From an uncultured Psychrobacter sp. (GTDB lineage Bacteria > Pseudomonadota > Gammaproteobacteria > Pseudomonadales > Moraxellaceae), in NCBI GenBank assembly GCA_947489525.1, contig CANLDW010000001.1, positions 558,001 to 622,000 on the forward strand: 64,000 nt of DNA, given 5' to 3'. The notes below the pieces were generated by a model that was given only the letters and a program-made list of their open reading frames with translations, searched no databases and was not told where the DNA came from. The position numbers and the translations under genes were made by a program. Positions 1 through 64,000 of this stretch are shown one piece after another. Within the stretch, counting starts at the first letter, position 1. Each line of letters starts with the position of its first letter.

Positions 1-459
1 CGCACGGATAACTGGCACGATCACGCGCAGCAAATACTGCGTGAGTACCCAGATAAGCCTGTACCCAAAAAGGTTAAAGACTACTACAACAAGATGGTTA
101 CCTTGGACTTTTTGCGTGGTCCTGCAAATGTAATCTCCGCTGCTAAATGGGGTGCTATCAAAGTATTTAGAGGCGTCAAAGGGCCGATCAAATCTCCTTA
201 CTATACCTTTGATGATGTCAAAAACTGGGCGACCAATAATGCAGCGCTTGCGGCTGAAAACTTGATGCTCGCCTTGCGTGCTTACGGCTTTGACAGCTGT
301 CCTATGGGCGGCTTTGATGAGCCTGCTATGAAGCGTCTACTTGATCTGAGCGACGATCATCACATTGTGATGATGATCGGTGCAGGCGAGCGAGCGGACA
401 ATGGCATTTATAATAGCCAGTTTCGCTTTGAGCAAGAACAGCTCGTCCATTACGTTTAA
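1..459 (+). CDS. Nitroreductase family protein (3' part, cut by window edge)
   Basis: The reading frame is open from base 1, so the first ATG inside the window (94) is internal and the true start lies upstream. About 152 codons are visible. The residues resemble the C-terminal half of nitroreductase-fold flavoproteins: a helix rich in Ala/Leu (NAALAAENLMLALRAYGFDS) followed by CPMGGFDEPAMKRLL and a strand with MIGAGER, the usual 'AxxxGlxScpmggfd' signature of FMN-dependent NAD(P)H oxidoreductases. The substrate cannot be inferred. It stops 128 bases before gcvP and is probably a separate transcription unit. Family call is fairly secure, specific function is not. Confidence 0.75.
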   Translation, partial: RTDNWHDHAQQILREYPDKPVPKKVKDYYNKMVTLDFLRGPANVISAAKWGAIKVFRGVKGPIKSPYYTFDDVKNWATNNAALAAENLMLALRAYGFDSCPMGGFDEPAMKRLLDLSDDHHIVMMIGAGERADNGIYNSQFRFEQEQLVHYV

Positions 460-587
460 CTTGTTCTGTTCGTACTTGTCTTTTATAGCTCAGCGTGCTC
501 ATCGCCCTATCATAAAGCACGCTTATCGCTACATTTATATTGCGCCCCTAATGGCGCTACTATTTATCACCTTGCTAAAGGATTGTT

Positions 588-3491
588 ATGACTACCTCAC
601 AAAACCCGACGCTCGATACCTTTGACGGTTTATTTAACGAAGCGGAGTTTGTTTATCGCCATTTAGGCTCTAACGAAACCAAGCAAGCGGACTTGCTAAG
701 CGCTATCGGTTACGATGATATGGTAAGCTTTATCAATGATACGGTTCCCGAGCCGGTGCGCTTAAATAAAGATTTAGACCTGCCGCCTGCTATGAGTGAA
801 CATGCCGCTTTAGCTAAGCTACGCGCGATGGCAGATGACATTACCGTTAATAAAAGCTATATCGGTCAAGGCTACTCCCCGGTGCGTATGCCAGCGGTCA
901 TCCAGCGTAACGTACTCGAAAACCCGGGCTGGTACACCGCTTATACCCCTTATCAAGCTGAGATTGCTCAGGGTCGCTTAGAGGCGTTACTAAACTTCCA
1001 GCAAGTCTGTATTGATCTCACCGGACTTGAGATGGCAGGTGCTTCACTACTTGATGAAGCAACCGCTGCCGCCGAAGCGATGGCGATGTCCAAGCGCGTG
1101 AGCAAAAGTAAATCAAGCCAGTACTTCGTTGATGAGCGCGTCTATCCGCAAACGCTTGATGTCATTCATACCCGTGCCAAGTACTTTGGTTGGGAGGTTG
1201 TCGTTGGTGATTTTGACTTAGCCAAATCGGGCGATTACTTCGGGGCGTTGTTTCAATACGTGGGACAAGAGGGCGATGTTAAAGACTTAACGGACGTTAT
1301 CAGCGCGGTAAAAAAGAACAAGACTTACGTCAGCGTGGCAAGCGACATCATGAGCTTGGTACTACTAAAATCGCCTGCCGATATGGGCGCCGATGTCGCT
1401 CTAGGTAGTACGCAGCGCTTCGGTATCCCGATGGGTTTTGGTGGTCCGCACGCCGCCTACTTTGCGTTTTCGGACAAAGCCAAACGCTCAGCGCCGGGTC
1501 GTATCATTGGCGTGTCAAAAGACGCTGAGGGCAATACTGCGCTGCGTATGGCACTACAAACGCGCGAGCAGCACATCCGCCGCGAAAAAGCCAACTCCAA
1601 CATTTGTACCTCGCAAGTACTGCTTGCTAATCTCGCGGGTATGTACGCCGTTTATCATGGCCCAAGCGGGGTCAAACGCATTGCAACGCGCATCCATGCC
1701 TTTGCAACTGCCTTTGCCAATGTCATCGAACAAAACAAGGACAACGACACGTCTTTGAGCGTTGTTCACAAGCAATTCTTTGATACTGTCGTTGTGGACT
1801 GCGGCTCAGAGAAGCTTGCCACCCAAATCTTTGAAAACGCGGATAACGTCGGCTACAACTTATGGCGTCTAGGCACGGATAAGCTGGCGGTTGCCTTTAG
1901 CGAGACGAGCGATGAGGCGGACTTTAAAGTCTTAACACAGCTGTTCGTTAGCAAAGCGCATCAATTGCCGACCAAGGCGAGTATTTCGCTCGATAGCGCG
2001 CACCTACGTACCGACGATATCTTAACTCATCCGGTGTTTAATTCGCATCATACCGAGCATGAGATGCTGCGCTACTTAAAGTCGCTTGAGGATAAAGATC
2101 TGGCGATGAATCGCAGTATGATCTCGCTTGGTAGCTGCACCATGAAGCTCAACGCCACCAGTGAGATGCTACCGATCACCTGGCCTGAATTCGCCAATGT
2201 GCATCCGTTTGCACCGCGCGATCAAGTCACCGGCTACATTGCTATGATCGATAGCTTGCAAGATCAGCTCAAAGCAATTACTGGTTTTGATGATGTCTCC
2301 ATGCAGCCCAATTCTGGTGCCTCAGGCGAGTACGCGGGACTGCTTGCCATTCGCCGCTATCACGAGTCACTTGGCGAGACGCAGCGTGACGTTTGCCTAA
2401 TCCCCATGTCAGCGCACGGGACTAATCCTGCCACCGCGATGATGATGGGTATGCAAGTTGTCGTGGTCAAGACTGACGATAACGGTAACGTCGATATCGA
2501 CGATCTTACCGCAAAGTGCGAGGAGCACAGCAAGCGTCTGGGCGCACTGATGATTACTTACCCCTCAACACATGGCGTGTTCGAAGAAGGCGTGCGTAAG
2601 ATCTGTGATTTGGTTCACAAGCACGGCGGTCAGGTCTATATGGATGGCGCGAATATGAACGCGCAAGTAGGTATTATGCAGCCCGCTGACGTTGGCGCTG
2701 ATGTGCTGCACATGAATCTGCACAAGACCTTTTGTATTCCACATGGCGGCGGCGGTCCTGGTATGGGTCCTATCGGTATGCAAGCGCATCTTGCACCGTT
2801 TAAAGCCAATCATGTGCTAAGCCCGGTACACAATGCACCAAACGACTGCTCAGCAGTATCAGCGGCGCCGTATGGTTCAGCAAGTATCCTACCGATCTCA
2901 TGGATGTATATTACGATGATGGGCCGCGACGGTCTGCTTGAAGCCACGCACTTAGCGCTCTTAAATGCCAACTACATTGCCGATCAGCTCAAAGACGACT
3001 ATCCTGTGCTCTATGCTGGCAAGAATGGCCGCGTCGCTCACGAATGTATCATCGATATCCGTCCGCTAAAAGAAGAGACAGGTATTAGTGAAAGTGATAT
3101 CGCTAAGCGCTTGATGGATTATGGTTTTCACTCGCCAACCATGAGCTTTCCTGTCGCAGGCACGCTGATGATTGAGCCGACCGAGTCTGAATCCAAAGAA
3201 GAGCTAGATCGCTTTATCAGTGCGCTCAAGTCAATTAAAGCGGAGGCGATAAAAGCCAAAGCGGGCGATGATGGCTGGACGCTTGAAGACAACCCTCTAG
3301 TCAACGCGCCACATACTGCCTCTATGATTACGGACAGCGACTGGTCACATCCTTATAGCCGCGATACTGCCGCCTTCCCGCTGCCTTATGTGCGCGCGCA
3401 TAAGTTCTGGCCGAGCGTAGCGCGTGTTGATGACGTTTATGGCGATAAAAATCTCATGTGTTCTTGCCCTAGTATTGAGAACTACATGTAG
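588..3491 (+). CDS. gcvP: Glycine dehydrogenase (decarboxylating), P-protein of the glycine cleavage system
   Basis: This is the PLP enzyme that decarboxylates glycine and passes the aminomethyl group to the lipoyl arm of GcvH. The 967-residue length is that of the single-chain homodimeric P-protein. Two homologous halves are visible. The second carries the PLP lysine in [16 protein letters not shown] (Lys about residue 713), followed by the glycine-rich loop. The [13 protein letters not shown] stretch near residue 510 is also typical. The ATG start has an AAAGGA site 6 bases upstream. The gene stands alone: gcvT and gcvH are not next to it, and I saw no glycine riboswitch in the 128-bp leader. 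A strong hairpin terminator follows the stop. Confidence 0.97.
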
Positions 3492-3524
3492 TTATCGCTA
3501 AAGGACGCATCTTAAGCTAAAAAT

Positions 3525-3560
3525 AAACCTCCAAGTCAGTAGCTGATTTGGAGGTTTTTA
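3525..3560 (+). terminator. Rho-independent terminator after gcvP
   Basis: AAACCTCCAAGTCAG and CTGATTTGGAGGTTT form a 15-bp stem with one mismatch and a 3-base loop, followed by TTATT. It sits 33 bases after the gcvP stop. Confidence 0.85.
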
Positions 3561-3573
3561 TTGGTCTACAAGT

Positions 3574-3680
3574 TATAGTCGAACCCCTATTAAAGTGTTA
3601 CAGCGTTAGACTCGTTTAGCCTACTACTGTAGTACTTGCACTCGTCTGACTTGTACCACTTTTAATATTGATTGACTATA
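3574..3680 (+). repeat. 107-bp inverted-repeat-ended intergenic element, copy 1
   Basis: The sequence begins TATAGTCGAACC and ends with GATTGACTATA. The two ends pair imperfectly over about 27 bases (TATAGTC, TATTAAA, GTG and TAC blocks align), and the centre holds a small palindrome TACTACTGTAGTA. A second copy of identical length with only three mismatches lies at 48071-48177, and a diverged inverted copy at 43663-43795. It has no coding capacity. The TA at each end could be a target duplication, as with TA-inserting MITEs. It lies just behind the gcvP terminator and ahead of the hydrolase gene. Confidence 0.85.
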
Positions 3681-3772
3681 ATGATCGCTAATAACAGTTG
3701 ATAAGAAGAAAAATCCATAGGCTAATGATATTATACGCGTATTTGATGAATAATTATCGAGTGCCATTACCT

Positions 3773-4444
3773 ATGTCAACAAACCGCGTCATTCTGATTC
3801 ATGGCTTACATCAAGCCGCATTTGTTATGCGTCCGCTTGCCAAACGTTTGCAAGCAGCAGGTTTTACCACCAATCAATTCGGCTATCGCAGCATGCGCGA
3901 TAGTATCAAAACCAATAGCAAACGTTTAAATACTTGGCTTGAGACTCATTATAATCCTGATCAACCTATCGATCTCGTTGGACACAGTTTAGGCGGACTC
4001 ATCATTCGTGATTTTGTCGCGCACTATCCACAGTGGCAGATCGGTCGCTGCGTTACTCTTGGCACGCCGCACAATGGCAGTATTAGCGCGGATTATATAT
4101 GGCGATTACTTCCTGCTATCGTTGGTAGATCTTACGAGCAAGCGTTGGATGGGACGGTTGCGCCACTGCCAAAAGGTATTGCGCTTGGTGTTATCGCAGG
4201 CAATAAAGCTCAGGGTTTGGGACAGCCTATTTTAAGCTATCATAATCGCAAACTACGTAAGACTGGCAATACTCTAAACCATGACAGCTTCGCGCATGAT
4301 GGCACGGTTTATGTGTCAGAGACTGAGTTTGCCGGTGCTACCGATCACATTGTGCTGCCCGTCACCCATACTGGAATGCTGATGAATAAGGACGTGGCTC
4401 AGCAAGTGGTTTATTTTTTGAAAAATGATGAGTTTAAGCACTAA
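3773..4444 (+). CDS. Alpha/beta-hydrolase, small lipase/esterase-like
   Basis: The 223-residue product starts MSTNRVILIHGLHQAAF, so the HG oxyanion motif comes at about residue 10, as usual for this family. The nucleophile elbow is LVGHSLGGL. The ending, with a short 'DGTVYVSETEF...DHIVLPVTHTGML' stretch, supplies plausible Asp and His for the triad. It resembles the triacylglycerol-lipase/PGAP1-like esterases in which the elbow is followed by VTLGTPHNGS. In-frame starts upstream (TTG 3698, ATG 3725) would add about 25 residues with no family similarity, so I prefer 3773, though no good ribosome site marks it. Substrate unknown. It converges on rnd with one base between the stops. Confidence 0.8.
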   Translation: MSTNRVILIHGLHQAAFVMRPLAKRLQAAGFTTNQFGYRSMRDSIKTNSKRLNTWLETHYNPDQPIDLVGHSLGGLIIRDFVAHYPQWQIGRCVTLGTPHNGSISADYIWRLLPAIVGRSYEQALDGTVAPLPKGIALGVIAGNKAQGLGQPILSYHNRKLRKTGNTLNHDSFAHDGTVYVSETEFAGATDHIVLPVTHTGMLMNKDVAQQVVYFLKNDEFKH

Positions 4445-4445
4445 A

Positions 4446-5744
4446 CTACTTAACCCCCATGCCCTGCTTAAGCTCAACCTTATGTTCCTCAATGATAGGA
4501 ATCAAGGTATTAATGACCCAATCAGCGCGCCAGCCTTGCAAGCCCGTCGGTAGATCAGCTAAGTCCTTGTCATAGGCGATTACTTCATATAATTGGTGCA
4601 ACCATTTTTTACGCATCAGTACATTGGCAGGTACACCTAGATGTTCGGCATGGCTATCTATCGCCTTTTGTACTGCCTTTGATAGCACTTTATTTTTTGA
4701 GCGATACGGCGCTGGTAGACGCGGTGGTTGTTCTTGCACCGAGCGCTTCTTAGCCTCACTAATAATCTTTAACAGCTCCTCACCGTATAGACGCAGCATA
4801 TGACGATGTATCGTCGTCTTTTGTGCCAGCTGACGCATACTTGTCGGATCTTCGGTGATGATCTCGCGTACCGCTTGTTTTTTTATAATAAAAGTACGCG
4901 GCTGATTGGTAGCGCGCGCTAACTGCTCCCGCCACGTCGCCAACGCCTGCAATACTGTCATCTGCTGCGAGTTATAGCGGTAATCTGCCATCGTCAGGTA
5001 CATATCCTCATCCTTGACGTGCTGTGCCTCATATAGATCTTGAGCATAAAGCTGACAATCCGCCCAGACATAATCGTATAACCCTTGCTGTTTAAGCGCG
5101 TATTCAAGGCTCAGATACAGCGCGGGCAAAAAGCGCACATCATCAATGGCGTACTGCTCTTGCTCATCAGTGAGCGGACGCTGTAGCCAATCGGACTGGC
5201 TGTGCTCTTTATCAATGTGCCTATCGAGCTGATCAGCAAGCGCTTGCTGGTAGCCCATTTGCAGCTGCCCTGTTAGATAAGACAGCGCGATCTGGGTATC
5301 AAAGATATTGGTTAGTGGCGGGCAATCAGACAGCAGATAAAAGATCCCTAAGTCCTCGCCGCAGGCATGCCATATCGCTATATCAACCGCACTGAGCGCC
5401 GGCCACAACGTATCTAATTGCAATTGCGGCGCATCAAGCAAGTAAATATGATCGCCTGTATTGATCTGTATAAGTGCTAGGATTGGATAATAGGTATCGC
5501 GCTTGATAAACTCAGTGTCGAGCGCTACCCGGCCGCAGGTTTGCAAGGCTGCAACGACCGTATCCAGCTGCTCTTGCGCCTTGACCCAAGTGACTGGGAC
5601 GGCATCGGCACTATCTAGTAAAGCCTTAAGGTCAGGTACTGTTATATTTAAGTCTTGTCTTGAGCTATTAGAGCTTTGTTCCTCTAGGTTAAGGGGAGTC
5701 GCACCTTGATCTTGAGCGTTTGTACTGGATAGGGAGTCGGACAC
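4446..5744 (-). CDS. rnd: Ribonuclease D
   Basis: A 3'-5' exoribonuclease that trims tRNA precursors. The DEDD exonuclease domain is visible: RVALDTEFIKRDTYYP (Asp and Glu of Exo I), WHACGEDLGIF (Exo II region), DTQIALSYL, and AIDDVRFLPALY (Exo III). A HRDC domain follows in the second half (LQALATWREQLARATNQPRTFII). At 432 residues it is longer than the roughly 375 of the E. coli enzyme, mainly through a 55-residue Ser/Gln/Asn-rich N-terminal extension. The start is GTG (complement of 5742-5744). An upstream ATG at 5760 is out of frame. It lies about 150 bp downstream of recR on the same strand. Confidence 0.93.
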   Translation of the reverse strand: MSDSLSSTNAQDQGATPLNLEEQSSNSSRQDLNITVPDLKALLDSADAVPVTWVKAQEQLDTVVAALQTCGRVALDTEFIKRDTYYPILALIQINTGDHIYLLDAPQLQLDTLWPALSAVDIAIWHACGEDLGIFYLLSDCPPLTNIFDTQIALSYLTGQLQMGYQQALADQLDRHIDKEHSQSDWLQRPLTDEQEQYAIDDVRFLPALYLSLEYALKQQGLYDYVWADCQLYAQDLYEAQHVKDEDMYLTMADYRYNSQQMTVLQALATWREQLARATNQPRTFIIKKQAVREIITEDPTSMRQLAQKTTIHRHMLRLYGEELLKIISEAKKRSVQEQPPRLPAPYRSKNKVLSKAVQKAIDSHAEHLGVPANVLMRKKWLHQLYEVIAYDKDLADLPTGLQGWRADWVINTLIPIIEEHKVELKQGMGVK

Positions 5745-5893
5745 GGGCAGATACCTGCATAAATAAAGAAAAAGCGCCTAAGGTAGACGCTAAAAAAGGA
5801 AAAAGACGCACGTGATTATAACAATATAGTGTGCTTGAAGGAAAAACAATACGAGATAACTGTACTTATATTTGGGCTTAGAGTAGCTATATC

Positions 5894-6487
5894 TTATAAA
5901 AAAGAGCGGTTCTGCATAGCTTGACCCAAGGTCATGCTATCGAGATACTCAAGCTCGCCGCCCATAGGCACGCCTTGCGCTAGGCGCGTCACCTTTTTGA
6001 CATGACGACTAACTGCTTCACTAATAAAGTGCGCTGTGGTTTGACCTTCAACCGTAGTACCTGTAGCGAGGATAAGCTCCTCAACAGGCTCCTGTTTGAC
6101 GCGCCAAACCAGCTGATCAATGTTAAGATCATCAGCGCTAACCCCGTCAATAGGTGACAGATGACCACCTAACACAAAATAACGCCCTCGATAGCCTGCC
6201 GTTTGCTCAATCGCCATAACGTCCGCTGCCGTCTCGACAACACACAACAGACTATCATCACGCCGTGGGTCTTGGCATAGCGGACAGATCTCATCATCGC
6301 TAAAGCTATGACAGCGCTGACACTCCACGATATCACGCATGGCATCATCAAGGGCTTGCGCCAATGCCATACCCTGCGGACGCTTTTTGCTAAGCAGATG
6401 CAGAGCCATACGCTGGGCACTCTTTTGGCCGACTCCAGGCAAGACGCGTAGCTGCTTGACCAGCTGATCAAATTTGGCAGTAAGCAA
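5894..6487 (-). CDS. recR: Recombination mediator protein RecR
   Basis: RecR works with RecF/RecO to load RecA at gaps. The 197-residue protein has the complete family layout: an N-terminal helix-hairpin-helix ([19 protein letters not shown]), a four-cysteine zinc finger ([16 protein letters not shown]), and a Toprim domain beginning [16 protein letters not shown] and ending near [13 protein letters not shown]. The start codon is TTG. AAAGGAT lies 8 bases upstream, which supports this choice, and no ATG is nearby. It follows ybaB on the same strand, the classic ybaB-recR arrangement, but a hairpin lies between the two. Confidence 0.95.
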
Positions 6488-6533
6488 ATTATTATCCTTT
6501 ATCTCTTATATGTTAGCTATCAATAGCTATAAA

Positions 6534-6567
6534 AATGGGGTCGTATCTTGTCGATAACAACCCCATT
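6534..6567 (-). terminator. Terminator or attenuator between ybaB and recR
   Basis: On the minus strand AATGGGGT pairs with ACCCCATT around an 18-base loop, followed by TTTTAT. It lies after the ybaB stop and before recR, so it could lower read-through into recR. Confidence 0.5.
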
Positions 6568-6606
6568 ATTTGACTGCAATAGTCAGTATTTACAAGCTAT
6601 TACGTC

Positions 6607-6936
6607 CTAAAACATACCTTGCATGCCAGGTGGTAGACCCATACCTGCGGTCGCGCCAGCCATGGTTTCTTCATATAGCTCGTCAGCTTGGCGAACAGCG
6701 TCATTGATAGCAGCAGCAATCAAATCTTCAATCATATCTGGCTCATCCTCAAGCAAACTTGGATCAATGTTGATGCGCTTGACCACATGACGTCCCGTCA
6801 TAGTTACTTTAACTAAGCCGCTACCTGCTTCAGCATGGACTTCTTTATTCGCCAGCTCTTTTTTAGCCGTCTCAACATTCGCCTCGACTTTCTTTTGCAT
6901 GGTTTGCGCTTGTTGCATTAGTGCTTGAATATTCAT
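6607..6936 (-). CDS. ybaB: YbaB/EbfC nucleoid-associated protein
   Basis: A small DNA-binding protein of 109 residues, the family's usual length. The start [18 protein letters not shown], the central strand [21 protein letters not shown], and the Gly/Met-rich end [12 protein letters not shown] are all characteristic. The family forms dimers that bind DNA and influence nucleoid structure. It sits directly upstream of recR, as in most bacteria. Normally dnaX precedes it, but here metZ lies upstream on the same strand, so the dnaX-ybaB-recR operon has been split. Confidence 0.93.
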
Positions 6937-7023
6937 AATTGCCTCTTTTTTGTACTGTAAATAAGATAATAAAGGAGTAAATAGGTCGCGCTACAAATTG
7001 CCCGACAAAGTATAACGCTATCT

Positions 7024-8319
7024 TTATAAACTGTCTAAACCGCGTGCTAGATCTTTGATGATATCGTCAGCGTCCTCAAGCCCTACCGATAGTCGGATAA
7101 GACCGTCTTTTACGCCAGCCTCAGCACGTGCCTCAGGGGTTAAGCGAAAATGAGTCGTTGTCGCTGGATGAGTAATGGTCGTTTTGGCATCGCCTAAGTT
7201 ATTAGTGATAGAGATCATCTTTGTAGAATCAATAACGTGCCAAGCCGCCGATTTTTCATCGTTGTAGTCCGAATTTGTTGTAGACGGCTTTACTTCAAAA
7301 CCCATAATCGCGCCGTAACCGTTTTTCATGTGGTGCTGGGCGGTTGCTAGCTCGTGCGCAGGATGATCGCTTAACCCTGAAAAATGCACAGTGCTTACAC
7401 TGGGATGGCTCACCAAAAACTGGGCGACTTGATTGGCACTATCGCAGTGCGCCTGCATACGCAGCTTTAGCGTCTCAAGACCTTTGGTAAAGACCCAAGC
7501 GTTAAATGGACTCATACTGATACCGCCTGAGCGTACCACTGTAAAAGCCTCTTGCATAAGTGCGTCACTACCGACCAGCGCGCCACCCAATACGCGCCCT
7601 TGGCCATCCAAATATTTAGTCGCTGAATGAATGACCACATCAGCGCCTAAGTCTAGAGGACGCTGTAGCGCTGGGGTCGCAAAACAGTTATCAACCACTA
7701 ATAAGATATCATTAGCTTTGCACAGCTTACTTAAAAACCCAATATCACAAATTTGTGCTAAAGGATTGCTTGGGCTTTCGCAGTAAATCACTTTGGTATT
7801 AGGCTGCACAGCATTGGCCCACGCCTCATTGTCAAAGCAGTCTACATAGCTGACCTCAACGCCATACTTCATCATATACGTGTTAAATAGCCCAATTGAA
7901 GAGCCGAAAAGTTGGTTGGCAGCTAGCAGATGATCGCCTGCCTTTAGATAAGCCAGACACATGGTCAAGATCGCGCCCATGCCTGAGGCTGTTGCTACTG
8001 CGCGCTCGCCATTCTCCAGCGCTGCAAGGCGACGCTCAAAAGTACGTACACTTGGATTGGTATGGCGGGAGTAGACATTGCCTGTTTTAGTCCCATTAAA
8101 ATGCGCGGCTGCATCCTCAGCTGAGGCGTAAACATAAGAGCTGGTGGTAAAGATAGGTTCTGAGTGCTCACCCTCATCGGTACGATGTTGTCCAGCACGT
8201 ACTGCGATCGTTTGCATACCGTAGTCCAGTGTCAAGTCGAGGGCATCGTTACGCCAGTTCTCATCTCGATTATCGGTTGGATCTACAGGGTGGTTATCAA
8301 ACGTGTGCGACTGACTCAT
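7024..8319 (-). CDS. metZ: O-succinylhomoserine sulfhydrylase
   Basis: A PLP enzyme of the Cys/Met metabolism family (about 431 residues) that makes homocysteine from O-succinylhomoserine and sulfide in methionine synthesis. Visible features: YSRHTNPSVRTFERRLAALE near residue 75, the glycine-rich ATASGMGAIL, the Asp in VVDNCFATPALQ, and the PLP lysine in HSATKYLDGQGRVLGGALVG. The GQGRVLGG sequence after the lysine favours MetZ over MetB or MetC. An alternative ATG at 8331 would add four residues. I chose 8319 because GGAA lies at a sensible spacing upstream. Single gene; no riboswitch was recognised in the 266-bp leader. Confidence 0.9.
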   Translation of the reverse strand: MSQSHTFDNHPVDPTDNRDENWRNDALDLTLDYGMQTIAVRAGQHRTDEGEHSEPIFTTSSYVYASAEDAAAHFNGTKTGNVYSRHTNPSVRTFERRLAALENGERAVATASGMGAILTMCLAYLKAGDHLLAANQLFGSSIGLFNTYMMKYGVEVSYVDCFDNEAWANAVQPNTKVIYCESPSNPLAQICDIGFLSKLCKANDILLVVDNCFATPALQRPLDLGADVVIHSATKYLDGQGRVLGGALVGSDALMQEAFTVVRSGGISMSPFNAWVFTKGLETLKLRMQAHCDSANQVAQFLVSHPSVSTVHFSGLSDHPAHELATAQHHMKNGYGAIMGFEVKPSTTNSDYNDEKSAAWHVIDSTKMISITNNLGDAKTTITHPATTTHFRLTPEARAEAGVKDGLIRLSVGLEDADDIIKDLARGLDSL

Positions 8320-8630
8320 AAGGGGTTCCATAGCAGTAAATGTAGCGCGCTTTATTTTTTAGAGTGCAAAAGGCGTCGTAATGGCTTAGATACACGCTGC
8401 ACTTATAAAGACTTTTATTGGCAGCTATAATAACACGCCCACTTCGTTTAGACATGTTTTCAAACGTTATTGTGATCACTAAACAACCTATAATCTAGCA
8501 ATCTTTGATAAAGCACTCAAGTATAGGCAACCCTACATTTAAACATTAGTCGCCCCATCGCCAACACAACCTTATCGGTGTTATTATGTCCTCTTTCAGA
8601 CCCTTTTTAAGCCTCTCAAGGTCATCTCGT

Positions 8631-10283
8631 ATGTCAAATTTTAATACTTCAATTCCTAAGTTATCTTTTGGTATAACGCTTGGAATAACACTGAGTCTTA
8701 GCGGCTGCCAAAATCTACCTAAACAGCCGCATCTACCTGAGAGTCAAGCGCTGTCCAAAAGACTCAACGACCTATATAAACAAGATGAGAGAGCCACAAC
8801 CGATCTTGAGACTGCAACTACTGAACAGACAAGCGATCAGCCTGATCTGGCGGCAACGATCAGTGAACAAAACAGCATTCACCCTGATCTATCAGGTTAT
8901 CATCCTATTATAACGGGTGCCAATGCCTTTGCTGCGCGCAGTATACTAACCAGTATGGCGACACGTAGTATTGATATGCAGTACTACATTTGGCACAACG
9001 ATCAAGCAGGTCAGTTGATGCTAAAGGACTTATGGGAAGCCGCTGAGCGCGGTGTTATCGTCCGTTTACTTATTGATGATTTTAATTCCAATGCTGGGCT
9101 TGATCAGCAATTACTACGCTTCTCACGTCACCCTAACATTGCCGTACGCATTATCAATCCCCTCATGCACCGTAAGTTCCAAGCGTTAAACTTTGTGACT
9201 GGTTTACCGCGTATCAATCGGCGGATGCATAATAAAAGCATGATTTTTGATAAGCAAATCACCATCATCGGTGGACGTAATATTGGTGATGAGTACTTAA
9301 GTAACGATCAAAACAGCCAATTTGCTGATCTGGACGTGTTACTGATCGGCAAAGTTGTCGCAGACATAGACAATAGCTTTGCCAGCTACTGGTCAGCGCC
9401 GATCTCTTTTGATATCGAAACCATCGTAACGGCAGATGATAACGTCACTAGCGACTTTTTAGCCGGTCTCGACAAGCTTGATCGTGATGAGAAAAACAAT
9501 ACGCGTAGCAGCCTATCTGTTTACAGAAGCGCTGTGGAAGACTCCTCCATTGATACTGACCTGCTTAACAAACGCGTGCCGTTTCGCTGGACGCAGATGC
9601 AGTTTTTAAGCGATGACGTCGGTAAGCTGACTAAAAGCGTACCTACTGATACCAACCTTGTGAGTCAACTGCGCACGCTGTTAGGCAATCCATCCAAAAA
9701 ACTAACGATTATCTCTTCCTATTTTGTCCCTACAACTGACGGCGTTGACACTCTAGTACAGTTAGCTGAGTCAGGCGTTGATATTAAGATTTTGACCAAC
9801 TCGTTTGATGCAACCGATGTCACCGCTGTGCACTCAGGTTATAGTCAGTGGCGACCTAAGCTCTTGCGTTCTGGTATCAAAATCTACGAGCTCAAATCCA
9901 CCGCTTCTGAGGAAAAACGCGAAAACAAGCTGTGGCGCGCGCGCAGTCAATCCTCAACCAGCCTGCATGCCAAGACCTTTGCCGTCGACGATTATCAAGT
10001 GTTTATCGGCTCCTACAATGTCGATCCGCGCTCCGCAAATATCAATACGGAGATGGGCGTTATCATCAATGATGACGAGCTTGCCCGCCAGCTGCATGAG
10101 GCGCTCGATGAAGATTTATTAACGCAAGCTTATGAGGTAAAACTTAACGCTGATAATAAGCTTGAATGGCATACGATTGAGGAAGATCAAAAGATCGTTT
10201 ATACCTCTGAGCCGCGTCTTGATATGAGTGATTATATTTGGCTTAAGATTATGTCATGGCTACCTATTGACTGGTTGCTATAG
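8631..10283 (+). CDS. Phospholipase D/cardiolipin-synthase-like lipoprotein
   Basis: About 550 residues with two HKD catalytic motifs: RRMHNKSMIFDKQITIIGGR and SLHAKTFAVDDYQVFIGSYN, each followed by the expected Gly and Asn/Asp residues. The N-terminus (FGITLGITLSLSGC) is a lipoprotein signal with an LSGC lipobox, so the enzyme is probably anchored to a membrane on the periplasmic side. Family members transfer phosphatidyl groups or cleave phospholipids; the substrate here is unknown. I prefer ATG 8631 because AAGG precedes it and it gives a normal-length signal peptide. ATG 8586 is in frame and would add 15 residues. It has no operon partner. Confidence 0.87.
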   Translation: MSNFNTSIPKLSFGITLGITLSLSGCQNLPKQPHLPESQALSKRLNDLYKQDERATTDLETATTEQTSDQPDLAATISEQNSIHPDLSGYHPIITGANAFAARSILTSMATRSIDMQYYIWHNDQAGQLMLKDLWEAAERGVIVRLLIDDFNSNAGLDQQLLRFSRHPNIAVRIINPLMHRKFQALNFVTGLPRINRRMHNKSMIFDKQITIIGGRNIGDEYLSNDQNSQFADLDVLLIGKVVADIDNSFASYWSAPISFDIETIVTADDNVTSDFLAGLDKLDRDEKNNTRSSLSVYRSAVEDSSIDTDLLNKRVPFRWTQMQFLSDDVGKLTKSVPTDTNLVSQLRTLLGNPSKKLTIISSYFVPTTDGVDTLVQLAESGVDIKILTNSFDATDVTAVHSGYSQWRPKLLRSGIKIYELKSTASEEKRENKLWRARSQSSTSLHAKTFAVDDYQVFIGSYNVDPRSANINTEMGVIINDDELARQLHEALDEDLLTQAYEVKLNADNKLEWHTIEEDQKIVYTSEPRLDMSDYIWLKIMSWLPIDWLL

Positions 10284-10352
10284 TACTGGTCATCGTTTTA
10301 CTGTACTACGTTCAAACGCTTATACAAGATTTATTACCCCTATTTAGCTCAG

Positions 10353-10406
10353 TACTGGTACTGGTACTGGTACTGGTACTGGTACTGGTACTGGTACTGG
10401 TACTGG
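10353..10406 (+). repeat. Hexanucleotide microsatellite (TACTGG) x9
   Basis: Nine perfect head-to-tail TACTGG units lie in the 398-bp gap between the phospholipase-D gene and the transporter gene. The tract ends about 275 bases before the transporter start. Perfect tracts of this length are prone to slippage. The rest of the gap is AT-rich and shows no gene. Confidence 0.97.
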
Positions 10407-10681
10407 ACTAACTTTATGTCTGATATTGAATATAATAAAGCTTTAAAATTTCATTAAGCACATGATTTATTTACTATATAATATAGCATATTTTCATTGT
10501 GTCACCTTAACTTACCTGACTGTATCTACTTTAGTGACGGCTTGATAATAAGTTATTAAAGCATCCTTTAATTATCCAAATTATTTGAGTTGCTGGTTCA
10601 ATAGACTTTTTATAAGGTTTATTGCTTTTTTAGTGTTGATGATCTCCAATGTGACAATCGTCTTTGTAATTACTTTGATAT

Positions 10682-12001
10682 ATGGATACGCAAACCACCA
10701 TGCCTCACCGTGCTAAATACGCTTTGATGTCACAAAAAGATAAGAACTTACTGTCATTTATCTGTCTTAGTAGCGCTATTATCTATTTTGATTTCTTAAT
10801 TTATTTATATATTGCCGATACCGTAGCGGTCGCTTTTTTTCCTGCAAGTATTGATCCCGATGTCGATAAGATATTAGGATTAGGACTTTTTGCAGTAGGC
10901 TATCTTGCGCGTCCTCTTGGCGGAATCATTCTTGGTAGAATTGGAGATGTCAGGGGACGTAAACCGGTACTGTTAATGAGCATAGTGGTGACTGCGATCA
11001 GCTTGCTTGCTATGGCCTGCCTGCCAACCTACGCGCAGTGGGGTCTTTTTGCCCCTGCATTATTTATCATACTGCGACTCATACAAGGCATGGCCTTTGG
11101 TATCTTTGTGCCGCTGTCATGGACCTATACTGCTGAGCACATATCACGTGAGCATCTCTCGATCGGCTGTAGCTACGTAACGGCTAGCTTCTTCGTCGGC
11201 GTGTTGTTCTCAAACGCATTTTTTATGTGGCTTGATAGCTCAATGAGCCGCGCTGAGATGATTGATCAGGGTTGGCGCGTGCCTTTTTTTGTTGCGGCAG
11301 TACTCAGCACCCTACCACTACTAGCATGGCGCTATGTTAAGGAATCGCCTTTGTTCCTTGCTATGGTAGAAGCCAAACGCGATCAGCCAAACGAGCAGCC
11401 CCTTACTTTATTATTTAAGTACTGCAAACAGTCTTTATTTGTGGCAATGATGCTTACCTTTGTGATAGCAAGCTTAGTCATCGTGATTGTGTTACTACTC
11501 CCAGACCTTATTGAGCTACGTTTTGACTTAGATAGTGATTTGTTTGCTTTTGGGCATAGTATTGGCATTATATTTATAGTTTTGGGTTGTATTTTTTATG
11601 GGTTACTTGCCAACTATCAAAACTTCGGTAAAATTTTAGCGGCAGGGTCTATTTTACTTATCGTACAAACCTTTGCTTTTTATTATCATCTGCAAGCGGG
11701 TGGCGATTATATTTTATTTATGTACGCGCTTTTAGGCTTTTTTGCAGGTATTGTTGGAATGGTGCCCGCTATCTTTGTCAGACTGTTTGAGACTAATGTA
11801 CGCCTCACGGGACTAGGTTTTGCATATAATATTACTTACGCCATTGTCGGTGGTCTGATGCCTTTTGCGCTCGGCTATGCGACCATGTTTGTCAGCTTCT
11901 CGCCTGCTTTGTACATCGCTTTTGTTGGCGCAATCGGTGTTATTATGGGTCTGTATTTTAATAATTTGCCTGAGTTTAAGCAGATAGACGATGTGATCTA
12001 A
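10682..12001 (+). CDS. MFS transporter, metabolite:H+ symporter (ProP/ShiA-like) type
   Basis: A 439-residue inner-membrane protein with about 12 hydrophobic segments. The loop between helices 2 and 3 reads GRIGDVRGRKPVLLMS, the MFS signature, and RPLGGIILGRIGD is typical of the metabolite:proton symporter branch that takes up organic acids, betaine or shikimate. RLIQGMAFG in helix 4 and ESPLF after helix 6 also fit. The substrate cannot be read from the sequence. The only in-window neighbour of note is the microsatellite upstream. Start at ATG 10682, with MSQKDKN a little further on as an alternative. Confidence 0.85.
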   Translation: MDTQTTMPHRAKYALMSQKDKNLLSFICLSSAIIYFDFLIYLYIADTVAVAFFPASIDPDVDKILGLGLFAVGYLARPLGGIILGRIGDVRGRKPVLLMSIVVTAISLLAMACLPTYAQWGLFAPALFIILRLIQGMAFGIFVPLSWTYTAEHISREHLSIGCSYVTASFFVGVLFSNAFFMWLDSSMSRAEMIDQGWRVPFFVAAVLSTLPLLAWRYVKESPLFLAMVEAKRDQPNEQPLTLLFKYCKQSLFVAMMLTFVIASLVIVIVLLLPDLIELRFDLDSDLFAFGHSIGIIFIVLGCIFYGLLANYQNFGKILAAGSILLIVQTFAFYYHLQAGGDYILFMYALLGFFAGIVGMVPAIFVRLFETNVRLTGLGFAYNITYAIVGGLMPFALGYATMFVSFSPALYIAFVGAIGVIMGLYFNNLPEFKQIDDVI

Positions 12002-12151
12002 CCCTGGCCTTGATATTAAAAACAAAACCATCAATAAGTATCACTCTTATGATGATTTATGGATAATAGGCTAAGCCAGTATGTATCCAAGACATGACTG
12101 AATGTATATGGTTATTCGCTCAGCCAAGCGAGACAAAGGGTATGATGCACT

Positions 12152-13123
12152 ATGCTTGATATGACTAATAAACGGCTCTCAGTGGCACCAATGATAGATT
12201 GGACCACGACGGACTACCGCTATTTTGCCAGACTCTTTAATCCGCACGTCTATTTATATACCGAGATGATTAGTACTGGCGCTCTCATCTTTGGCAATCG
12301 TGCGCGTCATTTGCGTTTTGATGATAGCCAGCACCCTCTTGTACTACAGCTAGGCGGCGCGGATACCCGCGAGATGACACAGTGCGCCGAGTTTGCGCAA
12401 GCGCATCATTATGATGAGGTCAATATTAACGTAGGCTGTCCCTCAGACCGCGTTCAGCACAACAAAATTGGCGCTTGCCTGATGGCAGAGCCGCAGACAG
12501 TAGCGAGGCTTATCAAACACATGCAAGCAGCTGTCGATATTCCTGTTACCGTCAAACACCGTATCGGTATCGACGATTTTGATAGCTATGAGTTTATGGC
12601 AGATTTTGTTGAGACGGTAGCAGCAGCGGGTTGTACGCGTTTTATCGTCCATGCCCGTACTGCTTGGTTACAAGGACTCAGCCCTAAACAAAATCGCGAG
12701 ATTCCGCCGCTGCGTTACGATGATGTGTATCGTCTTAAACAGGATTTTCCTAAGCTTGCCATTGAGATCAACGGCGGTATCGACAACCTCGATGATATCA
12801 AGACGCACTTAGAGCACCTCGATGGGGTGATGATTGGACGCGCCTTTTATCAAAACCCTTACCTACTGGCTGAGGCAAACAGCTTATGGGGCGATCCTAT
12901 TCCTAAGCGCTCAGAGATTGTCGCTCAGCTCTATCCTTATTTGCGTGAGCAAATAGCGCAAGGTGAGCGCCTACCGACTATGGCGCGTCATTATTTGGGT
13001 CTATTCCAAGGCATGGCGGGCGCACGCAAGTGGCGACAAGCACTCAGCGGCAAACCTGATCTAAACCTTGATGATATCGAGCGCGCAGCGACTGAGGTTC
13101 TAGCGCTTAATCCTGATGCTTAA
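12152..13123 (+). CDS. dusA: tRNA-dihydrouridine(20/20a) synthase DusA
   Basis: An FMN enzyme that reduces uridine at positions 20/20a of tRNA. The 323-residue protein begins with the FMN-binding VAPMIDWTTTDYRYF. It has the catalytic cysteine in NVGCPSDRVQ, the substrate/FMN residues KHRIGID and HARTAWLQGLSPKQNR, and NGGI and GVMIGRAFYQNP in the barrel's last strands. The DusA-specific WLQGLSPKQNRE stretch separates it from DusB and DusC. ATG 12161 is an alternative start three codons in. The gene stands alone and converges on the CPBP protease gene, with 17 bases between the stops. Confidence 0.95.
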   Translation: MLDMTNKRLSVAPMIDWTTTDYRYFARLFNPHVYLYTEMISTGALIFGNRARHLRFDDSQHPLVLQLGGADTREMTQCAEFAQAHHYDEVNINVGCPSDRVQHNKIGACLMAEPQTVARLIKHMQAAVDIPVTVKHRIGIDDFDSYEFMADFVETVAAAGCTRFIVHARTAWLQGLSPKQNREIPPLRYDDVYRLKQDFPKLAIEINGGIDNLDDIKTHLEHLDGVMIGRAFYQNPYLLAEANSLWGDPIPKRSEIVAQLYPYLREQIAQGERLPTMARHYLGLFQGMAGARKWRQALSGKPDLNLDDIERAATEVLALNPDA

Positions 13124-13140
13124 CCTTGGCAACTAAGTGC

Positions 13141-13953
13141 TTAGCCCATTTGCGTCATATACAGGGCTAATGCCACACCATTATTAACGATATGCAGCAT
13201 AATCGGCAGTAGTAGCGAGCCTGACTTGATGCGGGCGTAGCAAAATATCAATGCCAGCACCACTAAGGTGCTGATCTCATACAGACCATATTGTAGATGA
13301 ATAGTAGCAAAGATAAGACTGGTTACTAAGCTTGCAGCAATCGCACTTTTGGTACTCAGCGTCACACTAGCCGTTGTCGCAGCGCGTAGCTGTACTGTAT
13401 TAAACTGTTCAGCAAGCGCCGACCACAGCAAACCGCGAAAGATAACCTCCTCATACAGCGGCGCAACAATTACAATCGCTAAGACAAAGAGCCATATCGA
13501 GCTAACTGATTCATATAAAGGAGTGATAAAGACCATAGGATCTTTGTCAAGCACGTACGTGAGCAGCTGACTTGCAATCATAAACAGCAGTAGCAGCCCA
13601 GATAGTTTGAGCGCTGTCATAAGCTTGAACGTTTTGATCTGTAAGTAGCGCCGAACCTGACCACCCCTAATCTTGATAAGCAGACCACTGAGCGCTAATA
13701 GTATGGCTCCACTGATCAAAATCGATAAGCTCACCACCGTACCATCAGCACTACCAGCCAATATGATATCGGCAGCTGATAAGGTATCTACATTCGGTAG
13801 TACCAGTCTTCCTGCAATATAGACGCCTATTAACTGGCTAATAAAAAAGCCAATGACCATAGCTATCAGCAGTAACAGCGTAGCGATACCTGAGAACAGT
13901 GGCTTTTTCGGCGTAGGCGGCAGGTTTAGATGAGAATGAGCGCGAGGGGACAT
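13141..13953 (-). CDS. CPBP-family intramembrane metalloprotease
   Basis: About 270 residues with roughly seven to eight membrane segments. The catalytic motifs of the CPBP (Rce1/Abi) family are visible: EEVIFRGLLWSAL (EExxxR), a mid-membrane FATIHLQYG (His), and LPIMLHIVNNGVAL (HxxxN). These bacterial proteases often have unknown substrates, and some act in peptide or bacteriocin immunity; nothing here points to a bacteriocin. I chose ATG 13953, which begins MSPRAHSH. An upstream GTG at 13962 would add three residues. Confidence 0.85.
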   Translation of the reverse strand: MSPRAHSHLNLPPTPKKPLFSGIATLLLLIAMVIGFFISQLIGVYIAGRLVLPNVDTLSAADIILAGSADGTVVSLSILISGAILLALSGLLIKIRGGQVRRYLQIKTFKLMTALKLSGLLLLFMIASQLLTYVLDKDPMVFITPLYESVSSIWLFVLAIVIVAPLYEEVIFRGLLWSALAEQFNTVQLRAATTASVTLSTKSAIAASLVTSLIFATIHLQYGLYEISTLVVLALIFCYARIKSGSLLLPIMLHIVNNGVALALYMTQMG

Positions 13954-14082
13954 ACAGATCACTTATGGTCTAAGATTATTGCCAATATTGCAGCGTGACT
14001 AACTTCTACGTGACTCATGGCACTGATAGGATAGTGATATTGACCTTAACACTAGCATTAGCATTAGCAGTAATACTAAAGG

Positions 14083-14970
14083 CTATTGTGACGCCTGCTT
14101 ATCGATTAGTGCCAGTACTTGCGCGGCGACGGAGTCTGGATGCTCTAGTGGAAACATATGCCCGCCTTTGTGCGTGACAAAGGGTATGCCTAAGCGCGCT
14201 TTGATCTGCTGCGGCAACTTACGTTTTAAAAACACACTGTCCTCCCCAATGATCAGGGTCATTGGAACCTTAGGGCCACGATTGGGCGTTAGCCAATACC
14301 ACGAAGGATTAGTACGAAAAACCGCAACCTCAGCCGCTTTAGGGATAGCTAAGGTGACTTTGCCATCAGCTCGCGTATGTAGCCCGTGTTTGATGTAACC
14401 CTCGAAGCTGCGCTCATCAAAATCTTTAAAAAAGCCTTTATCTCGTAGCATCTCATACGCTTGCTCGCGGCTGTCCCAGACATCACGGCGGTGTTTTGAG
14501 ACGCCGGCAGGCGATAACTTATCCATCAAGCGGTTATTCATAAAAGGCAGTCGATCGACACTTTTGGCTAAATGCCATAAAAAGCTCAGTTTGCCGTAGA
14601 TCCAAGGCGGATCCATAAGCACAGCTTGGCTAAAGTTTGCAGGTGCACGATATATCGCTTGCATCGTACACATCGCACCGAGCGAGTGACCAACAGCAAT
14701 GACTTGAGTCACGTTATGCGCGTCACAAACCCGCTGTACGCTGTCTATAATTTGCTGGGTCAGACTGCGCCAATGATTATCAACAGGATAATCCGGTGTA
14801 TCTCCCAATAGCTCAATGTACTCAATCGTAAAGTACTGACTTAAGACCTCAAAAAACGGCTCGTAAACCGCGCTTGGCATACCATTGGCGTGAGCGAAAT
14901 GCAGGACTGGTTTTTGTGTTTTTTGCGATAGAGGGAGTGATGCAAAGGACTGCGGGGTTGGCTCATTCAT
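14083..14970 (-). CDS. Alpha/beta-hydrolase
   Basis: A 295-residue serine hydrolase. An early FAHANGMPSAVYEPFF stands in for the HG motif, the nucleophile elbow is VIAVGHSLGAMC, the acid is probably the Asp of IIGEDSVF, and the catalytic His lies in KGGHMFPLEHPD. The order and spacing are those of proline-iminopeptidase/haloalkane-dehalogenase-like hydrolases. No membrane segment or signal is seen, so it is probably cytoplasmic. An AAAGAG site precedes the start. The substrate is unknown and the neighbours give no clue. Confidence 0.82.
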   Translation of the reverse strand: MNEPTPQSFASLPLSQKTQKPVLHFAHANGMPSAVYEPFFEVLSQYFTIEYIELLGDTPDYPVDNHWRSLTQQIIDSVQRVCDAHNVTQVIAVGHSLGAMCTMQAIYRAPANFSQAVLMDPPWIYGKLSFLWHLAKSVDRLPFMNNRLMDKLSPAGVSKHRRDVWDSREQAYEMLRDKGFFKDFDERSFEGYIKHGLHTRADGKVTLAIPKAAEVAVFRTNPSWYWLTPNRGPKVPMTLIIGEDSVFLKRKLPQQIKARLGIPFVTHKGGHMFPLEHPDSVAAQVLALIDKQASQ

Positions 14971-15155
14971 ATCAGGCTCTTTGTATAGGTATTATATAGA
15001 TATTGCGATGCAGTGCTTTTGAGTCAAAGCGAAGTGACTGCTCTTTATGAGCTATACTGTAGCGGTTTTAAGTGGTCTATACAATGCTATCTCCACATGA
15101 CATCCCTTATACAATATACAATGTCACCTAATACAATGGCACCCAATGCAATAAA

Positions 15156-15179
15156 GCTGAGCATAATCATACGCTCAGC
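15156..15179 (-). terminator. Putative terminator downstream of sppA
   Basis: GCTGAGC and GCTCAGC form a perfect 7-bp stem around a 10-base loop, followed on the minus strand by TTTATT. It lies about 60 bases beyond the sppA stop. The T-tract is short, so confidence is moderate. Confidence 0.5.
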
Positions 15180-15238
15180 CTTAAAAGAGTTAATATGAGA
15201 TGTCTTAGTTAACATCCTTGCAGTTAACACATATGCTG

Positions 15239-16297
15239 TTAGCGCATTTGCGCCTTGTTCTCTTCTTGCGTAAAGACACCTAAGTCCACGCTAGAACCGA
15301 TACCTGCACCCAGCTTAATAGCAAAACGATCCATAAATAGCTGGAAGGGATCCATAGGTGTGTAGTTGACAACATTATCGATCTCAAGCTGTTTTTCGAG
15401 CGTGGCAATGCTGCCCGTCTTGTCAGCAAGACCGAGCGCTATAGACTGCTCACCTGTCCAAAACAAGCCTGAGAATAGTTGATTTTCCTCAGGGTTTTTT
15501 AGGCGATCACCGCGCCCCTGCTTAACAGCGTTGATGAAATGCTCATGCGTATTGGCAAGGACGTTTTCAACGTGCTGCTCCTCGTACTCAGTCAATGGAC
15601 GCGTCAGGCTTAGGATATCCTTGTACTCACCTGCTGTAATCGTACGATCTTCTACTCCGACTTTATCCATAAGTCCTTGAAGGTTATAGCTTGGCATAAT
15701 AACCCCAATGGAGCCAACTAGGCTTGAGGGATTGACGTAGATCTCATCTGCCGCTGAGGCAATGTAATAAGCGCCAGAGGCACCAATATCACCGATGACG
15801 GCATAGAGCTTTTTGTCAGGGTATTCAGTACGCAGATCCATCATCGTCTGCCAGATCTCATCGGATTGCACTGGCGAGCCGCCCGGAGAATTAATCTCCA
15901 GCGCTACCGCTTGCGAGTTACTGTTCTCAAAAGCGCGTGTCAACGCTTTATTAACATCGTAAGCGTTAGCGATATCATCGTTGCTGATAACACCTTGCAG
16001 CTCAACAACCGCTAAATGCGGCAAGCTGGTATCAATACCGTCGACACCTGGCGGCGCACTGGTACTGCAGCTGCGTCCTATGGTCAAAAACAATAACAGT
16101 ATATAACCAAACGTTAATAGCTTAAAAAAGATACTCCAGCGGCGCGCGCGGCGCTGCTCGACGACGCTTGCAAGCAAGGTGTTTTCAATGAGACGCCACT
16201 CTTGTCCGCTCGGTTGGTTTTGTGGTGTCTGCTGCGACGCAGGCGAGTTTACCGAATCATCTGGACGTTTGTTAGGGTCTGGTGGCCAATTGGGCAT
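15239..16297 (-). CDS. sppA: Signal peptide peptidase SppA, 36K type (peptidase S49)
   Basis: A 352-residue membrane-bound serine protease that degrades cleaved signal peptides. A Pro/Gln-rich cytoplasmic start (about 45 residues) is followed by one membrane segment (FFKLLTFGYILLLFLTIG) and the S49 domain. Visible motifs are ALEINSPGGSPVQS, the catalytic serine region YAVIGDIGASGAYYIASAAD, and SLVGSIGVIM. Only one S49 unit is present, as in the short SppA/SohB class; the long E. coli SppA has two. AGGA lies 8 bases ahead of the ATG. It is downstream of comEC on the same strand, with a 184-bp gap. Confidence 0.9.
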   Translation of the reverse strand: MPNWPPDPNKRPDDSVNSPASQQTPQNQPSGQEWRLIENTLLASVVEQRRARRWSIFFKLLTFGYILLLFLTIGRSCSTSAPPGVDGIDTSLPHLAVVELQGVISNDDIANAYDVNKALTRAFENSNSQAVALEINSPGGSPVQSDEIWQTMMDLRTEYPDKKLYAVIGDIGASGAYYIASAADEIYVNPSSLVGSIGVIMPSYNLQGLMDKVGVEDRTITAGEYKDILSLTRPLTEYEEQHVENVLANTHEHFINAVKQGRGDRLKNPEENQLFSGLFWTGEQSIALGLADKTGSIATLEKQLEIDNVVNYTPMDPFQLFMDRFAIKLGAGIGSSVDLGVFTQEENKAQMR

Positions 16298-16481
16298 ATC
16301 ACTTCCTAGGTCAAAACAATCTAAAACATAAAGGATAGATAAACTAATAACGCGATTAAGTTATTGATTATCAATATAAGTAGTAACTGTATAAACAATA
16401 ACTATGGTGGTGCTTGGTTTCGGGTTCAATAGTAGAGCGTATAGAAATTATGAACGTTGGCGTCTGAGCAGCTTATAAGAA

Positions 16482-19463
16482 TTACTCACTGGTATCGGCA
16501 AGTGCCAGTGCTGCCTCTAAGGGCATATTATCATAAGTCGAGACAGCATCTACTTTGTGAGCTGTCAAAATATCGGTCGAAACCTGTGACGCGCTATGAC
16601 TAAGCCAACGCACTGATATCTGTGGGCTTGAGACGTCTAAGTCGCGTGGCGTTGCGTTCTGCACTTCTGCGTCTAGGCTATCGTTAGCCGATAACTTACT
16701 CTCAACAAAATCGATATCAAAAACAAAGGGATCACATAAAAGCGCCCATAACTGCCAGCTACGTCTATGCGTTGCTGCATCTAAAACTAGACGCGACGAC
16801 TGTTCACGACTAGGCGTGTCAGACGCCTGATCTAGTAGCAATTTGGCATCGGTATGCTGCTGGTTTGTCGTACCACTAAACGAACCCCTTAGAACTAAAA
16901 CATCTTGGTCTAACGGGTTTAATGGATCGCCAGCATTATACTGCATAATTTGTATCGGCTGGCGACTATCGATAGCGATTGCGCAGTCCCATACCCCAGC
17001 ATCTTCTATTGTACGCCAACCGGTCAGTCCTTGTATGGATAATTGTCCCTTTAGAGGCTGCCAGCTCATTCCTTGTTCACAGCTCTTTGCAGTGAGGCGC
17101 ACGGGTTTAGTCGCATCATCCATCCTGACATACTGAGCACCCCACTTTTCGTGTCGCCCTGCCTGCCAATACCGAGCCGTTGACAAATGCTGGCTGAGTT
17201 TGGCGACTGTAAGTGGCAATAGCAATGAACGACTGGTATATGCACGGTCATCCTCTACATCTGTCAGTGACGCAGTTAATGCTGTGGTACCTGTTTGTAC
17301 GATAACGCCATCTAAGTTTTTTATCGAAAGCGTACGTAGCTGTTGTTCAAGGTCGGTGGCAAGCTTATCAGCACTGAGCGTACTGGGATACGTGCGCTGA
17401 GATTGCACTTGATGATCGGCCAAAAACAGTAGATGGATACTATCAGCAGCAACATCATTATTAGTAACTGTCTCATCATTAGGATACTGTAGTACTGCCG
17501 CACTGATATAGCGATCATTGGTAGGTAGAATATACAGCATTGGCGTAACTGGAGCTCGCTGATAGGCGTGTACGCTCATTATCAAGAGGGTCAACGGCAC
17601 TATCGCCAGCGCACGACTCATTAGACCGCGCGGCGCAAGCCACGGCATTGCTATCAATAGTGCTATGAGTATGATGCCAATATTAATAGGCGTATACACC
17701 CATGCACTCGTCGATAATGACGCTGTTAACCAGCGTATTATTTCATGCAATCCGAGCACTAAGGTACTAATCAGCAACCAGATACTATCCGCAACTGACG
17801 GCACAACAAAATAGCACAGACCTGCTATTAGGTTCAGTGGTACAAGTATCCAGCCAAACAGTCCAATGGCAAATAGATTGATAAACAAGCCCCAAATAGA
17901 AGCTTTGCCAAATAACAATAAGCTAACGGGTAACAGCGCGATAAATAACCAACACTGTAGCTTAAATAGGCGCTTCAATGCCGTCCATAACTCACGCGCT
18001 ACTTTCTTGGTATAGTTGGTGTCATTTGAGTTATTCTTTGGGCTACTGTTAGGTGCATGCGCTGCTGATAGGTCGTCATACTTTATTAGCAGCGCCACTG
18101 CGATAAAGGATAACCAGTATCCCGCTTGCCACAATACATAAGGATCTGCCCACGCCATAAGTACAGCTAAAGCGAGCAGTACACGCAGCGTACTCACAGG
18201 CAATAGTGTCAATCTAACCAGTCCGATAGCCAGCAGCATCCAAGCGGTACGCGCCGCTGGTACATCAAAGCCTGTGAATAGCGCGTAGAGGAACGCAGCA
18301 CTGATCATCACTATCCAGCGTAACTGCCAGCGTGGCAAATAATGATAGACCGCGCTCCAACGGTTAAAGAGGCGCACCGCAATACCTGATAACACAATCG
18401 CCAAAAATAAGACATGCGTACCCGATATGGCAAGTAAGTGTGAGATGCCAGCCAGCTGATACAGATCTTTGGTAGCGCGATTGATTAGACTACGATCGCC
18501 AGTAAGCAAACTTAGGGTAACCGCATTAGCCTGCTGACGAGCGCTCGTTTGCGCAGGCCACGTCTCATAAAAGTGCTGCCGTAGCTGCCAGCGTGCGTTA
18601 TCGATATCTATTTGTAAGCGCTTGATATAAGAGTCATAGATGGGCAAAGAAGCTGACGGCATACTTGCCGTGCTTGTTGCGATAATCGTTGCTGTACCAT
18701 CAATGTGACGGGCACGCAGCCAGCGCAGGCTATCAAAGCCTGAGGCATTGTTCGCCTGTCTGACTTTAAGGGGACTCAGGGTTACTGCCATAAACAGCTG
18801 ATCGCCAGGCTTTAAGCCATTTAAATCCATGACCGAATCATTAGTACTAGCGCGTCCAAAACTCGTACTGCTAGACGCATCAAGGAGTACTCGATAGGTA
18901 TTATTGCTTAAGTCTGCGTCTGCATCGGTATCGGTCGATTGAGTAGAGGTAGGATCAGCGTAGTAGTCAGCGTTAAGCTTGTCTAGCTGCTGAGGAGATG
19001 TTTTGGTTAGTAAGGGTGATAACCGGCTTAGAGTAACGACTTGCCGATAGGAACTACCTTTGTCATGGTCACTACCTTTATCATATACACTATCGCTCAG
19101 CCCCTCGACTGTAACGAGCGCTTGTACCCGCAAGGGCTGAGTGATGCAAGTGCTTTGCGCGCGTTCATGACTGATAAGCGCTTGCAGTGCACTTGTCGTA
19201 ATCAGCCCAATAGCAAGTAGAGCTGTTATAAGATAATAAAGCGCATTTGCTATAGGTTTTGAGGGTTGGTCAGCCGATGCGTAGCCATAAGCCAAGCGCG
19301 TATCGATTTTGCGTGTGCTCACCACAAGCAAGCCTGTCAGCAGTGCTAATACAGGCCATAGCGTAATATCTAGCAGACCTAAACTTGGCGGCGCAGTCGT
19401 GTTTGCTACGGTTAACACCACCGTCATCGCAACCAGTATCAGCCCTCCTATCACCCAATACAC
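16482..19463 (-). CDS. comEC: ComEC/Rec2 DNA-uptake channel protein
   Basis: ComEC carries transforming DNA across the inner membrane. The 993-residue product starts with several membrane helices and an OB-fold-like periplasmic region (about 90-270). The Competence domain follows (about 305-580), containing HLLAISGTHVLFLAIVLSG and GFDVPAARTAWMLL. The C-terminal metallo-beta-lactamase-like domain (about 630-980) is weakly conserved, with no clear HxHxDH motif seen. It is longer than the typical 750-850 residues, partly through Ser/Thr/Asp-rich insertions. The start is GTG with AAGGAAAA 5 bases upstream, and no better ATG is present. No other competence gene is nearby. Confidence 0.9.
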   Translation of the reverse strand: MYWVIGGLILVAMTVVLTVANTTAPPSLGLLDITLWPVLALLTGLLVVSTRKIDTRLAYGYASADQPSKPIANALYYLITALLAIGLITTSALQALISHERAQSTCITQPLRVQALVTVEGLSDSVYDKGSDHDKGSSYRQVVTLSRLSPLLTKTSPQQLDKLNADYYADPTSTQSTDTDADADLSNNTYRVLLDASSSTSFGRASTNDSVMDLNGLKPGDQLFMAVTLSPLKVRQANNASGFDSLRWLRARHIDGTATIIATSTASMPSASLPIYDSYIKRLQIDIDNARWQLRQHFYETWPAQTSARQQANAVTLSLLTGDRSLINRATKDLYQLAGISHLLAISGTHVLFLAIVLSGIAVRLFNRWSAVYHYLPRWQLRWIVMISAAFLYALFTGFDVPAARTAWMLLAIGLVRLTLLPVSTLRVLLALAVLMAWADPYVLWQAGYWLSFIAVALLIKYDDLSAAHAPNSSPKNNSNDTNYTKKVARELWTALKRLFKLQCWLFIALLPVSLLLFGKASIWGLFINLFAIGLFGWILVPLNLIAGLCYFVVPSVADSIWLLISTLVLGLHEIIRWLTASLSTSAWVYTPINIGIILIALLIAMPWLAPRGLMSRALAIVPLTLLIMSVHAYQRAPVTPMLYILPTNDRYISAAVLQYPNDETVTNNDVAADSIHLLFLADHQVQSQRTYPSTLSADKLATDLEQQLRTLSIKNLDGVIVQTGTTALTASLTDVEDDRAYTSRSLLLPLTVAKLSQHLSTARYWQAGRHEKWGAQYVRMDDATKPVRLTAKSCEQGMSWQPLKGQLSIQGLTGWRTIEDAGVWDCAIAIDSRQPIQIMQYNAGDPLNPLDQDVLVLRGSFSGTTNQQHTDAKLLLDQASDTPSREQSSRLVLDAATHRRSWQLWALLCDPFVFDIDFVESKLSANDSLDAEVQNATPRDLDVSSPQISVRWLSHSASQVSTDILTAHKVDAVSTYDNMPLEAALALADTSE

Positions 19464-19713
19464 TCGTTTTCCTTGTTTTTAGTCGCTGAACCTAGTAGCC
19501 AAAAATTTGGATGATAACCACGCCATAAGATAGCATTTGTCTTTGTATTACCCTATACTCAGCAAATGGAGGACTTTTGGTTTTCTATCTATTCTATCTA
19601 AATTTAGCTATACAAGCGCTTAACCCAGCAAAGCTCTATAGCCACAACTTTTAAATGCTTACTGCTAATCGTGGTTATACCCTAGCCTGTCACTACGTTT
19701 GGGCAGGATACAA

Positions 19714-20310
19714 ATGATGATCAAAGGCTCGCCTGTGTCCAAAAAACGTCTCAAAAAACTTCTTCCTACCCCCGAAAAACTATTAGAAAGTCGCTTATTA
19801 AAACTGTTTGCGCCGCATTTAGGTGATCCGCGCTTGTGGCATTTTAATCGTCACAATCTGAATAAGGCTGTCTATATTGGGGTACTGAGCGCTTTTTTTC
19901 CGCTACCAGGACAGATGCTAATCGCCTTAGTTTTTTCGTTGATATTTCGCGCCAATGTACCTATGGCGCTTGGTCTGACGTGGATTACCAATCCCCTCAC
20001 CACCCTACCTATATTTTATGCAGGCTATTATATCGGCGCCAAAATTATGGATGTGCCTATGATCAGTTTGCGGGTTATTGGGCGCATGATCGCAGACTTT
20101 AGCTTATGGTTACTATCGGATGGCGCAAACCCTTTTATAACTTATAAAGGCAGCGTCTCTATCATCGCTTTTTGTGTGGGATTGACTATACTCGCTATTA
20201 TCAGCAGTATTATTTGCGGCTTAGCCTTTAAGGGTATTTGGCGCTACAAAACCGTCTCCAGCTGGCAAAAACGTCATCAATCAAATCACGATTTCAATGA
20301 CAGTTTTTAG
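19714..20310 (+). CDS. DUF2062 domain-containing membrane protein
   Basis: About 198 residues. The N-terminus is basic (KKRLKKLLPTPEKLLESRLL), and the DUF2062 pattern follows: 'vyiGVLSAFFPLPGQMLIAL', then a helix ending GLTWITNPLTTLPIFYAGY, and a last hydrophobic segment near residues 155-180. The family is a small inner-membrane protein of unknown role. I chose ATG 19714 because AGGATAC precedes it at the right distance. A TTG at 19699 would add five residues. It converges on lolD, and both stop codons lie in a short tandem duplication. Confidence 0.85.
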   Translation: MMIKGSPVSKKRLKKLLPTPEKLLESRLLKLFAPHLGDPRLWHFNRHNLNKAVYIGVLSAFFPLPGQMLIALVFSLIFRANVPMALGLTWITNPLTTLPIFYAGYYIGAKIMDVPMISLRVIGRMIADFSLWLLSDGANPFITYKGSVSIIAFCVGLTILAIISSIICGLAFKGIWRYKTVSSWQKRHQSNHDFNDSF

Positions 20311-20334
20311 TACTGCTCCTTTTAGTACTGCTCC
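20305..20334. repeat. 15-bp perfect tandem duplication over two convergent stop codons
   Basis: TTTTAGTACTGCTCC occurs twice in a row. The first copy contains the TAG stop of the DUF2062 gene. The second contains the TAA stop (minus strand) and last codons of lolD. Confidence 0.95.
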
Positions 20335-21002
20335 CAGTGGCCATTACGCAGAAGTAGCTGGCGATCGGCTAGAGCAGCAAGACTGCGATCGTGCGTAACC
20401 ATCAACAGCGCTGTTTGCATCGTGCTTTGTAGCTCTGAGAGCAAACCAAAGACGCTTTGCGCATTATCGTAATCCAAATTACCTGTAGGCTCATCAGCTA
20501 AGATAAGTGACGGTTTGGTCACCAGCGCGCGTGCAATCGCTACCCGCTGACGCTCACCACCAGACAACTCGCCTGGCCTGTGTTCGAGTCGATGACCCAA
20601 GCCGACGTTCTCTAGGATCTCAACAGCTTGTCTGCGTGCCTCAGTGGTAGATACTTTTGGGCGCATCAGTAGCGGCATAGCAACATTTTCTATCGCTGTA
20701 AATTCCGCTAAGAGATGATGAAACTGATAGATAAAGCCTAGATACTGATTGCGCATAGCGCCGCGCTGAGTCTCATTCATGTGATTGAGGCACTTACCGT
20801 GCAGCCAGACCTCACCGCTGGTAGGCGTATCAAGCCCGCCAAGCAAATGTAACAAAGTGCTCTTACCTGAACCACTCGTACCGACAATCGCAATGCGCTC
20901 GCCTGCATTAATATTTAAATCCAAACCCGTGAGTACTTGCGTACTGACCGCGCCTTCATCGTATATCTTACTGATATTGCTCGCCTCTAAAATGGCAGCC
21001 AT
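20322..21002 (-). CDS. lolD: Lipoprotein-releasing system ATP-binding protein LolD
   Basis: The ATPase of the inner-membrane machine that detaches outer-membrane lipoproteins and hands them to LolA. The 226-residue protein has Walker [10 protein letters not shown], the Q-loop [12 protein letters not shown] (the LLAEFTA stretch is typical of LolD), signature [15 protein letters not shown], Walker [13 protein letters not shown], and the H-loop [15 protein letters not shown] lies 7 bases before the ATG. It is 109 bp downstream of the permease gene on the same strand, so the two are probably cotranscribed. Confidence 0.93.
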
Positions 21003-21111
21003 AGCTTATCCTTCATTGACGTAATTGACGTACATTTAACTTCGTGTAGCGCTGTTCTTCGTGAAGCGGCGTTACTAGCATAGCAACGTTATGGATCGCG
21101 TTAAGAGCCAA

Positions 21112-22347
21112 TTACTCATAACGCAAAGTTTGTGCTGGTTGAATCCTAGCAGCACGGCGTGCAGGATAAATTGTCGCCAAAAAGCTCAAGATAAACGAAG
21201 CACCCGTAATTAACACCACATCCGTTAAACGCAGCTGCGAGGGCAGATAATTAATAAAGTAGGCATCAAATAGATTCAGACCGAAGCTTTGATTAATAAA
21301 CCCTAAGATATCGCTGATAGTTAGCGCAAATATAACGCCAAGTATAGTGCCTGCAATCGTACCGATCACGCCAATCACCACGCCTTGTACCATAAACACT
21401 TGAGTAATCAAGCGCGGAGAAGCACCAAAGGTTTTTAGAATAGCGATATCGGCTTTTTTATCCGTCACTAGCATGACAAGACTTGAGACAATATTAAAGG
21501 CAGCGACTAAGATGATTAAGAACAGCAACAAGCCTACCATCGCTTTTTCCATCTGAATTGCCCCAAACAAATTGCCATGCGTTTGCGTCCAATCACTAGG
21601 ATACAACTGCTGCGGAGCAATACTTGCCGCCTTTTGCGCGGCGATTGGTGCGGTAAAGATATCATCAAGCTTCATACGGATACCCTGCGCGCCATCTGGC
21701 AGACGCAGCAATCTTGCGGCATCATTCATCGGAATAAATGCCATTAGACTATCGACCTCTGGGCTGATGGTATAGATACCCGTAAGCGTAAAGCGCTTAA
21801 ACCTTGGTATCACGCCCGCTGGTGACGGTGAGGCCTCAGGCAGCACTAGCGTAACCTTATCACCAAGGCTTAGACCAAGCGACTGCACCATCTCCTCACC
21901 TAATACGATACTAAAATCACCACCTTGCAGCGTATCGATACTGCCTTCAATCATATTCTCGTTGATGATTGAGACGTTCTTTTCATATTCAGGTTCGACC
22001 CCAGTCACCATAATACCAGCGACTTGACCATTAGAGGTCAGCATGCCTTGCAGCTGAATAAAAGGGGCGACCGCGGTGACCTCTGGATCTGCATTGATAT
22101 CGTCAGCCAGCTCTTGCCAGTTACCGATGATTTCAGCTGAGGTTACTGTCGCTTGTGGCACCATACCCAAAATGCGAGATTTGAGCTCACGATCAAAGCC
22201 ATTCATCACTGAAAGCACTGTAATTAGTACAGCCACTCCCAAGGTAAGACCGATCATCGAGATTAAGGATATAAAGGAGATAAAGCGGTTACTGCGCTCC
22301 GCTCGGGTGTAGCGTAAACCGATAAACAATGCTAAAGGACGAAACAT
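21112..22347 (-). CDS. Lipoprotein-releasing system permease, LolC/LolE type (LolF-like)
   Basis: A 411-residue permease with the FtsX/LolCE layout: one N-terminal helix after LFIGLRYTRAERSNRFISFI, a large periplasmic domain (about 50-265) and three C-terminal helices, ending in the family's PARRAARIQPAQTLRYE. Enterobacteria have separate LolC and LolE. In Moraxellaceae and several other gammaproteobacteria a single homodimeric LolF is known. Only one permease gene is next to lolD here, which suggests LolF, but the rest of the genome is not visible. An AAAGAG site lies ahead of the ATG. Confidence 0.88.
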   Translation of the reverse strand: MFRPLALFIGLRYTRAERSNRFISFISLISMIGLTLGVAVLITVLSVMNGFDRELKSRILGMVPQATVTSAEIIGNWQELADDINADPEVTAVAPFIQLQGMLTSNGQVAGIMVTGVEPEYEKNVSIINENMIEGSIDTLQGGDFSIVLGEEMVQSLGLSLGDKVTLVLPEASPSPAGVIPRFKRFTLTGIYTISPEVDSLMAFIPMNDAARLLRLPDGAQGIRMKLDDIFTAPIAAQKAASIAPQQLYPSDWTQTHGNLFGAIQMEKAMVGLLLFLIILVAAFNIVSSLVMLVTDKKADIAILKTFGASPRLITQVFMVQGVVIGVIGTIAGTILGVIFALTISDILGFINQSFGLNLFDAYFINYLPSQLRLTDVVLITGASFILSFLATIYPARRAARIQPAQTLRYE

Positions 22348-22759
22348 ATTTAGACTCTTTGTCTCACTCGTATACTCCGTTAGGCAATGAGATAGCAGGC
22401 AGTTAAAACACTACCACATCGCCCGCTCAGGCACACAAATAGGGTTTTAGATGAACCGAAGTGATCCATCAAAAAGGAGCTAGTTTGACACAATTTAGCT
22501 AATATGTGCCAGTGATTAGCATAAACTTGACGTATTTTTTGTCGATAATAAGGCTTTTATATTATTTTTTATATAGGACTTGCTATTACTGAGTGCTATA
22601 CCTATATATTATATGCTAAAGACAATTGTCATTAACCCATCATTGTCGTTTGTACGTTCAAGCTAGTTTGTAGCCCTCTAATATCGATGCGTGTATACAT
22701 TAGGCTATCGACAAGCTTTTGTTGCAAACGTCATAGCTGACTTAATTTTGAGTATCTCC
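22348..22759. other. Intergenic region, no gene recognised
   Basis: 412 bases between the divergently transcribed lol operon and the next gene. It is AT-rich, especially 22530-22620, and must hold both promoters. I found no convincing -35/-10 pair, RNA or repeat. Confidence 0.5.
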
Positions 22760-23740
22760 ATGACCATAAACTATCAATATAAAAACGTTCAATCACCAAC
22801 TAAAATTACCTTATCTGATGAACAAGCAGCGGGTCACGCTGATCACTGGCGTATCTTGACCGATGATGTTAGTCATGATGTACCGGAGTGGTTGGCACAA
22901 ATGATCGAACGGGCAACCATGCCAAAAGGACTCAATGACAGCGTAAGCGCAAAGGATAGTTGTTTGTTATTGTCAGAGGATAGTCCTTGTCATATTAATC
23001 AAGTGCTGGCTATGAAGGATGGCAAGCCTGAGCGCTTTATTAATGCCTATCCGTGTGTCGATGGCCCTTATGGTCTGACTTGTAAGATTGAGCGCGTTAT
23101 CGTAAATGATAGCTCGCATGATGCGGTACTACGCTTGCGTACTCCTGATGGCAGTATTATTTACGCCTTTGATCAGCTCTATACCGCCAATCGTCACTTG
23201 TATCAACAAGACGCCGCTTACTTTGTAAATTTTAGCGCATGGGCGCATGAGATCAGCTTAAGTGAGCAGAACGAACTGATTGTGGTAGAAGACGCTGATG
23301 CTATCCGCTACCACCGCGCCTTTAATGATATTGTCGCGGCCAACGATGGTCAGATACCAGAAAATCTACAAGAGCAGATCAAAAACTGGCAGCCTGAGAC
23401 GGAAGCACAAATGGCACCGGTTGAGATTAACTTAGGTCACATGTGTGCCTATCTATTTGGTGATACCCTTGGTCAAGAAGACGAAGCTTGGTGTCAAGGT
23501 CAAGTGCTGGGCAAACACGATACGACTTTTAACGGTCAAAACGTCACTTTGTTCGATGTGGTCATTTTACGCGAACAAGATGCTGATCCTTTCGTTGTGC
23601 GTATTGCTGCGCCCACAACAGCGACTACCAGCACGATTAAAGTCCATGACTACGTGCAAGCCAACGTCTGGCTACAAGCAGCTGTCTATAAAGAGAATCA
23701 ATATGCAAAAGCAGCTACCTCGTCTGCACAAGTGAGCTGA
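22760..23740 (+). CDS. Conserved-looking protein of unknown function
   Basis: About 326 residues, not recognised. It is soluble and acidic with no signal peptide from the chosen ATG, and has Cys residues spread through the N-terminal half (CLLLSEDSPCH, YPCVDGPYGLTCKIE). The last third reads like a small beta-rich (OB-like) domain (EAWCQGQVLGKHDTTFNGQN, VHDYVQANVWLQAAVYKENQ), but I cannot name a family. The frame stays open to a GTG at 22691, which would add a hydrophobic 23-residue stretch; I prefer 22760. It is followed by a strong palindromic terminator shared with the convergent SCP2 gene. Confidence 0.65.
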   Translation: MTINYQYKNVQSPTKITLSDEQAAGHADHWRILTDDVSHDVPEWLAQMIERATMPKGLNDSVSAKDSCLLLSEDSPCHINQVLAMKDGKPERFINAYPCVDGPYGLTCKIERVIVNDSSHDAVLRLRTPDGSIIYAFDQLYTANRHLYQQDAAYFVNFSAWAHEISLSEQNELIVVEDADAIRYHRAFNDIVAANDGQIPENLQEQIKNWQPETEAQMAPVEINLGHMCAYLFGDTLGQEDEAWCQGQVLGKHDTTFNGQNVTLFDVVILREQDADPFVVRIAAPTTATTSTIKVHDYVQANVWLQAAVYKENQYAKAATSSAQVS

Positions 23741-23769
23741 TTCTGTACTAAAATTTGATGATAATAAAG

Positions 23770-23823
23770 AAGCCCCTACTTTGAACTGACCCCCGTAAGT
23801 TGGTCAGTTCAAAGTAGGGGCTT
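23770..23823. terminator. Bidirectional terminator, 22-bp perfect palindrome
   Basis: AAGCCCCTACTTTGAACTGACC is followed after 10 bases by its exact reverse complement, with TTTTGT after it on the plus strand. It lies between two convergent genes and can serve both. The stem is longer than that of a typical terminator. Confidence 0.85.
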
Positions 23824-23890
23824 TTGTATATCGTTTATACCTGTTATTTATACAGTCGACCTACTCAGATTAATTTTTTTTATTTCGCTA

Positions 23891-24280
23891 TTAAGCCATC
23901 GTTGTCATAGATTTAATGCGGCTGTACAACTCTTTTTGCTCGGCGCTGGGACGAGCCGTTTGTACTGCCATTAGCTTCGACATATCGCCCTCTACGCGTA
24001 TTTTACCATTCATAAACGCGCCCATGATCTGATTGGTATCAAAATCGGTGATAATGGATTGTAAAATGGTGCGATCCAATAACAAAGTGGTTGTCGCCTC
24101 ACTGTTAAGACCGCGGTGCAGCAGTCCATCAGCAAAGTTGGCTTCGATCGTCTCATCCCCATCAGCTATTTTTAAGTTTATGATCATAGAAGCAAGGGTG
24201 GGCGGTAGATTTAGTTCACCCGCCTCTGCGCCCATTTGTTCCACTTTATCGAACCAGTCCTTTGTCAAAAATTCAGCCAT
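23891..24280 (-). CDS. SCP2 sterol-binding domain protein
   Basis: A 129-residue protein with the SCP2 fold pattern: an N-terminal helix (TKDWFDKVEQMGAEAG), strands around INLKIADGDETIEANFADG and TTTLLLDRTILQSII, and the family's closing section MGAFMNGKIRVEGDMSKLMA. SCP2 domains bind lipids or acyl-CoAs in a hydrophobic pocket. Stand-alone bacterial versions have no settled role. Start ATG with GAGGAT upstream. It converges on the unknown gene at 22760, sharing the palindromic terminator. Confidence 0.85.
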   Translation of the reverse strand: MAEFLTKDWFDKVEQMGAEAGELNLPPTLASMIINLKIADGDETIEANFADGLLHRGLNSEATTTLLLDRTILQSIITDFDTNQIMGAFMNGKIRVEGDMSKLMAVQTARPSAEQKELYSRIKSMTTMA

Positions 24281-24289
24281 GCTATTATC

Positions 24290-24323
24290 CTCAATTATCG
24301 TAATATCTCAATTATCGTAATAT
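24290..24323. repeat. 17-bp perfect tandem duplication upstream of the SCP2 gene
   Basis: CTCAATTATCGTAATAT occurs twice in a row. On the minus strand the downstream unit supplies the GAGG of the ribosome site of the SCP2 gene, and both units hold an ATATTACGAT stretch. Confidence 0.95.
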
Positions 24324-25012
24324 AAAAAAGTGGTGATGCCACTTAGAATGGTAATCATTGTCCATTTTATTATAGCGGGCGACGCTTGTATAAGTAAAAC
24401 CCCTTTGGCGCTCTACTTGCTAAATTGTAACAAAATTGCTGCTTATACCGAGACACTACACCGATGCACTACTAAGTGAGCCTTTACTGAACAATGGCGC
24501 AGACACATCCAATATGGTCTAAAGTATGCCGCTGCACGATACTTCTCCAAACTTAGCTGCATATCATTTCAAGCGTTCATATAATAAGTTATCTGATAAA
24601 CTGTATACCAAAGAGTTTGTATTTTAGTACACACATCTGATGATATTTAGTCAGTATTGCGTTACAATACCCCTAAACAGAGTCAGGAGTTTTGACTACT
24701 TGTATTACGTGGTTATAGGCTGATTTTTTAGTTGACTGCTGTCGGCGCTCAGCCTACAGTAATATGTTAAAAACAGCACTTCTTCTCACTCACGCGTTAT
24801 TAATAATCCTACTATCGGTCATTCAAAGCGCTTCTACTAACAGCGCTGCTTGCTCAATATTGCTTTGATGCAGGTTGTATAGCTGATAGTCAAAGCGCGT
24901 CAGTGTAGAGAGTTATTGTAATATAAGACAGTGGTTAGATTGTTTATGACTATTAGCACTGTAGATATTTAGTTAATTCTGTTGATAATTTAGGCTGTAA
25001 AGGAATCATCCA
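24324..25012. other. Long intergenic region upstream of ccoN
   Basis: 689 bases with no convincing gene. It must hold the promoter of the cbb3 operon. I looked for an FNR/Anr box (TTGAT-N4-ATCAA) and did not find a good one. TCAAAGCG (24824) and GCTTTGA (24862) can pair across about 30 bases, and a TCAAAGCG copy recurs near 24894. An untranslated RNA here is possible but unsupported. Confidence 0.45.
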
Positions 25013-26494
25013 ATGAGTTTACAAAACACAGCAGTCGCCTCAGTTGATCGTGAGTACGAAATTACCGTCGTTAGATTTTTTACGATAATGGCCGTAGCTT
25101 GGGGCATCGTCGGTATGAGTTTGGGCGTATTTTTAGCCTCTCAGTTAGCTTGGCCTGCGCTCAACTTTGACATTCCATGGTTGACGTTTAGTCGTTTAAG
25201 ACCACTACATACTAACGCCGTTATCTTTGCGTTCGGTGGTTGTGCGCTATTTGCAACCTCCTACTATATTGTACAGCGCACGTGTAAGACGCGGCTTTTT
25301 GCGCCATACCTAGCTTGGTTTACCTTTTGGGGTTGGCAGGCTGTTATTGTGGCCGCTGTTATTACCCTGCCGCTTGGTTTGACCAGTAGTAAGGAATACG
25401 CTGAGCTTGAGTGGCCAATCGATATTTTAATTGCTTTAGTATGGATATCATATGCGATTGTCTTCTTTGGTACCCTAATTAAACGTAAAACTTCACATAT
25501 CTATGTGGCTAACTGGTTCTTTGCCGCTTTTATTATTACTATTGCGCTTTTGCATATTGTCAACAGTATGGCAATCCCTGTTAGCGCCTTTAATTCTTAC
25601 TCGCTGTTTGGCGGTGCTACTGATGCGATGGTGCAATGGTGGTATGGTCACAATGCGGTTGGATTTTATTTGACAGCAGCCTTTTTGGGCATGATGTATT
25701 ATTTCGTTCCGGTACAGATTGGTCGTCCTATTTATTCTTATCGCTTGTCTATTGTCCACTTTTGGGCGCTCATTGCTGCTTATATGTGGGCAGGTGGTCA
25801 CCACCTCCATTATTCAGCGCTTCCTGATTGGACACAGTCGCTTGCTATGGTGTTCTCAATTATCCTATTCGCACCATCGTGGGGCGGTATGATCAATGGT
25901 GTGTTAACTCTATCAGGTAGCTGGGACAAACTACGTACCGATCCGATCATTCGCTTTATGATTGTGGCACTATCGTTTTATGCAATGTCAACGTTTGAAG
26001 GCCCCATGATGTCGATTAAGACGGTTAACGCCTTATCGCATAATACGGATTGGACTATTGGTCACGTACACTCAGGCGCACTCGGCTGGGTTGGTATGAT
26101 TACTATTGGTTCATTATACGTGCTACTACCACGTATATATAACAAACCTAAGATGTACTCTATCAGTCTCATCACCACTCACTTTTGGCTCGCGACTGCA
26201 GGTACTATCTTTTATATCGTATCCATGTGGATCTCAGGTATTGGTCAAGGCATGATGTGGCTGGCTACTAATCCAGATGGTACTTTAGTTTATAGCTTTG
26301 TTGATACGGTTGAGTTCTCGCATTATCCATATATAGGCCGTGCATTTGGTGGTCTGCTATATGTATCAGGTATGTTTGTTATGGCGTATAACTGCTATAA
26401 AACACTACAAATGCCAGAAGGTAAACCTGTAGATACTGCAGATCCTACAGATCATCGTCCAAGTCTCGAAAAGCCTTCGACAGCTAACGTATAA
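25013..26494 (+). CDS. ccoN: cbb3-type cytochrome c oxidase subunit I
   Basis: The catalytic haem-copper subunit of the high-affinity terminal oxidase. It has 493 residues and about 12 helices. Metal-ligand histidines are visible in [16 protein letters not shown] (haem b), [18 protein letters not shown] (CuB region), [14 protein letters not shown] (CuB His pair), and [14 protein letters not shown] (haem b3/b). AAAGGA is 10 bases before the ATG. It leads the tight operon ccoNOQP, with ccoO starting 10 bases after its stop. This oxidase supports respiration at low oxygen. Confidence 0.97.
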
Positions 26495-26503
26495 GGAGCG
26501 ATC

Positions 26504-27142
26504 ATGGCTGGTACACCGCATGAAATTATTGAAAAAAATACAGGCTTGCTCGTTATCGGTATCGTTATTGCTATTAGCTTTGCAACGCTAGTCGAAATCG
26601 TACCGCTGATTTATGATAATAAAGGTCCTGAGGATGGTGGTGTCAATACGCCACTGCCAGCGATGGAGCCTTGGACAGCGCTTGAGTTTGAAGGTCGCGA
26701 TATTTATATCCGTGAAGGCTGTCACGTTTGTCACACGCAGATGGTTCGACCATTGCGGGCTGAGGTGGAGCGTTATGGCCCCTACTCTCGTGCTGCTGAG
26801 TCCACGTGGGATCATCCATTCTTATGGGGATCAAAGCGTACTGGACCTGATTTGGCTCGAGTCGGTGGACGTTATTCAGAAGATTGGCAAAAGCAGCATC
26901 TTATTGATCCGCGTTCACTCGTTCCTGAGTCCGTGATGCCAGGTTTCCCATGGCTTGCTGAAAATGAAGTTAACGGTGAAGACATTCAAGAAAAGATGCG
27001 TTTATTCCGCGATCGCTTTGGTGTGCCTTATACCGAAGAGGATATTGAAGGCGCACCTGATGCTGTGCTAGGTGCTACCGAGCTTGATGCCTTAGTTGCC
27101 TATTTGCAACAGTTAGGTACAGCAATGGAAGGACAGCGCTAA
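26504..27142 (+). CDS. ccoO: cbb3-type cytochrome c oxidase subunit II (mono-haem cytochrome c)
   Basis: A 212-residue membrane-anchored cytochrome. One N-terminal helix ([20 protein letters not shown]) is followed by a periplasmic domain with a single haem-binding motif, [13 protein letters not shown], and a distal Met ligand probably in [10 protein letters not shown]. It passes electrons from CcoP to CcoN. AAGGAG precedes the ATG, and its TAA stop overlaps the ccoQ start by one base (TAATG), implying translational coupling. Confidence 0.96.
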
Positions 27143-27324
27143 TGGGTATTGGTGAATTACAAACGATTGCGACCGTGTCTGCCTTTATTGCCTTCATAGG
27201 TGTTGCATGGTGGGCGTATTCGCCAAAAAACAAAAAACGCTTCGAAGAAGATGCACAACTTGCGCTCGATGATGAAGATATTGAATCTTCGTCTGAAGAG
27301 CGGCGCAATAAGGATAAACAATGA
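27142..27324 (+). CDS. ccoQ: cbb3 oxidase subunit CcoQ
   Basis: A 60-residue protein with one hydrophobic segment (LQTIATVSAFIAFIGVAWWAY) and a charged C-terminus (KNKKRFEEDAQLALDDEDIE), the standard CcoQ layout. It stabilises the oxidase. It overlaps ccoO (TAATG) and ccoP (ATGA), so it is coupled on both sides. Confidence 0.92.
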   Translation: MGIGELQTIATVSAFIAFIGVAWWAYSPKNKKRFEEDAQLALDDEDIESSSEERRNKDKQ

Positions 27325-28469
27325 CATTTTTTTGGAGTTCTTGGATCACCATCTTAAGTATTGCTTGCTGGGCAGGTATTCTTGGTGTCTTATTATTCGT
27401 ACTAAAATACAAGCCTGATGTCGAAGAAGACGGCACCACTGGGCATGAATACGACGGCATTCGTGAATACGATAAGCCATTACCTAAATGGTGGCTAGTT
27501 ATATTCTTTGGTTCAATCGTTTGGGGTTTTGCTTACTGGATATTCTTTCCTGCTATTTTCCCATCGAGCTGGAATGGTATTACCACAGTAGAGGTTGATG
27601 GTGAAACTGTGCCTTGGACCTCAAAAAACGAGCTTTATAGTGAGCTTGAAGAAAACGATAGAATCTTTACAAATAACTTCGAGCAAACGATATTAGTCAG
27701 AGCCAATGCTGCGGAGGCGACGCAAACGTTAAGTCAGCTTAGCAGCTTACAAACAACGCTGCGCCGTAGTGAGTCGCCACCAGCTGACCTACAAACGCAA
27801 ATTGATGAACAGATTGAACAGCTTGGTCCCTATGTTGAGCGATTGGCTCAAGACCCTAATGCGCTTAAAGTAGGCAGTCGCCTATTCTTGCAGAACTGTT
27901 CGGTTTGTCATGGTTCAAATGCTAAAGGTGGTCGTGGTTATCCTAATTTGACCGATGACGCTTGGCTATATGGCGGTGAGGCAAAAGATATCTTGACTAC
28001 GCTGCATTACGGACGTGTAGGCGGTATGCCAGCGTGGCGTGATCAGATTGGTGAGGACGGCGTCCGCGCTGCATCAGAGTACGTTTTATCCTTATCGCCT
28101 AACAACGGTCATATCGATAATGGTGAGCTGGATCAAACCTTAGTTAGACAAGGTGAAGCAATATTTGCACAGCAGTGTGCACTGTGTCATGGGCCGGATG
28201 CTAAAGGTATGACGTCAGTTGGTGCGCCTAACTTGACAGATAATATTTGGCTGTATGGCGGTGAGCGTGAAACCGTACGCAATACGCTACGTTACGGACG
28301 CGCCGGTGTAATGCCTGAGTGGGAGACAAAACTAGGTAACGAGCGTATTATGCTACTTGCCGCGTATGTCTACTCATTGTCAGACAGAGCCTCTACCCAG
28401 CAAACTCGTCCAAATATTACAGCGGCAGCAGCTACTATTAGTAATGAGCAAACCGTAAGCGCTAACTAG
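27321..28469 (+). CDS. ccoP: cbb3-type cytochrome c oxidase subunit III (di-haem cytochrome c)
   Basis: 382 residues. Two N-terminal membrane segments are joined by a cytoplasmic loop with the family motif EYDGIREYDKPLPKWW. Two periplasmic cytochrome c domains follow, with motifs CSVCHGSNAKGG (about residue 192) and CALCHGPDAKG (about 289) and matching Met ligands in VGGMPAWRD and AGVMPEWE. It takes electrons from soluble cytochromes. The last 30 residues are a Thr/Ala-rich tail. It is the last gene of the coupled ccoNOQP run and is followed by a terminator. Confidence 0.96.
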   Translation: MTFFWSSWITILSIACWAGILGVLLFVLKYKPDVEEDGTTGHEYDGIREYDKPLPKWWLVIFFGSIVWGFAYWIFFPAIFPSSWNGITTVEVDGETVPWTSKNELYSELEENDRIFTNNFEQTILVRANAAEATQTLSQLSSLQTTLRRSESPPADLQTQIDEQIEQLGPYVERLAQDPNALKVGSRLFLQNCSVCHGSNAKGGRGYPNLTDDAWLYGGEAKDILTTLHYGRVGGMPAWRDQIGEDGVRAASEYVLSLSPNNGHIDNGELDQTLVRQGEAIFAQQCALCHGPDAKGMTSVGAPNLTDNIWLYGGERETVRNTLRYGRAGVMPEWETKLGNERIMLLAAYVYSLSDRASTQQTRPNITAAAATISNEQTVSAN

Positions 28470-28526
28470 TCGTTTGTTTTGTTACCTTCAATTAGTGAAT
28501 GGTTATATTTAGTAGATAGTTAGACC

Positions 28527-28556
28527 AAAGGAGAGCTGTTTACAGTTCTCCTTTTT
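28527..28556 (+). terminator. Terminator after ccoP
   Basis: AAAGGAGAGCTG and CAGTTCTCCTTT pair with one mismatch around TTTA, followed by TT. It lies 57 bases past the stop. The remaining AT-rich 250 bases up to ccoG show no gene, so ccoG probably has its own promoter. Confidence 0.75.
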
Positions 28557-28808
28557 CACATTTTGTGGTTCAGTTTAGTACCCTATACAGCAGTTCTTAT
28601 GACAATAAAATTGTAATAAGTTGATTGTTTTTTATGAAGCATCCCCCATTTATTAAGACATCAATTTATAGTAATTGTTAATAAATTCAACTACGTAGCT
28701 CCTTATTTAGTTATATCTACTTAGTTATTGCACCATCTTTCCTTTTGTACATACGCAGTAGTCAGAGTCATGCCAGCAAACTGATTCTTTGTTTAAAGAG
28801 GCACGTTT

Positions 28809-30218
28809 ATGTCAGCACAATCTCCTAATAAAATTCCAGTTCAGCAAATTGATTTAAACGCTGAAAAACAAAGAGTACACCCGCGCTTTGTGACAGGGTT
28901 TTATCAAAACATTCGCATCATCAGCATGTATTTTTTCTTAGCGCTGTTTTTGCTGTTGCCATGGCTACGCTACAATGATCGTCAAGCGATATGGTTTGAT
29001 GTGCTCTCGCAGCACTACTATGTGTTTGGTCTGACATTTTTAACGCAAGATTTCTTTTTTGTGGCCGCTTTTGCCATGATTGCCGCTTTTACCTTGTTTG
29101 TGGTGACTGTCTATGCAGGACGGGTTTGGTGTGGATACGCTTGTCCGCAGACGATTTGGACACATTTATATCAACATGTCGAGAAGTGGGTCATCGGTGA
29201 TCGCAATAAGCGCCTTAAATTTGATAAAGCGCCTATGAGTCCAACCAAAGCCTTTAAGCGCTTTTTGGTTTATTTTATTTGGTTTGCTTTATCCGTTATT
29301 ACAGCGACGACGTTTGTCAGCTACGTGTCTGGTACGGAAGCCATATATCAAAATTGGCAAATGGTAGGATTTATCCCTTTTCCTGATTGGCCAACGTGGA
29401 TATGGGTATCCGTGTTTATCTTTACTTTTGCCACTTATGCCAATGCCGGTTACATGCGTGAGCAGATGTGTGTACAAATCTGTCCTTATGGCCGCTTTCA
29501 AAGCGTGATGTTTGATAAGGACACTTTAATTGTCTCCTACGATTATGAGCGCGGTGAACCTCGTGGCCCCCGCAAAAAGGGCACTCATCCAGATGATTTA
29601 GGCGATTGTATCGAGTGCCAGATGTGCGTGCAGGTCTGTCCGACTGGTATCGATATTCGCGACGGTTTACAGGTAGCTTGTATCCAGTGTGCCGCTTGCG
29701 TTGATGCGTGTAATGAGATCATGGACAAGGTCGGCTATCCACGCGGACTGATTCGTTACACTACTGAACATCAGCTGGTAGAGAATAAAAAGACCCAAGT
29801 GCTGCGTCCGCGTCTCTTTGCTTACTTAGCGCTGCTCGCTGTACTTTGCGGTGGTTTAATTTTTGCGCTTACCGATCGCGTACCGCTTGAGATCGATATC
29901 CGCCGCGATCGCAACCAGTTGTCTTCAATTAACGCACAAGGCATGATTGAGAACAGTTATGTGGTGAAATTGACCAATAAAACGCAGGATGAGCACACGT
30001 ACAAGATCACGCTTGAGCCGCAAGACGGTCTAAGTTTGCAGCTGCGTTTCAACGATGTACCGCTTGCCCCTGGAGAGAGTTTTGATATGCCAGTAAGTAT
30101 TTATGGTGATCCTAGTGTCGTTGAGTCTGGTCAAACGCCTGTCACATTAAAGGTGGTTAGTGAGGATGGTAAGTATGAAGCAAGTAAAACCAATACCTTT
30201 ACTACGCAGGGGCAGTAA
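28809..30218 (+). CDS. ccoG: Cytochrome c oxidase accessory protein CcoG
   Basis: A 469-residue membrane iron-sulfur protein needed to assemble the cbb3 oxidase by supplying reduced copper. It has about five membrane segments and the polyferredoxin motifs GRVWCGYACPQTIW and CIECQMCVQVCPTGIDI followed by CIQCAACVDACNEIM (two 4Fe-4S clusters). A C-terminal periplasmic Ig-like domain carries PVSIYGDPSVVESG. AAAGAGG precedes the ATG. It stands 339 bp behind ccoP and 113 bp ahead of ccoH. Confidence 0.94.
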   Translation: MSAQSPNKIPVQQIDLNAEKQRVHPRFVTGFYQNIRIISMYFFLALFLLLPWLRYNDRQAIWFDVLSQHYYVFGLTFLTQDFFFVAAFAMIAAFTLFVVTVYAGRVWCGYACPQTIWTHLYQHVEKWVIGDRNKRLKFDKAPMSPTKAFKRFLVYFIWFALSVITATTFVSYVSGTEAIYQNWQMVGFIPFPDWPTWIWVSVFIFTFATYANAGYMREQMCVQICPYGRFQSVMFDKDTLIVSYDYERGEPRGPRKKGTHPDDLGDCIECQMCVQVCPTGIDIRDGLQVACIQCAACVDACNEIMDKVGYPRGLIRYTTEHQLVENKKTQVLRPRLFAYLALLAVLCGGLIFALTDRVPLEIDIRRDRNQLSSINAQGMIENSYVVKLTNKTQDEHTYKITLEPQDGLSLQLRFNDVPLAPGESFDMPVSIYGDPSVVESGQTPVTLKVVSEDGKYEASKTNTFTTQGQ

Positions 30219-30331
30219 TTATTAGTTGTCAATTATCACAGCAATTTGACTGAGCATAGGGTATAAACTCGTACTTATATCCCTTTGCTCGTACAGATCA
30301 TACAATCATTAATAGTGTAAACAGGTACTCT

Positions 30332-30928
30332 ATGTCTACTCCAGCACCGAATCTCAAACCTAAAGATTTTAAGCAGCAAGATAGTCAGCCTTGGTACAAA
30401 AACTACATGGTGATTATTTTTGTGATTGGTATGCCGGCTTTTGTCGTTATCGCTTGTATCTGGTTCGTCTATTATTCTTATCAAATACGCGATAGTGTTG
30501 TTCGCGATGATTGGTATATGGACGGCAAAACGCTGTACCACGATGTCTCGCGCGACAAATTAACTTACGATTTAGATCTGCGCGGCGATATGCAGTTCTC
30601 TGATGATGGTGATATTGTTTTTTATTTAAACTATCCTGAACAGAGCTTACAGACAGGTCAGTTGTTAAATGGCGCGCCGCTCACTTATCCGGATAAGCTT
30701 GAGCTGTCCATCTCGCATGCCACCGATGTCAAAAAAGACCGCGATGTTATTTTAAAGCACCAAGAGGGTAATAAGTACAGTGCCCATGTCGATATAGATC
30801 CGCTGACGGCTAAATACTATCTACAAGTGAGTAATGCAGGTAAAGAGGATTGGCGTATGCGTGACGTAGCGCGTCTGCCCCGCGCGCAAGTGACGTTTGC
30901 CCCTTTGCCTGTCTTTGATGATACTTAA
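30332..30928 (+). CDS. ccoH: FixH/CcoH-family cbb3 assembly protein
   Basis: 198 residues. A short cytoplasmic start (LKPKDFKQQDSQPWYKNYMV) leads to one membrane helix (FVIGMPAFVVIACIWFVYYSY), then DDWYMDGKTLYHDVSRDKL, which is the FixH hallmark, and a periplasmic beta domain. FixH/CcoH takes part in cbb3 maturation. Position right after ccoG supports the call. A strong terminator follows, so the oxidase cluster ends here. ccoI and ccoS were not found in the window. Confidence 0.88.
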   Translation: MSTPAPNLKPKDFKQQDSQPWYKNYMVIIFVIGMPAFVVIACIWFVYYSYQIRDSVVRDDWYMDGKTLYHDVSRDKLTYDLDLRGDMQFSDDGDIVFYLNYPEQSLQTGQLLNGAPLTYPDKLELSISHATDVKKDRDVILKHQEGNKYSAHVDIDPLTAKYYLQVSNAGKEDWRMRDVARLPRAQVTFAPLPVFDDT

Positions 30929-30953
30929 GAGTTTTAGCCTTATTATATTGATC

Positions 30954-30983
30954 AAAAAACCAGCACTTAAACGCTGGTTTTTT
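30954..30983 (+). terminator. Terminator after ccoH (may also serve ttcA)
   Basis: AAAAAACCAGC and GCTGGTTTTTT form an 11-bp perfect stem with an 8-base loop. The A- and T-tracts on both sides let it work for the convergent ttcA as well. Confidence 0.9.
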
Positions 30984-31001
30984 GGTGCTTAACATCCAGT
31001 T

Positions 31002-32123
31002 TTATACTATTGGATTGATCAGTGGAATTTTTTGTGGTGCAGAGTGACTGTCAGGCTGCAAGCTTGTGGTAGAGTTATTAGAGGCACGATCAGTAGATTT
31101 ACTGGTATTGCTGGAGCTAAATGCTTGGGTAGCAGGCGCAACAGGCAATCCAATATCCGCTAAACTACTCGGCTGACCTGCTTGAATGTATTGACCTTCA
31201 AAAGGGCGTTCGCTATCATCGCGAGCGAGACTTAGACGCTCAAAGTCGAACAGTTCGCGATCCGCCAACTGTGAAGGTGCAACGTTTTGCATGGCTTTAA
31301 AGATTGAGGCCAGACGCTGCGGATGCATCGCATCCCACTCACGTAGCATATCATTGATTACAGCGCGTTGTAGGTTAGTCTGGCTGCCACATAAATTGCA
31401 AGGAATGATAGGAAAAGCGCGCAAACGCGCGTACTCTACAATGTCTTTTTCTTCGACGTAAGCTAGTGGGCGGATAATAATATTTTGTTTATCGTCACTG
31501 AGTAGTTTTGGCGGCATAGATTTAAGTGTACCGCCATGGAACAGATTCAAGAAAAAAGTCGCTAACATATCATCGCGATGGTGACCAAGTGCAATTTTAG
31601 TGGCACCAATCTGCTTAGCAAAACCGTATAAAGAGCCGCGGCGCAGACGCGAACACGCTGAGCAATACGTCTTACCTTCGGGTACAAGGCTTTTGACAAT
31701 GCTATAAGTGTCTTTTTCTAAGATATAGTGCGCAATACCCTGCTCGTTTAGATAGTTAGGTAGTATCTCCTCAGGGTACCCTGGCTGCTTTTGATCTAAG
31801 TTTACGGCGACCACATCGAAGTGGATAGGAGCGATCTGTTTGAGCTTTAATAAGAGATCAAGGAGCGTATAACTGTCTTTACCCCCAGATACGCAAACCA
31901 TAATAACATCACCATCTTCGATCATATTAAAATCGTGAATCGCTTTTGAAACCTGCTTACGTAGTTTTTTTTGTAGTTTCAACATTTGAGGGGTTAACGC
32001 ATCATCCTTGGTCGGACTCGTAATCAAATCGCTATCCTTGACTACCCTTAACTCTTGCGGATCAATTGACATCTCGTCATTTGTCTCAGTAAGTTTAGGT
32101 ATATATAGTCTAGCTGATGTCAT
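31002..32123 (-). CDS. ttcA: tRNA 2-thiocytidine biosynthesis protein TtcA
   Basis: Thiolates cytidine 32 of tRNA. The 373-residue protein has the PP-loop [17 protein letters not shown] (about residue 80) and the iron-sulfur cysteines in [12 protein letters not shown] and [33 protein letters not shown] is the other family block. It is longer than the E. coli enzyme (311 residues) through a 45-residue N-terminal lead and a 65-residue Ser/Thr/Ala-rich tail without evident fold. If translation began at the internal MSIDPQEL (32069), the lead would shrink by 18 residues. A 15-bp triplicated sequence overlaps the start codon. Confidence 0.94.
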
Positions 32124-32166
32124 AAAATACTCGCTGATGAAATACTTGCTGATAAAATACGCACGG
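32122..32166. repeat. 15-bp imperfect tandem repeat x3 at the ttcA start
   Basis: Three consecutive units (ATAAAATACTCGCTG, ATGAAATACTTGCTG, ATAAAATACGCACGG) run from the ttcA start codon upstream. The rest of the 332-bp gap between ttcA and queC is AT-rich, and no gene or riboswitch was seen in it. Confidence 0.85.
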
Positions 32167-32455
32167 TTAAAGGAGCGCTTGCGATACGTAATAAGCGCTG
32201 TAAAACGGTAGTGATTATAACAAAGTTTGTTAAATATATAAAAACATCAATAGAATAAGTAGCAAGTACCACATTTAGTTTTTAGTCATCTTAGCGTCTT
32301 TAAGCAACATTCTAATAAGTGCCTTGGTATGCGTTTTAATTCACGCCTCTCCCCTACTGCTGTATGGCTGATATCATAAATTTGTTAGTATAGACCTTTA
32401 TAATGTCTGATTAGCCCTAAACCCTTTTAGCTCTTAATTAATAATACATACGCCT

Positions 32456-33244
32456 ATGACTTCTATTAACTCTCAAACTGAGACCACTCCTACAGATAAC
32501 TCACAGGAGCAAAACGCAGTCGTCCTCTTATCTGGCGGCCTTGATTCAGTCACTTGTCTGTACTGGGCCAAAGCACGTTACAACCAGATAACTGCTATCA
32601 GTTTTAACTACGGTCAGCGTCACAGTAGTGAGCTGAATGCTGCCAAAGCCATTGCTAAGCGCGCAGAGGTTACGCATCGCATCATCGATATCGATATCGC
32701 GCAGCTGGGCGGCTCATCATTAACCGATCATACTATGTTAGTCCCAGACAGTGATGGGCTCGTCCTAGACAGTGATGCGGACGATCCTACAGCTAAAAAG
32801 TACGAAAAAAGCGATAACGACGCCATTCCAAATACGTATGTACCCGCGCGCAATACGATATTTTTATCCTACGCCTTAGCCGTCGCCGAGGTCACTCATG
32901 CCAATCACATCGTCATTGGCGTAAGCTCTGTGGACTATTCAGGCTACCCTGACTGCCGACCTGAATACATTGCCGCTTTTGAGCGTATGGCAAATCTTGC
33001 GACCAAGGCTGGGGTGACGGGTCAGCACTTAAGTATTCAGACGCCTCTACAACAGCTATCAAAAGCGCAAACCATTGAACTTGGTCTAACGCTTGGTGTC
33101 GATTATGGACAGACGATCTCCTGCTATCGCGCTGATGCCAAGGGTCTTGCCTGCGGTAAGTGCGATAGCTGTCAGCTGCGTCAGCAGGGTTTTGCCCAAG
33201 CGGGTGTTGCAGATCCGACTCACTATCAGCTCAATCAATGCTAA
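32456..33244 (+). CDS. queC: 7-cyano-7-deazaguanine synthase QueC
   Basis: Makes preQ0, the precursor of queuosine in tRNA, from carboxydeazaguanine and ammonia. It has the PP-loop [19 protein letters not shown], the substrate stretch [31 protein letters not shown], and the zinc cysteines in [21 protein letters not shown]. At 262 residues it exceeds the usual 220-235 because of an N-terminal Ser/Thr/Gln lead of about 20 residues and an acidic insertion ([20 protein letters not shown]) whose DNA shows a short duplication. It may act with the yhhQ transporter gene at 41939, which imports the same precursors. Confidence 0.95.
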
Positions 33245-33401
33245 AGCTCAACCTCACAAGCAAGTAACAATCGCTTTCATCAACACAGCGAATCCGTAGT
33301 TTTATTTGATAGTGATACTTGTTATGGTATAACTCTATACGTTAGTTATTATTCGTTTTTTATTACTTTTTAACTCGCCTTTCATCTATTAAAGGATATT
33401 T

Positions 33402-33731
33402 ATGAAGCTGTTCCAAGTCCTACCTTTAGCCCTTGTTGGCCTTGTTTTTATACCGCAAGCTAATGCGGTGGATATTAAGCAAAACAATGTTAATAGCTGT
33501 ATCTCAGGCGCTATCAAGTATAAAGTTGCTGATCAAATGACAGCTACTAAACTGTGCAACTGCACCATTAACGTCCGTAGTAATATGACAATTGGTCAGA
33601 TGTGGGAGATCGAAAGTTACGCGCAGGACAATAAAGACCCATCAAGCCTACCCTATGTCAAAAAAATGCAAAATGACTTACAGCAGTGTACTGTAGGTTT
33701 AGACTTGCAAAAGCCGCAGAATCCAGCTTAG
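33402..33731 (+). CDS. Small exported protein of unknown function
   Basis: 109 residues. The start MKLFQVLPLALVGLVFIPQA is a signal peptide with cleavage likely after QANA. The mature protein has four cysteines (NSCISGA, KLCNCTINV, QQCTV), probably disulfide-bonded in the periplasm. No family recognised. AAAGGAT precedes the ATG, and a good terminator follows, so it is its own transcription unit. Confidence 0.75.
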   Translation: MKLFQVLPLALVGLVFIPQANAVDIKQNNVNSCISGAIKYKVADQMTATKLCNCTINVRSNMTIGQMWEIESYAQDNKDPSSLPYVKKMQNDLQQCTVGLDLQKPQNPA

Positions 33732-33769
33732 CTCAGCTCATAATAAACAATAAAAATACAAAAGACTGG

Positions 33770-33797
33770 TTATAGCCAGTCTTTTTTATGAATACTT
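33770..33797 (+). terminator. Terminator after the small exported protein gene
   Basis: AAAAGACTGG and CCAGTCTTTT form a 10-bp perfect stem with a 6-base loop, followed by TT. Confidence 0.88.
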
Positions 33798-33889
33798 AAC
33801 AATGCACGTATAAAATTAAGTATCCAGTTCTGTTACTCTATTCAAGCTATGTGAATTACCGCATTCAAAATAATAATTAGGAGCTTTAA

Positions 33890-34390
33890 ATGGCAAAGCC
33901 AACGACACAGACGCTTGATTTACCTGATTTTCCTATAACCCTAGTACGTAAGATTGATGGTCAATTCATTCATGATGATATTAGTCTCAAAGAGATGTTT
34001 TCTCATACTCACAAAGGGCTTGTTCTTTATTTTTATCCCAAAGACAATACCCCTGGCTGCACGGTACAAGCAACAGAATTTACTGACCATATTCATGAAT
34101 TTGATGACTTAGGCTACGATATCATCGGCGTTTCACGCGATAGCGTCGAATCCCATGAGAGGTTCATCACTAAGTATGAGTTGCAAATACCACTCGTAAG
34201 CGATACTGATGAGCGCTTGTGTCAATACTTCGAAGTCATTAAAGAAAAGAACATGTACGGTAAAAAAACTTTGGGTCTGGTGCGCTCAGCTTTTGTATTT
34301 GATAAAGATGGTGTACTGACCCATGCTCAGCGTAATCTACGTGCCAAAGGCTATACCGATCGCCTGCTAGATGTCTTAAATCCCAACTAA
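33890..34390 (+). CDS. bcp: Thioredoxin-dependent peroxiredoxin, Bcp/PrxQ type
   Basis: A 166-residue peroxidase that reduces hydroperoxides. The peroxidatic cysteine lies in YFYPKDNTPGCTVQATEFTD. The position five residues later, a Cys in E. coli Bcp, is Thr or Ala here, so the enzyme looks like the 1-Cys form. The GVSRDSVESHERF and LRNLRAKGYTDRLL-like C-terminal blocks fit the family. TAGGAG precedes the ATG. Its gene lies 80 bp ahead of the dihydrolipoamide-dehydrogenase-like gene, and the two may share a transcript. Confidence 0.92.
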   Translation: MAKPTTQTLDLPDFPITLVRKIDGQFIHDDISLKEMFSHTHKGLVLYFYPKDNTPGCTVQATEFTDHIHEFDDLGYDIIGVSRDSVESHERFITKYELQIPLVSDTDERLCQYFEVIKEKNMYGKKTLGLVRSAFVFDKDGVLTHAQRNLRAKGYTDRLLDVLNPN

Positions 34391-34470
34391 CGAGACCTCA
34401 CTTACATAGATACCCACCACACTACTAAAATTCACCTTTGATTAGATTTTAAATTAGGACTGAATAAACC

Positions 34471-35940
34471 ATGACTACACCAAATAATAAAATTACTCGT
34501 CACGTATCCGTTGCCGTTGTTGGCGCTGGGACTGCTGGACAAAATGCGTTTCGCCAAGCGCTTAAAACGACCAAAGATGTCGTTATTATCAACGAAGGAT
34601 ACTGGACGACGACTTGCGTGACCGTAGGCTGTATGCCAAGCAAATTACTTATAGCAGCTGCTGAGCGTGCGCAACACGCTAAGTACTCTGAAGAGTTTGG
34701 CATCCATAGTAAAGTTGACATAAATGGTAAGCAAGTAATGGCACGCGTACAAGCTGAGCGTAGTCATTTTGAGAGCTATCTTGAGAAACAAGTTGAGAGC
34801 TGGCCTGCCGACAAAAAGATTGCGGGACGCGCGCGTATTACCGAAGATGGTTTGATTGAAGTTAACAATGAGCTCATTCAAGCGGACAAAATTATTATTG
34901 CTACGGGTAGTACGCCTTTTATCCCCGAGGGTTGGTCTGAGAAGCTTGGCGATACACTCCTGACTTCTGATACTGTGTTTGAGCTCTCCGATTTGCCAGA
35001 CTCTATGGCCGTTGTTGGTGCAGGAGCGGTTGGGTTGGAGCTGGCACATGCGTTTTCTCGTTTGGGCGTTGCTATGACGATATTTAACCGTAATGATGGC
35101 GTCGGTGGTCTAATAGACGAAGATATCAACGCCAAAGCGGTGAGCTGTTTAAGTGAAGGGATGAATCTGTACTTAGGGAGCAAGATCAATGAGGTTGGCA
35201 CTAAAGTTGACGATAGTGGTCGTCATGTGGCGACTATCCAATATACGGACAAAGATAATAAAGAAGGCAGCTGGCAAGGCGATTACGTGTTAGTCGCTAC
35301 AGGACGCCGCAATACGATCAAAGGCATGGGTATTGAAAACTTAGGAGTTGAGCTTGACGATAAAAACCGTCCAAAAAACATCAGTAAAAAAACGGGGCAA
35401 ATCGATGATCTCGATGTCTATGTGATCGGTGATGCCAATGCCCATTTGCCATTTTTACACGTCGCCAGCGATGAAGGCTTTAGTGCTGGTAACCTAGTTT
35501 GTGGTGATGAAAGCAACGCCTACATTCGTCCGCCGAGTCCGCCTCTATCTATTTTGTTTACTGATCCGCAAATTATGTCAGTGGGCAAATCCAAGACCGA
35601 AATTGAAGACGATCCTGATCTAAATTTTGTGATCGGCGAGGTTAGCTTTGACAATCAGGGACGTAGCCGTATCATGGGTGTCAACTGCGGTTTGCTCCAT
35701 ATCTACGGTTGCAAAGATACCGATAGAGTACTAGGCGCTAGTATGGTTGGCCCCGATGCTGAATACATCGCTCATATATTAGGTACGGCTATTGCCAATG
35801 ACATCACCGTCAAACAGCTGCTCGATGCGCCCTTTTATCATCCGACTATCTTAGAGGGTTTGCGCACTGCCCTAAGAGACGTTCAGCATAAAATGTCTAT
35901 TCCTTATCAATCATTTGATGTGCAAGCGAGCAACTCTTAA
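34471..35940 (+). CDS. Dihydrolipoyl dehydrogenase-family flavoprotein
   Basis: 489 residues of the class I pyridine-nucleotide disulfide oxidoreductase family. FAD site VAVVGAGTAGQNAFRQAL; redox pair in TTCVTVGCMPSKLLIAA; NAD site MAVVGAGAVGLELAHAFSRL; second FAD contact DVYVIGDANAHLPFLHVASD; dimer His-Glu in APFYHPTILEGLRTALRD. Spacing fits lipoamide dehydrogenase, but the CVTVGCMPSK motif and lack of adjacent 2-oxoacid dehydrogenase genes mean the disulfide substrate is uncertain. A Lpd paralogue or a stand-alone reductase are both possible. Confidence 0.85.
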   Translation: MTTPNNKITRHVSVAVVGAGTAGQNAFRQALKTTKDVVIINEGYWTTTCVTVGCMPSKLLIAAAERAQHAKYSEEFGIHSKVDINGKQVMARVQAERSHFESYLEKQVESWPADKKIAGRARITEDGLIEVNNELIQADKIIIATGSTPFIPEGWSEKLGDTLLTSDTVFELSDLPDSMAVVGAGAVGLELAHAFSRLGVAMTIFNRNDGVGGLIDEDINAKAVSCLSEGMNLYLGSKINEVGTKVDDSGRHVATIQYTDKDNKEGSWQGDYVLVATGRRNTIKGMGIENLGVELDDKNRPKNISKKTGQIDDLDVYVIGDANAHLPFLHVASDEGFSAGNLVCGDESNAYIRPPSPPLSILFTDPQIMSVGKSKTEIEDDPDLNFVIGEVSFDNQGRSRIMGVNCGLLHIYGCKDTDRVLGASMVGPDAEYIAHILGTAIANDITVKQLLDAPFYHPTILEGLRTALRDVQHKMSIPYQSFDVQASNS

Positions 35941-36047
35941 GCTTATGTATGTAGGCAAGCTCAGCTATAATCAAAAATAAGCGTTATACTACTTGGAGTA
36001 AAACTTTATAAGATGGTAGCGCTTATCTAAGATTAAGACTCACTTGC

Positions 36048-37241
36048 ATGGATAAAATAATGGCGATTAATAGTGTTACTGATTTTTTTCAAGAGATTGC
36101 AAGCGATCTGTATACTAGCCTTTATTTAGCAACTGGTGGCTCGCTCGAAGAAGAGACGCGTGATTGGTCAGCACACGCTGTAGAGCTGGTCAGTACGGGT
36201 ATAAAAATCTTAATATTACTTGCGGTATTAGGATTTTTTTATTGGCTCGCTATCTACCTCGTCAAACATAGCAAAGCGCGCATACGTCTGAGCGATAGAC
36301 GCGAAAAAATTGCGCGCTCGGTGCTGCGCTATATCTGGATTGTCGCCAGCCTTATCGCCATTATGAGTCAGGTCAATATTGAACCCGATACAATAAAAGC
36401 GACGGCCAAAGCTAGTATTTGGGCGGGTATCTATTACGTACTGTGGACGTCATCAGGGCATATCATTCACAAAGTATTGCAGCACTACGGTCTCAATGCC
36501 TCAATTGAGCAGCTACTTAAAAACATCTTGTCCGTCCTGCTATTGGTCCTAGGTCTGGCCAGCGTAATGGCGCAATTTGGCTTTGATATTGTATCCTTGG
36601 TAGCAGGTCTTGGTATCGTTGGTTTAGCGGTCGGTTTTGCCGCGCAGTCAACGCTTGCCAACTTTATCGCTGGTATTACTATTTTGCTTGAACAGTCCTT
36701 TCAAGTCGGTGATTGGATCAATATCAATGATAAAGAAGGACGAGTGGTACTGATATCGCTACGCACGACTCATATCCTAACGCGCGATAACATTACTATT
36801 ATCATTCCTAACTCTAATGTTGCGTCATCCGAGGTGACGAACCTAACCTCCAAAAACTTTGTACGCTTTGATATTCGTATGCGCATTGCGTTTGAAGATG
36901 ATATCGATATGGCACGTGCTGAAATCCTGCAAGTCCTTGAGGATACTGAGGTGGTACTCAAACGTCCTGAACCTATCGCAACGGTTGCAGAGATTGGTGA
37001 GTATGGGGTATTTTTTATCATACGTTTTTGGGTGAAACAGGCGTCGGTGGCGCGTATGCCAAAGATTAAAGAGGATATGCAAGAGAACATCAAGCGCGCG
37101 TTTGATGCAGCGAACATCTCAACTCCTTATCCGCATATGCGTCTGCTCATGCCAACTGACAAACCGCCAACCGCTACAAAATCCCTTGCCGCGACGACTC
37201 AGACCACCGAAAAAGAAGCAATCAATCTTAATAAAGATTGA
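36048..37241 (+). CDS. MscS-type mechanosensitive channel
   Basis: 397 residues. Three to four membrane segments (LVSTGIKILILLAVLGFFYW, IWIVASLIAIMS, NILSVLLLVLGLASVMAQFG) precede the pore helix VAGLGIVGLAVGFAAQSTLANFIAG, the MscS hallmark. A beta domain (FQVGDWININDKEGRVVLIS, IIIPNSNVASSEVTNLTSKN) and a C-terminal cytoplasmic domain follow. The last 30 residues are Thr/Lys-rich. It protects against osmotic downshock. Start at ATG 36048, or MAINS at 36060. Confidence 0.92.
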   Translation: MDKIMAINSVTDFFQEIASDLYTSLYLATGGSLEEETRDWSAHAVELVSTGIKILILLAVLGFFYWLAIYLVKHSKARIRLSDRREKIARSVLRYIWIVASLIAIMSQVNIEPDTIKATAKASIWAGIYYVLWTSSGHIIHKVLQHYGLNASIEQLLKNILSVLLLVLGLASVMAQFGFDIVSLVAGLGIVGLAVGFAAQSTLANFIAGITILLEQSFQVGDWININDKEGRVVLISLRTTHILTRDNITIIIPNSNVASSEVTNLTSKNFVRFDIRMRIAFEDDIDMARAEILQVLEDTEVVLKRPEPIATVAEIGEYGVFFIIRFWVKQASVARMPKIKEDMQENIKRAFDAANISTPYPHMRLLMPTDKPPTATKSLAATTQTTEKEAINLNKD

Positions 37242-37371
37242 CACTTAACTCTATGATTCATAGTTTATAGATGATCGTAAGCCTGTTGCAAGCAGCGCTT
37301 AATCTCTTAAACTATGATAAAATAACGGGTTACTCTGTTCACTCTTAAGCTTTAGCCACACAGGTATTTAT

Positions 37372-39648
37372 ATGATCGAACCACTCGCCGCCACTGTATC
37401 GCATGACTTTATTATCACTTGCGCTGATGGATTAGAGACGCCGCTACAGACGGAGCTGGATAGTTTTGGTATAGCAAGCGAGATCAAAAGCACGGGGCGC
37501 TTGGCGGTCAGTGGTAGCGTGCGCGATCTGTACCAGATCTGCTTGTGGTCGCGCGTGGCCTCACGCGTGCTCATGCTCATCAAACGCAGAAACATCAATA
37601 GTGAATATGATGTTGCCGAGCAGCTCTACAGCCTTGCCAAGTCAGTCAATTGGACCGAGCAGTTTAATCTTGAACAAACATTTGCTATTCGTCTATCAGT
37701 GGATAAACGCGTGGCGGTCAATCAGCAGTTTGCGATGCTGCGTATCAAAGATGCCATCGCTGACACCTTTAACGAAGCCTATGACAGTCGACCCAACGTC
37801 GATAGCAAGCATCCAGACTTCGCCATCTTTGCGACCGTCAATGACAAGCAGGCTGAGCTGTATTTGGATCTCTCCGGTACTAGTTTGCATCGCCGTGGCT
37901 ATCGCGTTGCTATGACCGAAGCGCCCTTAAAAGAGAACTTAGCTGCTGCACTGTTATACACCTCAGGCTGGCACAAGAGAAACCCAGACAACACACCAAT
38001 CTTTGATGCCATTATCGATCCAATGTGCGGTTCTGGTACTTTTATAATCGAAGCTTTGCTCATGCACTGCGACTACGCGGTAGGCATTGATAAAGCGGCA
38101 ACTCAGTTTGGCTTTTATGAGTGGCAATATCATGATGAGACGCTGTGGCAAGAGATGATCGATGCGGCACAAAGCCGTTTTAGAGAGGCGCTGGCTATTG
38201 CGCGCGCGCAGCCTGACACTTTACCTATTGTGCTTGGGTTTGATGCAGATCATGGCGCTATCGTTGCCACTGAAAAAAATCTTATCGCTGCAGGTCTTGA
38301 GGATGTCTTATCATTTATTGATATTGCCACGCGGCCACTCAATCAGCTTAAGGGCGTGCTGCGCCCTATGGTCAAGGATGGCAGATTGCGTCAGCCGCTG
38401 ATGATAACTAACCCGCCTTATGGCGAGCGCTTGGGCGATGAAGACTTTATCCGTCCCCTATACCAAGCGCTTGGACTGATCGCGCAAGACAGCTTTGCAG
38501 ACAGTGGTATCGACCCTATACTCGGTATTCTCGCCGCGCAAGTGGAGCAAGTGGACATTTTGCCGATCAAAGACCCAAAGACGCTGCGTTGTCACAATGG
38601 CGCAATCACGGTCTATTTCCGTTATGGAGAGCTCATTAGTGCTGATACTGGCACTTTAGTCAGTGATTTTGAGAAGCGTGAGCTGACTGTGGATGAAGGT
38701 CAAGACTTTATTAATCGCTTGCAAAAAAACTTAAGCAAGCTTAAAAAACAAGCCAAAAAAGAGCAAGTCAGCAATCTGCGCGTATACGATGCTGATCTGC
38801 CTGATTTTAAGGTAGCGATTGACTTATACGGCGACTACGTTCATGTGCAAGAGTACGCGCCGCCAAAAACCATACCGCCTGAGACCGCCAAAAAACGCTT
38901 TAATCTGGCGCTTATGGGCATCCGCGACGTATTCGATATCAATCGTGAGCAGGTGTTTATCAAAACGCGCGCGCGCCAATCTGGCAATGAGCAGTACACC
39001 AAGCAAGGCGCGGCAGACAAGCGTGGTAAGTTCTGTATTGTCCGCGAAGATGAGGCGTACTTTTATGTCAATTTTACCGATTATTTAGATACGGGACTGT
39101 TTATTGATCATCGCAATATGCGCGCGCGTATCAAAGCCAATAGCCAAGGCAAATCTGTACTCAATCTATTCGCTTATACTTGTACTGCTAGTGTGCATGC
39201 GGCCTTAGCTGGCGCAAAAAAAGTGACCAGTGTAGATCTATCGCAAAACTATCTGGATTGGGGCAAACAAAACTTTGTCTTAAACGGTCTCGATATCAGC
39301 CGCCGTCAATACAGCTTTGTCGCTGCTGATATTTTTGAGTGGATTAAAGACAATACTGAGCAGTTTGATATTATCTTTATTGATCCTCCAACTTTTTCAA
39401 ACTCCAAAAAGTTTCAGGGTACTTTTGATGTCCAGCGAGATCATGCCGCGCTTATTAACCGTGCGATGAACCGCTTGACCGCCGATGGTGTGCTGTATTT
39501 TTCTAATAACTTCACGCGCTTTGAGCTTGATGAGCAATTAAGCGCGCGTTATGACATCACTGATATTACCCATCAGACTATTGGCTTTGATTTTAATATC
39601 AAAAAACCCATTCATCAAAGCTTTGAGATTCGTCATCGCAGTGCTTAG
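37372..39648 (+). CDS. rlmKL: Bifunctional 23S rRNA (guanine-2445-N2)-/(guanine-2069-N7)-methyltransferase
   Basis: 758 residues, two fused methyltransferases. N-terminal THUMP domain (about 50-165), then a methyltransferase with DPMCGSGTFIIEALLM (SAM loop) and catalytic ITNPPYGERLGDE (the RlmL part, m2G2445). The second half has SVLNLFAYTCTASVHAALAGAKKVTSVDLS-like SAM residues and FIDPPTFSNSKKFQG (the RlmK part, m7G2069). Length and order match the E. coli RlmKL fusion of about 700 residues. A single gene with its own spacer on both sides. Confidence 0.95.
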   Translation: MIEPLAATVSHDFIITCADGLETPLQTELDSFGIASEIKSTGRLAVSGSVRDLYQICLWSRVASRVLMLIKRRNINSEYDVAEQLYSLAKSVNWTEQFNLEQTFAIRLSVDKRVAVNQQFAMLRIKDAIADTFNEAYDSRPNVDSKHPDFAIFATVNDKQAELYLDLSGTSLHRRGYRVAMTEAPLKENLAAALLYTSGWHKRNPDNTPIFDAIIDPMCGSGTFIIEALLMHCDYAVGIDKAATQFGFYEWQYHDETLWQEMIDAAQSRFREALAIARAQPDTLPIVLGFDADHGAIVATEKNLIAAGLEDVLSFIDIATRPLNQLKGVLRPMVKDGRLRQPLMITNPPYGERLGDEDFIRPLYQALGLIAQDSFADSGIDPILGILAAQVEQVDILPIKDPKTLRCHNGAITVYFRYGELISADTGTLVSDFEKRELTVDEGQDFINRLQKNLSKLKKQAKKEQVSNLRVYDADLPDFKVAIDLYGDYVHVQEYAPPKTIPPETAKKRFNLALMGIRDVFDINREQVFIKTRARQSGNEQYTKQGAADKRGKFCIVREDEAYFYVNFTDYLDTGLFIDHRNMRARIKANSQGKSVLNLFAYTCTASVHAALAGAKKVTSVDLSQNYLDWGKQNFVLNGLDISRRQYSFVAADIFEWIKDNTEQFDIIFIDPPTFSNSKKFQGTFDVQRDHAALINRAMNRLTADGVLYFSNNFTRFELDEQLSARYDITDITHQTIGFDFNIKKPIHQSFEIRHRSA

Positions 39649-39677
39649 CCTTGTCCTGCTTGGTATAGCCGCTAATA

Positions 39678-39726
39678 ACTATAACAGCTGGTTACTACAA
39701 CAGCTGATTACTATAACAACTTAGTT
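39678..39726 (+). repeat. 16-bp imperfect tandem repeat x3 upstream of the first terD
   Basis: Units ACTATAACAGCTGGTT (39678), ACTACAACAGCTGATT (39694) and ACTATAACAACTTAGTT (39710). They lie in the 238-bp gap between rlmKL and the terD-family gene and contain the palindromic core CAGCTG twice. Confidence 0.85.
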
Positions 39727-39886
39727 ATGTGGTTGACTTAGTTTGTATTTTTAAACAGGCTGTGAACCTTGCATTCATATTCTGATAAGGTTTTATTATG
39801 GACATAGCAGGCAAGCTTGATATCATAGACTGAGAGTTAATCATCTATAATCAACACTCTAAACCAATAATAAATAAGGAAACATT

Positions 39887-40462
39887 ATGGCTTTATCACT
39901 CAATAAAGGTGGCAATTTATCGCTCACTAAAACCGATCCCAATCTGACTAAACTGCTCATCGGCCTTGGCTGGGATGAGCGCGCGACCTCTGGCGCTGAA
40001 TTTGATCTCGACGCGAGCGTGTTTTTGTTAAATAACGCCGGCAAGGTGCGCGGCGATCAAGATTTTATCTTTTATAATCAGCTCAAATCAGACAACGGCG
40101 CGGTTGAGCACACCGGCGATAATCGCACAGGTGAGGGCGATGGTGATGATGAAGTTATCAAAGTCAATCTGACCCAAGTGCCTGCTGATATTGACAAAGT
40201 CGTGGTTACCGTGACGATTCACGACGCTGCGGCGCGTGGTCAAAACTTTGGTCAAGTCGCCAATGCATTTATTCGTGTGGTCAATGAAGAGACGGGTACT
40301 GAGGTGGTGCGTTTTGACTTAGCAGAGGACTATTCAGTCGAGACGGCGATGGTGTTCGGTGAGGTCTATCGTCACAATGGTGAGTGGAAGTTCCGCGCTG
40401 TCGGTCAGGGCTATTCAGGCGGTCTGCAAGCCATGTGTCATCAGTACGGTGTCGATATTTAG
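39887..40462 (+). CDS. terD: TerD-family tellurium-resistance/calcium-binding protein (1)
   Basis: 191 residues, the standard TerD/TerE/TerZ length. Opens with [20 protein letters not shown], then the [20 protein letters not shown] block and the calcium site [15 protein letters not shown] at about residues 75-89, and ends in [20 protein letters not shown]. TerD proteins bind calcium and act in a membrane-associated stress complex with TerC; tellurite resistance is one phenotype, and phage defence and stress tolerance are others. TAAGGA before the ATG. Followed by a terminator and the DUF475 gene. Whether it is TerD, TerE or TerZ cannot be settled from sequence alone. Confidence 0.93.
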
Positions 40463-40550
40463 TTCTACCCTTCTTCACACTTTAGTTAACTTTTTTAGTT
40501 AGCAGCAGCTTCTGAGCACAACGTTAAATAGACATGATTTAACGTCCTAT

Positions 40551-40580
40551 AATCCTAAGACAAATGGCTTAGGATTTTTT
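40551..40580 (+). terminator. Terminator after the first terD-family gene
   Basis: AATCCTAAG and CTTAGGATT form a 9-bp perfect stem with an 8-base loop and a TTTT tract. It separates the TerD gene from the DUF475 gene. Confidence 0.88.
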
Positions 40581-40751
40581 ATGAAATAGTGTTCAAACGA
40601 TGCTTTATTTTTTATGATTTGCCACCATACTATTTAACTCTATACTAAGGTCTGTTAAACATTCAAATGTGGAACTGGCTATAGTAGTTCAATACAAAGT
40701 AGTACTTACCTCACACTACCTTAAGTAACGTGTGTTCAGACAGGATAGATC

Positions 40752-41849
40752 ATGAGACATTTTTATTTAGATTTTATCTTCACTGCTATCGCCTTGTCGA
40801 TAGCGGCGTGGTGGGGATATTCAAATGGCGGCTTAGGTGGCATGATAGCGACGCTATCGATTACCGCTATTTTGGCTGTTATGGAGATCTCGTTATCCTT
40901 TGATAATGCGGTCGTCAACGCCTCAGTGCTCAAAGGCTGGGACGAGTTTTGGAAAATGATATTTTTGACCGTTGGTATCTTGATTGCGGTATTTGGGATG
41001 CGCTTGGTATTCCCTATTGTCATCGTCGCGGTCACCGCCGATTTGGGTATGATGCAAGTTATCAATTTAGCACTCAATAATCCTGAAGAGTACTCGGCAA
41101 GGCTCATGGCACACCACGCTGAGATCTCTGCGTTCGGTGGTATTTTCTTACTGCTGGTGTTCTTAAACTTTATCTTTGATGATAAGGATGTGCACTGGTT
41201 CCATTGGCTTGAGAGTCGCTTAGCGAAGCTTGGCAAAGTCGATGCGATGAGCGTTTTTATCGCGCTAATTGTGCTGATGATCGCTGTGTCTTGGGCAACG
41301 GATGCGCAAGCTGCTGCGGTCTTAATTGCAGGCGTTTGGGGTATTTTGGTGTACTTGGGCGTACAAGTGGTCTCAGGAATGCTTGAGGGCGATCTTGAAG
41401 AGGAGCTTGATGCTGAGGGCAATAGCACAGGTGAGGCAACCAGCGCTATTATGCGCGGCGGTATCATCGGATTTTTATACCTAGAAGTGCTTGATGCTTC
41501 ATTTAGCTTCGATGGCGTTATCGGTGCCTTTGCCATTACCAATGACGTGATTGTGATTATGCTCGGTCTGGCTATCGGTGCGATGTTCGTGCGTTCGATG
41601 ACCATATTCTTGGTCGATAAAGGCACGCTTGATGAGTTCATTTATCTTGAACACGGGGCGCATTACGCTATTGGCGCGCTAGCGATTATCATGTTGCTAT
41701 CGGTGAAATTCCATGTACCAGAGCTGATTACAGGTCTTATTGGTATCGCCTTTATTGGTCTTGCGCTATGGGCATCATTGAAATACCGTAAACATGAAGC
41801 GCTATTAGAAGATCAGGATTCGGATCTAAAGACTAAGCAGCTTAACTAA
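40752..41849 (+). CDS. DUF475/TerC-superfamily integral membrane protein
   Basis: 365 residues with about nine membrane segments. The core motif LAVMEISLSFDNAVVNASVL is repeated later as LEVLDASFSFDGVIGAFAI, the paired acidic, Asn-containing motifs seen in TerC-like proteins and thought to bind metal. A charged loop (MLEGDLEEELDAEGNSTGEA) lies between. In Ter systems the TerC-type protein is the membrane anchor for TerD proteins. It resembles the DUF475 branch more than E. coli TerC (346 residues). CAGGAT precedes the ATG. It converges on yhhQ at a strong hairpin. Confidence 0.88.
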   Translation: MRHFYLDFIFTAIALSIAAWWGYSNGGLGGMIATLSITAILAVMEISLSFDNAVVNASVLKGWDEFWKMIFLTVGILIAVFGMRLVFPIVIVAVTADLGMMQVINLALNNPEEYSARLMAHHAEISAFGGIFLLLVFLNFIFDDKDVHWFHWLESRLAKLGKVDAMSVFIALIVLMIAVSWATDAQAAAVLIAGVWGILVYLGVQVVSGMLEGDLEEELDAEGNSTGEATSAIMRGGIIGFLYLEVLDASFSFDGVIGAFAITNDVIVIMLGLAIGAMFVRSMTIFLVDKGTLDEFIYLEHGAHYAIGALAIIMLLSVKFHVPELITGLIGIAFIGLALWASLKYRKHEALLEDQDSDLKTKQLN

Positions 41850-41881
41850 CTAAGCAACTTAACTAATTAAGCAACTTCACA

Positions 41882-41927
41882 AGAGCTAATGAGCTATAGC
41901 GATCATTCGTTATAGCCCATTAGCTCT
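41882..41927. terminator. Bidirectional terminator between the DUF475 gene and yhhQ
   Basis: AGAGCTAATG and CATTAGCTCT enclose a second pairing segment GCTATA/TATAGC, giving a 17-bp stem with one mismatch around a 12-base loop. It lies between convergent genes. Confidence 0.85.
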
Positions 41928-41938
41928 ATTACTTATGT

Positions 41939-42595
41939 CTACTTCCCCGCCAGCATCCTTTGCAGCTTAGCCAGTATCACGCCATACAGGGGTAAAAAAA
42001 TCAGCACCCCCATCACCATTTTAAAGACGTAATCTATCGTACCGATCTCAACCCAGTGCGTCGCCATAAAAGGGTCTGGGCTTTTGTAAAAAGCGATAGC
42101 AAAAAAGCAAAAACTATCGATCAGGTTACCAACGAACGTTGAGGCAAGCGGCGCAATCCACCAAGTTTTGAGCTGGCGCAGTCTATTAAAGACGTGAATG
42201 TCGAGCATCTGACCGACCACATAAGCCGTAAAGCTCGCTAAGACGATACGAAATACAAATAGATTAAAATCTAGCAAGTGCTCATGACCGACAAACTGAC
42301 CCTTGGCAAAAACCACAGAGAAATAATAAGAGATGATAAGGGCTGGCAGCATGGCAAAAAATATAATATGTCGCGCTAAATGCTGACCAAATATACGTAC
42401 GGTCAAATCGGTAATTAGAAAAATAAAGGGAAAGGTAACCGCGCCCCAAGTGGTAATAAAGCCAAATAGCTCGATAGGCAGTTGTACCAGATAATTACTA
42501 ATAGCGATGATAAAGATGTGCAAACTGACCAGCCAAAATAAAGCACGGTGGTCGCGAATAGGTATAGCAGATGTTGATAAATGATTGATGCTCAT
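41939..42595 (-). CDS. yhhQ: Queuosine precursor transporter YhhQ
   Basis: 218 residues, six membrane segments. Shares long blocks with E. coli YhhQ: SNYLVQLPIELFGFITTWGA, FPFIFLITDLTVRIFG, GQMLDIHVFNRLRQ and SPDPFMATHWVEIGTIDY. It imports preQ0/preQ1 for queuosine synthesis. It sits between Ter genes in opposite orientation, so it is probably not part of that system. queC lies 9 kb away. No preQ1 riboswitch was recognised in its 330-bp upstream gap (42596-42925), which holds only a weak hairpin ATAAGCG/CGCTTAT at 42837-42855. Confidence 0.93.
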   Translation of the reverse strand: MSINHLSTSAIPIRDHRALFWLVSLHIFIIAISNYLVQLPIELFGFITTWGAVTFPFIFLITDLTVRIFGQHLARHIIFFAMLPALIISYYFSVVFAKGQFVGHEHLLDFNLFVFRIVLASFTAYVVGQMLDIHVFNRLRQLKTWWIAPLASTFVGNLIDSFCFFAIAFYKSPDPFMATHWVEIGTIDYVFKMVMGVLIFLPLYGVILAKLQRMLAGK

Positions 42596-42925
42596 AACAG
42601 AGTCCTTTTTTTAAATCAGGGTAGAGGGAACCTGAGCGGAGCGTATTATATAGCAAAACCAAAAATATAGCGAAATGGTTCGAACATAGCACCTATGTTT
42701 GTGATTTTTTAGTCAAGATACAAGTGTTATACATCAGCACAAAATTGGCCTTGCTTACTACGTAGCTGCTTAGTATAGTTAAGGGATAGAGCGTATAAGC
42801 ACTATAGGTTTATGGGCGTAAGCTATTCATTTACCCATAAGCGGTATGCGCTTATTATCTGTGTTTATTTTAACTAAAAAATTCTAACCTACAACGACAC
42901 TTCACTTAAAACAAAGGATATTTTT

Positions 42926-43501
42926 ATGGCTATTAGCTTAACAAAAGGCGGTAACGTCAACTTATCAAAAGAAGCACCCGGTCTTACTAATATTACTGTC
43001 GGTCTTGGCTGGGATCCCCGTGCCACTGACGGCCAAGAGTTTGATTTAGACGCCATTGCGTTTTTGATCAACGAAGGCGGTAAAGTTCGCAGTGATCAAG
43101 ACTTTATCTTCTTTAATAACTTAAAGTCAGATAATGGCGCTGTTGAACATACAGGTGATAACCGTACCGGCGAAGGTGACGGCGATGATGAAAAAATCAA
43201 AGTCAACCTAGCTAGCCTGCCAGCTGACGTCAGCAAAGTTGCTGTTTGTGCCATTATTTATGAAGGTCAAGCGCGTAATCAAAACTTTGGTCAAGTTGGT
43301 GAAGCTTACATCCGTATCGTTAACGACAACGGTAATAGCGAGATTGCCCGTTACGACTTATCAGAAGACGGTAGCACGGAGACGGCGATGATCTTTGGCG
43401 AGCTATATCGTCATAACGGTGATTGGAAATTTCGCGCGGTAGGTCAAGGTTTCAGCGGCGGCTTAGGCCCCCTCGCCTCCTCTTATGGCGTCAATGTTTA
43501 G
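42926..43501 (+). CDS. TerD-family tellurium-resistance/calcium-binding protein (2)
   Basis: 191 residues, closely resembling the product at 39887 and starting [19 protein letters not shown], with [20 protein letters not shown], the calcium site [15 protein letters not shown] near residue 75, and [14 protein letters not shown] at the end. The two probably arose by duplication; the second has lost no key acidic residue. AAAGGAT precedes the ATG. TerD proteins hetero-associate, so several copies per locus are normal. Confidence 0.92.
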
Positions 43502-43662
43502 TATTACTAGATATTAAATGACGCTTGTAGACGCTTATAATTCACTGGCGTCTGTGACAATACCCTAGGCTATCAAGGACGGTTGTTTACGTGTTTGGTA
43601 GCTTTATTTTTATGTATCAGCGCAATTTATTATTAATAGCTCGCGACTAGAGTAGAGTCGGT

Positions 43663-43795
43663 TATAGTCAATTACTATGAAAAGTGCTACAAGGCAGACA
43701 AGCGTAAGTGCTATACATAAGTGCTATACGCAACTACTATAGTAGTAGGCTAAGCGAGCCGATCGCTGTAACCCGTGAAGAGCGATTTGACTATA
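43663..43795 (-). repeat. Inverted-repeat-ended intergenic element, copy 3 (diverged, 133 bp)
   Basis: Read on the minus strand this matches the 107-bp elements at 3574 and 48071. It shares TATAGTCAAT at the left end, GTGNTACAAG, CAGAC, GTAGTAGGCTAA, CGCTGTAAC and GACTATA at the right end. It is 26 bases longer, in part through a 13-bp tandem duplication (TAAGTGCTATACA / TAAGTGCTATACG). It lies in the 328-bp gap before the AIM24-like gene. Confidence 0.8.
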
Positions 43796-43829
43796 TTGCA
43801 CCTATAGATAGCACAAGGAGTCCTATATT

Positions 43830-44582
43830 ATGGCAGCCACTTTTAGTCTCATTGGTACGATTGAACCCTTTTTGCACTGCAATCTAAAACAGGGCGATTC
43901 GATATATTGCGAAGCCAACGCGATGGTCATGATGGAGTCTAATCTTGAGCTAAAAGGTAAGCTACAAGGCGGTCTGATGCAATCCTTGATGCGCCGGTTT
44001 GCCAACGATGAATCACTGTTCCAGCAGCAAATCGAAGCCGTCGGCGGTGAAGGCGACTGTCTGCTCGCTCCGACCCTCGATGGTGATATGCAAATTATCG
44101 AGGTTGGCGCGCAGCAGTATACCTTGAGCGATGGCGCTTTTGTGGCCGCGCAAACGGGCGTGGATATCAGAGCCAATATTCAGCGCAACCTTGGCGGCGC
44201 GGTATTCGGTGATACGGGCGGCTTTATGGTGATGCAAACGCAAGGCAAAGGTCAAGTGGTGGTCTCAGGCTTTGGCTCGCTGTTTGAGATTGAGGTCACT
44301 CCTGATAAAGACGTCATCATCGATAACGGTCATGTGGTCTGCTGGGACTCCAACCTTGATTACAAATTATCTGTCTCAACCAGTAAGAAAAAAGGCATCA
44401 TGAATAATATCATCAACTCCGTCACCAGCGGCGAAGGGATGGTATTGAACTTCTCGGGTCAAGGCAAAGTTATTATTTGCTCGCGCAATCGTGACAGCTA
44501 TCAAGGCTGGCTTCAAAGCATCTTAGGGAGTAACGCAGGCGGACGCGGCGGCGGCGGTGGGTTTTTAGATAATATCTTATAA
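43830..44582 (+). CDS. AIM24/TIGR00266-family protein
   Basis: 250 residues. Beta-rich throughout, with the family blocks CEANAMVMMESNLELKGKLQ, FVAAQTGVDIRANIQRNLGG, GGFMVMQTQGKGQVVVSGFG and GHVVCWDSNLDYKLS, and a Gly-rich tail (GSNAGGRGGGGGFLDNIL). The family has no settled molecular role, but members often accompany TerD genes, as here (TerD genes on both sides). CAAGGAG precedes the ATG. It lies 96 bases before the next TerD gene and is probably cotranscribed with it. Confidence 0.85.
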   Translation: MAATFSLIGTIEPFLHCNLKQGDSIYCEANAMVMMESNLELKGKLQGGLMQSLMRRFANDESLFQQQIEAVGGEGDCLLAPTLDGDMQIIEVGAQQYTLSDGAFVAAQTGVDIRANIQRNLGGAVFGDTGGFMVMQTQGKGQVVVSGFGSLFEIEVTPDKDVIIDNGHVVCWDSNLDYKLSVSTSKKKGIMNNIINSVTSGEGMVLNFSGQGKVIICSRNRDSYQGWLQSILGSNAGGRGGGGGFLDNIL

Positions 44583-44678
44583 CCTCTATTTTACAAGTAA
44601 TTAAACGCTTAATAAGTCATCTACTCAAGCTATTAACAGTAGCACAAACATTTTATATATTTTGATAAGGATAACAAC

Positions 44679-45287
44679 ATGGCTATTAATCTACAAAAAG
44701 GACAAAAAATCTCTTTGAGTAAAGAAGCAGGCGGGACGCTAACCAAAGTCAAGCTCGGTCTCGGCTGGGACGTCGCCCAAGGCCCGCAAGCGCAAAAAGG
44801 TGGGTTTTTGGGTAAGCTGTTCGGCGGTGGTAGCGGCGGCGACTCTATCGATCTGGATGCCTCATGCGTGATGTTCGATAGTAATAAGCAAGCCGTGGAT
44901 TCGATTTGGTTCAATCAGCTGCAATCAAAGGATGGCAGTATCTTGCACACTGGCGACAACCGCACCGGCGACGGTGATGGCGATGACGAAGTGATCAACG
45001 TGGATCTATCTAAAGTCCCTGCAAACGTGACATCACTGGTGTTCACCGTCAACAGCTTTACGGGTCAGACCTTTCAAACGGTAGAAAACGCTTTTTGCCG
45101 CATCGTCAACGCCGATAACAATGCCGAGGTAGCGCGCTATAATCTATCGGCGCAAGGCGGTCATACCGCTATGATTATGGCAAAAGTCTATCGCCATAAT
45201 AATGAATGGAAGATGCACGCTATTGGCGAGACTGCCTCTGGTCGCACCTTTCATGACTTAATGCCTTCGATTATGCCGCATGCTTAA
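44679..45287 (+). CDS. TerD-family protein with a Gly-rich insertion (3)
   Basis: 202 residues. The start SLSKEAGGTLTKVKLGLGWD is followed by a roughly 20-residue insertion (GPQAQKGGFLGKLFGGGSGG) absent from the other two TerD proteins in the window. The fold then continues: SIDLDASCVMFD, calcium site [15 protein letters not shown] near residue 90, VFTVNSFTGQTFQTVENAFC. The end (GETASGRTFHDLMPSIMPHA) is TerZ-like. An AAGGAT site precedes the ATG and a strong terminator follows. Confidence 0.92.
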   Translation: MAINLQKGQKISLSKEAGGTLTKVKLGLGWDVAQGPQAQKGGFLGKLFGGGSGGDSIDLDASCVMFDSNKQAVDSIWFNQLQSKDGSILHTGDNRTGDGDGDDEVINVDLSKVPANVTSLVFTVNSFTGQTFQTVENAFCRIVNADNNAEVARYNLSAQGGHTAMIMAKVYRHNNEWKMHAIGETASGRTFHDLMPSIMPHA

Positions 45288-45318
45288 TTAATTCTGCTAA
45301 ACGCTTGTAGAACCTGAT

Positions 45319-45352
45319 AAAAGCCGCCCGTTACTAATAACGAGCGGCTTTT
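45319..45352. terminator. Terminator between terD (3) and the terA-like gene
   Basis: AAAAGCCGCCCGTTA and TAACGAGCGGCTTTT form a 15-bp stem with one mismatch and a 4-base loop. Both flanks suit bidirectional use. Just after it, GCTTAGCA-C/T-ACTACTTA occurs twice at a 24-base period (45353, 45377). Confidence 0.88.
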
Positions 45353-45403
45353 GCTTAGCACACTACTTAGTACATTGCTTAGCATACTACTTAACTTAGA
45401 CTG

Positions 45404-46708
45404 CTACTTACGACCTCTCTTCCAACTAAAGCCCCAATTAAAGGCTTTGTCCATATCCTGATGACCGTTAAAGTACTGGTCAATACGCTCAACATTGATA
45501 CTGCCTTGCTGATTGACTAAGCGCGCAATCGCACACATCGGCAGATTGCCTGTGCCTTCGGTCAAGCGCGTCTCAATAGGCGGCTGATCGGGTACATGTA
45601 TGGTCACCACGCCATCGGTCTTCGCCCAGTTGGGTACGCCATCATAAATAAAAGCAAAAATAAACACCTCTTGAATCTGCGACCACTGCTGACCATTAAT
45701 GTCGAGCCACTCCCCGCCGCTGGCTTGCCCCGTCCTGTCATCAGCGCGCAAATACACATAAGGCGGGGCTTGCAGATTACCAAAACGGTTACCCAGCGCT
45801 TGGATTAGGGTTTTCTCACCATTTTTGAGATGTACCATCGCGCCGACGTCAAGATCGATTCCGCTACCGCCACCTGCCCCATGCTGCTTAAATAAATCGC
45901 TTAGCAGACCTTTTTTAGGTGCGGCTTTATCAGTGCTATTATTATTGCTATTGGGACGCTGATTCCAGTTTAGATTGACTGATATCTTGCCAAAATCGTC
46001 GCGTTTTTTTAGATTGATGCTCGATTGGTTCTTAGTTAATGTCACTTTACTCAGATTAATGTTAGGACTGCTAGGAGTTGACGGTATGGGCGGCGGTGTA
46101 CTGCTACTTGCCCGCTGCATATCGATAGGCTTTTGAGTATTGATCGGCGGCGCTTGATTTTGACTTTGGCTTTGGGGGTTTTGGACAGGAGCGGCAGCAG
46201 GCGTATCCTCTGCAATCTCAACACCGAAATGCTCAGATAAAGGCTTGAGGCCACCTGCGAAACCCTGCGCGATAAATCGAAACTTCCAGCTGCCCTGACG
46301 GCGATAGCACTCCGCCAAAATCACCGCCTTCTCAGTACGTCCAGCAGCGCTTAGCGGACAAGTAATCAGAACCTGACTGCCTTGTAAGACTTGAATGTCG
46401 ACGTCGCCTAGTTGCGCTAGAGTCTGCGCGCTTGAAAAGGCCAAAGCAATCTTTTCAATGCTAGCTGGCTGCGCAGGTAGATTGATATCAAAGAACCTAT
46501 CGCTATCGTGCCCGCGGCAACTGACACTGCCATCATCGCTACGGGTTTGCCCATAAAATATCATATCGCCGTCACCGCGCACGCGTCCTTCATTGGTTAA
46601 GCGATAGGCGGCGCAATCGATGGCGTTTTGACTCAATATCCGAATGCTAATCTCAGTATCAGGTAGCGGCGCATTGGCACCAGCAATTAAGGTTTGCGGT
46701 TGGCTCAT
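45404..46708 (-). CDS. TerA-like protein with two TerD-type domains
   Basis: 434 residues. Domain one (about 1-155) is a reduced TerD fold with DMIFYGQTRSDDGSV and WKFRFIAQGFAGGLKPL but without the [12 protein letters not shown] calcium site. A Pro/Gln/Ser-rich linker follows (about 160-220). Domain two (about 222-432) starts VTLTKNQSSINLKKRDDFGK and carries GGGSGIDLDVGAMVHLK and YLRADDRTGQASGGEWL, matching TerA. TerA works with TerD/TerC in the calcium-linked Ter complex. An AAGGAT site lies before the ATG. It is divergent from the ATP-grasp gene across 223 bp, so both could share a control region. Confidence 0.85.
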   Translation of the reverse strand: MSQPQTLIAGANAPLPDTEISIRILSQNAIDCAAYRLTNEGRVRGDGDMIFYGQTRSDDGSVSCRGHDSDRFFDINLPAQPASIEKIALAFSSAQTLAQLGDVDIQVLQGSQVLITCPLSAAGRTEKAVILAECYRRQGSWKFRFIAQGFAGGLKPLSEHFGVEIAEDTPAAAPVQNPQSQSQNQAPPINTQKPIDMQRASSSTPPPIPSTPSSPNINLSKVTLTKNQSSINLKKRDDFGKISVNLNWNQRPNSNNNSTDKAAPKKGLLSDLFKQHGAGGGSGIDLDVGAMVHLKNGEKTLIQALGNRFGNLQAPPYVYLRADDRTGQASGGEWLDINGQQWSQIQEVFIFAFIYDGVPNWAKTDGVVTIHVPDQPPIETRLTEGTGNLPMCAIARLVNQQGSINVERIDQYFNGHQDMDKAFNWGFSWKRGRK

Positions 46709-46931
46709 AAGGTATCCTTTTTACTGTTTTTAATCATGTCTAGCTTATAGTAGCATGGATGGCAGGTGCTTTAACCAGCAGATGAGGTGCAATTTTATTG
46801 TAGCGATACGTAGTATTTAGCGCTGCTCGCAGCACGACTTATAACATCGTTATCATTCTCTCCTGCCTGCTTATTTGTATATAATAGCGAGCGATAACCC
46901 TACACTACGGCGACAAGCTATTAGGACACTT

Positions 46932-48050
46932 ATGAATAATTCAAACTCAAACCCTGCTATCAGCGCTTGGCTGGCTGAGGGGCAATCTAGTCAACGCGAT
47001 ATGCTGGAGAGCATGCAAGCACTCAAAGCTCAAGCGTCTAGGCCGTTTAAGGTTATCGCCTCACATCGTCAATACCGCCCTGAGATCTTTGAGTGCGCTG
47101 ATAGCGTTTATAGAGAGCCTATTGCAGATACTGATACTACTGGCAATGCTGACACTACCGAGACGTCGCCGCGCTGGCAATTTGTTTTAGAACAGGCTAT
47201 CCAAAATAATGCAAAAGTGGTGCTGACGGGGCGCAATAGTATCGATTACGAAGTGCATAGAGATAAATTTACGGACGCTGGTATTCGCCTATTAACAGGA
47301 GCCACTAGCGTGCCGATGCTGCGTGCTATCGATGATAAATTTGCCTTTATGCAGCACTGCCAAGCGCATGATATTCCAGTTGCTACAGCGTGGCGCTTTG
47401 ATAACAGGGATGAGCTTGAGCAGTTATTGGCAGAGCATGGCAATCAGCCATTATGTGTCAAGCCCGTCAGCGGTATATTTGCGCAAGGGTTTTGGCGTTT
47501 GGACACATCAAAAGCTATTGATGAGCGTTTTGATAGCTTTGAGCATTTATTCTTCACTGATAGCAGAAAAATTACCGTAGCACAGTTCATCAGTTCCTAC
47601 GCGCACAGTCAGATGGTACAGGAGCGCCCTATTCCGATGCTGCTCATGCCGTATCTAGCAGGGCAAGAGTACTCTATTGATGTGGTCTGTGAAGCAGGTG
47701 AGGTGCTCGCGGCTATCACTCGCCATAAGACAGGTAAGATACAACACATCGGCTATGACACAAACGTTATGGCAGTCGTTATTCCGCTAATAAAAGCATT
47801 CGATTGCGACGGTATCGTCAGTGTACAGACCAAAGCGGATGACAGCGGTCAGCACTGCGTGCTTGAGATCAACTCTCGACCCTCAGGGGGCATCGGCTAT
47901 ACCAAACACAGCGGCGTGGACTTAACCCAAGTGGCGTTTAGCTATTGGTTAGGGCTTACGGACAAACCTAAACTGGCTGATATCACTGCGCAAATTACAC
48001 CCTGTCAGGTGCGCGCGTTTATGACCAGCGTCAAGATTGAGCCTGAATGA
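46932..48050 (+). CDS. ATP-grasp enzyme of the Ter-associated pathway
   Basis: About 372 residues. A Rossmann-like start (PFKVIASHRQYRPEIFECAD) leads into an ATP-grasp fold: CVKPVSGIFAQGFWR (ATP-binding Lys and Gly-rich loop), MLLMPYLAGQEYSIDVVCEA (GxEYSxD), and CVLEINSRPSGGIGYTKHSG (metal-binding E-N). Such enzymes ligate a carboxylate to an amine. Anantharaman, Iyer and Aravind predicted that one acts in Ter systems to build a nucleoside-like metabolite. I chose ATG 46932 because AGGA precedes it; the frame extends to a TTG at 46875 without domain similarity. The partner biosynthetic genes lie 6 kb downstream (53892-59749). Confidence 0.83.
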   Translation: MNNSNSNPAISAWLAEGQSSQRDMLESMQALKAQASRPFKVIASHRQYRPEIFECADSVYREPIADTDTTGNADTTETSPRWQFVLEQAIQNNAKVVLTGRNSIDYEVHRDKFTDAGIRLLTGATSVPMLRAIDDKFAFMQHCQAHDIPVATAWRFDNRDELEQLLAEHGNQPLCVKPVSGIFAQGFWRLDTSKAIDERFDSFEHLFFTDSRKITVAQFISSYAHSQMVQERPIPMLLMPYLAGQEYSIDVVCEAGEVLAAITRHKTGKIQHIGYDTNVMAVVIPLIKAFDCDGIVSVQTKADDSGQHCVLEINSRPSGGIGYTKHSGVDLTQVAFSYWLGLTDKPKLADITAQITPCQVRAFMTSVKIEPE

Positions 48051-48070
48051 TCCTGATTTGATAGTTCAAG

Positions 48071-48177
48071 TATAGTCGAACCACTATTAAAGTGTTACAG
48101 CGTTAGACTCGTTTAGCCTACTACTGTAGTACTTGCACTCGTCTGCCTTGTACCATTTTTAATATTGATTGACTATA
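48071..48177 (+). repeat. 107-bp inverted-repeat-ended intergenic element, copy 2
   Basis: Three mismatches to copy 1 at 3574-3680, same length and same strand, again with TATAGTC at one end and GACTATA at the other. It lies directly behind the ATP-grasp gene and touches the AT-rich leader of the CRISPR array. Confidence 0.9.
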
Positions 48178-48331
48178 AAACTGTCTGTTTCACCCTAAAT
48201 TTACCCTTATTTTCGCACTCTTTGCAAGTTATTGATAAATATAACTTTTTTTCAGCGATAAAAAAAAGGGTTTTTTAAAGGTTTTGCCGCCCATCCATTG
48301 CAACTACATGCTTATAAGCTTTATAATTCTT
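48178..48331 (+). promoter_or_regulatory. CRISPR leader
   Basis: A 154-bp AT-rich stretch containing a run of T, AAAAAAAAGGG and TTTTTT, directly before the first perfect repeat. Its side of the array holds the intact repeats and the far side the decayed ones, the expected polarity. I could not place a promoter within it with confidence. Confidence 0.65.
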
Positions 48332-48595
48332 GTTATCCACCGCATAGGTGGCTTAGAAAGTCAGCATGATTTTGCACAATGCGATAGTCTTGTTATCCAC
48401 CGCATAGGTGGCTTAGAAATTGTTACTCGCTGCTTACATAAGTTCGTGCAGGTTATCAACCGCATAGGTGGCTTAGAAAAACTCAACAAAAGTGTTCTCT
48501 AAATCAATACGGTTATCCACCGCATAGGTGGCTTAGAAAGTAACCTGTAATCATGACATGACCGCGCCCACGTTATCCACCGCATAGGTGGCTTA

Positions 48596-48768
48596 TGAGC
48601 AGCGTTAAAAAATTGCACTGCAATTTTAGCTGCGCAAGGGAAATCCTTTAAATAGGATTTCCAAAAGTTATAATTACTAACGCAATTTGAATAGGAAAAT
48701 CGTAGATTTTCCCTTGCGATGGGCTGGACGTTTCCCAAACGTCCAGAAAACCCCCATCTCACACGCTT
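48596..48768 (+). mobile_element. 173-bp structured element inserted in CRISPR repeat 5 (copy E1)
   Basis: Begins TGAGCAGCGTTAAAA and ends CTCACACGCTT. It lies between the first 24 bases of the repeat and a second copy of ATAGGTGGCTTA plus GAAA, so bases 13-24 of the repeat are present on both sides: a 12-bp duplication. It has no ORF. Predicted stems: AAAATTGC/GCAATTTT, GGAAATCC/GGATTTCC, GGAAAATC/GATTTTCC (the last two enclosed by CGCAAGG/CCTTGCG), CTGGACGTTT/AAACGTCCAG with loop CCC, and GATGGG/CCCATC enclosing that hairpin. Inverted termini are weak. The family is not recognised. Confidence 0.82.
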
Positions 48769-48840
48769 ATAGGTGGCTTAGAAATACAAGCCATTCCAAT
48801 TTTAAGAACTCCTAAAGTTATCCACCGCATAGGTGGCTTA

Positions 48841-49013
48841 TGAGCAACGTTAAAAAATTGCATGCCAATTTTAGTTGCGCAAGGGAAATCCTTTAAATAG
48901 GATTTCCAGAAGTCATGCTCACAAACGAAATTTAAATAGGAAAATCATAGATTTTCCCTTGCGACGAGCTGAACACTTCCCAAGTGTTCAGACTACCCTC
49001 GTCTCACACACTT
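48841..49013 (+). mobile_element. 173-bp structured element inserted in CRISPR repeat 6 (copy E2)
   Basis: Same length, same insertion base and same 12-bp duplication as E1, but with many substitutions, several of them paired. The fourth stem is CTGAACACTT/AAGTGTTCAG and its outer stem GACGAG/CTCGTC, both changed on both sides relative to E1. The first stem is AAAATTG/CAATTTT. GGAAATCC/GGATTTCC and GGAAAATC/GATTTTCC are conserved. The insertion separates spacers 5 and 6. Confidence 0.82.
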
Positions 49014-49085
49014 ATAGGTGGCTTAGAAATTGCAGATGCTAACTTACTACCTGCTTTCAGTGTGGCCCCCACTTAGGGGTTTTTA

Positions 49086-49140
49086 GAATTCATAATTTAA
49101 ATAAGAAAACCATTATCTCACACACTTGTAGGTGCTTGAT
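49086..49140 (+). mobile_element. Deleted remnant of the 173-bp element in the terminal repeat (E3)
   Basis: After 24 bases of decayed repeat 7 come AATTTAAATAAGAAAA and TCTCACACACTT, which match the middle (AATTTAAATAGGAAAA) and the 3' end of E2. Then comes GTAGGTGCTTGATA in place of ATAGGTGGCTTAGAAA. About 130 bases are missing. The order of pieces is exactly that of E1 and E2. Confidence 0.6.
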
Positions 49141-49226
49141 ATAGCTTCTCTATGTGACTGCTACCCCTTTTTTAATCATCTACTCTATTCTTATAATTTT
49201 CACTTATAAACAACGAGTCCAAAAAT

Positions 49227-49898
49227 ATGTATAAAGTCAGCTTTTTAGTGCTAGTAGCTATTGCTTTGAGTGCTTGTAATTCAAAGACAGTAAGTGACGC
49301 CGATTTTCCAGTAGAGTCTGTCATGCTAGCGCAGTATACGGAGCCTAGCGATACTACCCTTTATTATAATATTGAAAATTCAGCACCTCTTGTAGTACAA
49401 ATCATCAATACTCCGCTGCCAGACACGACATTTAATGGCGTTCCTGTCAAGAGCACTAAGTCGCAAACTATTACTAGGCAAGGTGAAACAGAAATGGAGC
49501 GCACCGAGTCCATATTGTATTTTCAAGAGTCGCCTCTTAAGTACATAGGATCGGTATCAAGCGATGAATATGAAGTGGCGTCAAATCAAACCCCTATGCC
49601 AAAAAAGGCTAAAATAGGGGACTCAGGTGACGTTAATCAATCCAATTTATGGACAGATGCGAGCAAAAAGACTCAAACTAGTGACATGGTGGCTAAATGG
49701 TCTTTAAAGCCAGCCAATGATAATACTGCTTGGCTATGTGAGGATTTGGAGATCTACTATTTAGCCGAAGAAGATACTGATACCAAAGGCTCCTCTTGTG
49801 TAGAGATTAATCCAAATGGCGATATCCTTAAAAGTAAAATGATTGTCAATAGTATAACGGATGACCAAGTACAAGAGTTTGTATTTGTCAGCAAATAA
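49227..49898 (+). CDS. Putative lipoprotein of unknown function
   Basis: 223 residues. The start MYKVSFLVLVAIALSACNSK is a lipoprotein signal with lipobox LSAC and Cys at residue 17. The mature part is hydrophilic, Thr/Ser/Asp-rich, with two cysteines late in the chain (AWLCEDLEIYY, KGSSCVEINP) that could pair. No family recognised. It is more AT-rich than the surrounding housekeeping genes, which hints at recent arrival. A weak GAG site precedes the ATG. It faces the equally unfamiliar gene at 49917 tail to tail. Confidence 0.72.
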   Translation: MYKVSFLVLVAIALSACNSKTVSDADFPVESVMLAQYTEPSDTTLYYNIENSAPLVVQIINTPLPDTTFNGVPVKSTKSQTITRQGETEMERTESILYFQESPLKYIGSVSSDEYEVASNQTPMPKKAKIGDSGDVNQSNLWTDASKKTQTSDMVAKWSLKPANDNTAWLCEDLEIYYLAEEDTDTKGSSCVEINPNGDILKSKMIVNSITDDQVQEFVFVSK

Positions 49899-49916
49899 CA
49901 ATGTCGTCTATTTGTT

Positions 49917-50426
49917 TTACGATTTTGGATACACTACTTTTATAAAAATAATGTAAGACAGGTAAATAAAGACTAGAGATAGTACAACCATCATTTTATT
50001 TTGGTTGCTGTTTAGCCTCTTAGTTTGCTCATATTTTTTAAAATAATCTCCATCTGCAAACATAGTAACGATCTGATGACCGTGTTCTCTTAGTTTGAAA
50101 GTGGTATTTGGTTGATACCAGCCAATCTTAGCAGCCTTATTTATATACTTCTCTAAGTACTCAAAGTCGCCACATCCGCTAGACGCTAGTGAGAAGCTGG
50201 TAGGATAAGTACATTCAAAAACCATTTTATTTTTTGGATCATCAAGCAGTCTTAGTACAATTAAATTGCCGCCATCATCAGCACCTGCTAATTCTACATA
50301 ACCTTCAGAATATTGTAGCGCGTTTTGTAGCGGTATTTCTGCACGCCAGCCGGTAAATGTTTGCGCCATTATAAAAATCACAAACATAGCATAAAAGAAT
50401 ATATGAATCTTCTGGGATTTATTCAA
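49917..50426 (-). CDS. Small membrane protein of unknown function
   Basis: 169 residues with one hydrophobic segment at each end (KIHIFFYAMFVIFIMAQTF and MMVVLSLVFIYLSYIIFIKV) and a periplasmic middle of about 110 residues. Two cysteines there (VFECTYP, SSGCGDFEY) may form a disulfide. No family recognised. The start is TTG, supported by AAGGAAG 8 bases upstream; no ATG lies nearby. AT-rich like the lipoprotein gene it converges on. Confidence 0.7.
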   Translation of the reverse strand: MNKSQKIHIFFYAMFVIFIMAQTFTGWRAEIPLQNALQYSEGYVELAGADDGGNLIVLRLLDDPKNKMVFECTYPTSFSLASSGCGDFEYLEKYINKAAKIGWYQPNTTFKLREHGHQIVTMFADGDYFKKYEQTKRLNSNQNKMMVVLSLVFIYLSYIIFIKVVYPKS

Positions 50427-50473
50427 TGGCTTACTTCCTTAATGCCCATAATTGCTCTTTGTTTTTTATTTGC

Positions 50474-51661
50474 TTAACTCAGCTCAGGAAAGCGCTTAAT
50501 CATATAAATCATCAGTAGTAGAGCAACAAAGGCAATTGCCGCGCCTACAAAGCCGACGCTCGAGAGCGAGATATGAGTGACCGCATAGCCGCCGAGCAAA
50601 GCGCCCGTACCAATGCCTAAGTTAATAATACCTGAGAACATCGCCATAACCATATCTTGCGCATTGATATCGATCTCAATAACTTTAGATTGAATCGTTA
50701 GCATCAGTAGTATCATAGCAGTCCCCCACACCAAAGCATTGAGACTCAATAGCCAAAGCGACGTCACTGCCCACAGCATAGTCATCATTGCGCCTAAAAC
50801 TAATATTATAGACACTAACATCATAAGCGTCGTCGACGTCTCGCTCCAACGGCTAAACAGATAACTACCAATCAGACCTGCGCCGCCGAACAACAGCAGG
50901 ATAAAGGTCACCGCATTTTGACTAATAGAGCCAAGCCGATTCATAAAAGGCTCGATGTAGGAGTAAGCGGCATAGTCAGCGGTAAACACCACAAAGCAAA
51001 ATAAGTACAGACAGACCAGCAGCGGATTGGCGAGTAGCTCAGGGATCTTTCTAAAAGAACCCTCAAACATACTGGGCAAGGTTGGCAAAAGCTTTGCCTG
51101 TAATAAAAATACAATAAAAGCAATGATACCGATGCCAGCAAAGGTGGCGCGCCAGCCAAACCACTGACCGATGATGCGTCCTATCGGTACGCCTAATACC
51201 AGTGCTAGTGATGTGCCTGTCGCCAGCACGCTAAGTGCTAAAGCGCGTTTACCTTCAGGCGCAACGCGCAAGGTGATCGCGGCGGTGATCGCCCAAAATA
51301 TCGCGTGCGAAAACGCAATACCGACGCGGCTGATAAGCAGCACCTCAAAGCTCCAAGCAAATACAGACAGCGCATGACTGGCGATAAAGACGACAAACAG
51401 TCCTAGCAGCAAACGCTTGCGCTCAAACCGACTGGTCAGTAGCATAAGCGGCAATGACATCGCAGCGACGACCCACGCATAAAGCGTGAGCATCCAGCCT
51501 GTCTTGGCCGCCGTGATTGAAAAATCCTTAGCAATATCACTTAGCAAGGCCACAGGGACAAACTCGGTAGTGTTAACGACAAAAGCGCTGATACCCATTA
51601 AGATAACTTGAAAGTACTGACTACGGCGTGAGACCGAGTCCACCTCAGTATTGGTTTGCAT
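50474..51661 (-). CDS. MFS exporter, SotB/YdeA-like sugar efflux family
   Basis: 395 residues and about 12 membrane segments. The first helix carries SAFVVNTTEFVPVALLSDIA, and GWMLTLYAWVVAAMSLPLML and VGIAFSHAIFWAITAAI are typical of the SotB/AraJ drug:H+ antiporter branch that exports arabinose and other sugars. The substrate cannot be read directly. The ATG start has only a weak ribosome site. A 255-bp gap separates it from the MHYT gene on the same strand; a terminator of the latter lies in between. Confidence 0.85.
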   Translation of the reverse strand: MQTNTEVDSVSRRSQYFQVILMGISAFVVNTTEFVPVALLSDIAKDFSITAAKTGWMLTLYAWVVAAMSLPLMLLTSRFERKRLLLGLFVVFIASHALSVFAWSFEVLLISRVGIAFSHAIFWAITAAITLRVAPEGKRALALSVLATGTSLALVLGVPIGRIIGQWFGWRATFAGIGIIAFIVFLLQAKLLPTLPSMFEGSFRKIPELLANPLLVCLYLFCFVVFTADYAAYSYIEPFMNRLGSISQNAVTFILLLFGGAGLIGSYLFSRWSETSTTLMMLVSIILVLGAMMTMLWAVTSLWLLSLNALVWGTAMILLMLTIQSKVIEIDINAQDMVMAMFSGIINLGIGTGALLGGYAVTHISLSSVGFVGAAIAFVALLLMIYMIKRFPELS

Positions 51662-51850
51662 AACCGTCGCTTCAAAAAGAGGCTGCTCCTTTAGAACAGC
51701 GCAAAGAGTAGGAGGACTTATAAAATAGGCTCAAGCATACCAAGCCCATCCCTGTAATTAAAGAGGCTTTTTGGTATACATCAATACGGCTGCTAGCGCT
51801 CAAATCTTGCGCATTGAACTGAACCGAGTGCAACTTATCTGTTGCAACAA

Positions 51851-51884
51851 AAAAAGCTTTTAGAACAGCGTCTAAAAGCTTTTT
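51851..51884 (-). terminator. Terminator after the MHYT gene
   Basis: AAAAAGCTTTTAGA and TCTAAAAGCTTTTT form a 14-bp perfect stem around a 6-base loop, 33 bases beyond the stop of the MHYT gene. It can work in both directions. Confidence 0.88.
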
Positions 51885-51916
51885 ATTTATACTGCTACTA
51901 CCTAAGTAAAAGCAAA

Positions 51917-52654
51917 TTACTCACCAAACACGAGCTCAGCTTTTTTAGGCGCGTTTTTGGCAGCGATAAACAGGAGCAAGCTAAATACGATTGCCGCGCC
52001 AATAAAGATAAACATAGAGGCAAGGAACGTATTTGACTGACCCGCACCCATAGACATCATATCGCCCGTATGCGTCATCGTCATCGCCGCCATACCTGTA
52101 TAGTGCATACCGCAAACAGCAATACCCATAATAAAGGCACTACCAAAACGCTGTAGATTGCCACGTAGGTTAAACGCTAGCCACAAGGCTGCAATAGAGG
52201 CAACAATAGCGATGATAATGGAGGCAACAAGTAGCGCTGTATCATAAGCGACAGTGGCTTCCATTTGCATAGACGCCATGCCAGTATAGTGCATACCTGC
52301 GACACCAAGACCCGTAAGAGTACCACCGCCGATGAGCTTCGCCATACTAGGCACGCCGCGTCCAACGATCACGATACCTACTGCGACAAATACTACGGCA
52401 AGTAGCATAGAGACGATAGTCAGACCAAGATCGTAGCTGACCGGCATTTGCATATCAAACGCCATCATACCGATGTAGTGCATCGACCAAATCGCACCCC
52501 CGATAGCGATGGCAGATAATGCCACCCAAAAGTATAGATCGGTGCCAGCCTTCGCACCCGGTACACGAATAGCAAGGTTGAGACCAACGTACGAACCGAA
52601 TACGGCGATTGCGTATGAGACCAGCACTAACAGTAAATTGTATTCAACTTCCAT
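51917..52654 (-). CDS. MHYT-domain integral membrane sensor
   Basis: About 245 residues, seven membrane segments. The three signature motifs are visible: MHYIGMMAF, MHYTGMASM and MHYTGMAAM, each at the periplasmic end of a helix. MHYT domains are proposed to bind copper and sense oxygen, CO or NO. Here no GGDEF, EAL or kinase domain is attached, so any output must come from another protein. I chose ATG 52654 (AAGG 8 bases upstream). The frame stays open to 52711, which would add 19 residues. Just upstream AGTGAATAAAC is duplicated in tandem. Confidence 0.88.
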   Translation of the reverse strand: MEVEYNLLLVLVSYAIAVFGSYVGLNLAIRVPGAKAGTDLYFWVALSAIAIGGAIWSMHYIGMMAFDMQMPVSYDLGLTIVSMLLAVVFVAVGIVIVGRGVPSMAKLIGGGTLTGLGVAGMHYTGMASMQMEATVAYDTALLVASIIIAIVASIAALWLAFNLRGNLQRFGSAFIMGIAVCGMHYTGMAAMTMTHTGDMMSMGAGQSNTFLASMFIFIGAAIVFSLLLFIAAKNAPKKAELVFGE

Positions 52655-52810
52655 TATATTACTACCTTCTATAGTGAATAAACAGTGAATAAACAGGGTG
52701 CGAAACAACATGAGTTTGCATACTTCAAGGATTTTTAGTCCCGATGTGTATGATTGAGCGCACGCGTTTCATGATTGTGATTTAAAATTATTAAACGTTA
52801 TAGAGACTCG

Positions 52811-53518
52811 CTACCATACGGTAAACTCGCAAATATTGGTGCTACCAGCGCCGCAACTGGTTTCTTCTACATTGGCTTGCCCTACCGCAGGGTTACTTGC
52901 TAAAAAGCCGTCGATATAACCTACAACAAAGTGACAGCCTGAGTGCGACGCGTCCGCTGACTGGCAAAAGGGGCACTTTACTAAGCTAAGGTTATAGCCA
53001 TCAACTTTGACTTTACAAAAGGCCTTGAGTGCTGGTACCAACTCACGGCTAATCGCGGCTGACATCTTGAGCGGACTACCCAGTGCGTAATCACGTTGAT
53101 AAATGCCGCCGCCCACTTTACGTCCAAGGCTTTGTAGCGCGGCTTCGCGCTCATCACCAGTCAACCCCGCTTCGTACTGCTTGACGACATCAACAATATC
53201 AGGGTACTGAGCGCCAATAGCGGCAAGCGTACTTTTCTCATCTAAACGCTGTTTAGCCGGTACGCTAACATCAGTTTCGTCATCAGCAATTTGTAGTTTA
53301 AATAGCGTACAGCCTTCAATCGCTGATAGGTCATCGACTAGCTCTGCTTGCGTCTTATTGCCTTGTGTTTTTGCTACTACATGGATAATATTGCCACCAT
53401 TTTCTGATGCTTCTTGTCTTTGCGATATCAGTTGATAACCCGCTTTGATCAGAGGTGAGATAACATTGACCAAGCGGATGCGTTCGGACGATGTTTCTAG
53501 TGCGCAAGAAAATTTCAA
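52811..53518 (-). CDS. V4R-like domain protein
   Basis: 235 residues, soluble. The N-terminal 75 residues look like a small alpha/beta (ACT-like) domain. A helical middle leads to a C-terminal part (about 150-235) with KCPFCQSADASHSGCHFVVG and EETSCGAGSTNICEFTVW, resembling the V4R (4-vinyl reductase-like) fold, whose cysteines bind zinc. The match is by residue pattern only. Function unknown. The start is TTG, with GGGAG at normal distance. It is upstream of the MHYT gene on the same strand with a 156-bp gap. The 373-bp gap to the NYN gene (53519-53891) holds no gene I can support. Confidence 0.55.
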   Translation of the reverse strand: MKFSCALETSSERIRLVNVISPLIKAGYQLISQRQEASENGGNIIHVVAKTQGNKTQAELVDDLSAIEGCTLFKLQIADDETDVSVPAKQRLDEKSTLAAIGAQYPDIVDVVKQYEAGLTGDEREAALQSLGRKVGGGIYQRDYALGSPLKMSAAISRELVPALKAFCKVKVDGYNLSLVKCPFCQSADASHSGCHFVVGYIDGFLASNPAVGQANVEETSCGAGSTNICEFTVW

Positions 53519-53891
53519 AATCCGCTCCCTGTCTAAAGTACAGCTGGCTTGTTTAGCCTTGAGCTGCTTAGATACTCTTAACCATTAGTGCAGGTGGTTT
53601 ATACTCTGATAATGACGAGCGTGACGACCTCCACTCTCTGCAATAAAATGCTTAAATGTGCAATTTACAAGTGATGTCTTACTTTCTTTATAACGTATCT
53701 GTAATATACATAGATATGTGGATACGATAGGGTTTGCATTATTACCGTAACCATACAAGGTAGCAATACTAGATATAAATATACCCGATAGAAGAGCAGA
53801 TATTTCCGACAAATAACGGACGTTAACTAAAGCTTTAATAACTATTTAATGAATAATTACAACATGGTAAGCATTACTATAGGGAGTAAGA

Positions 53892-55238
53892 ATGGCAGCC
53901 TCGCTTGATACACTTGGCAATATTGCAGTACTTATCGATGCTGATAATGCTTCGGCAAAAAATATTTCTAGAGTCCTACAAGAGATAGAAAAACTCGGTC
54001 ATATCAGCTGCAAAAAGATTTATGGTGATTGGGGCAATGCGCATATTCAAAGTTGGCAAGAGGCGCTGCTTAAGCACGCGATTGATCCTATGCAGCACTT
54101 TGCCTATGTAAAAGGCAAAAATGCTACGGATATCGGCATGGTGATTGAGGCGATGGATTTGCTCTATAGTAAAAAATACGATGGCTTTTGTTTGATATCG
54201 AGCGATAGCGACTTTACCTCACTAGCGCTACGCATTCGCAAAAACGGCGTCAAGGTGTTTGGCTTTGGCAAGCGCAATACCGTTGATGCCTTTACCCATG
54301 CGTGTGATCAGTTTTTTTATGTGGAGGATTTGCTAGGGGTTCAGAACAAAGCTAACCATCTAGCCAACAGCAAAACCGCTGAACCTTCAATACCATGGAC
54401 GACTAAGCAATTACAGACTCAAGAACAGCTCATAAATGTACTGAACAAATTGATTAAAGCTAATCCTAACAATAACAAGGGTTGGTCAGATATATCTTAC
54501 TTAGCTCGTGAAATCAAACAAAACTATAGCAATATAAATCTAGAAAAATATAACTATAAAAAGTTTTCAGATTTGATAATTGCATTAAAATTATTTGATA
54601 TTAAACGTCAAAACAATGGTGTTTGGGCAAGAGTAAAAGTGTTGAAAACTAAATCTATCAAAGACGTAGATCATAATGTCCTGTCTAAGACTTCAAACTC
54701 TACGCCGCGCTTGTCAAACACTCCTGACTCAAAGCCTATTATTCTACCTGATGCTCCTGTTACTATTAAAATAGTTACTGCTCCTATGATAGATTCAGCA
54801 CTGTTTCGCGTTGATGAGCAAACAGTAGTGAGAGGGGATCAAGATATGATTTTTTATGGTCAAACTCATAGTATGGATGGCAGTATTGTCTTGGAGCAAA
54901 CGCTCAACGAAGACAACATGGTTTTTGAGTTTGATTGTGATCTGAGTGTTCAACCTAAGTCTATTGAACAATTAATGATTACTGTATCCACTGAACTCAA
55001 TGCCTTAAATATGTCAAGTTTAAATCAAATTGAACTCAAAATTACTGACAATACACCGCAAGCGAAAGTCTTGTTTTCAGGATATTTTGACACACTAAGT
55101 AAAGAAAGCAAAAGCTTATTGATTGCTACTATTCGTCGTAGTGATGAATGCTGGCAATGTAAACCTATGCACCGCAAAATCAATGGCGACCTACGATTTT
55201 TATGCGAAAAATACGGAGTAGAACTTAGCGATGCCTAA
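53892..55238 (+). CDS. NYN-LOTUS-TerD three-domain fusion protein
   Basis: 448 residues. Domain 1 (about 8-147) is an NYN/LabA-like PIN-fold nuclease: VLIDADNAS (Asp16, Asp18), ATDIGMVIEAMDLL (Asp80) and ISSDSDFTSLALRI (Asp105, Asp107) supply the acidic metal site. Domain 2 (about 170-250) fits OST-HTH/LOTUS, an RNA-binding winged helix (GWSDISYLAREIKQNY, KKFSDLIIALKLFDI). Domain 3 (about 290-447) is a reduced TerD domain (VRGDQDMIFYGQTHSMDGSI) lacking the calcium motif. The gene's GC content drops sharply after about 54360. Its stop overlaps the next start by eight bases, so it leads the biosynthetic run. It suggests an RNA-cleaving arm of the Ter response; that role is inference. Confidence 0.85.
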   Translation: MAASLDTLGNIAVLIDADNASAKNISRVLQEIEKLGHISCKKIYGDWGNAHIQSWQEALLKHAIDPMQHFAYVKGKNATDIGMVIEAMDLLYSKKYDGFCLISSDSDFTSLALRIRKNGVKVFGFGKRNTVDAFTHACDQFFYVEDLLGVQNKANHLANSKTAEPSIPWTTKQLQTQEQLINVLNKLIKANPNNNKGWSDISYLAREIKQNYSNINLEKYNYKKFSDLIIALKLFDIKRQNNGVWARVKVLKTKSIKDVDHNVLSKTSNSTPRLSNTPDSKPIILPDAPVTIKIVTAPMIDSALFRVDEQTVVRGDQDMIFYGQTHSMDGSIVLEQTLNEDNMVFEFDCDLSVQPKSIEQLMITVSTELNALNMSSLNQIELKITDNTPQAKVLFSGYFDTLSKESKSLLIATIRRSDECWQCKPMHRKINGDLRFLCEKYGVELSDA

Positions 55239-56487
55239 TCACGTTAATAAAAAAATCATCACCCTACCCCGCGGCACGCTCGACTTGACCTATCAAACCA
55301 ATATCAGTGATGACACAACAACTTATACGATAGAAGACTTACTCGACTTCGCCCAGCGCATCAATCCTAAACGTGCCTTTTTATTTGTCTCCAAAGTCTT
55401 AGGACGTCATATTCCAGTAGCACCAAGCGCTATGCGCCGCGCTTTTACTGATTTGGCAAATGTAATACCTGAGAATTTACCTCAGCCGATATTGGTCATC
55501 GGTATGGCAGAAACCGCCGTTGGCTTATCCGCTGGTGTGCATCAAGCCTTGCAGACTCGCTATCCAAATGCATTACTATTAAACTCTACCCGTCATACTC
55601 AGCACGATGAGCAAAATACAAATACCTTATTAACGACCTTTAGTGAAGATCATAGCCATGCTAGCCAGCATCTGATTTATGCTAGTCCTGATAAAGTCAT
55701 GCAAGCACAACTACTTGCCAGTAAAACGCTGATCATGGTCGATGATGAAGCGTCAACCGGCAATACTTGCGTCAATGTGGTGACCGCACTACGGAATGCA
55801 GGATTGGATCAATTGGAGCAAGTGCATTTGACTACGTTGGTTGATTGGTCACTCAATCAGAATCAGACTGACACAGACGATAGCATCGCTAAGCGATTGC
55901 CAAATATTGAGTTTTATCGTCATCATCTGCTGTCTGGCGCTTGGCAATGGACGGATGCGCCCAACCCTGAACCTATTATTATGCCGTCAGTGGACACTAC
56001 CGAGGCGGGCACGCAAGCGCTCGGTGAAACGGGCAATTGGGGACGCTTCCCAACGCTCGATAGTACGAATGGGTTTGCCAATTATTTGAAGCATTTTCAA
56101 CGAAGCTTTGCTAGCTTTAACGGACAAAGCAGTTTTGATAAATGTAAATTATCGCAGCGCATATTAGTCCTAGGTAGTAATGAGTTTGTCTGGTTGCCGT
56201 TTTTACTCGCAGAATGGTTAGAACAAGAAACGCAAAAAGAGGGCACGAACCCTAAATCTATTGTTAAATTTAGCGCTCTTACGCGCTCACCGATTGCACT
56301 GGGCGGCGCGATTACAACTATGCTGAGCTTCCATGATAATTACGGACTGGGTATGACCAATTTTGTCTATAATATCGAGCCTAAAGATTGGGATTTGATT
56401 GTGCTGTGTGTGGAGACCTCAAAAGATAGCGTGGATACGCTGTGGAAGGATTTAGATAATGTATTGGTGCTTGGGGTGGATGACTGA
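55231..56487 (+). CDS. Phosphoribosyltransferase-TRSP domain protein of the Ter pathway
   Basis: 418 residues. The first part (about 25-240) is a PRTase fold with ILVIGMAETAVGLSAGVHQA and the PRPP loop LIMVDDEASTGNTCVNVVTA. The second part (about 265-415) begins GNWGRFPTLDSTNGFANYL and holds VLGSNEFVWLPFLLAEWLE and FSALTRSPIALG, matching the TRSP domain that accompanies it in Ter loci. The pair is thought to attach a base to phosphoribose in making a nucleoside-like product. It overlaps the NYN-LOTUS-TerD gene by eight bases. The next gene starts 162 bases on, with a 117-bp repeat between. Confidence 0.87.
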   Translation: MPNHVNKKIITLPRGTLDLTYQTNISDDTTTYTIEDLLDFAQRINPKRAFLFVSKVLGRHIPVAPSAMRRAFTDLANVIPENLPQPILVIGMAETAVGLSAGVHQALQTRYPNALLLNSTRHTQHDEQNTNTLLTTFSEDHSHASQHLIYASPDKVMQAQLLASKTLIMVDDEASTGNTCVNVVTALRNAGLDQLEQVHLTTLVDWSLNQNQTDTDDSIAKRLPNIEFYRHHLLSGAWQWTDAPNPEPIIMPSVDTTEAGTQALGETGNWGRFPTLDSTNGFANYLKHFQRSFASFNGQSSFDKCKLSQRILVLGSNEFVWLPFLLAEWLEQETQKEGTNPKSIVKFSALTRSPIALGGAITTMLSFHDNYGLGMTNFVYNIEPKDWDLIVLCVETSKDSVDTLWKDLDNVLVLGVDD

Positions 56488-56501
56488 AGCCGTAATTTGT
56501 C

Positions 56502-56618
56502 GTAGGGTGCGGTTAGCGCAGCGTAACCAATCATTTAAACTTGATTAAATTGCAAAACGATGGGTTACGTTTTATCTTGATTCTCTTCGAGAACTCAATA
56601 AAACTAACCACACCCTAC
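56502..56618. repeat. 117-bp inverted-repeat-ended intergenic element
   Basis: GTAGGGTGCGGTTAG at the left and CTAACCACACCCTAC at the right are a 15-bp terminal inverted repeat with one mismatch. Inside are CGTAACC and GGTTACG. Elements with GTAGGGTGCG...CACCCTAC ends are common intergenic repeats in gammaproteobacteria. Single copy in this window. Confidence 0.85.
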
Positions 56619-56648
56619 AAAATCCTGACTTCTGTAACGGAAAACCTT

Positions 56649-57455
56649 ATGGTCAATTACCCCTTCTTCCAACCAAACCCAAATATTATAAAACCCTACG
56701 CGCTAATGGATTTAGACGATAGCCTATTTCAAACCCAGCGTAAAATTGACGCTTGGGATTTGCCAACTGCTAAAGACTTAGTCTGTGCGGCGGTCAATAA
56801 ACAAAGTGAACCTCTGAGCTTTATGACTGAGCGTCAAGCGGCCTTTTTTAATTGGCTACATGCCAGCACCGAGCTAATCGTAGTCACCGCTCGCGACCAA
56901 GAGGAGATCAAGCGCGTCAAACTCTCCTTTACCAGTTGGCAAGTCTTAACGCATGGCGCGGTAATTGTAACGCCAAATGGCGAAATGCTTGAGACTTGGC
57001 AACAGCATGTCCATGATGCGCTGACCCCCTTACAAGACAAGCTAAATCAGTTAAGCCAGTTGTTCGCAAAACATAGCAAAAACGCCAATAGCCACTTGCG
57101 CTTTACCCCGCATATAGATAGTTTTAATGATGAAACGCTTATCATTTACTTAGCGCTCAAACACGCAAAAAAAGACCATCAAGCACTAATCGAATTAGCA
57201 GAGCAGTTACCTAAATTGGTTCGAGATTTTGATAAAGATTTTTATGTGCACGTGAATGCCAATAATTTAGCGATACTGCCGCATGCCATTCATAAGCGTC
57301 ACGCGGTACAGTTTTTACTAGCGCAGCATTTAGAGCATACGCGACCAAGCTTTGGCTTTGGCGATAGCTTAGCCGATCTACCCTTTTTGCAATTGCTGGA
57401 CTGGTACGGTATGCCCAATCACGGTCAGCTACATGATGAGCTCACTGCTAAATAG
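56649..57455 (+). CDS. HAD-family hydrolase of the Ter pathway
   Basis: About 268 residues. HAD motif I is ALMDLDDSLFQTQ (Asp21, Asp23), motif II ELIVVTARDQEEI (Thr) and motif IV FGFGDSLADLPFL (Gly-Asp-Ser). It should remove a phosphate from a small molecule, plausibly the product of the neighbouring PRTases. I chose ATG 56649. The frame stays open to 56541, inside the 117-bp repeat, but the extra residues look non-genic. A 25-base gap separates it from the StiP gene, so they are probably cotranscribed. Confidence 0.83.
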   Translation: MVNYPFFQPNPNIIKPYALMDLDDSLFQTQRKIDAWDLPTAKDLVCAAVNKQSEPLSFMTERQAAFFNWLHASTELIVVTARDQEEIKRVKLSFTSWQVLTHGAVIVTPNGEMLETWQQHVHDALTPLQDKLNQLSQLFAKHSKNANSHLRFTPHIDSFNDETLIIYLALKHAKKDHQALIELAEQLPKLVRDFDKDFYVHVNANNLAILPHAIHKRHAVQFLLAQHLEHTRPSFGFGDSLADLPFLQLLDWYGMPNHGQLHDELTAK

Positions 57456-57480
57456 TATTTAGAAAATATGTAGAGAAGAT

Positions 57481-58653
57481 ATGAGTCACGCAAATATACA
57501 AGCTTTAGATCAATTTGGCTCAGGCAGCTATTTGCCTTCCGACGTCACCGTACTGCTAGACATCGTCGATAAGGACGCTGTCGCTGATGTACCCGTTAAC
57601 CAAAAAGAAGCGCTGATACAAAGTGGTCAACGCCACTACTCAGATATGCTAACCTTGGAGCGCGCTCCAACAGCAATGCATGAGCAGCTCTATCAGCAAG
57701 CGCTTATCGCAGGAACGGATAGAATGGCAAGTGATATCGCGAATTTGGCTTATACGCTATACGATATCTTTGCCGATACTGTAAGTCGCGAGCAGCCATT
57801 AATACTGGTCAGCCTAGTGCGGGCAGGTTTGCCGATTGGGGTATTGTTGCAGCGGGCTTTGGCAGACGTAGATAGTAGTTATGCTTTACCGAGTGTGCAC
57901 TATGGCGTTAGCATTATCCGTGATCGCGGTTTGGACGCTGTCGCCTTACAATTGATATTAGATCGTCATCCGGATAGCCCTATCGTATTCGTTGATGGCT
58001 GGACAGGAAAAGGCGCGATTTACCAAGAGTTAACACGTAGTCTAGAGCCATTTAACGAGACGAGTCATGCTCACTTTGCAAGTGTGTTTCATCAAGGTCA
58101 AGACGTTATACCGCTGTTGACGCTGGCTGATCCGGCAGGCGTGGCGTGGCTTGCTGCCAGTGAGGACGACTGGCTTATACCCTCAGGACTGCTCAATAGC
58201 ACCGTCTCAGGTCTGATATCGCGTAGCCTCTATACCGAGCCGCAAGCAGGGCTACACCGTAGCGTGTTTTATGATAACTTAGTAGCAGCGGATCACAGTC
58301 TTGCTTTGATTGAGCGCATTGATGCGGCACGGCAGCAATGGGATAAATCATCTACGGCAACGCCCAACCTGCTGCCCACTTTTGCACAGCCGCGCTACAA
58401 CACGCAGAGCATTATCGATAGCATCGCAGTAGCCTACAACGTTGTAAACATGAACCGTATTAAACCAACCATCGCTGAGGCCACCAGAGCGATATTGCGT
58501 CGCCAGCCTGAGCATGTCTTATTGGCAGCGACCGACCATCCTGATACCCAGCTGCTTCGTCATTTATGTGAGCAGCAAAAGATTGAAATGACAGTATTAG
58601 GTGCTAAAATACTGCCCTACCAAGCCATTACACTCATCAAAAAGCGTAGCTGA
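57481..58653 (+). CDS. StiP-type phosphoribosyltransferase with PELOTA end, Ter pathway
   Basis: 390 residues. A PRTase-like core, once described as the 'cysteine protease StiP' family, holds LILVSLVRAGLPIGVLLQRA, HYGVSIIRDRGLDAVAL and SPIVFVDGWTGKGAIYQEL (PRPP-loop-like). The last 50 residues (HVLLAATDHPDTQLLRHLCE, LGAKILPYQAITLIKKRS) resemble the PELOTA RNA-binding domain. Family members are found next to TerD and the PRTase/HAD/CitE genes, as here. The true substrate is unknown. AGAAG precedes the ATG. Confidence 0.85.
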   Translation: MSHANIQALDQFGSGSYLPSDVTVLLDIVDKDAVADVPVNQKEALIQSGQRHYSDMLTLERAPTAMHEQLYQQALIAGTDRMASDIANLAYTLYDIFADTVSREQPLILVSLVRAGLPIGVLLQRALADVDSSYALPSVHYGVSIIRDRGLDAVALQLILDRHPDSPIVFVDGWTGKGAIYQELTRSLEPFNETSHAHFASVFHQGQDVIPLLTLADPAGVAWLAASEDDWLIPSGLLNSTVSGLISRSLYTEPQAGLHRSVFYDNLVAADHSLALIERIDAARQQWDKSSTATPNLLPTFAQPRYNTQSIIDSIAVAYNVVNMNRIKPTIAEATRAILRRQPEHVLLAATDHPDTQLLRHLCEQQKIEMTVLGAKILPYQAITLIKKRS

Positions 58654-58687
58654 TTGTGATAAATCCTACTGTTACTCACCCTTATTT

Positions 58688-59749
58688 ATGACACTTACTA
58701 TGCCAGATAAACCTTCCAGCCTGTATAACCCTACTCAGTCGTACAACCACCTAATCACTGGCCGGCATGCTTTGGTCACCCCAAGTGCCTATCACCCCTA
58801 TCAATTGGGTGCAAGCCTATATATGCCGGCAACGCGCCAAGACATCTGGCAGGTTATCAAGCGCGATAAGCTACCGACGATTAATAGCATTATCATCTGT
58901 CTAGAGGACGCGGTCAGTCCTGACGATGTCGATGTGGCACTCGTTAGACTACAAGAGCTGCTGGCAACGTGGTCGGCGCATATTGATAGTATTACTGCGC
59001 CCTCAATACTTACAGATAGCGCTAAGTCTGCGCGGCCCTTAGTATTTGTGCGTCCGCGTAACCCTGCGATGTTGCAGCAAATGGCAAGCTATAAACACAT
59101 TGATCTTATTGATGGTTTTGTACTACCCAAAGTCGATATGTGCAGCTTATCCAACTGGCGTATGGCATGTCAGAATCTGAGTACTGAGCAGCTATTAATG
59201 CCGACGCTTGAGACCGCCGCACTGTTTAATCCATATCACAATCAAGAGCTGGCAATCGGTTTTAAAGAAGCCTTTAGTCAGCCTGTCTTTGCGCTACGCA
59301 TCGGCGGCAATGATCTGTTTGCTGCCTTGCGTTTGCGTCGACCAAAAAATAGTATTGTCTACGATACGCCAATTGGTAGCCTTGCCTATCAACTGCTTGG
59401 CTGCTTTGTACCGCATGGGTTTTATCTGACTGCGCCTGTGTTTGAGTACTTGGATCAGCCTACGCTTATGATGCAGGAGCTGACCGCTGACGTGCGTTTG
59501 GGACTGGTGGGCAAAACAGTTATTCATCCCAGTCAAATTGCCCTAGTGCAGCAAGCCTATTGTGTACCTATGAGTACCTTTGACGAAGCTACTGCTATTT
59601 TGGATGTTGAGGCCAAGGCCGTCTTTAAATACAACAATACTATGCTAGAGCCTGCGACCCACCGCGCTTGGGCCACTGAGATTATTAACCGCGCGCAAGT
59701 ATTTGGCACGATTGATGATGGTCATAGCGAATATAGTTCACGGCGCTGA
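58688..59749 (+). CDS. CitE-like HpcH/HpaI aldolase-lyase of the Ter pathway
   Basis: About 353 residues of the citrate-lyase-beta/HpcH barrel fold: SIIICLEDAVSPDDVD (metal-binding Glu-Asp), LVFVRPRNPAM, GFVLPKVDM, MPTLETAALFNP (Glu), ALRIGGNDLFAALRLRRPK, and VIHPSQIALVQQAY near the end. In this context it is predicted to cleave or form a C-C bond on the nucleoside-like metabolite. I chose ATG 58688 after the StiP stop. The frame is open to 58601, inside the preceding gene. ATG 58700 is a third possibility. It ends the biosynthetic run. Confidence 0.87.
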   Translation: MTLTMPDKPSSLYNPTQSYNHLITGRHALVTPSAYHPYQLGASLYMPATRQDIWQVIKRDKLPTINSIIICLEDAVSPDDVDVALVRLQELLATWSAHIDSITAPSILTDSAKSARPLVFVRPRNPAMLQQMASYKHIDLIDGFVLPKVDMCSLSNWRMACQNLSTEQLLMPTLETAALFNPYHNQELAIGFKEAFSQPVFALRIGGNDLFAALRLRRPKNSIVYDTPIGSLAYQLLGCFVPHGFYLTAPVFEYLDQPTLMMQELTADVRLGLVGKTVIHPSQIALVQQAYCVPMSTFDEATAILDVEAKAVFKYNNTMLEPATHRAWATEIINRAQVFGTIDDGHSEYSSRR

Positions 59750-59851
59750 TCTTTAAATCCTCTCAAATCCCAATCTTTAAATTAAAATAGACAAACATTC
59801 AAAAAGCCCATATTAAATAAATAATAGAGGCTTATATTTGTTAATCCTAAA

Positions 59852-60664
59852 CTACGCGCACTGCTCTAAAAAGCGGCTAATCGCTTCGTTGACTTGTTCA
59901 GGCTCTTCAACGGTCGCAGTATGTCCTGCACCTTTGATGACAGCTAGCTTTGAGCCATCGATTGCAAAGTGCATGCGTTCAGCCTTTTCATACGGCGTTG
60001 CGGCATCTTCGTCACCGACGATAATGAGCGTTGGCGTTTTAATCTGATCCAGCTGCTTATAGGTGCCTTTGCGCTCAATCACCCCTTCGGTTGCTTTTAA
60101 TACGCCGCCTTTGCGGTTGCTCTGTAGCATCGTCAGCCACTCTTTTTGCTCACGCTTTCGCGTCTTATCGCTCAAAAAGGTTTGACCAAACATAATTGGC
60201 ATAACCTTGTTACTCACGCGCTTCATACCCAGCCAGCGAATCGCTTTCATCAATTTGCGATACTGCGGCGCAAGCTTGGGGTCCTCGCTATCTGCTGAGG
60301 TCTCAAGTAGGGTCAATGACAGCAGTCTACTCGGGTCTTTTATTGCAATACGCTGCGCGACAAAACCACCCATGGACAAGCCTAACAAATGGCATTTTTT
60401 GATGTTGAGCGCATCTAGCAGTGCCAGCGCATCCTCGGTGAGGCTCTCCATATCGTAGCCTGACTTGGTAATTTGCGACTGACCTTGACCACGAAAGTCA
60501 AAAGCAATACAGCGGTAATCATTCTTGAAATGCTCAATCTGTTTGTCAAACATGCGCGTATTCCATAGCAGCCCATGCGCAAAGACCATGACAGGCTTTT
60601 TGGTGTCGTTCGGCGCGCTGTCTTCATAATAAATATCGGCGTTGTTAATCTTGATTGTTGGCAT
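59852..60664 (-). CDS. Alpha/beta-hydrolase (esterase/hydrolase fold)
   Basis: 270 residues. MVFAHGLLWNTRMFDKQ (HG), CIAFDFRGQGQSQITKSGYD, nucleophile elbow CHLLGLSMGGFVAQRIA, the acid in LIIVGDEDAATPYEKAE, and catalytic His in IKGAGHTATVEEPEQVN: the complete triad of the 3-oxoadipate enol-lactonase/haloperoxidase-like group. Substrate unknown; no aromatic-degradation genes are adjacent. AAGGAC lies ahead of the ATG. It is divergent from the enoyl-CoA hydratase gene over 280 bp without other features. Confidence 0.85.
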   Translation of the reverse strand: MPTIKINNADIYYEDSAPNDTKKPVMVFAHGLLWNTRMFDKQIEHFKNDYRCIAFDFRGQGQSQITKSGYDMESLTEDALALLDALNIKKCHLLGLSMGGFVAQRIAIKDPSRLLSLTLLETSADSEDPKLAPQYRKLMKAIRWLGMKRVSNKVMPIMFGQTFLSDKTRKREQKEWLTMLQSNRKGGVLKATEGVIERKGTYKQLDQIKTPTLIIVGDEDAATPYEKAERMHFAIDGSKLAVIKGAGHTATVEEPEQVNEAISRFLEQCA

Positions 60665-60944
60665 AATGATGTCCTTATCTTGTGGATTGGAAATAGGTCA
60701 ACACTAATACTATGACGGTCTAAGTGTTTTGCTTAGCTTAATTCACAAGGTTAGCTTTTAGTAGTGTTATTTATCATAAAAATGTTTTTTTGCTTATCCC
60801 TCAAGCGTATATGCCCTCGCTGTCTATAAAATGCGCTTCTATAATCGGTTTAAGCTGCTATAGTCTCTTGGTCTGCTCGCGATGCACCCTTGATGTGATG
60901 TCGTAGCGAGCGATTTATATTTTATATTCTAAAAGGAGACTCAA

Positions 60945-61742
60945 ATGTCACAAGCGCTAGTGGATTATCACGTGAATAACCATATTGCGACTATTACCAT
61001 GGACGACCCCAAAACCCTCAATGCGTTTAGTACCCCGCTTAAGCAAGCTATGATGGAATCCTTAGAGCGCGCTGCGCAAGACGACGATGTGCGTGTGATT
61101 GTCTTACAAGGTGGCGGTAATAACTTCTCAAGCGGTGGTCACATTGGTGAGATGCTAGAGAATGGCACGTCATCAGAGGCACTCGTGGCTAAGCTTGATT
61201 TTATGCTACGCGAAGTGGCTGAGGTCAGCTTAAAGCTGCGCAATATTCACAAACCTATCATCGCAAAACTCGAAGGCGCGGTTGCAGGCGCGGGTATGAA
61301 CTTAGCTTTGACCTGCGACTTTCGTATTGCCAGTGACAAAGCTAAATTTGTCCAAGCCTTTGTCAATATTGGCCTGATCCCAGATGCGGGCGGTATATAC
61401 TTATTGAATCAGCTGATCGGTGCGGCTAAAACCACAGAGCTGGTGATGCTCGGCGATAAACTAAAAGCTGATGATGTCGCACGTTTGAACTTAGTCAATA
61501 AAGTGGTGAGTCAAGAGGATCTTGATGCCGAGGTGCAAGCACTCGCAACGCGTTTAAGTCATCTGCCGGGCAAGGCGCTTGCCTCTATGAAACACATGCT
61601 TAATGTTCATGCGTTCTCGGGTCTCAACGAAGCCCTTGATATGGAAGTGGAGCAACAAAATATGATGGCAGCAACCGATGATTTTAAAGAAGGGATCAGC
61701 GCCTTTATGGAGAAACGCAAGCCCGTTTATCAGGGTAAGTGA
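60945..61742 (+). CDS. Enoyl-CoA hydratase/isomerase family protein
   Basis: 265 residues of the crotonase fold. Oxyanion-hole segments NNFSSGGHIGEMLEN and LEGAVAGAGMNLALTCDFRI are clear. The second catalytic Glu position falls in VNIGLIPDAGGIYLL, where the expected Glu is replaced by Asp, as in several isomerase-type members. The end EGISAFMEKRKPVYQG is the family's terminal motif. Likely cytoplasmic fatty-acid or amino-acid breakdown; exact substrate unknown. AAAAGGAG precedes the ATG, and a strong terminator follows. Confidence 0.9.
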   Translation: MSQALVDYHVNNHIATITMDDPKTLNAFSTPLKQAMMESLERAAQDDDVRVIVLQGGGNNFSSGGHIGEMLENGTSSEALVAKLDFMLREVAEVSLKLRNIHKPIIAKLEGAVAGAGMNLALTCDFRIASDKAKFVQAFVNIGLIPDAGGIYLLNQLIGAAKTTELVMLGDKLKADDVARLNLVNKVVSQEDLDAEVQALATRLSHLPGKALASMKHMLNVHAFSGLNEALDMEVEQQNMMAATDDFKEGISAFMEKRKPVYQGK

Positions 61743-61761
61743 CTAGCGTTAGAACAGGTAT

Positions 61762-61799
61762 AAAAAAGACTTTGCCAAAATATAAGCAAAGTCTTTTTT
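61762..61799. terminator. Bidirectional terminator between enoyl-CoA hydratase and DUF805 genes
   Basis: AAAAAAGACTTTGC and GCAAAGTCTTTTTT form a 14-bp perfect stem with a 10-base loop, between convergent genes. Confidence 0.9.
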
Positions 61800-61846
61800 T
61801 ATAACATTAATAAAAGTCCCAAAATATTAGGACTCTGTCAATCTGT

Positions 61847-62302
61847 CTATTTAGCAGGCGGTCCCCACTGGTTAGTTTCAAATTTGGTTTCACTGGCAAG
61901 ATAGACCAAAATTAGAATAGATCCAATAATCGGAATAAAAGATATTAAAAACCACCAACCTGAGCGACTGGTGTCATGTAGCCGACGAATCGTTACTGCT
62001 AGACCGGGTATAAATAAACCAAGCGCTACGATGACATAAAATATAGGTGTATTATCAAAGAGAATCGCATCAAGGATCATGGCAGCAATGATCAAGATGA
62101 ACTGCATGAGTACAAAATACCAATATTCCTTACGACGGGCACGACCAGAGAAATTAGTATAGTTTCTCAGTCCCTTTTTGAACCAGTCGATAATACCGTA
62201 GTTCTCTTCCATCGCATAATTGCTATTATGAGTCACAGTGCTATCAGTTTGCGGCGGACGGTAGGCATCATTGACAGTGGTTTTTTCTAACGGATCTAGC
62301 AT
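61847..62302 (-). CDS. DUF805 membrane protein
   Basis: 151 residues. The DUF805 pattern is clear: NFSGRARRKEYWYFVLMQF, two to three hydrophobic segments, VTIRRLHDTSRSGWWFLISF (RLHD-SG-W hallmark), and a closing FETNQWGPPAK. A hydrophilic lead of about 45 residues comes first. The molecular role is unknown. GAGGAT precedes the ATG. It is downstream of the MpaB-family gene on the same strand with a 151-bp gap. Confidence 0.9.
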   Translation of the reverse strand: MLDPLEKTTVNDAYRPPQTDSTVTHNSNYAMEENYGIIDWFKKGLRNYTNFSGRARRKEYWYFVLMQFILIIAAMILDAILFDNTPIFYVIVALGLFIPGLAVTIRRLHDTSRSGWWFLISFIPIIGSILILVYLASETKFETNQWGPPAK

Positions 62303-62453
62303 TATTTATCCTCAAAATAATTAAAATTACAGCTTGCATGAGTATCACCCTTGATTATAGACACTCAATAAAAGTTTGCAAAGCTTTATTAAGATTATTC
62401 GATAGCTATTTATCAATTCACTTTTATACAGTCACTTTTTATAAAATCATTTT

Positions 62454-63698
62454 TTATACAGTCACTTTTTTATTCATATAGTAAGGATCATTATCGTTAA
62501 GCCACCAGTTCATGTTTTCTTGACGTTTTTTACGAAATACCTCTATCCCTTGTTCAAGTTTTGGATGCAGACGTCTAGCGGTATCCATAGTAAACAGTAG
62601 TGGCGCACTAAGTAGAATACCTTTACGCCAAATGGGTTTAGGTAGCTCTAAACCATCACCAACAAAGGTACGCGTCACGCTAGCGTTGATAAGCTCAACC
62701 GCCTGACCGCGCCAATTGGTCTCGCCCATAATCTCCGATGGTAGATCATGCAGTGCTTTGGCAAGCGGACGCCCTGCTTCAAAATCTAAATGCTGCGTCG
62801 CCAGATACGTATACAGCCACTCCCAACAAGCCGCTTCCGTCTTTGGCAAACGCTCAAGATCAACGCCCATCCAATATGTTGCTAGATTCCATAAATGCAG
62901 TATACCTTCGGCTTCCTCATCAGTAATCCGCGCGCCAAGCCACTTAAGACCGCGCATAATCAGCAAGGAGAACTGCAAATGCGTAGCAATCATATCGGAC
63001 TGATTGACAGGTGCTCCCCAATAGTCAGTATCCCAGCCCTCCTTGTATAGACCTTGACGTACAAAACTATGCATCTGCCGTACTTGAATAGTCTGTCGCC
63101 ACGCTTCACCGCCTACCGCCAATGGCGTATCAAAGCCCGTTAATTTTGGATGCTCAGATACGGCTAACATATAGGCGTAGGTACGGTACAGACGTGCTAG
63201 TGCATCATGCACCAAAGCGCCAGTGCGTACTAGTGGAATAGATAGAGCTGGAATACTATAGCCTGCCATCAGTGCCACATTACGTAGTAGCCAGACCAGC
63301 GTTAAAGGATAGCGTCTATAAGCTATCGCGCCCTTTTCGGCTAATTCGGCATCAAACCAGTCTGGATGGGTAGAAAACTGATCGTAGAGCTGTTTAAAGT
63401 CAGGGTTGTCTAGTAGTGCTGGATCGAAGTCATTCGTGGCTGCGCCATTGTTCAAAATAGCGGATTGCAGTGGTGTAGCAAACTTGATTTTCTCTGCTCG
63501 TAGTCTATCGACGACTGGATCGCCAATGTCATAGCCATCCGTTATTTCTTTCAACAAGGACGCTGACACTTCAAAATCTTTGGGTAATAAATGTTTTCGT
63601 ATACGCTTAAGTACTTGCAAATCAGCATGGTGCTCTATATCAACGGTACGACCATGACGCTTTGAATATATGCCATTAGTTGCTTTTATATTGTCCAT
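62454..63698 (-). CDS. MpaB-family (DUF2236-like) oxygenase
   Basis: 414 residues. The central part (SIPALSIPLVRTGALVHDAL, RRYPLTLVWLLRNVALMAGY, RQTIQVRQMHSFVRQG, DMIATHLQFSLLIMRGL) has the pattern of the MpaB/rubber-oxygenase group, histidine-rich haem-binding oxygenases such as latex-clearing protein. Ligand assignment is not possible by eye. Substrate unknown. AAGGAAG lies 8 bases before the ATG. The stop lies in a short direct repeat (TTTTTATACAGTCACTTTTT twice, with one gap). Confidence 0.75.
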   Translation of the reverse strand: MDNIKATNGIYSKRHGRTVDIEHHADLQVLKRIRKHLLPKDFEVSASLLKEITDGYDIGDPVVDRLRAEKIKFATPLQSAILNNGAATNDFDPALLDNPDFKQLYDQFSTHPDWFDAELAEKGAIAYRRYPLTLVWLLRNVALMAGYSIPALSIPLVRTGALVHDALARLYRTYAYMLAVSEHPKLTGFDTPLAVGGEAWRQTIQVRQMHSFVRQGLYKEGWDTDYWGAPVNQSDMIATHLQFSLLIMRGLKWLGARITDEEAEGILHLWNLATYWMGVDLERLPKTEAACWEWLYTYLATQHLDFEAGRPLAKALHDLPSEIMGETNWRGQAVELINASVTRTFVGDGLELPKPIWRKGILLSAPLLFTMDTARRLHPKLEQGIEVFRKKRQENMNWWLNDNDPYYMNKKVTV

Positions 63699-63864
63699 GT
63701 TCAGCGCTTCCTTTGTATACTATGAGCTCTATCCCCAAACTCTACTACCTTTTTTACAGTATAAATTCTATAAACCATATTCAAAAAAGGTAAACTAAGT
63801 TCTAGTTATGGATTAGGATGATTACATAGCGCTTTGAACATCGCAAGTTTATTTTAACCACAAA

Positions 63865-63893
63865 AAACCCCGCATCATTTTGATACGGGGTTT
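63865..63893. terminator. Terminator-like hairpin upstream of the MpaB gene
   Basis: AAACCCCG and CGGGGTTT pair with a partly paired loop (ATC/GAT). It lies 167 bases ahead of the MpaB gene, so it probably ends a transcript from a gene beyond the window edge. 63699-63864 holds no gene. Confidence 0.65.
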
Positions 63894-63958
63894 ATTCTGA
63901 CTGACAAGGTTTATAACAGTCAATAAAGATGGCATTAGTCGTAACTCAATATCCCTGA

Positions 63959-64000
63959 GCTAGTGATTCTCATGATGGGATCAGCGCCTTTATAGAAAGC
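63959..64000 (+). pseudogene. Possible remnant of an enoyl-CoA hydratase gene (3' end, cut by window)
   Basis: The frame reads SDSHDGISAFIES, and GGGATCAGCGCCTTTAT is identical over 17 bases to the end of the gene at 60945 (DDFKEGISAFMEK). A stop lies at 63956, so only a short fragment exists. It may be a decayed duplicate; too short for certainty. Confidence 0.35.

Follow-up and report, generated by a model that had tools for sequence, protein, structure and literature searches.

A family of small two-hairpin repeats in Psychrobacter, located beside the hairpins of CRISPR repeats and at the 5′ ends of tRNA genes

In an uncultured Psychrobacter, two repeats of one type I-F CRISPR array are interrupted at the same base by sequences of the same length, and the question is what these sequences are and how they came to occupy that place twice. 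The array lies in the stretch of DNA analysed here, called the window (64,000 nucleotides; assembly GCA_947489525.1, contig CANLDW010000001.1, positions 558,001 to 622,000 of the forward strand; coordinates below count from its first nucleotide). An earlier note on this DNA had placed 173-bp inserts after base 24 of two 28-bp repeats, with an intact 32-base spacer (48785-48816) between them, and the coordinates as well as the spacer proved to be exactly as claimed. Repeat bases 1-24 are found at 48572-48595 and 48817-48840, the inserts at 48596-48768 and 48841-49013, and, to the right of both, repeat bases 13-28 (ATAGGTGGCTTAGAAA) at 48769-48784 and 49014-49029. The features are listed here, read from the sequence where no other basis is given.

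48332-48359, 48392-48419, 48452-48479 and 48512-48539, forward strand: four uninterrupted 28-bp I-F repeats with 32-bp spacers (Rfam CRISPR-DR4)
48572-48595, forward strand: repeat bases 1-24 (ending in GGTGGCTTA), broken after CTTA
48596-48663, forward strand: TGAG core, copy 1, with two hairpins (covariance model R1, 98.6 bits; this copy is among the 64 that built the model)
48664-48692, forward strand: linker of unit 1, resembling the sequence 3′ of most I-F copies in the genus
48693-48761, reverse strand: inverted, diverged core of unit 1, ending in CTCA (sequence and folds; boundaries by eye; layout shared with most III-B units)
48762-48784, forward strand: CACGCTT and right-hand partial repeat (bases 13-28, ATAGGTGGCTTAGAAA)
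48785-48816, forward strand: intact 32-bp spacer separating the two units
48817-48840, forward strand: repeat bases 1-24 of the second interrupted repeat
48841-48908, forward strand: TGAG core, copy 2 (model R1, 94.2 bits; also among the 64)
48909-48937, forward strand: linker of unit 2
48938-49006, reverse strand: inverted, diverged core of unit 2 (sequence and fold; boundaries by eye)
49007-49029, forward strand: CACACTT and right-hand partial repeat of unit 2
49104-49139, forward strand: decayed third right end and partial repeat (ending in TCTCACACACTTGTAGGTGCTTGA; 84% over 31 nt at 49104-49134, the rest by eye)

The two inserts are 84% identical to each other, and the two 214-bp units 87%. 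When folded with the repeat halves included and compared to 200 shuffles, the first unit gave a z of -6.9 as DNA and the second a z of -6.8 as RNA, none of the 200 shuffles being as good in either case; the structure of both 214-bp units is therefore not a matter of chance. The four uninterrupted repeats score 33.9, 33.9, 25.5 and 33.9 bits with CRISPR-DR4, below its gathering score of 35, and the array is assigned to type I-F by this match together with the I-F cas genes (Cas6f, Cas1f and Cas7fv) that adjoin another array of the same genome (G000). None of the three ORFs scanned around the window array is a cas gene. An Rfam scan of 47500-49500 gave no family above its gathering score on the insert, the sole hits there being asR3 (23.1 of 46 bits) and NRON (15.2 of 50). 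Past the last recognisable repeat, 49030-49139 likely holds a further spacer, then the decayed third right end and its half repeat.

The 173-bp stretch described in the earlier note turned out to be composite: alignment of 64 copies (86 candidate rows, 22 of them dropped) gave as elementary unit a 68-bp core with two hairpins. In the 173-bp long form, some 29 bp of linker join this core to a second, diverged one in inverted orientation. In the short form the left end is present and the inverted right end absent, the inverted terminal pair being found in the long form only. The core starts with TGAG (TGAA or TAAG in some copies), followed by a five-pair outer stem around an A/T hairpin, by CGCAAG and by the second hairpin. 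Over the 64 copies, 18 of 21 pairs show two-sided changes and the share of paired cells is 95.2%; none of 500 shuffles scored as high on any of five measures. The duplication of 12 bp, which the note had reported for both copies, is only one form, since the match amounts to 18 bp (hairpin and CTTA) in the short I-F form and to up to 17 bp in III-B arrays; lengths vary by form and site, and neither 12 nor 18 bp was retained as a constant target duplication. The reading of GAAG after the core as a remnant of the repeat's GAAA was also dropped, because copies borne by REP sequences carry RAAG at the same place. In two species a second core is nested within the second hairpin of a first one, with the same structure (L128, 1667-1793; L058, 1035-1161).

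Both boundaries of the core are supported by a site outside CRISPR arrays, present in two genomes (G074 and G021), where a bare core lies between long direct repeats, of 53 bp in G074 (perfect) and 58 bp in G021 (53 of 58 identical). The left direct repeat stops exactly at TGAG, and the right one starts where the core ends. As the two loci are orthologous, they are one site, not two events. Among the copies classed below as "other", a direct-repeat score of 10 was reached by only 6 of 69 (control 0.9%), and most show none; nine short I-F rows have a corresponding offset at 53-57 bp. Comparison of the linkers of present I-F copies with their own upstream spacers gave no match, tandem units aside.

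How widespread is the core? With the 173 bp as query, the window's own genome returned 17 matches, mostly partial and chiefly to the first 60-95 bp; the covariance model gave 20 matches in this genome and 24 in another (G035). At a stricter cut-off, eight further genomes of the genus, picked for their many hits, had 9-17 model matches each, and a family-wide search with stricter filters found 0-17 per listed genome of the genus. When the query also contained the repeat halves, blastn found a match in 52 of the 60 Psychrobacter genomes sampled. In the family search, matches came from 30 of 119 genomes and 3 of 16 genera, one of these genera being represented by a single borderline hit.

The 227 model matches correspond to 193 distinct copies, a non-random sample, part of which was fetched by the I-F or III-B junction pattern and whose tRNA copies include orthologous sites of several genomes. 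Of the 193, 57 copies lie within 5 nt of a tRNA gene, 47 in CRISPR repeats (33 in I-F, 14 in III-B, the latter including L300 of G041, a lone repeat remnant) and 89 in neither class, at least 7 of these being second cores within array units; secondary cores some 73 nt away from a tRNA were put in the "other" class. Near intact repeats, only 7 model hits are off the junction, all of them second or nested cores inside a unit.

The 33 I-F copies lie after repeat base 24, that is, four bases past the stem. The exact junction, CACCGCNNAGGTGRYTTA directly followed by TGAG, was found without mismatch 39 times, in 15 of 105 genomes of the genus; intact I-F repeats (1753, the sum of listed counts) occur in 31 of the 105, among which are 14 of the 15 junction genomes. 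Scanning 84,980 species for the junction returned 12 stretches, all from Psychrobacter. In the window's genome, five of the 20 model matches start between repeat bases 24 and 25, in three arrays carrying different repeat variants (the window array, an array beside I-Fv cas genes and an array on contig C4), and one further match is nested. Flanking partial repeats mostly match the variant of their own array. L123 is mixed, and the exception is L059, the second array of G035, whose insert-bearing repeats are unlike its remaining repeats and similar to those of G035's other array. Of 42 I-F junctions parsed, in 22 loci, 31 are followed by another repeat (24 with the full hairpin, 7 with an altered 5′ arm); after the other 11, the next 420 nt, or as much of them as the stretch examined covers, contain no repeat. 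One genome (G087) has an array of 163 repeats with four near-identical internal units (segments 81, 150, 157 and 160 of 162), as well as one diverged unit at its end. The four look like copies of one unit; some spacers of this array are duplicated elsewhere in it, none of them beside the units. Linkers are similar in most I-F copies, and many of these copies therefore share a founder.

Arrays of a second kind, reached through model and blast hits in G026 and G035, have a 36-nt repeat (GTCTGAAAC..TCCCTGATTCYTAAGGGATTAAGAC) that is unrelated in sequence to the I-F repeat. Cmr2, Cmr4 and Cmr1 were detected above cut-off between or beside the G026 arrays (L338), identifying them as type III-B; ORFs similar to Cmr genes were recognised in G035 and G062 by eye only. 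Intact repeats of the 36-nt kind are present in 11 of the 105 Psychrobacter genomes, and cores in III-B repeats in six (G026, G035, G062, G063, G070 and G081), in the same orientation as in I-F. The 14 copies of this class start directly after the repeat hairpin or one base inside its 3′ arm (..AAGGG/TGAG or ..AAGG/TGAG). Most III-B units have the inverted core ahead of the next hairpin, and in most the linker holds GTCTGAMC, the start of the next repeat, so that the apparently duplicated right-hand hairpin is there the hairpin of the following repeat. Two III-B arrays of G026 (L258 and L259) share a near-identical spacer, after which the following repeat bears cores of different subfamilies; this suggests replacement or separate insertions.

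The copies near tRNA genes (21 at tRNA-Lys, 18 at Val, 11 at Ile and 7 at Ala) are all antisense to the tRNA, and 53 of the 57 abut its base 1 exactly, the other 4 being off by one. At the tRNA-Val sites, all 18 distinct copies taken together, 97.4% of cells are paired and 6 of 13 pairs show two-sided changes, the stems differing between species with compensation; on four of the five measures none of 500 shuffles equalled the observed value, on the fifth 31 did. In tandem tRNA-Lys genes (L149, L148, L205 and others) a core precedes each gene, and about 80 bp, the tRNA and a few bases, are repeated on both sides of the core. Among 72 distinct "other" copies, CC stands directly before the core in 43, and GTAG followed by G or C within the preceding 32 bases in 19; several are located inside GTAG-type REP palindromes, for example GTAGGGTGCGCAGTGCGCACC/TGAA..CACC/CTAC. 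A stem of -4 kcal/mol or lower ends at the junction in 27% of 48 distinct "other" copies, against 10% in the background, with the CRISPR classes, of 3 distinct rows each, left out of account, and a universal rule of insertion at a hairpin foot was accordingly rejected, as it holds only in part outside CRISPR and tRNA sites.

These positions bear on the proposal of the earlier note that the element takes CRISPR repeats as its targets. The fixed base, the single orientation and the recurrence in 15 of 105 congeneric genomes agree with it, but 146 of the 193 collected relatives lie outside CRISPR junctions. The note would have abandoned its proposal had matches been mostly outside arrays at unrelated sites. 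Outside matches do exist, but their places are not random (tRNA 5′ ends, REP palindromes, gene ends). As to its suggestion that the repeat hairpin is recognised, a second CRISPR type, unrelated in sequence and hit beside its hairpin, fits; the I-F sites, four bases past the stem, and the only partial hairpin-foot placement elsewhere speak against it. Structure-guided targeting is plausible.

To what extent do the in-array copies descend from one another? An array of G035 (L058) is syntenic with the window array: both have the same ATP-grasp and MFS neighbours and two units around one spacer, which differs. Identity between the two window copies (84%) is no higher than between them and the copies of G035 (84-86%). 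Between these two genomes the neighbouring MFS gene is 72% identical, against 84-86% for the inserts. With the full array of G035, and with the one-unit remnants that follow the same ATP-grasp gene in G068 (L113) and G030 (L114), compared on the upstream side, the CRISPR locus at this place is old. A tree of cores (160 of the 193 copies, 69 columns; weak resolution, bootstrap not settled) shows 7 label changes for I-F, at least 5 of them forced by well supported branches, and 9 for III-B, at least 6 forced; such changes may reflect losses, and gene conversion among copies could inflate their number. With groups chosen after the tree had been seen, a single I-F clade was disfavoured (AU p 0.023, the decayed CRISPR remnant L065 counted in), and a single III-B clade was not rejected (p 0.11). 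Because I-F and III-B repeats share no sequence, at least two founding insertions into CRISPR repeats are needed. The earlier note had allowed for spread by recombination between repeats, and many in-array copies do share linkers and repeat-borne units, which fits such spread from a small number of founding events. As to a single ancestral duplication, which the note had named as an outcome against its proposal, some in-array copies do descend from shared ancestors.

We looked for a mobilising enzyme among Y1 transposases, the class searched, and found none. Eleven genomes gave 42 matches, 40 of them in the ten genomes other than the window's own; of 32 loci examined, 30 of them from those ten genomes, only one had a clear core nearby (L334, 52.6 bits). 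The two RAYT-like genes of the window's genome (L078 and L079) were rejected as mobilisers, being flanked by GTAG-type palindromes, not by cores.

We consider it probable that the inserts belong to a hitherto undescribed family of small mobile repeats, which came to lie beside the hairpin of CRISPR repeats on two or more occasions, multiplied there largely by recombination between repeats, and may persist because only the insert-tied spacer is lost. The family would consist of small, non-coding, hairpin-rich mobile repeats of Psychrobacter, either a 68-bp core alone or a pair of core and inverted core. Cores would have entered 3′ of the repeat hairpin in at least one I-F and one III-B event, and units of repeat, core and linker would have multiplied within and between arrays, probably mostly via recombination between repeats. 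Cas6 cuts at the 3′ foot of the repeat hairpin and leaves an 8-nt handle. In III-B arrays the cut would fall at the insert or immediately beside it, in I-F arrays 4 nt before it; neighbouring crRNAs should therefore keep their hairpin and handle, and the array would lose only the spacer tied to the insert. Minimum-energy folds nevertheless pair the two half-hairpins across the insert (window unit; L251), which speaks against access of Cas6. The same logic may apply at tRNA genes, whose predicted RNase P cut coincides exactly with the end of the core. Insertion could be the work of a trans-acting enzyme that finds its sites through folded DNA or RNA or through forks stalled at hairpins, and the long direct repeats of the G074/G021 site would fit template switching or target-primed synthesis. 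A bolder version has the machinery recognise folded nucleic acid in general (CRISPR hairpins, tRNA cloverleafs, REP palindromes) and set TGAG at the foot of the fold, Cas6 or RNase P then trimming off the core, so that arrays and tRNA leaders would be safe havens at the price of one spacer silenced per CRISPR insertion; this we put forward as a tentative possibility.

If each CRISPR type had received the core only once, long ago, and everything since were vertical descent, transfer of arrays and homologous recombination between repeats, with neither recent mobility nor targeting, this would account for the similar linkers of most I-F copies, for the synteny and shared two-unit layout of the window and G035 arrays, and for the equal distances among their copies (84% within the window, 84-86% to G035). 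Duplicated spacer blocks in the G087 array indicate that recombination does occur there, and the 11 of 42 I-F junctions with no further repeat within 420 nt or the stretch examined also go in this direction. Yet cores occupy equivalent places in two CRISPR types with unrelated repeats, are found at four kinds of tRNA and beside REP palindromes as well, and do not readily form a single I-F clade (p 0.023); partial repeats, moreover, mostly follow the variant of their own array, L059 and L123 being exceptional or mixed. We regard this history as rather unlikely. That the cores are domesticated RNA-processing or insulating elements, kept by the host at tRNA leaders and arrays (for instance to free the ends of stable RNAs) and spread by selection instead of parasitism, seems improbable to us: the exact abutment of 53 of 57 copies on tRNA base 1, the compensatory changes at tRNA-Val, and inserts better conserved between G000 and G035 than the MFS gene (84-86% against 72%) would be expected of such elements, but the orientation is opposite at the two kinds of site (antisense and 5′ of tRNAs, sense and 3′ of the CRISPR hairpin), 89 of 193 copies are in neither class (at least 7 of them second cores in array units), and most intact I-F repeats are without a core. 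Lastly, repeats are error-prone in short-read assemblies, and one locus (L060) is at a contig end of a MAG, but with the same junction in one-contig genomes (G002 and G087), in G035, assembled in 7 contigs, and in 15 species genomes in all, an assembly or repeat-collapse artefact is hardly credible.

Among known systems, the core has features in common with MITEs such as NEMIS/Correia and ERIC: it is small and non-coding, has inverted ends in its long form and direct duplications at one site. It differs from them in lacking a parent transposase among the Y1 enzymes searched and a constant duplication length, and in that many of its sites bear hairpins. Insertion sequences in CRISPR loci are mobile, transposase-coding DNA that also interrupts arrays; unlike the non-coding core, they do not, to our knowledge, keep to a single base next to the repeat hairpin across several CRISPR types. 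Integrative elements at tRNA genes encode integrases, use the 3′ part of the tRNA and restore it, whereas the core abuts base 1 in antisense and is too small for an integrase. REP and REPIN sequences with their RAYT transposases include GTAG- and CGTC-tagged repeats (PMC3733652) and REPINs (PMC3116915). They share with the core a short palindromic and interspersed nature, inverted pairs with a spacer, compensatory stem changes and non-autonomy. The core, however, begins with TGAG in place of the GTAG or CGTC tag, is 68 bp long with two hairpins, numbers 9-24 copies in the ten genomes searched singly and not hundreds, and is not associated with RAYT genes, sitting at tRNA 5′ ends and in CRISPR repeats instead. 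A search of titles and abstracts of open-licence papers gave no report of such elements in CRISPR repeats. Small mobile palindromic repeats are a known kind, but the same search turned up neither this family nor its placement at CRISPR hairpins and tRNA starts.

If the favoured reading of repeated entry followed by recombination is true, CRISPR repeats would be, beyond memory slots, places where a small mobile repeat settles and makes use of the array without ruining it. The inserts would then amount to a natural experiment on what a repeat tolerates, showing how insertions silence single spacers, and would tie the biology of REP-like elements to CRISPR and tRNA processing, a tractable case of possible structure-guided insertion. 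For array-calling programs, insert units are easily mistaken for degenerate repeats or array ends.

Plasmid and phage records gave no match to the 173 bp. The pattern of the core was seen in two viral contigs, at gene ends (L355, 1-200; L356, 2400-2470). In the former, about 43 bp of the gene end are repeated on both sides of the core; in the latter, the core apparently provides the stop codon.
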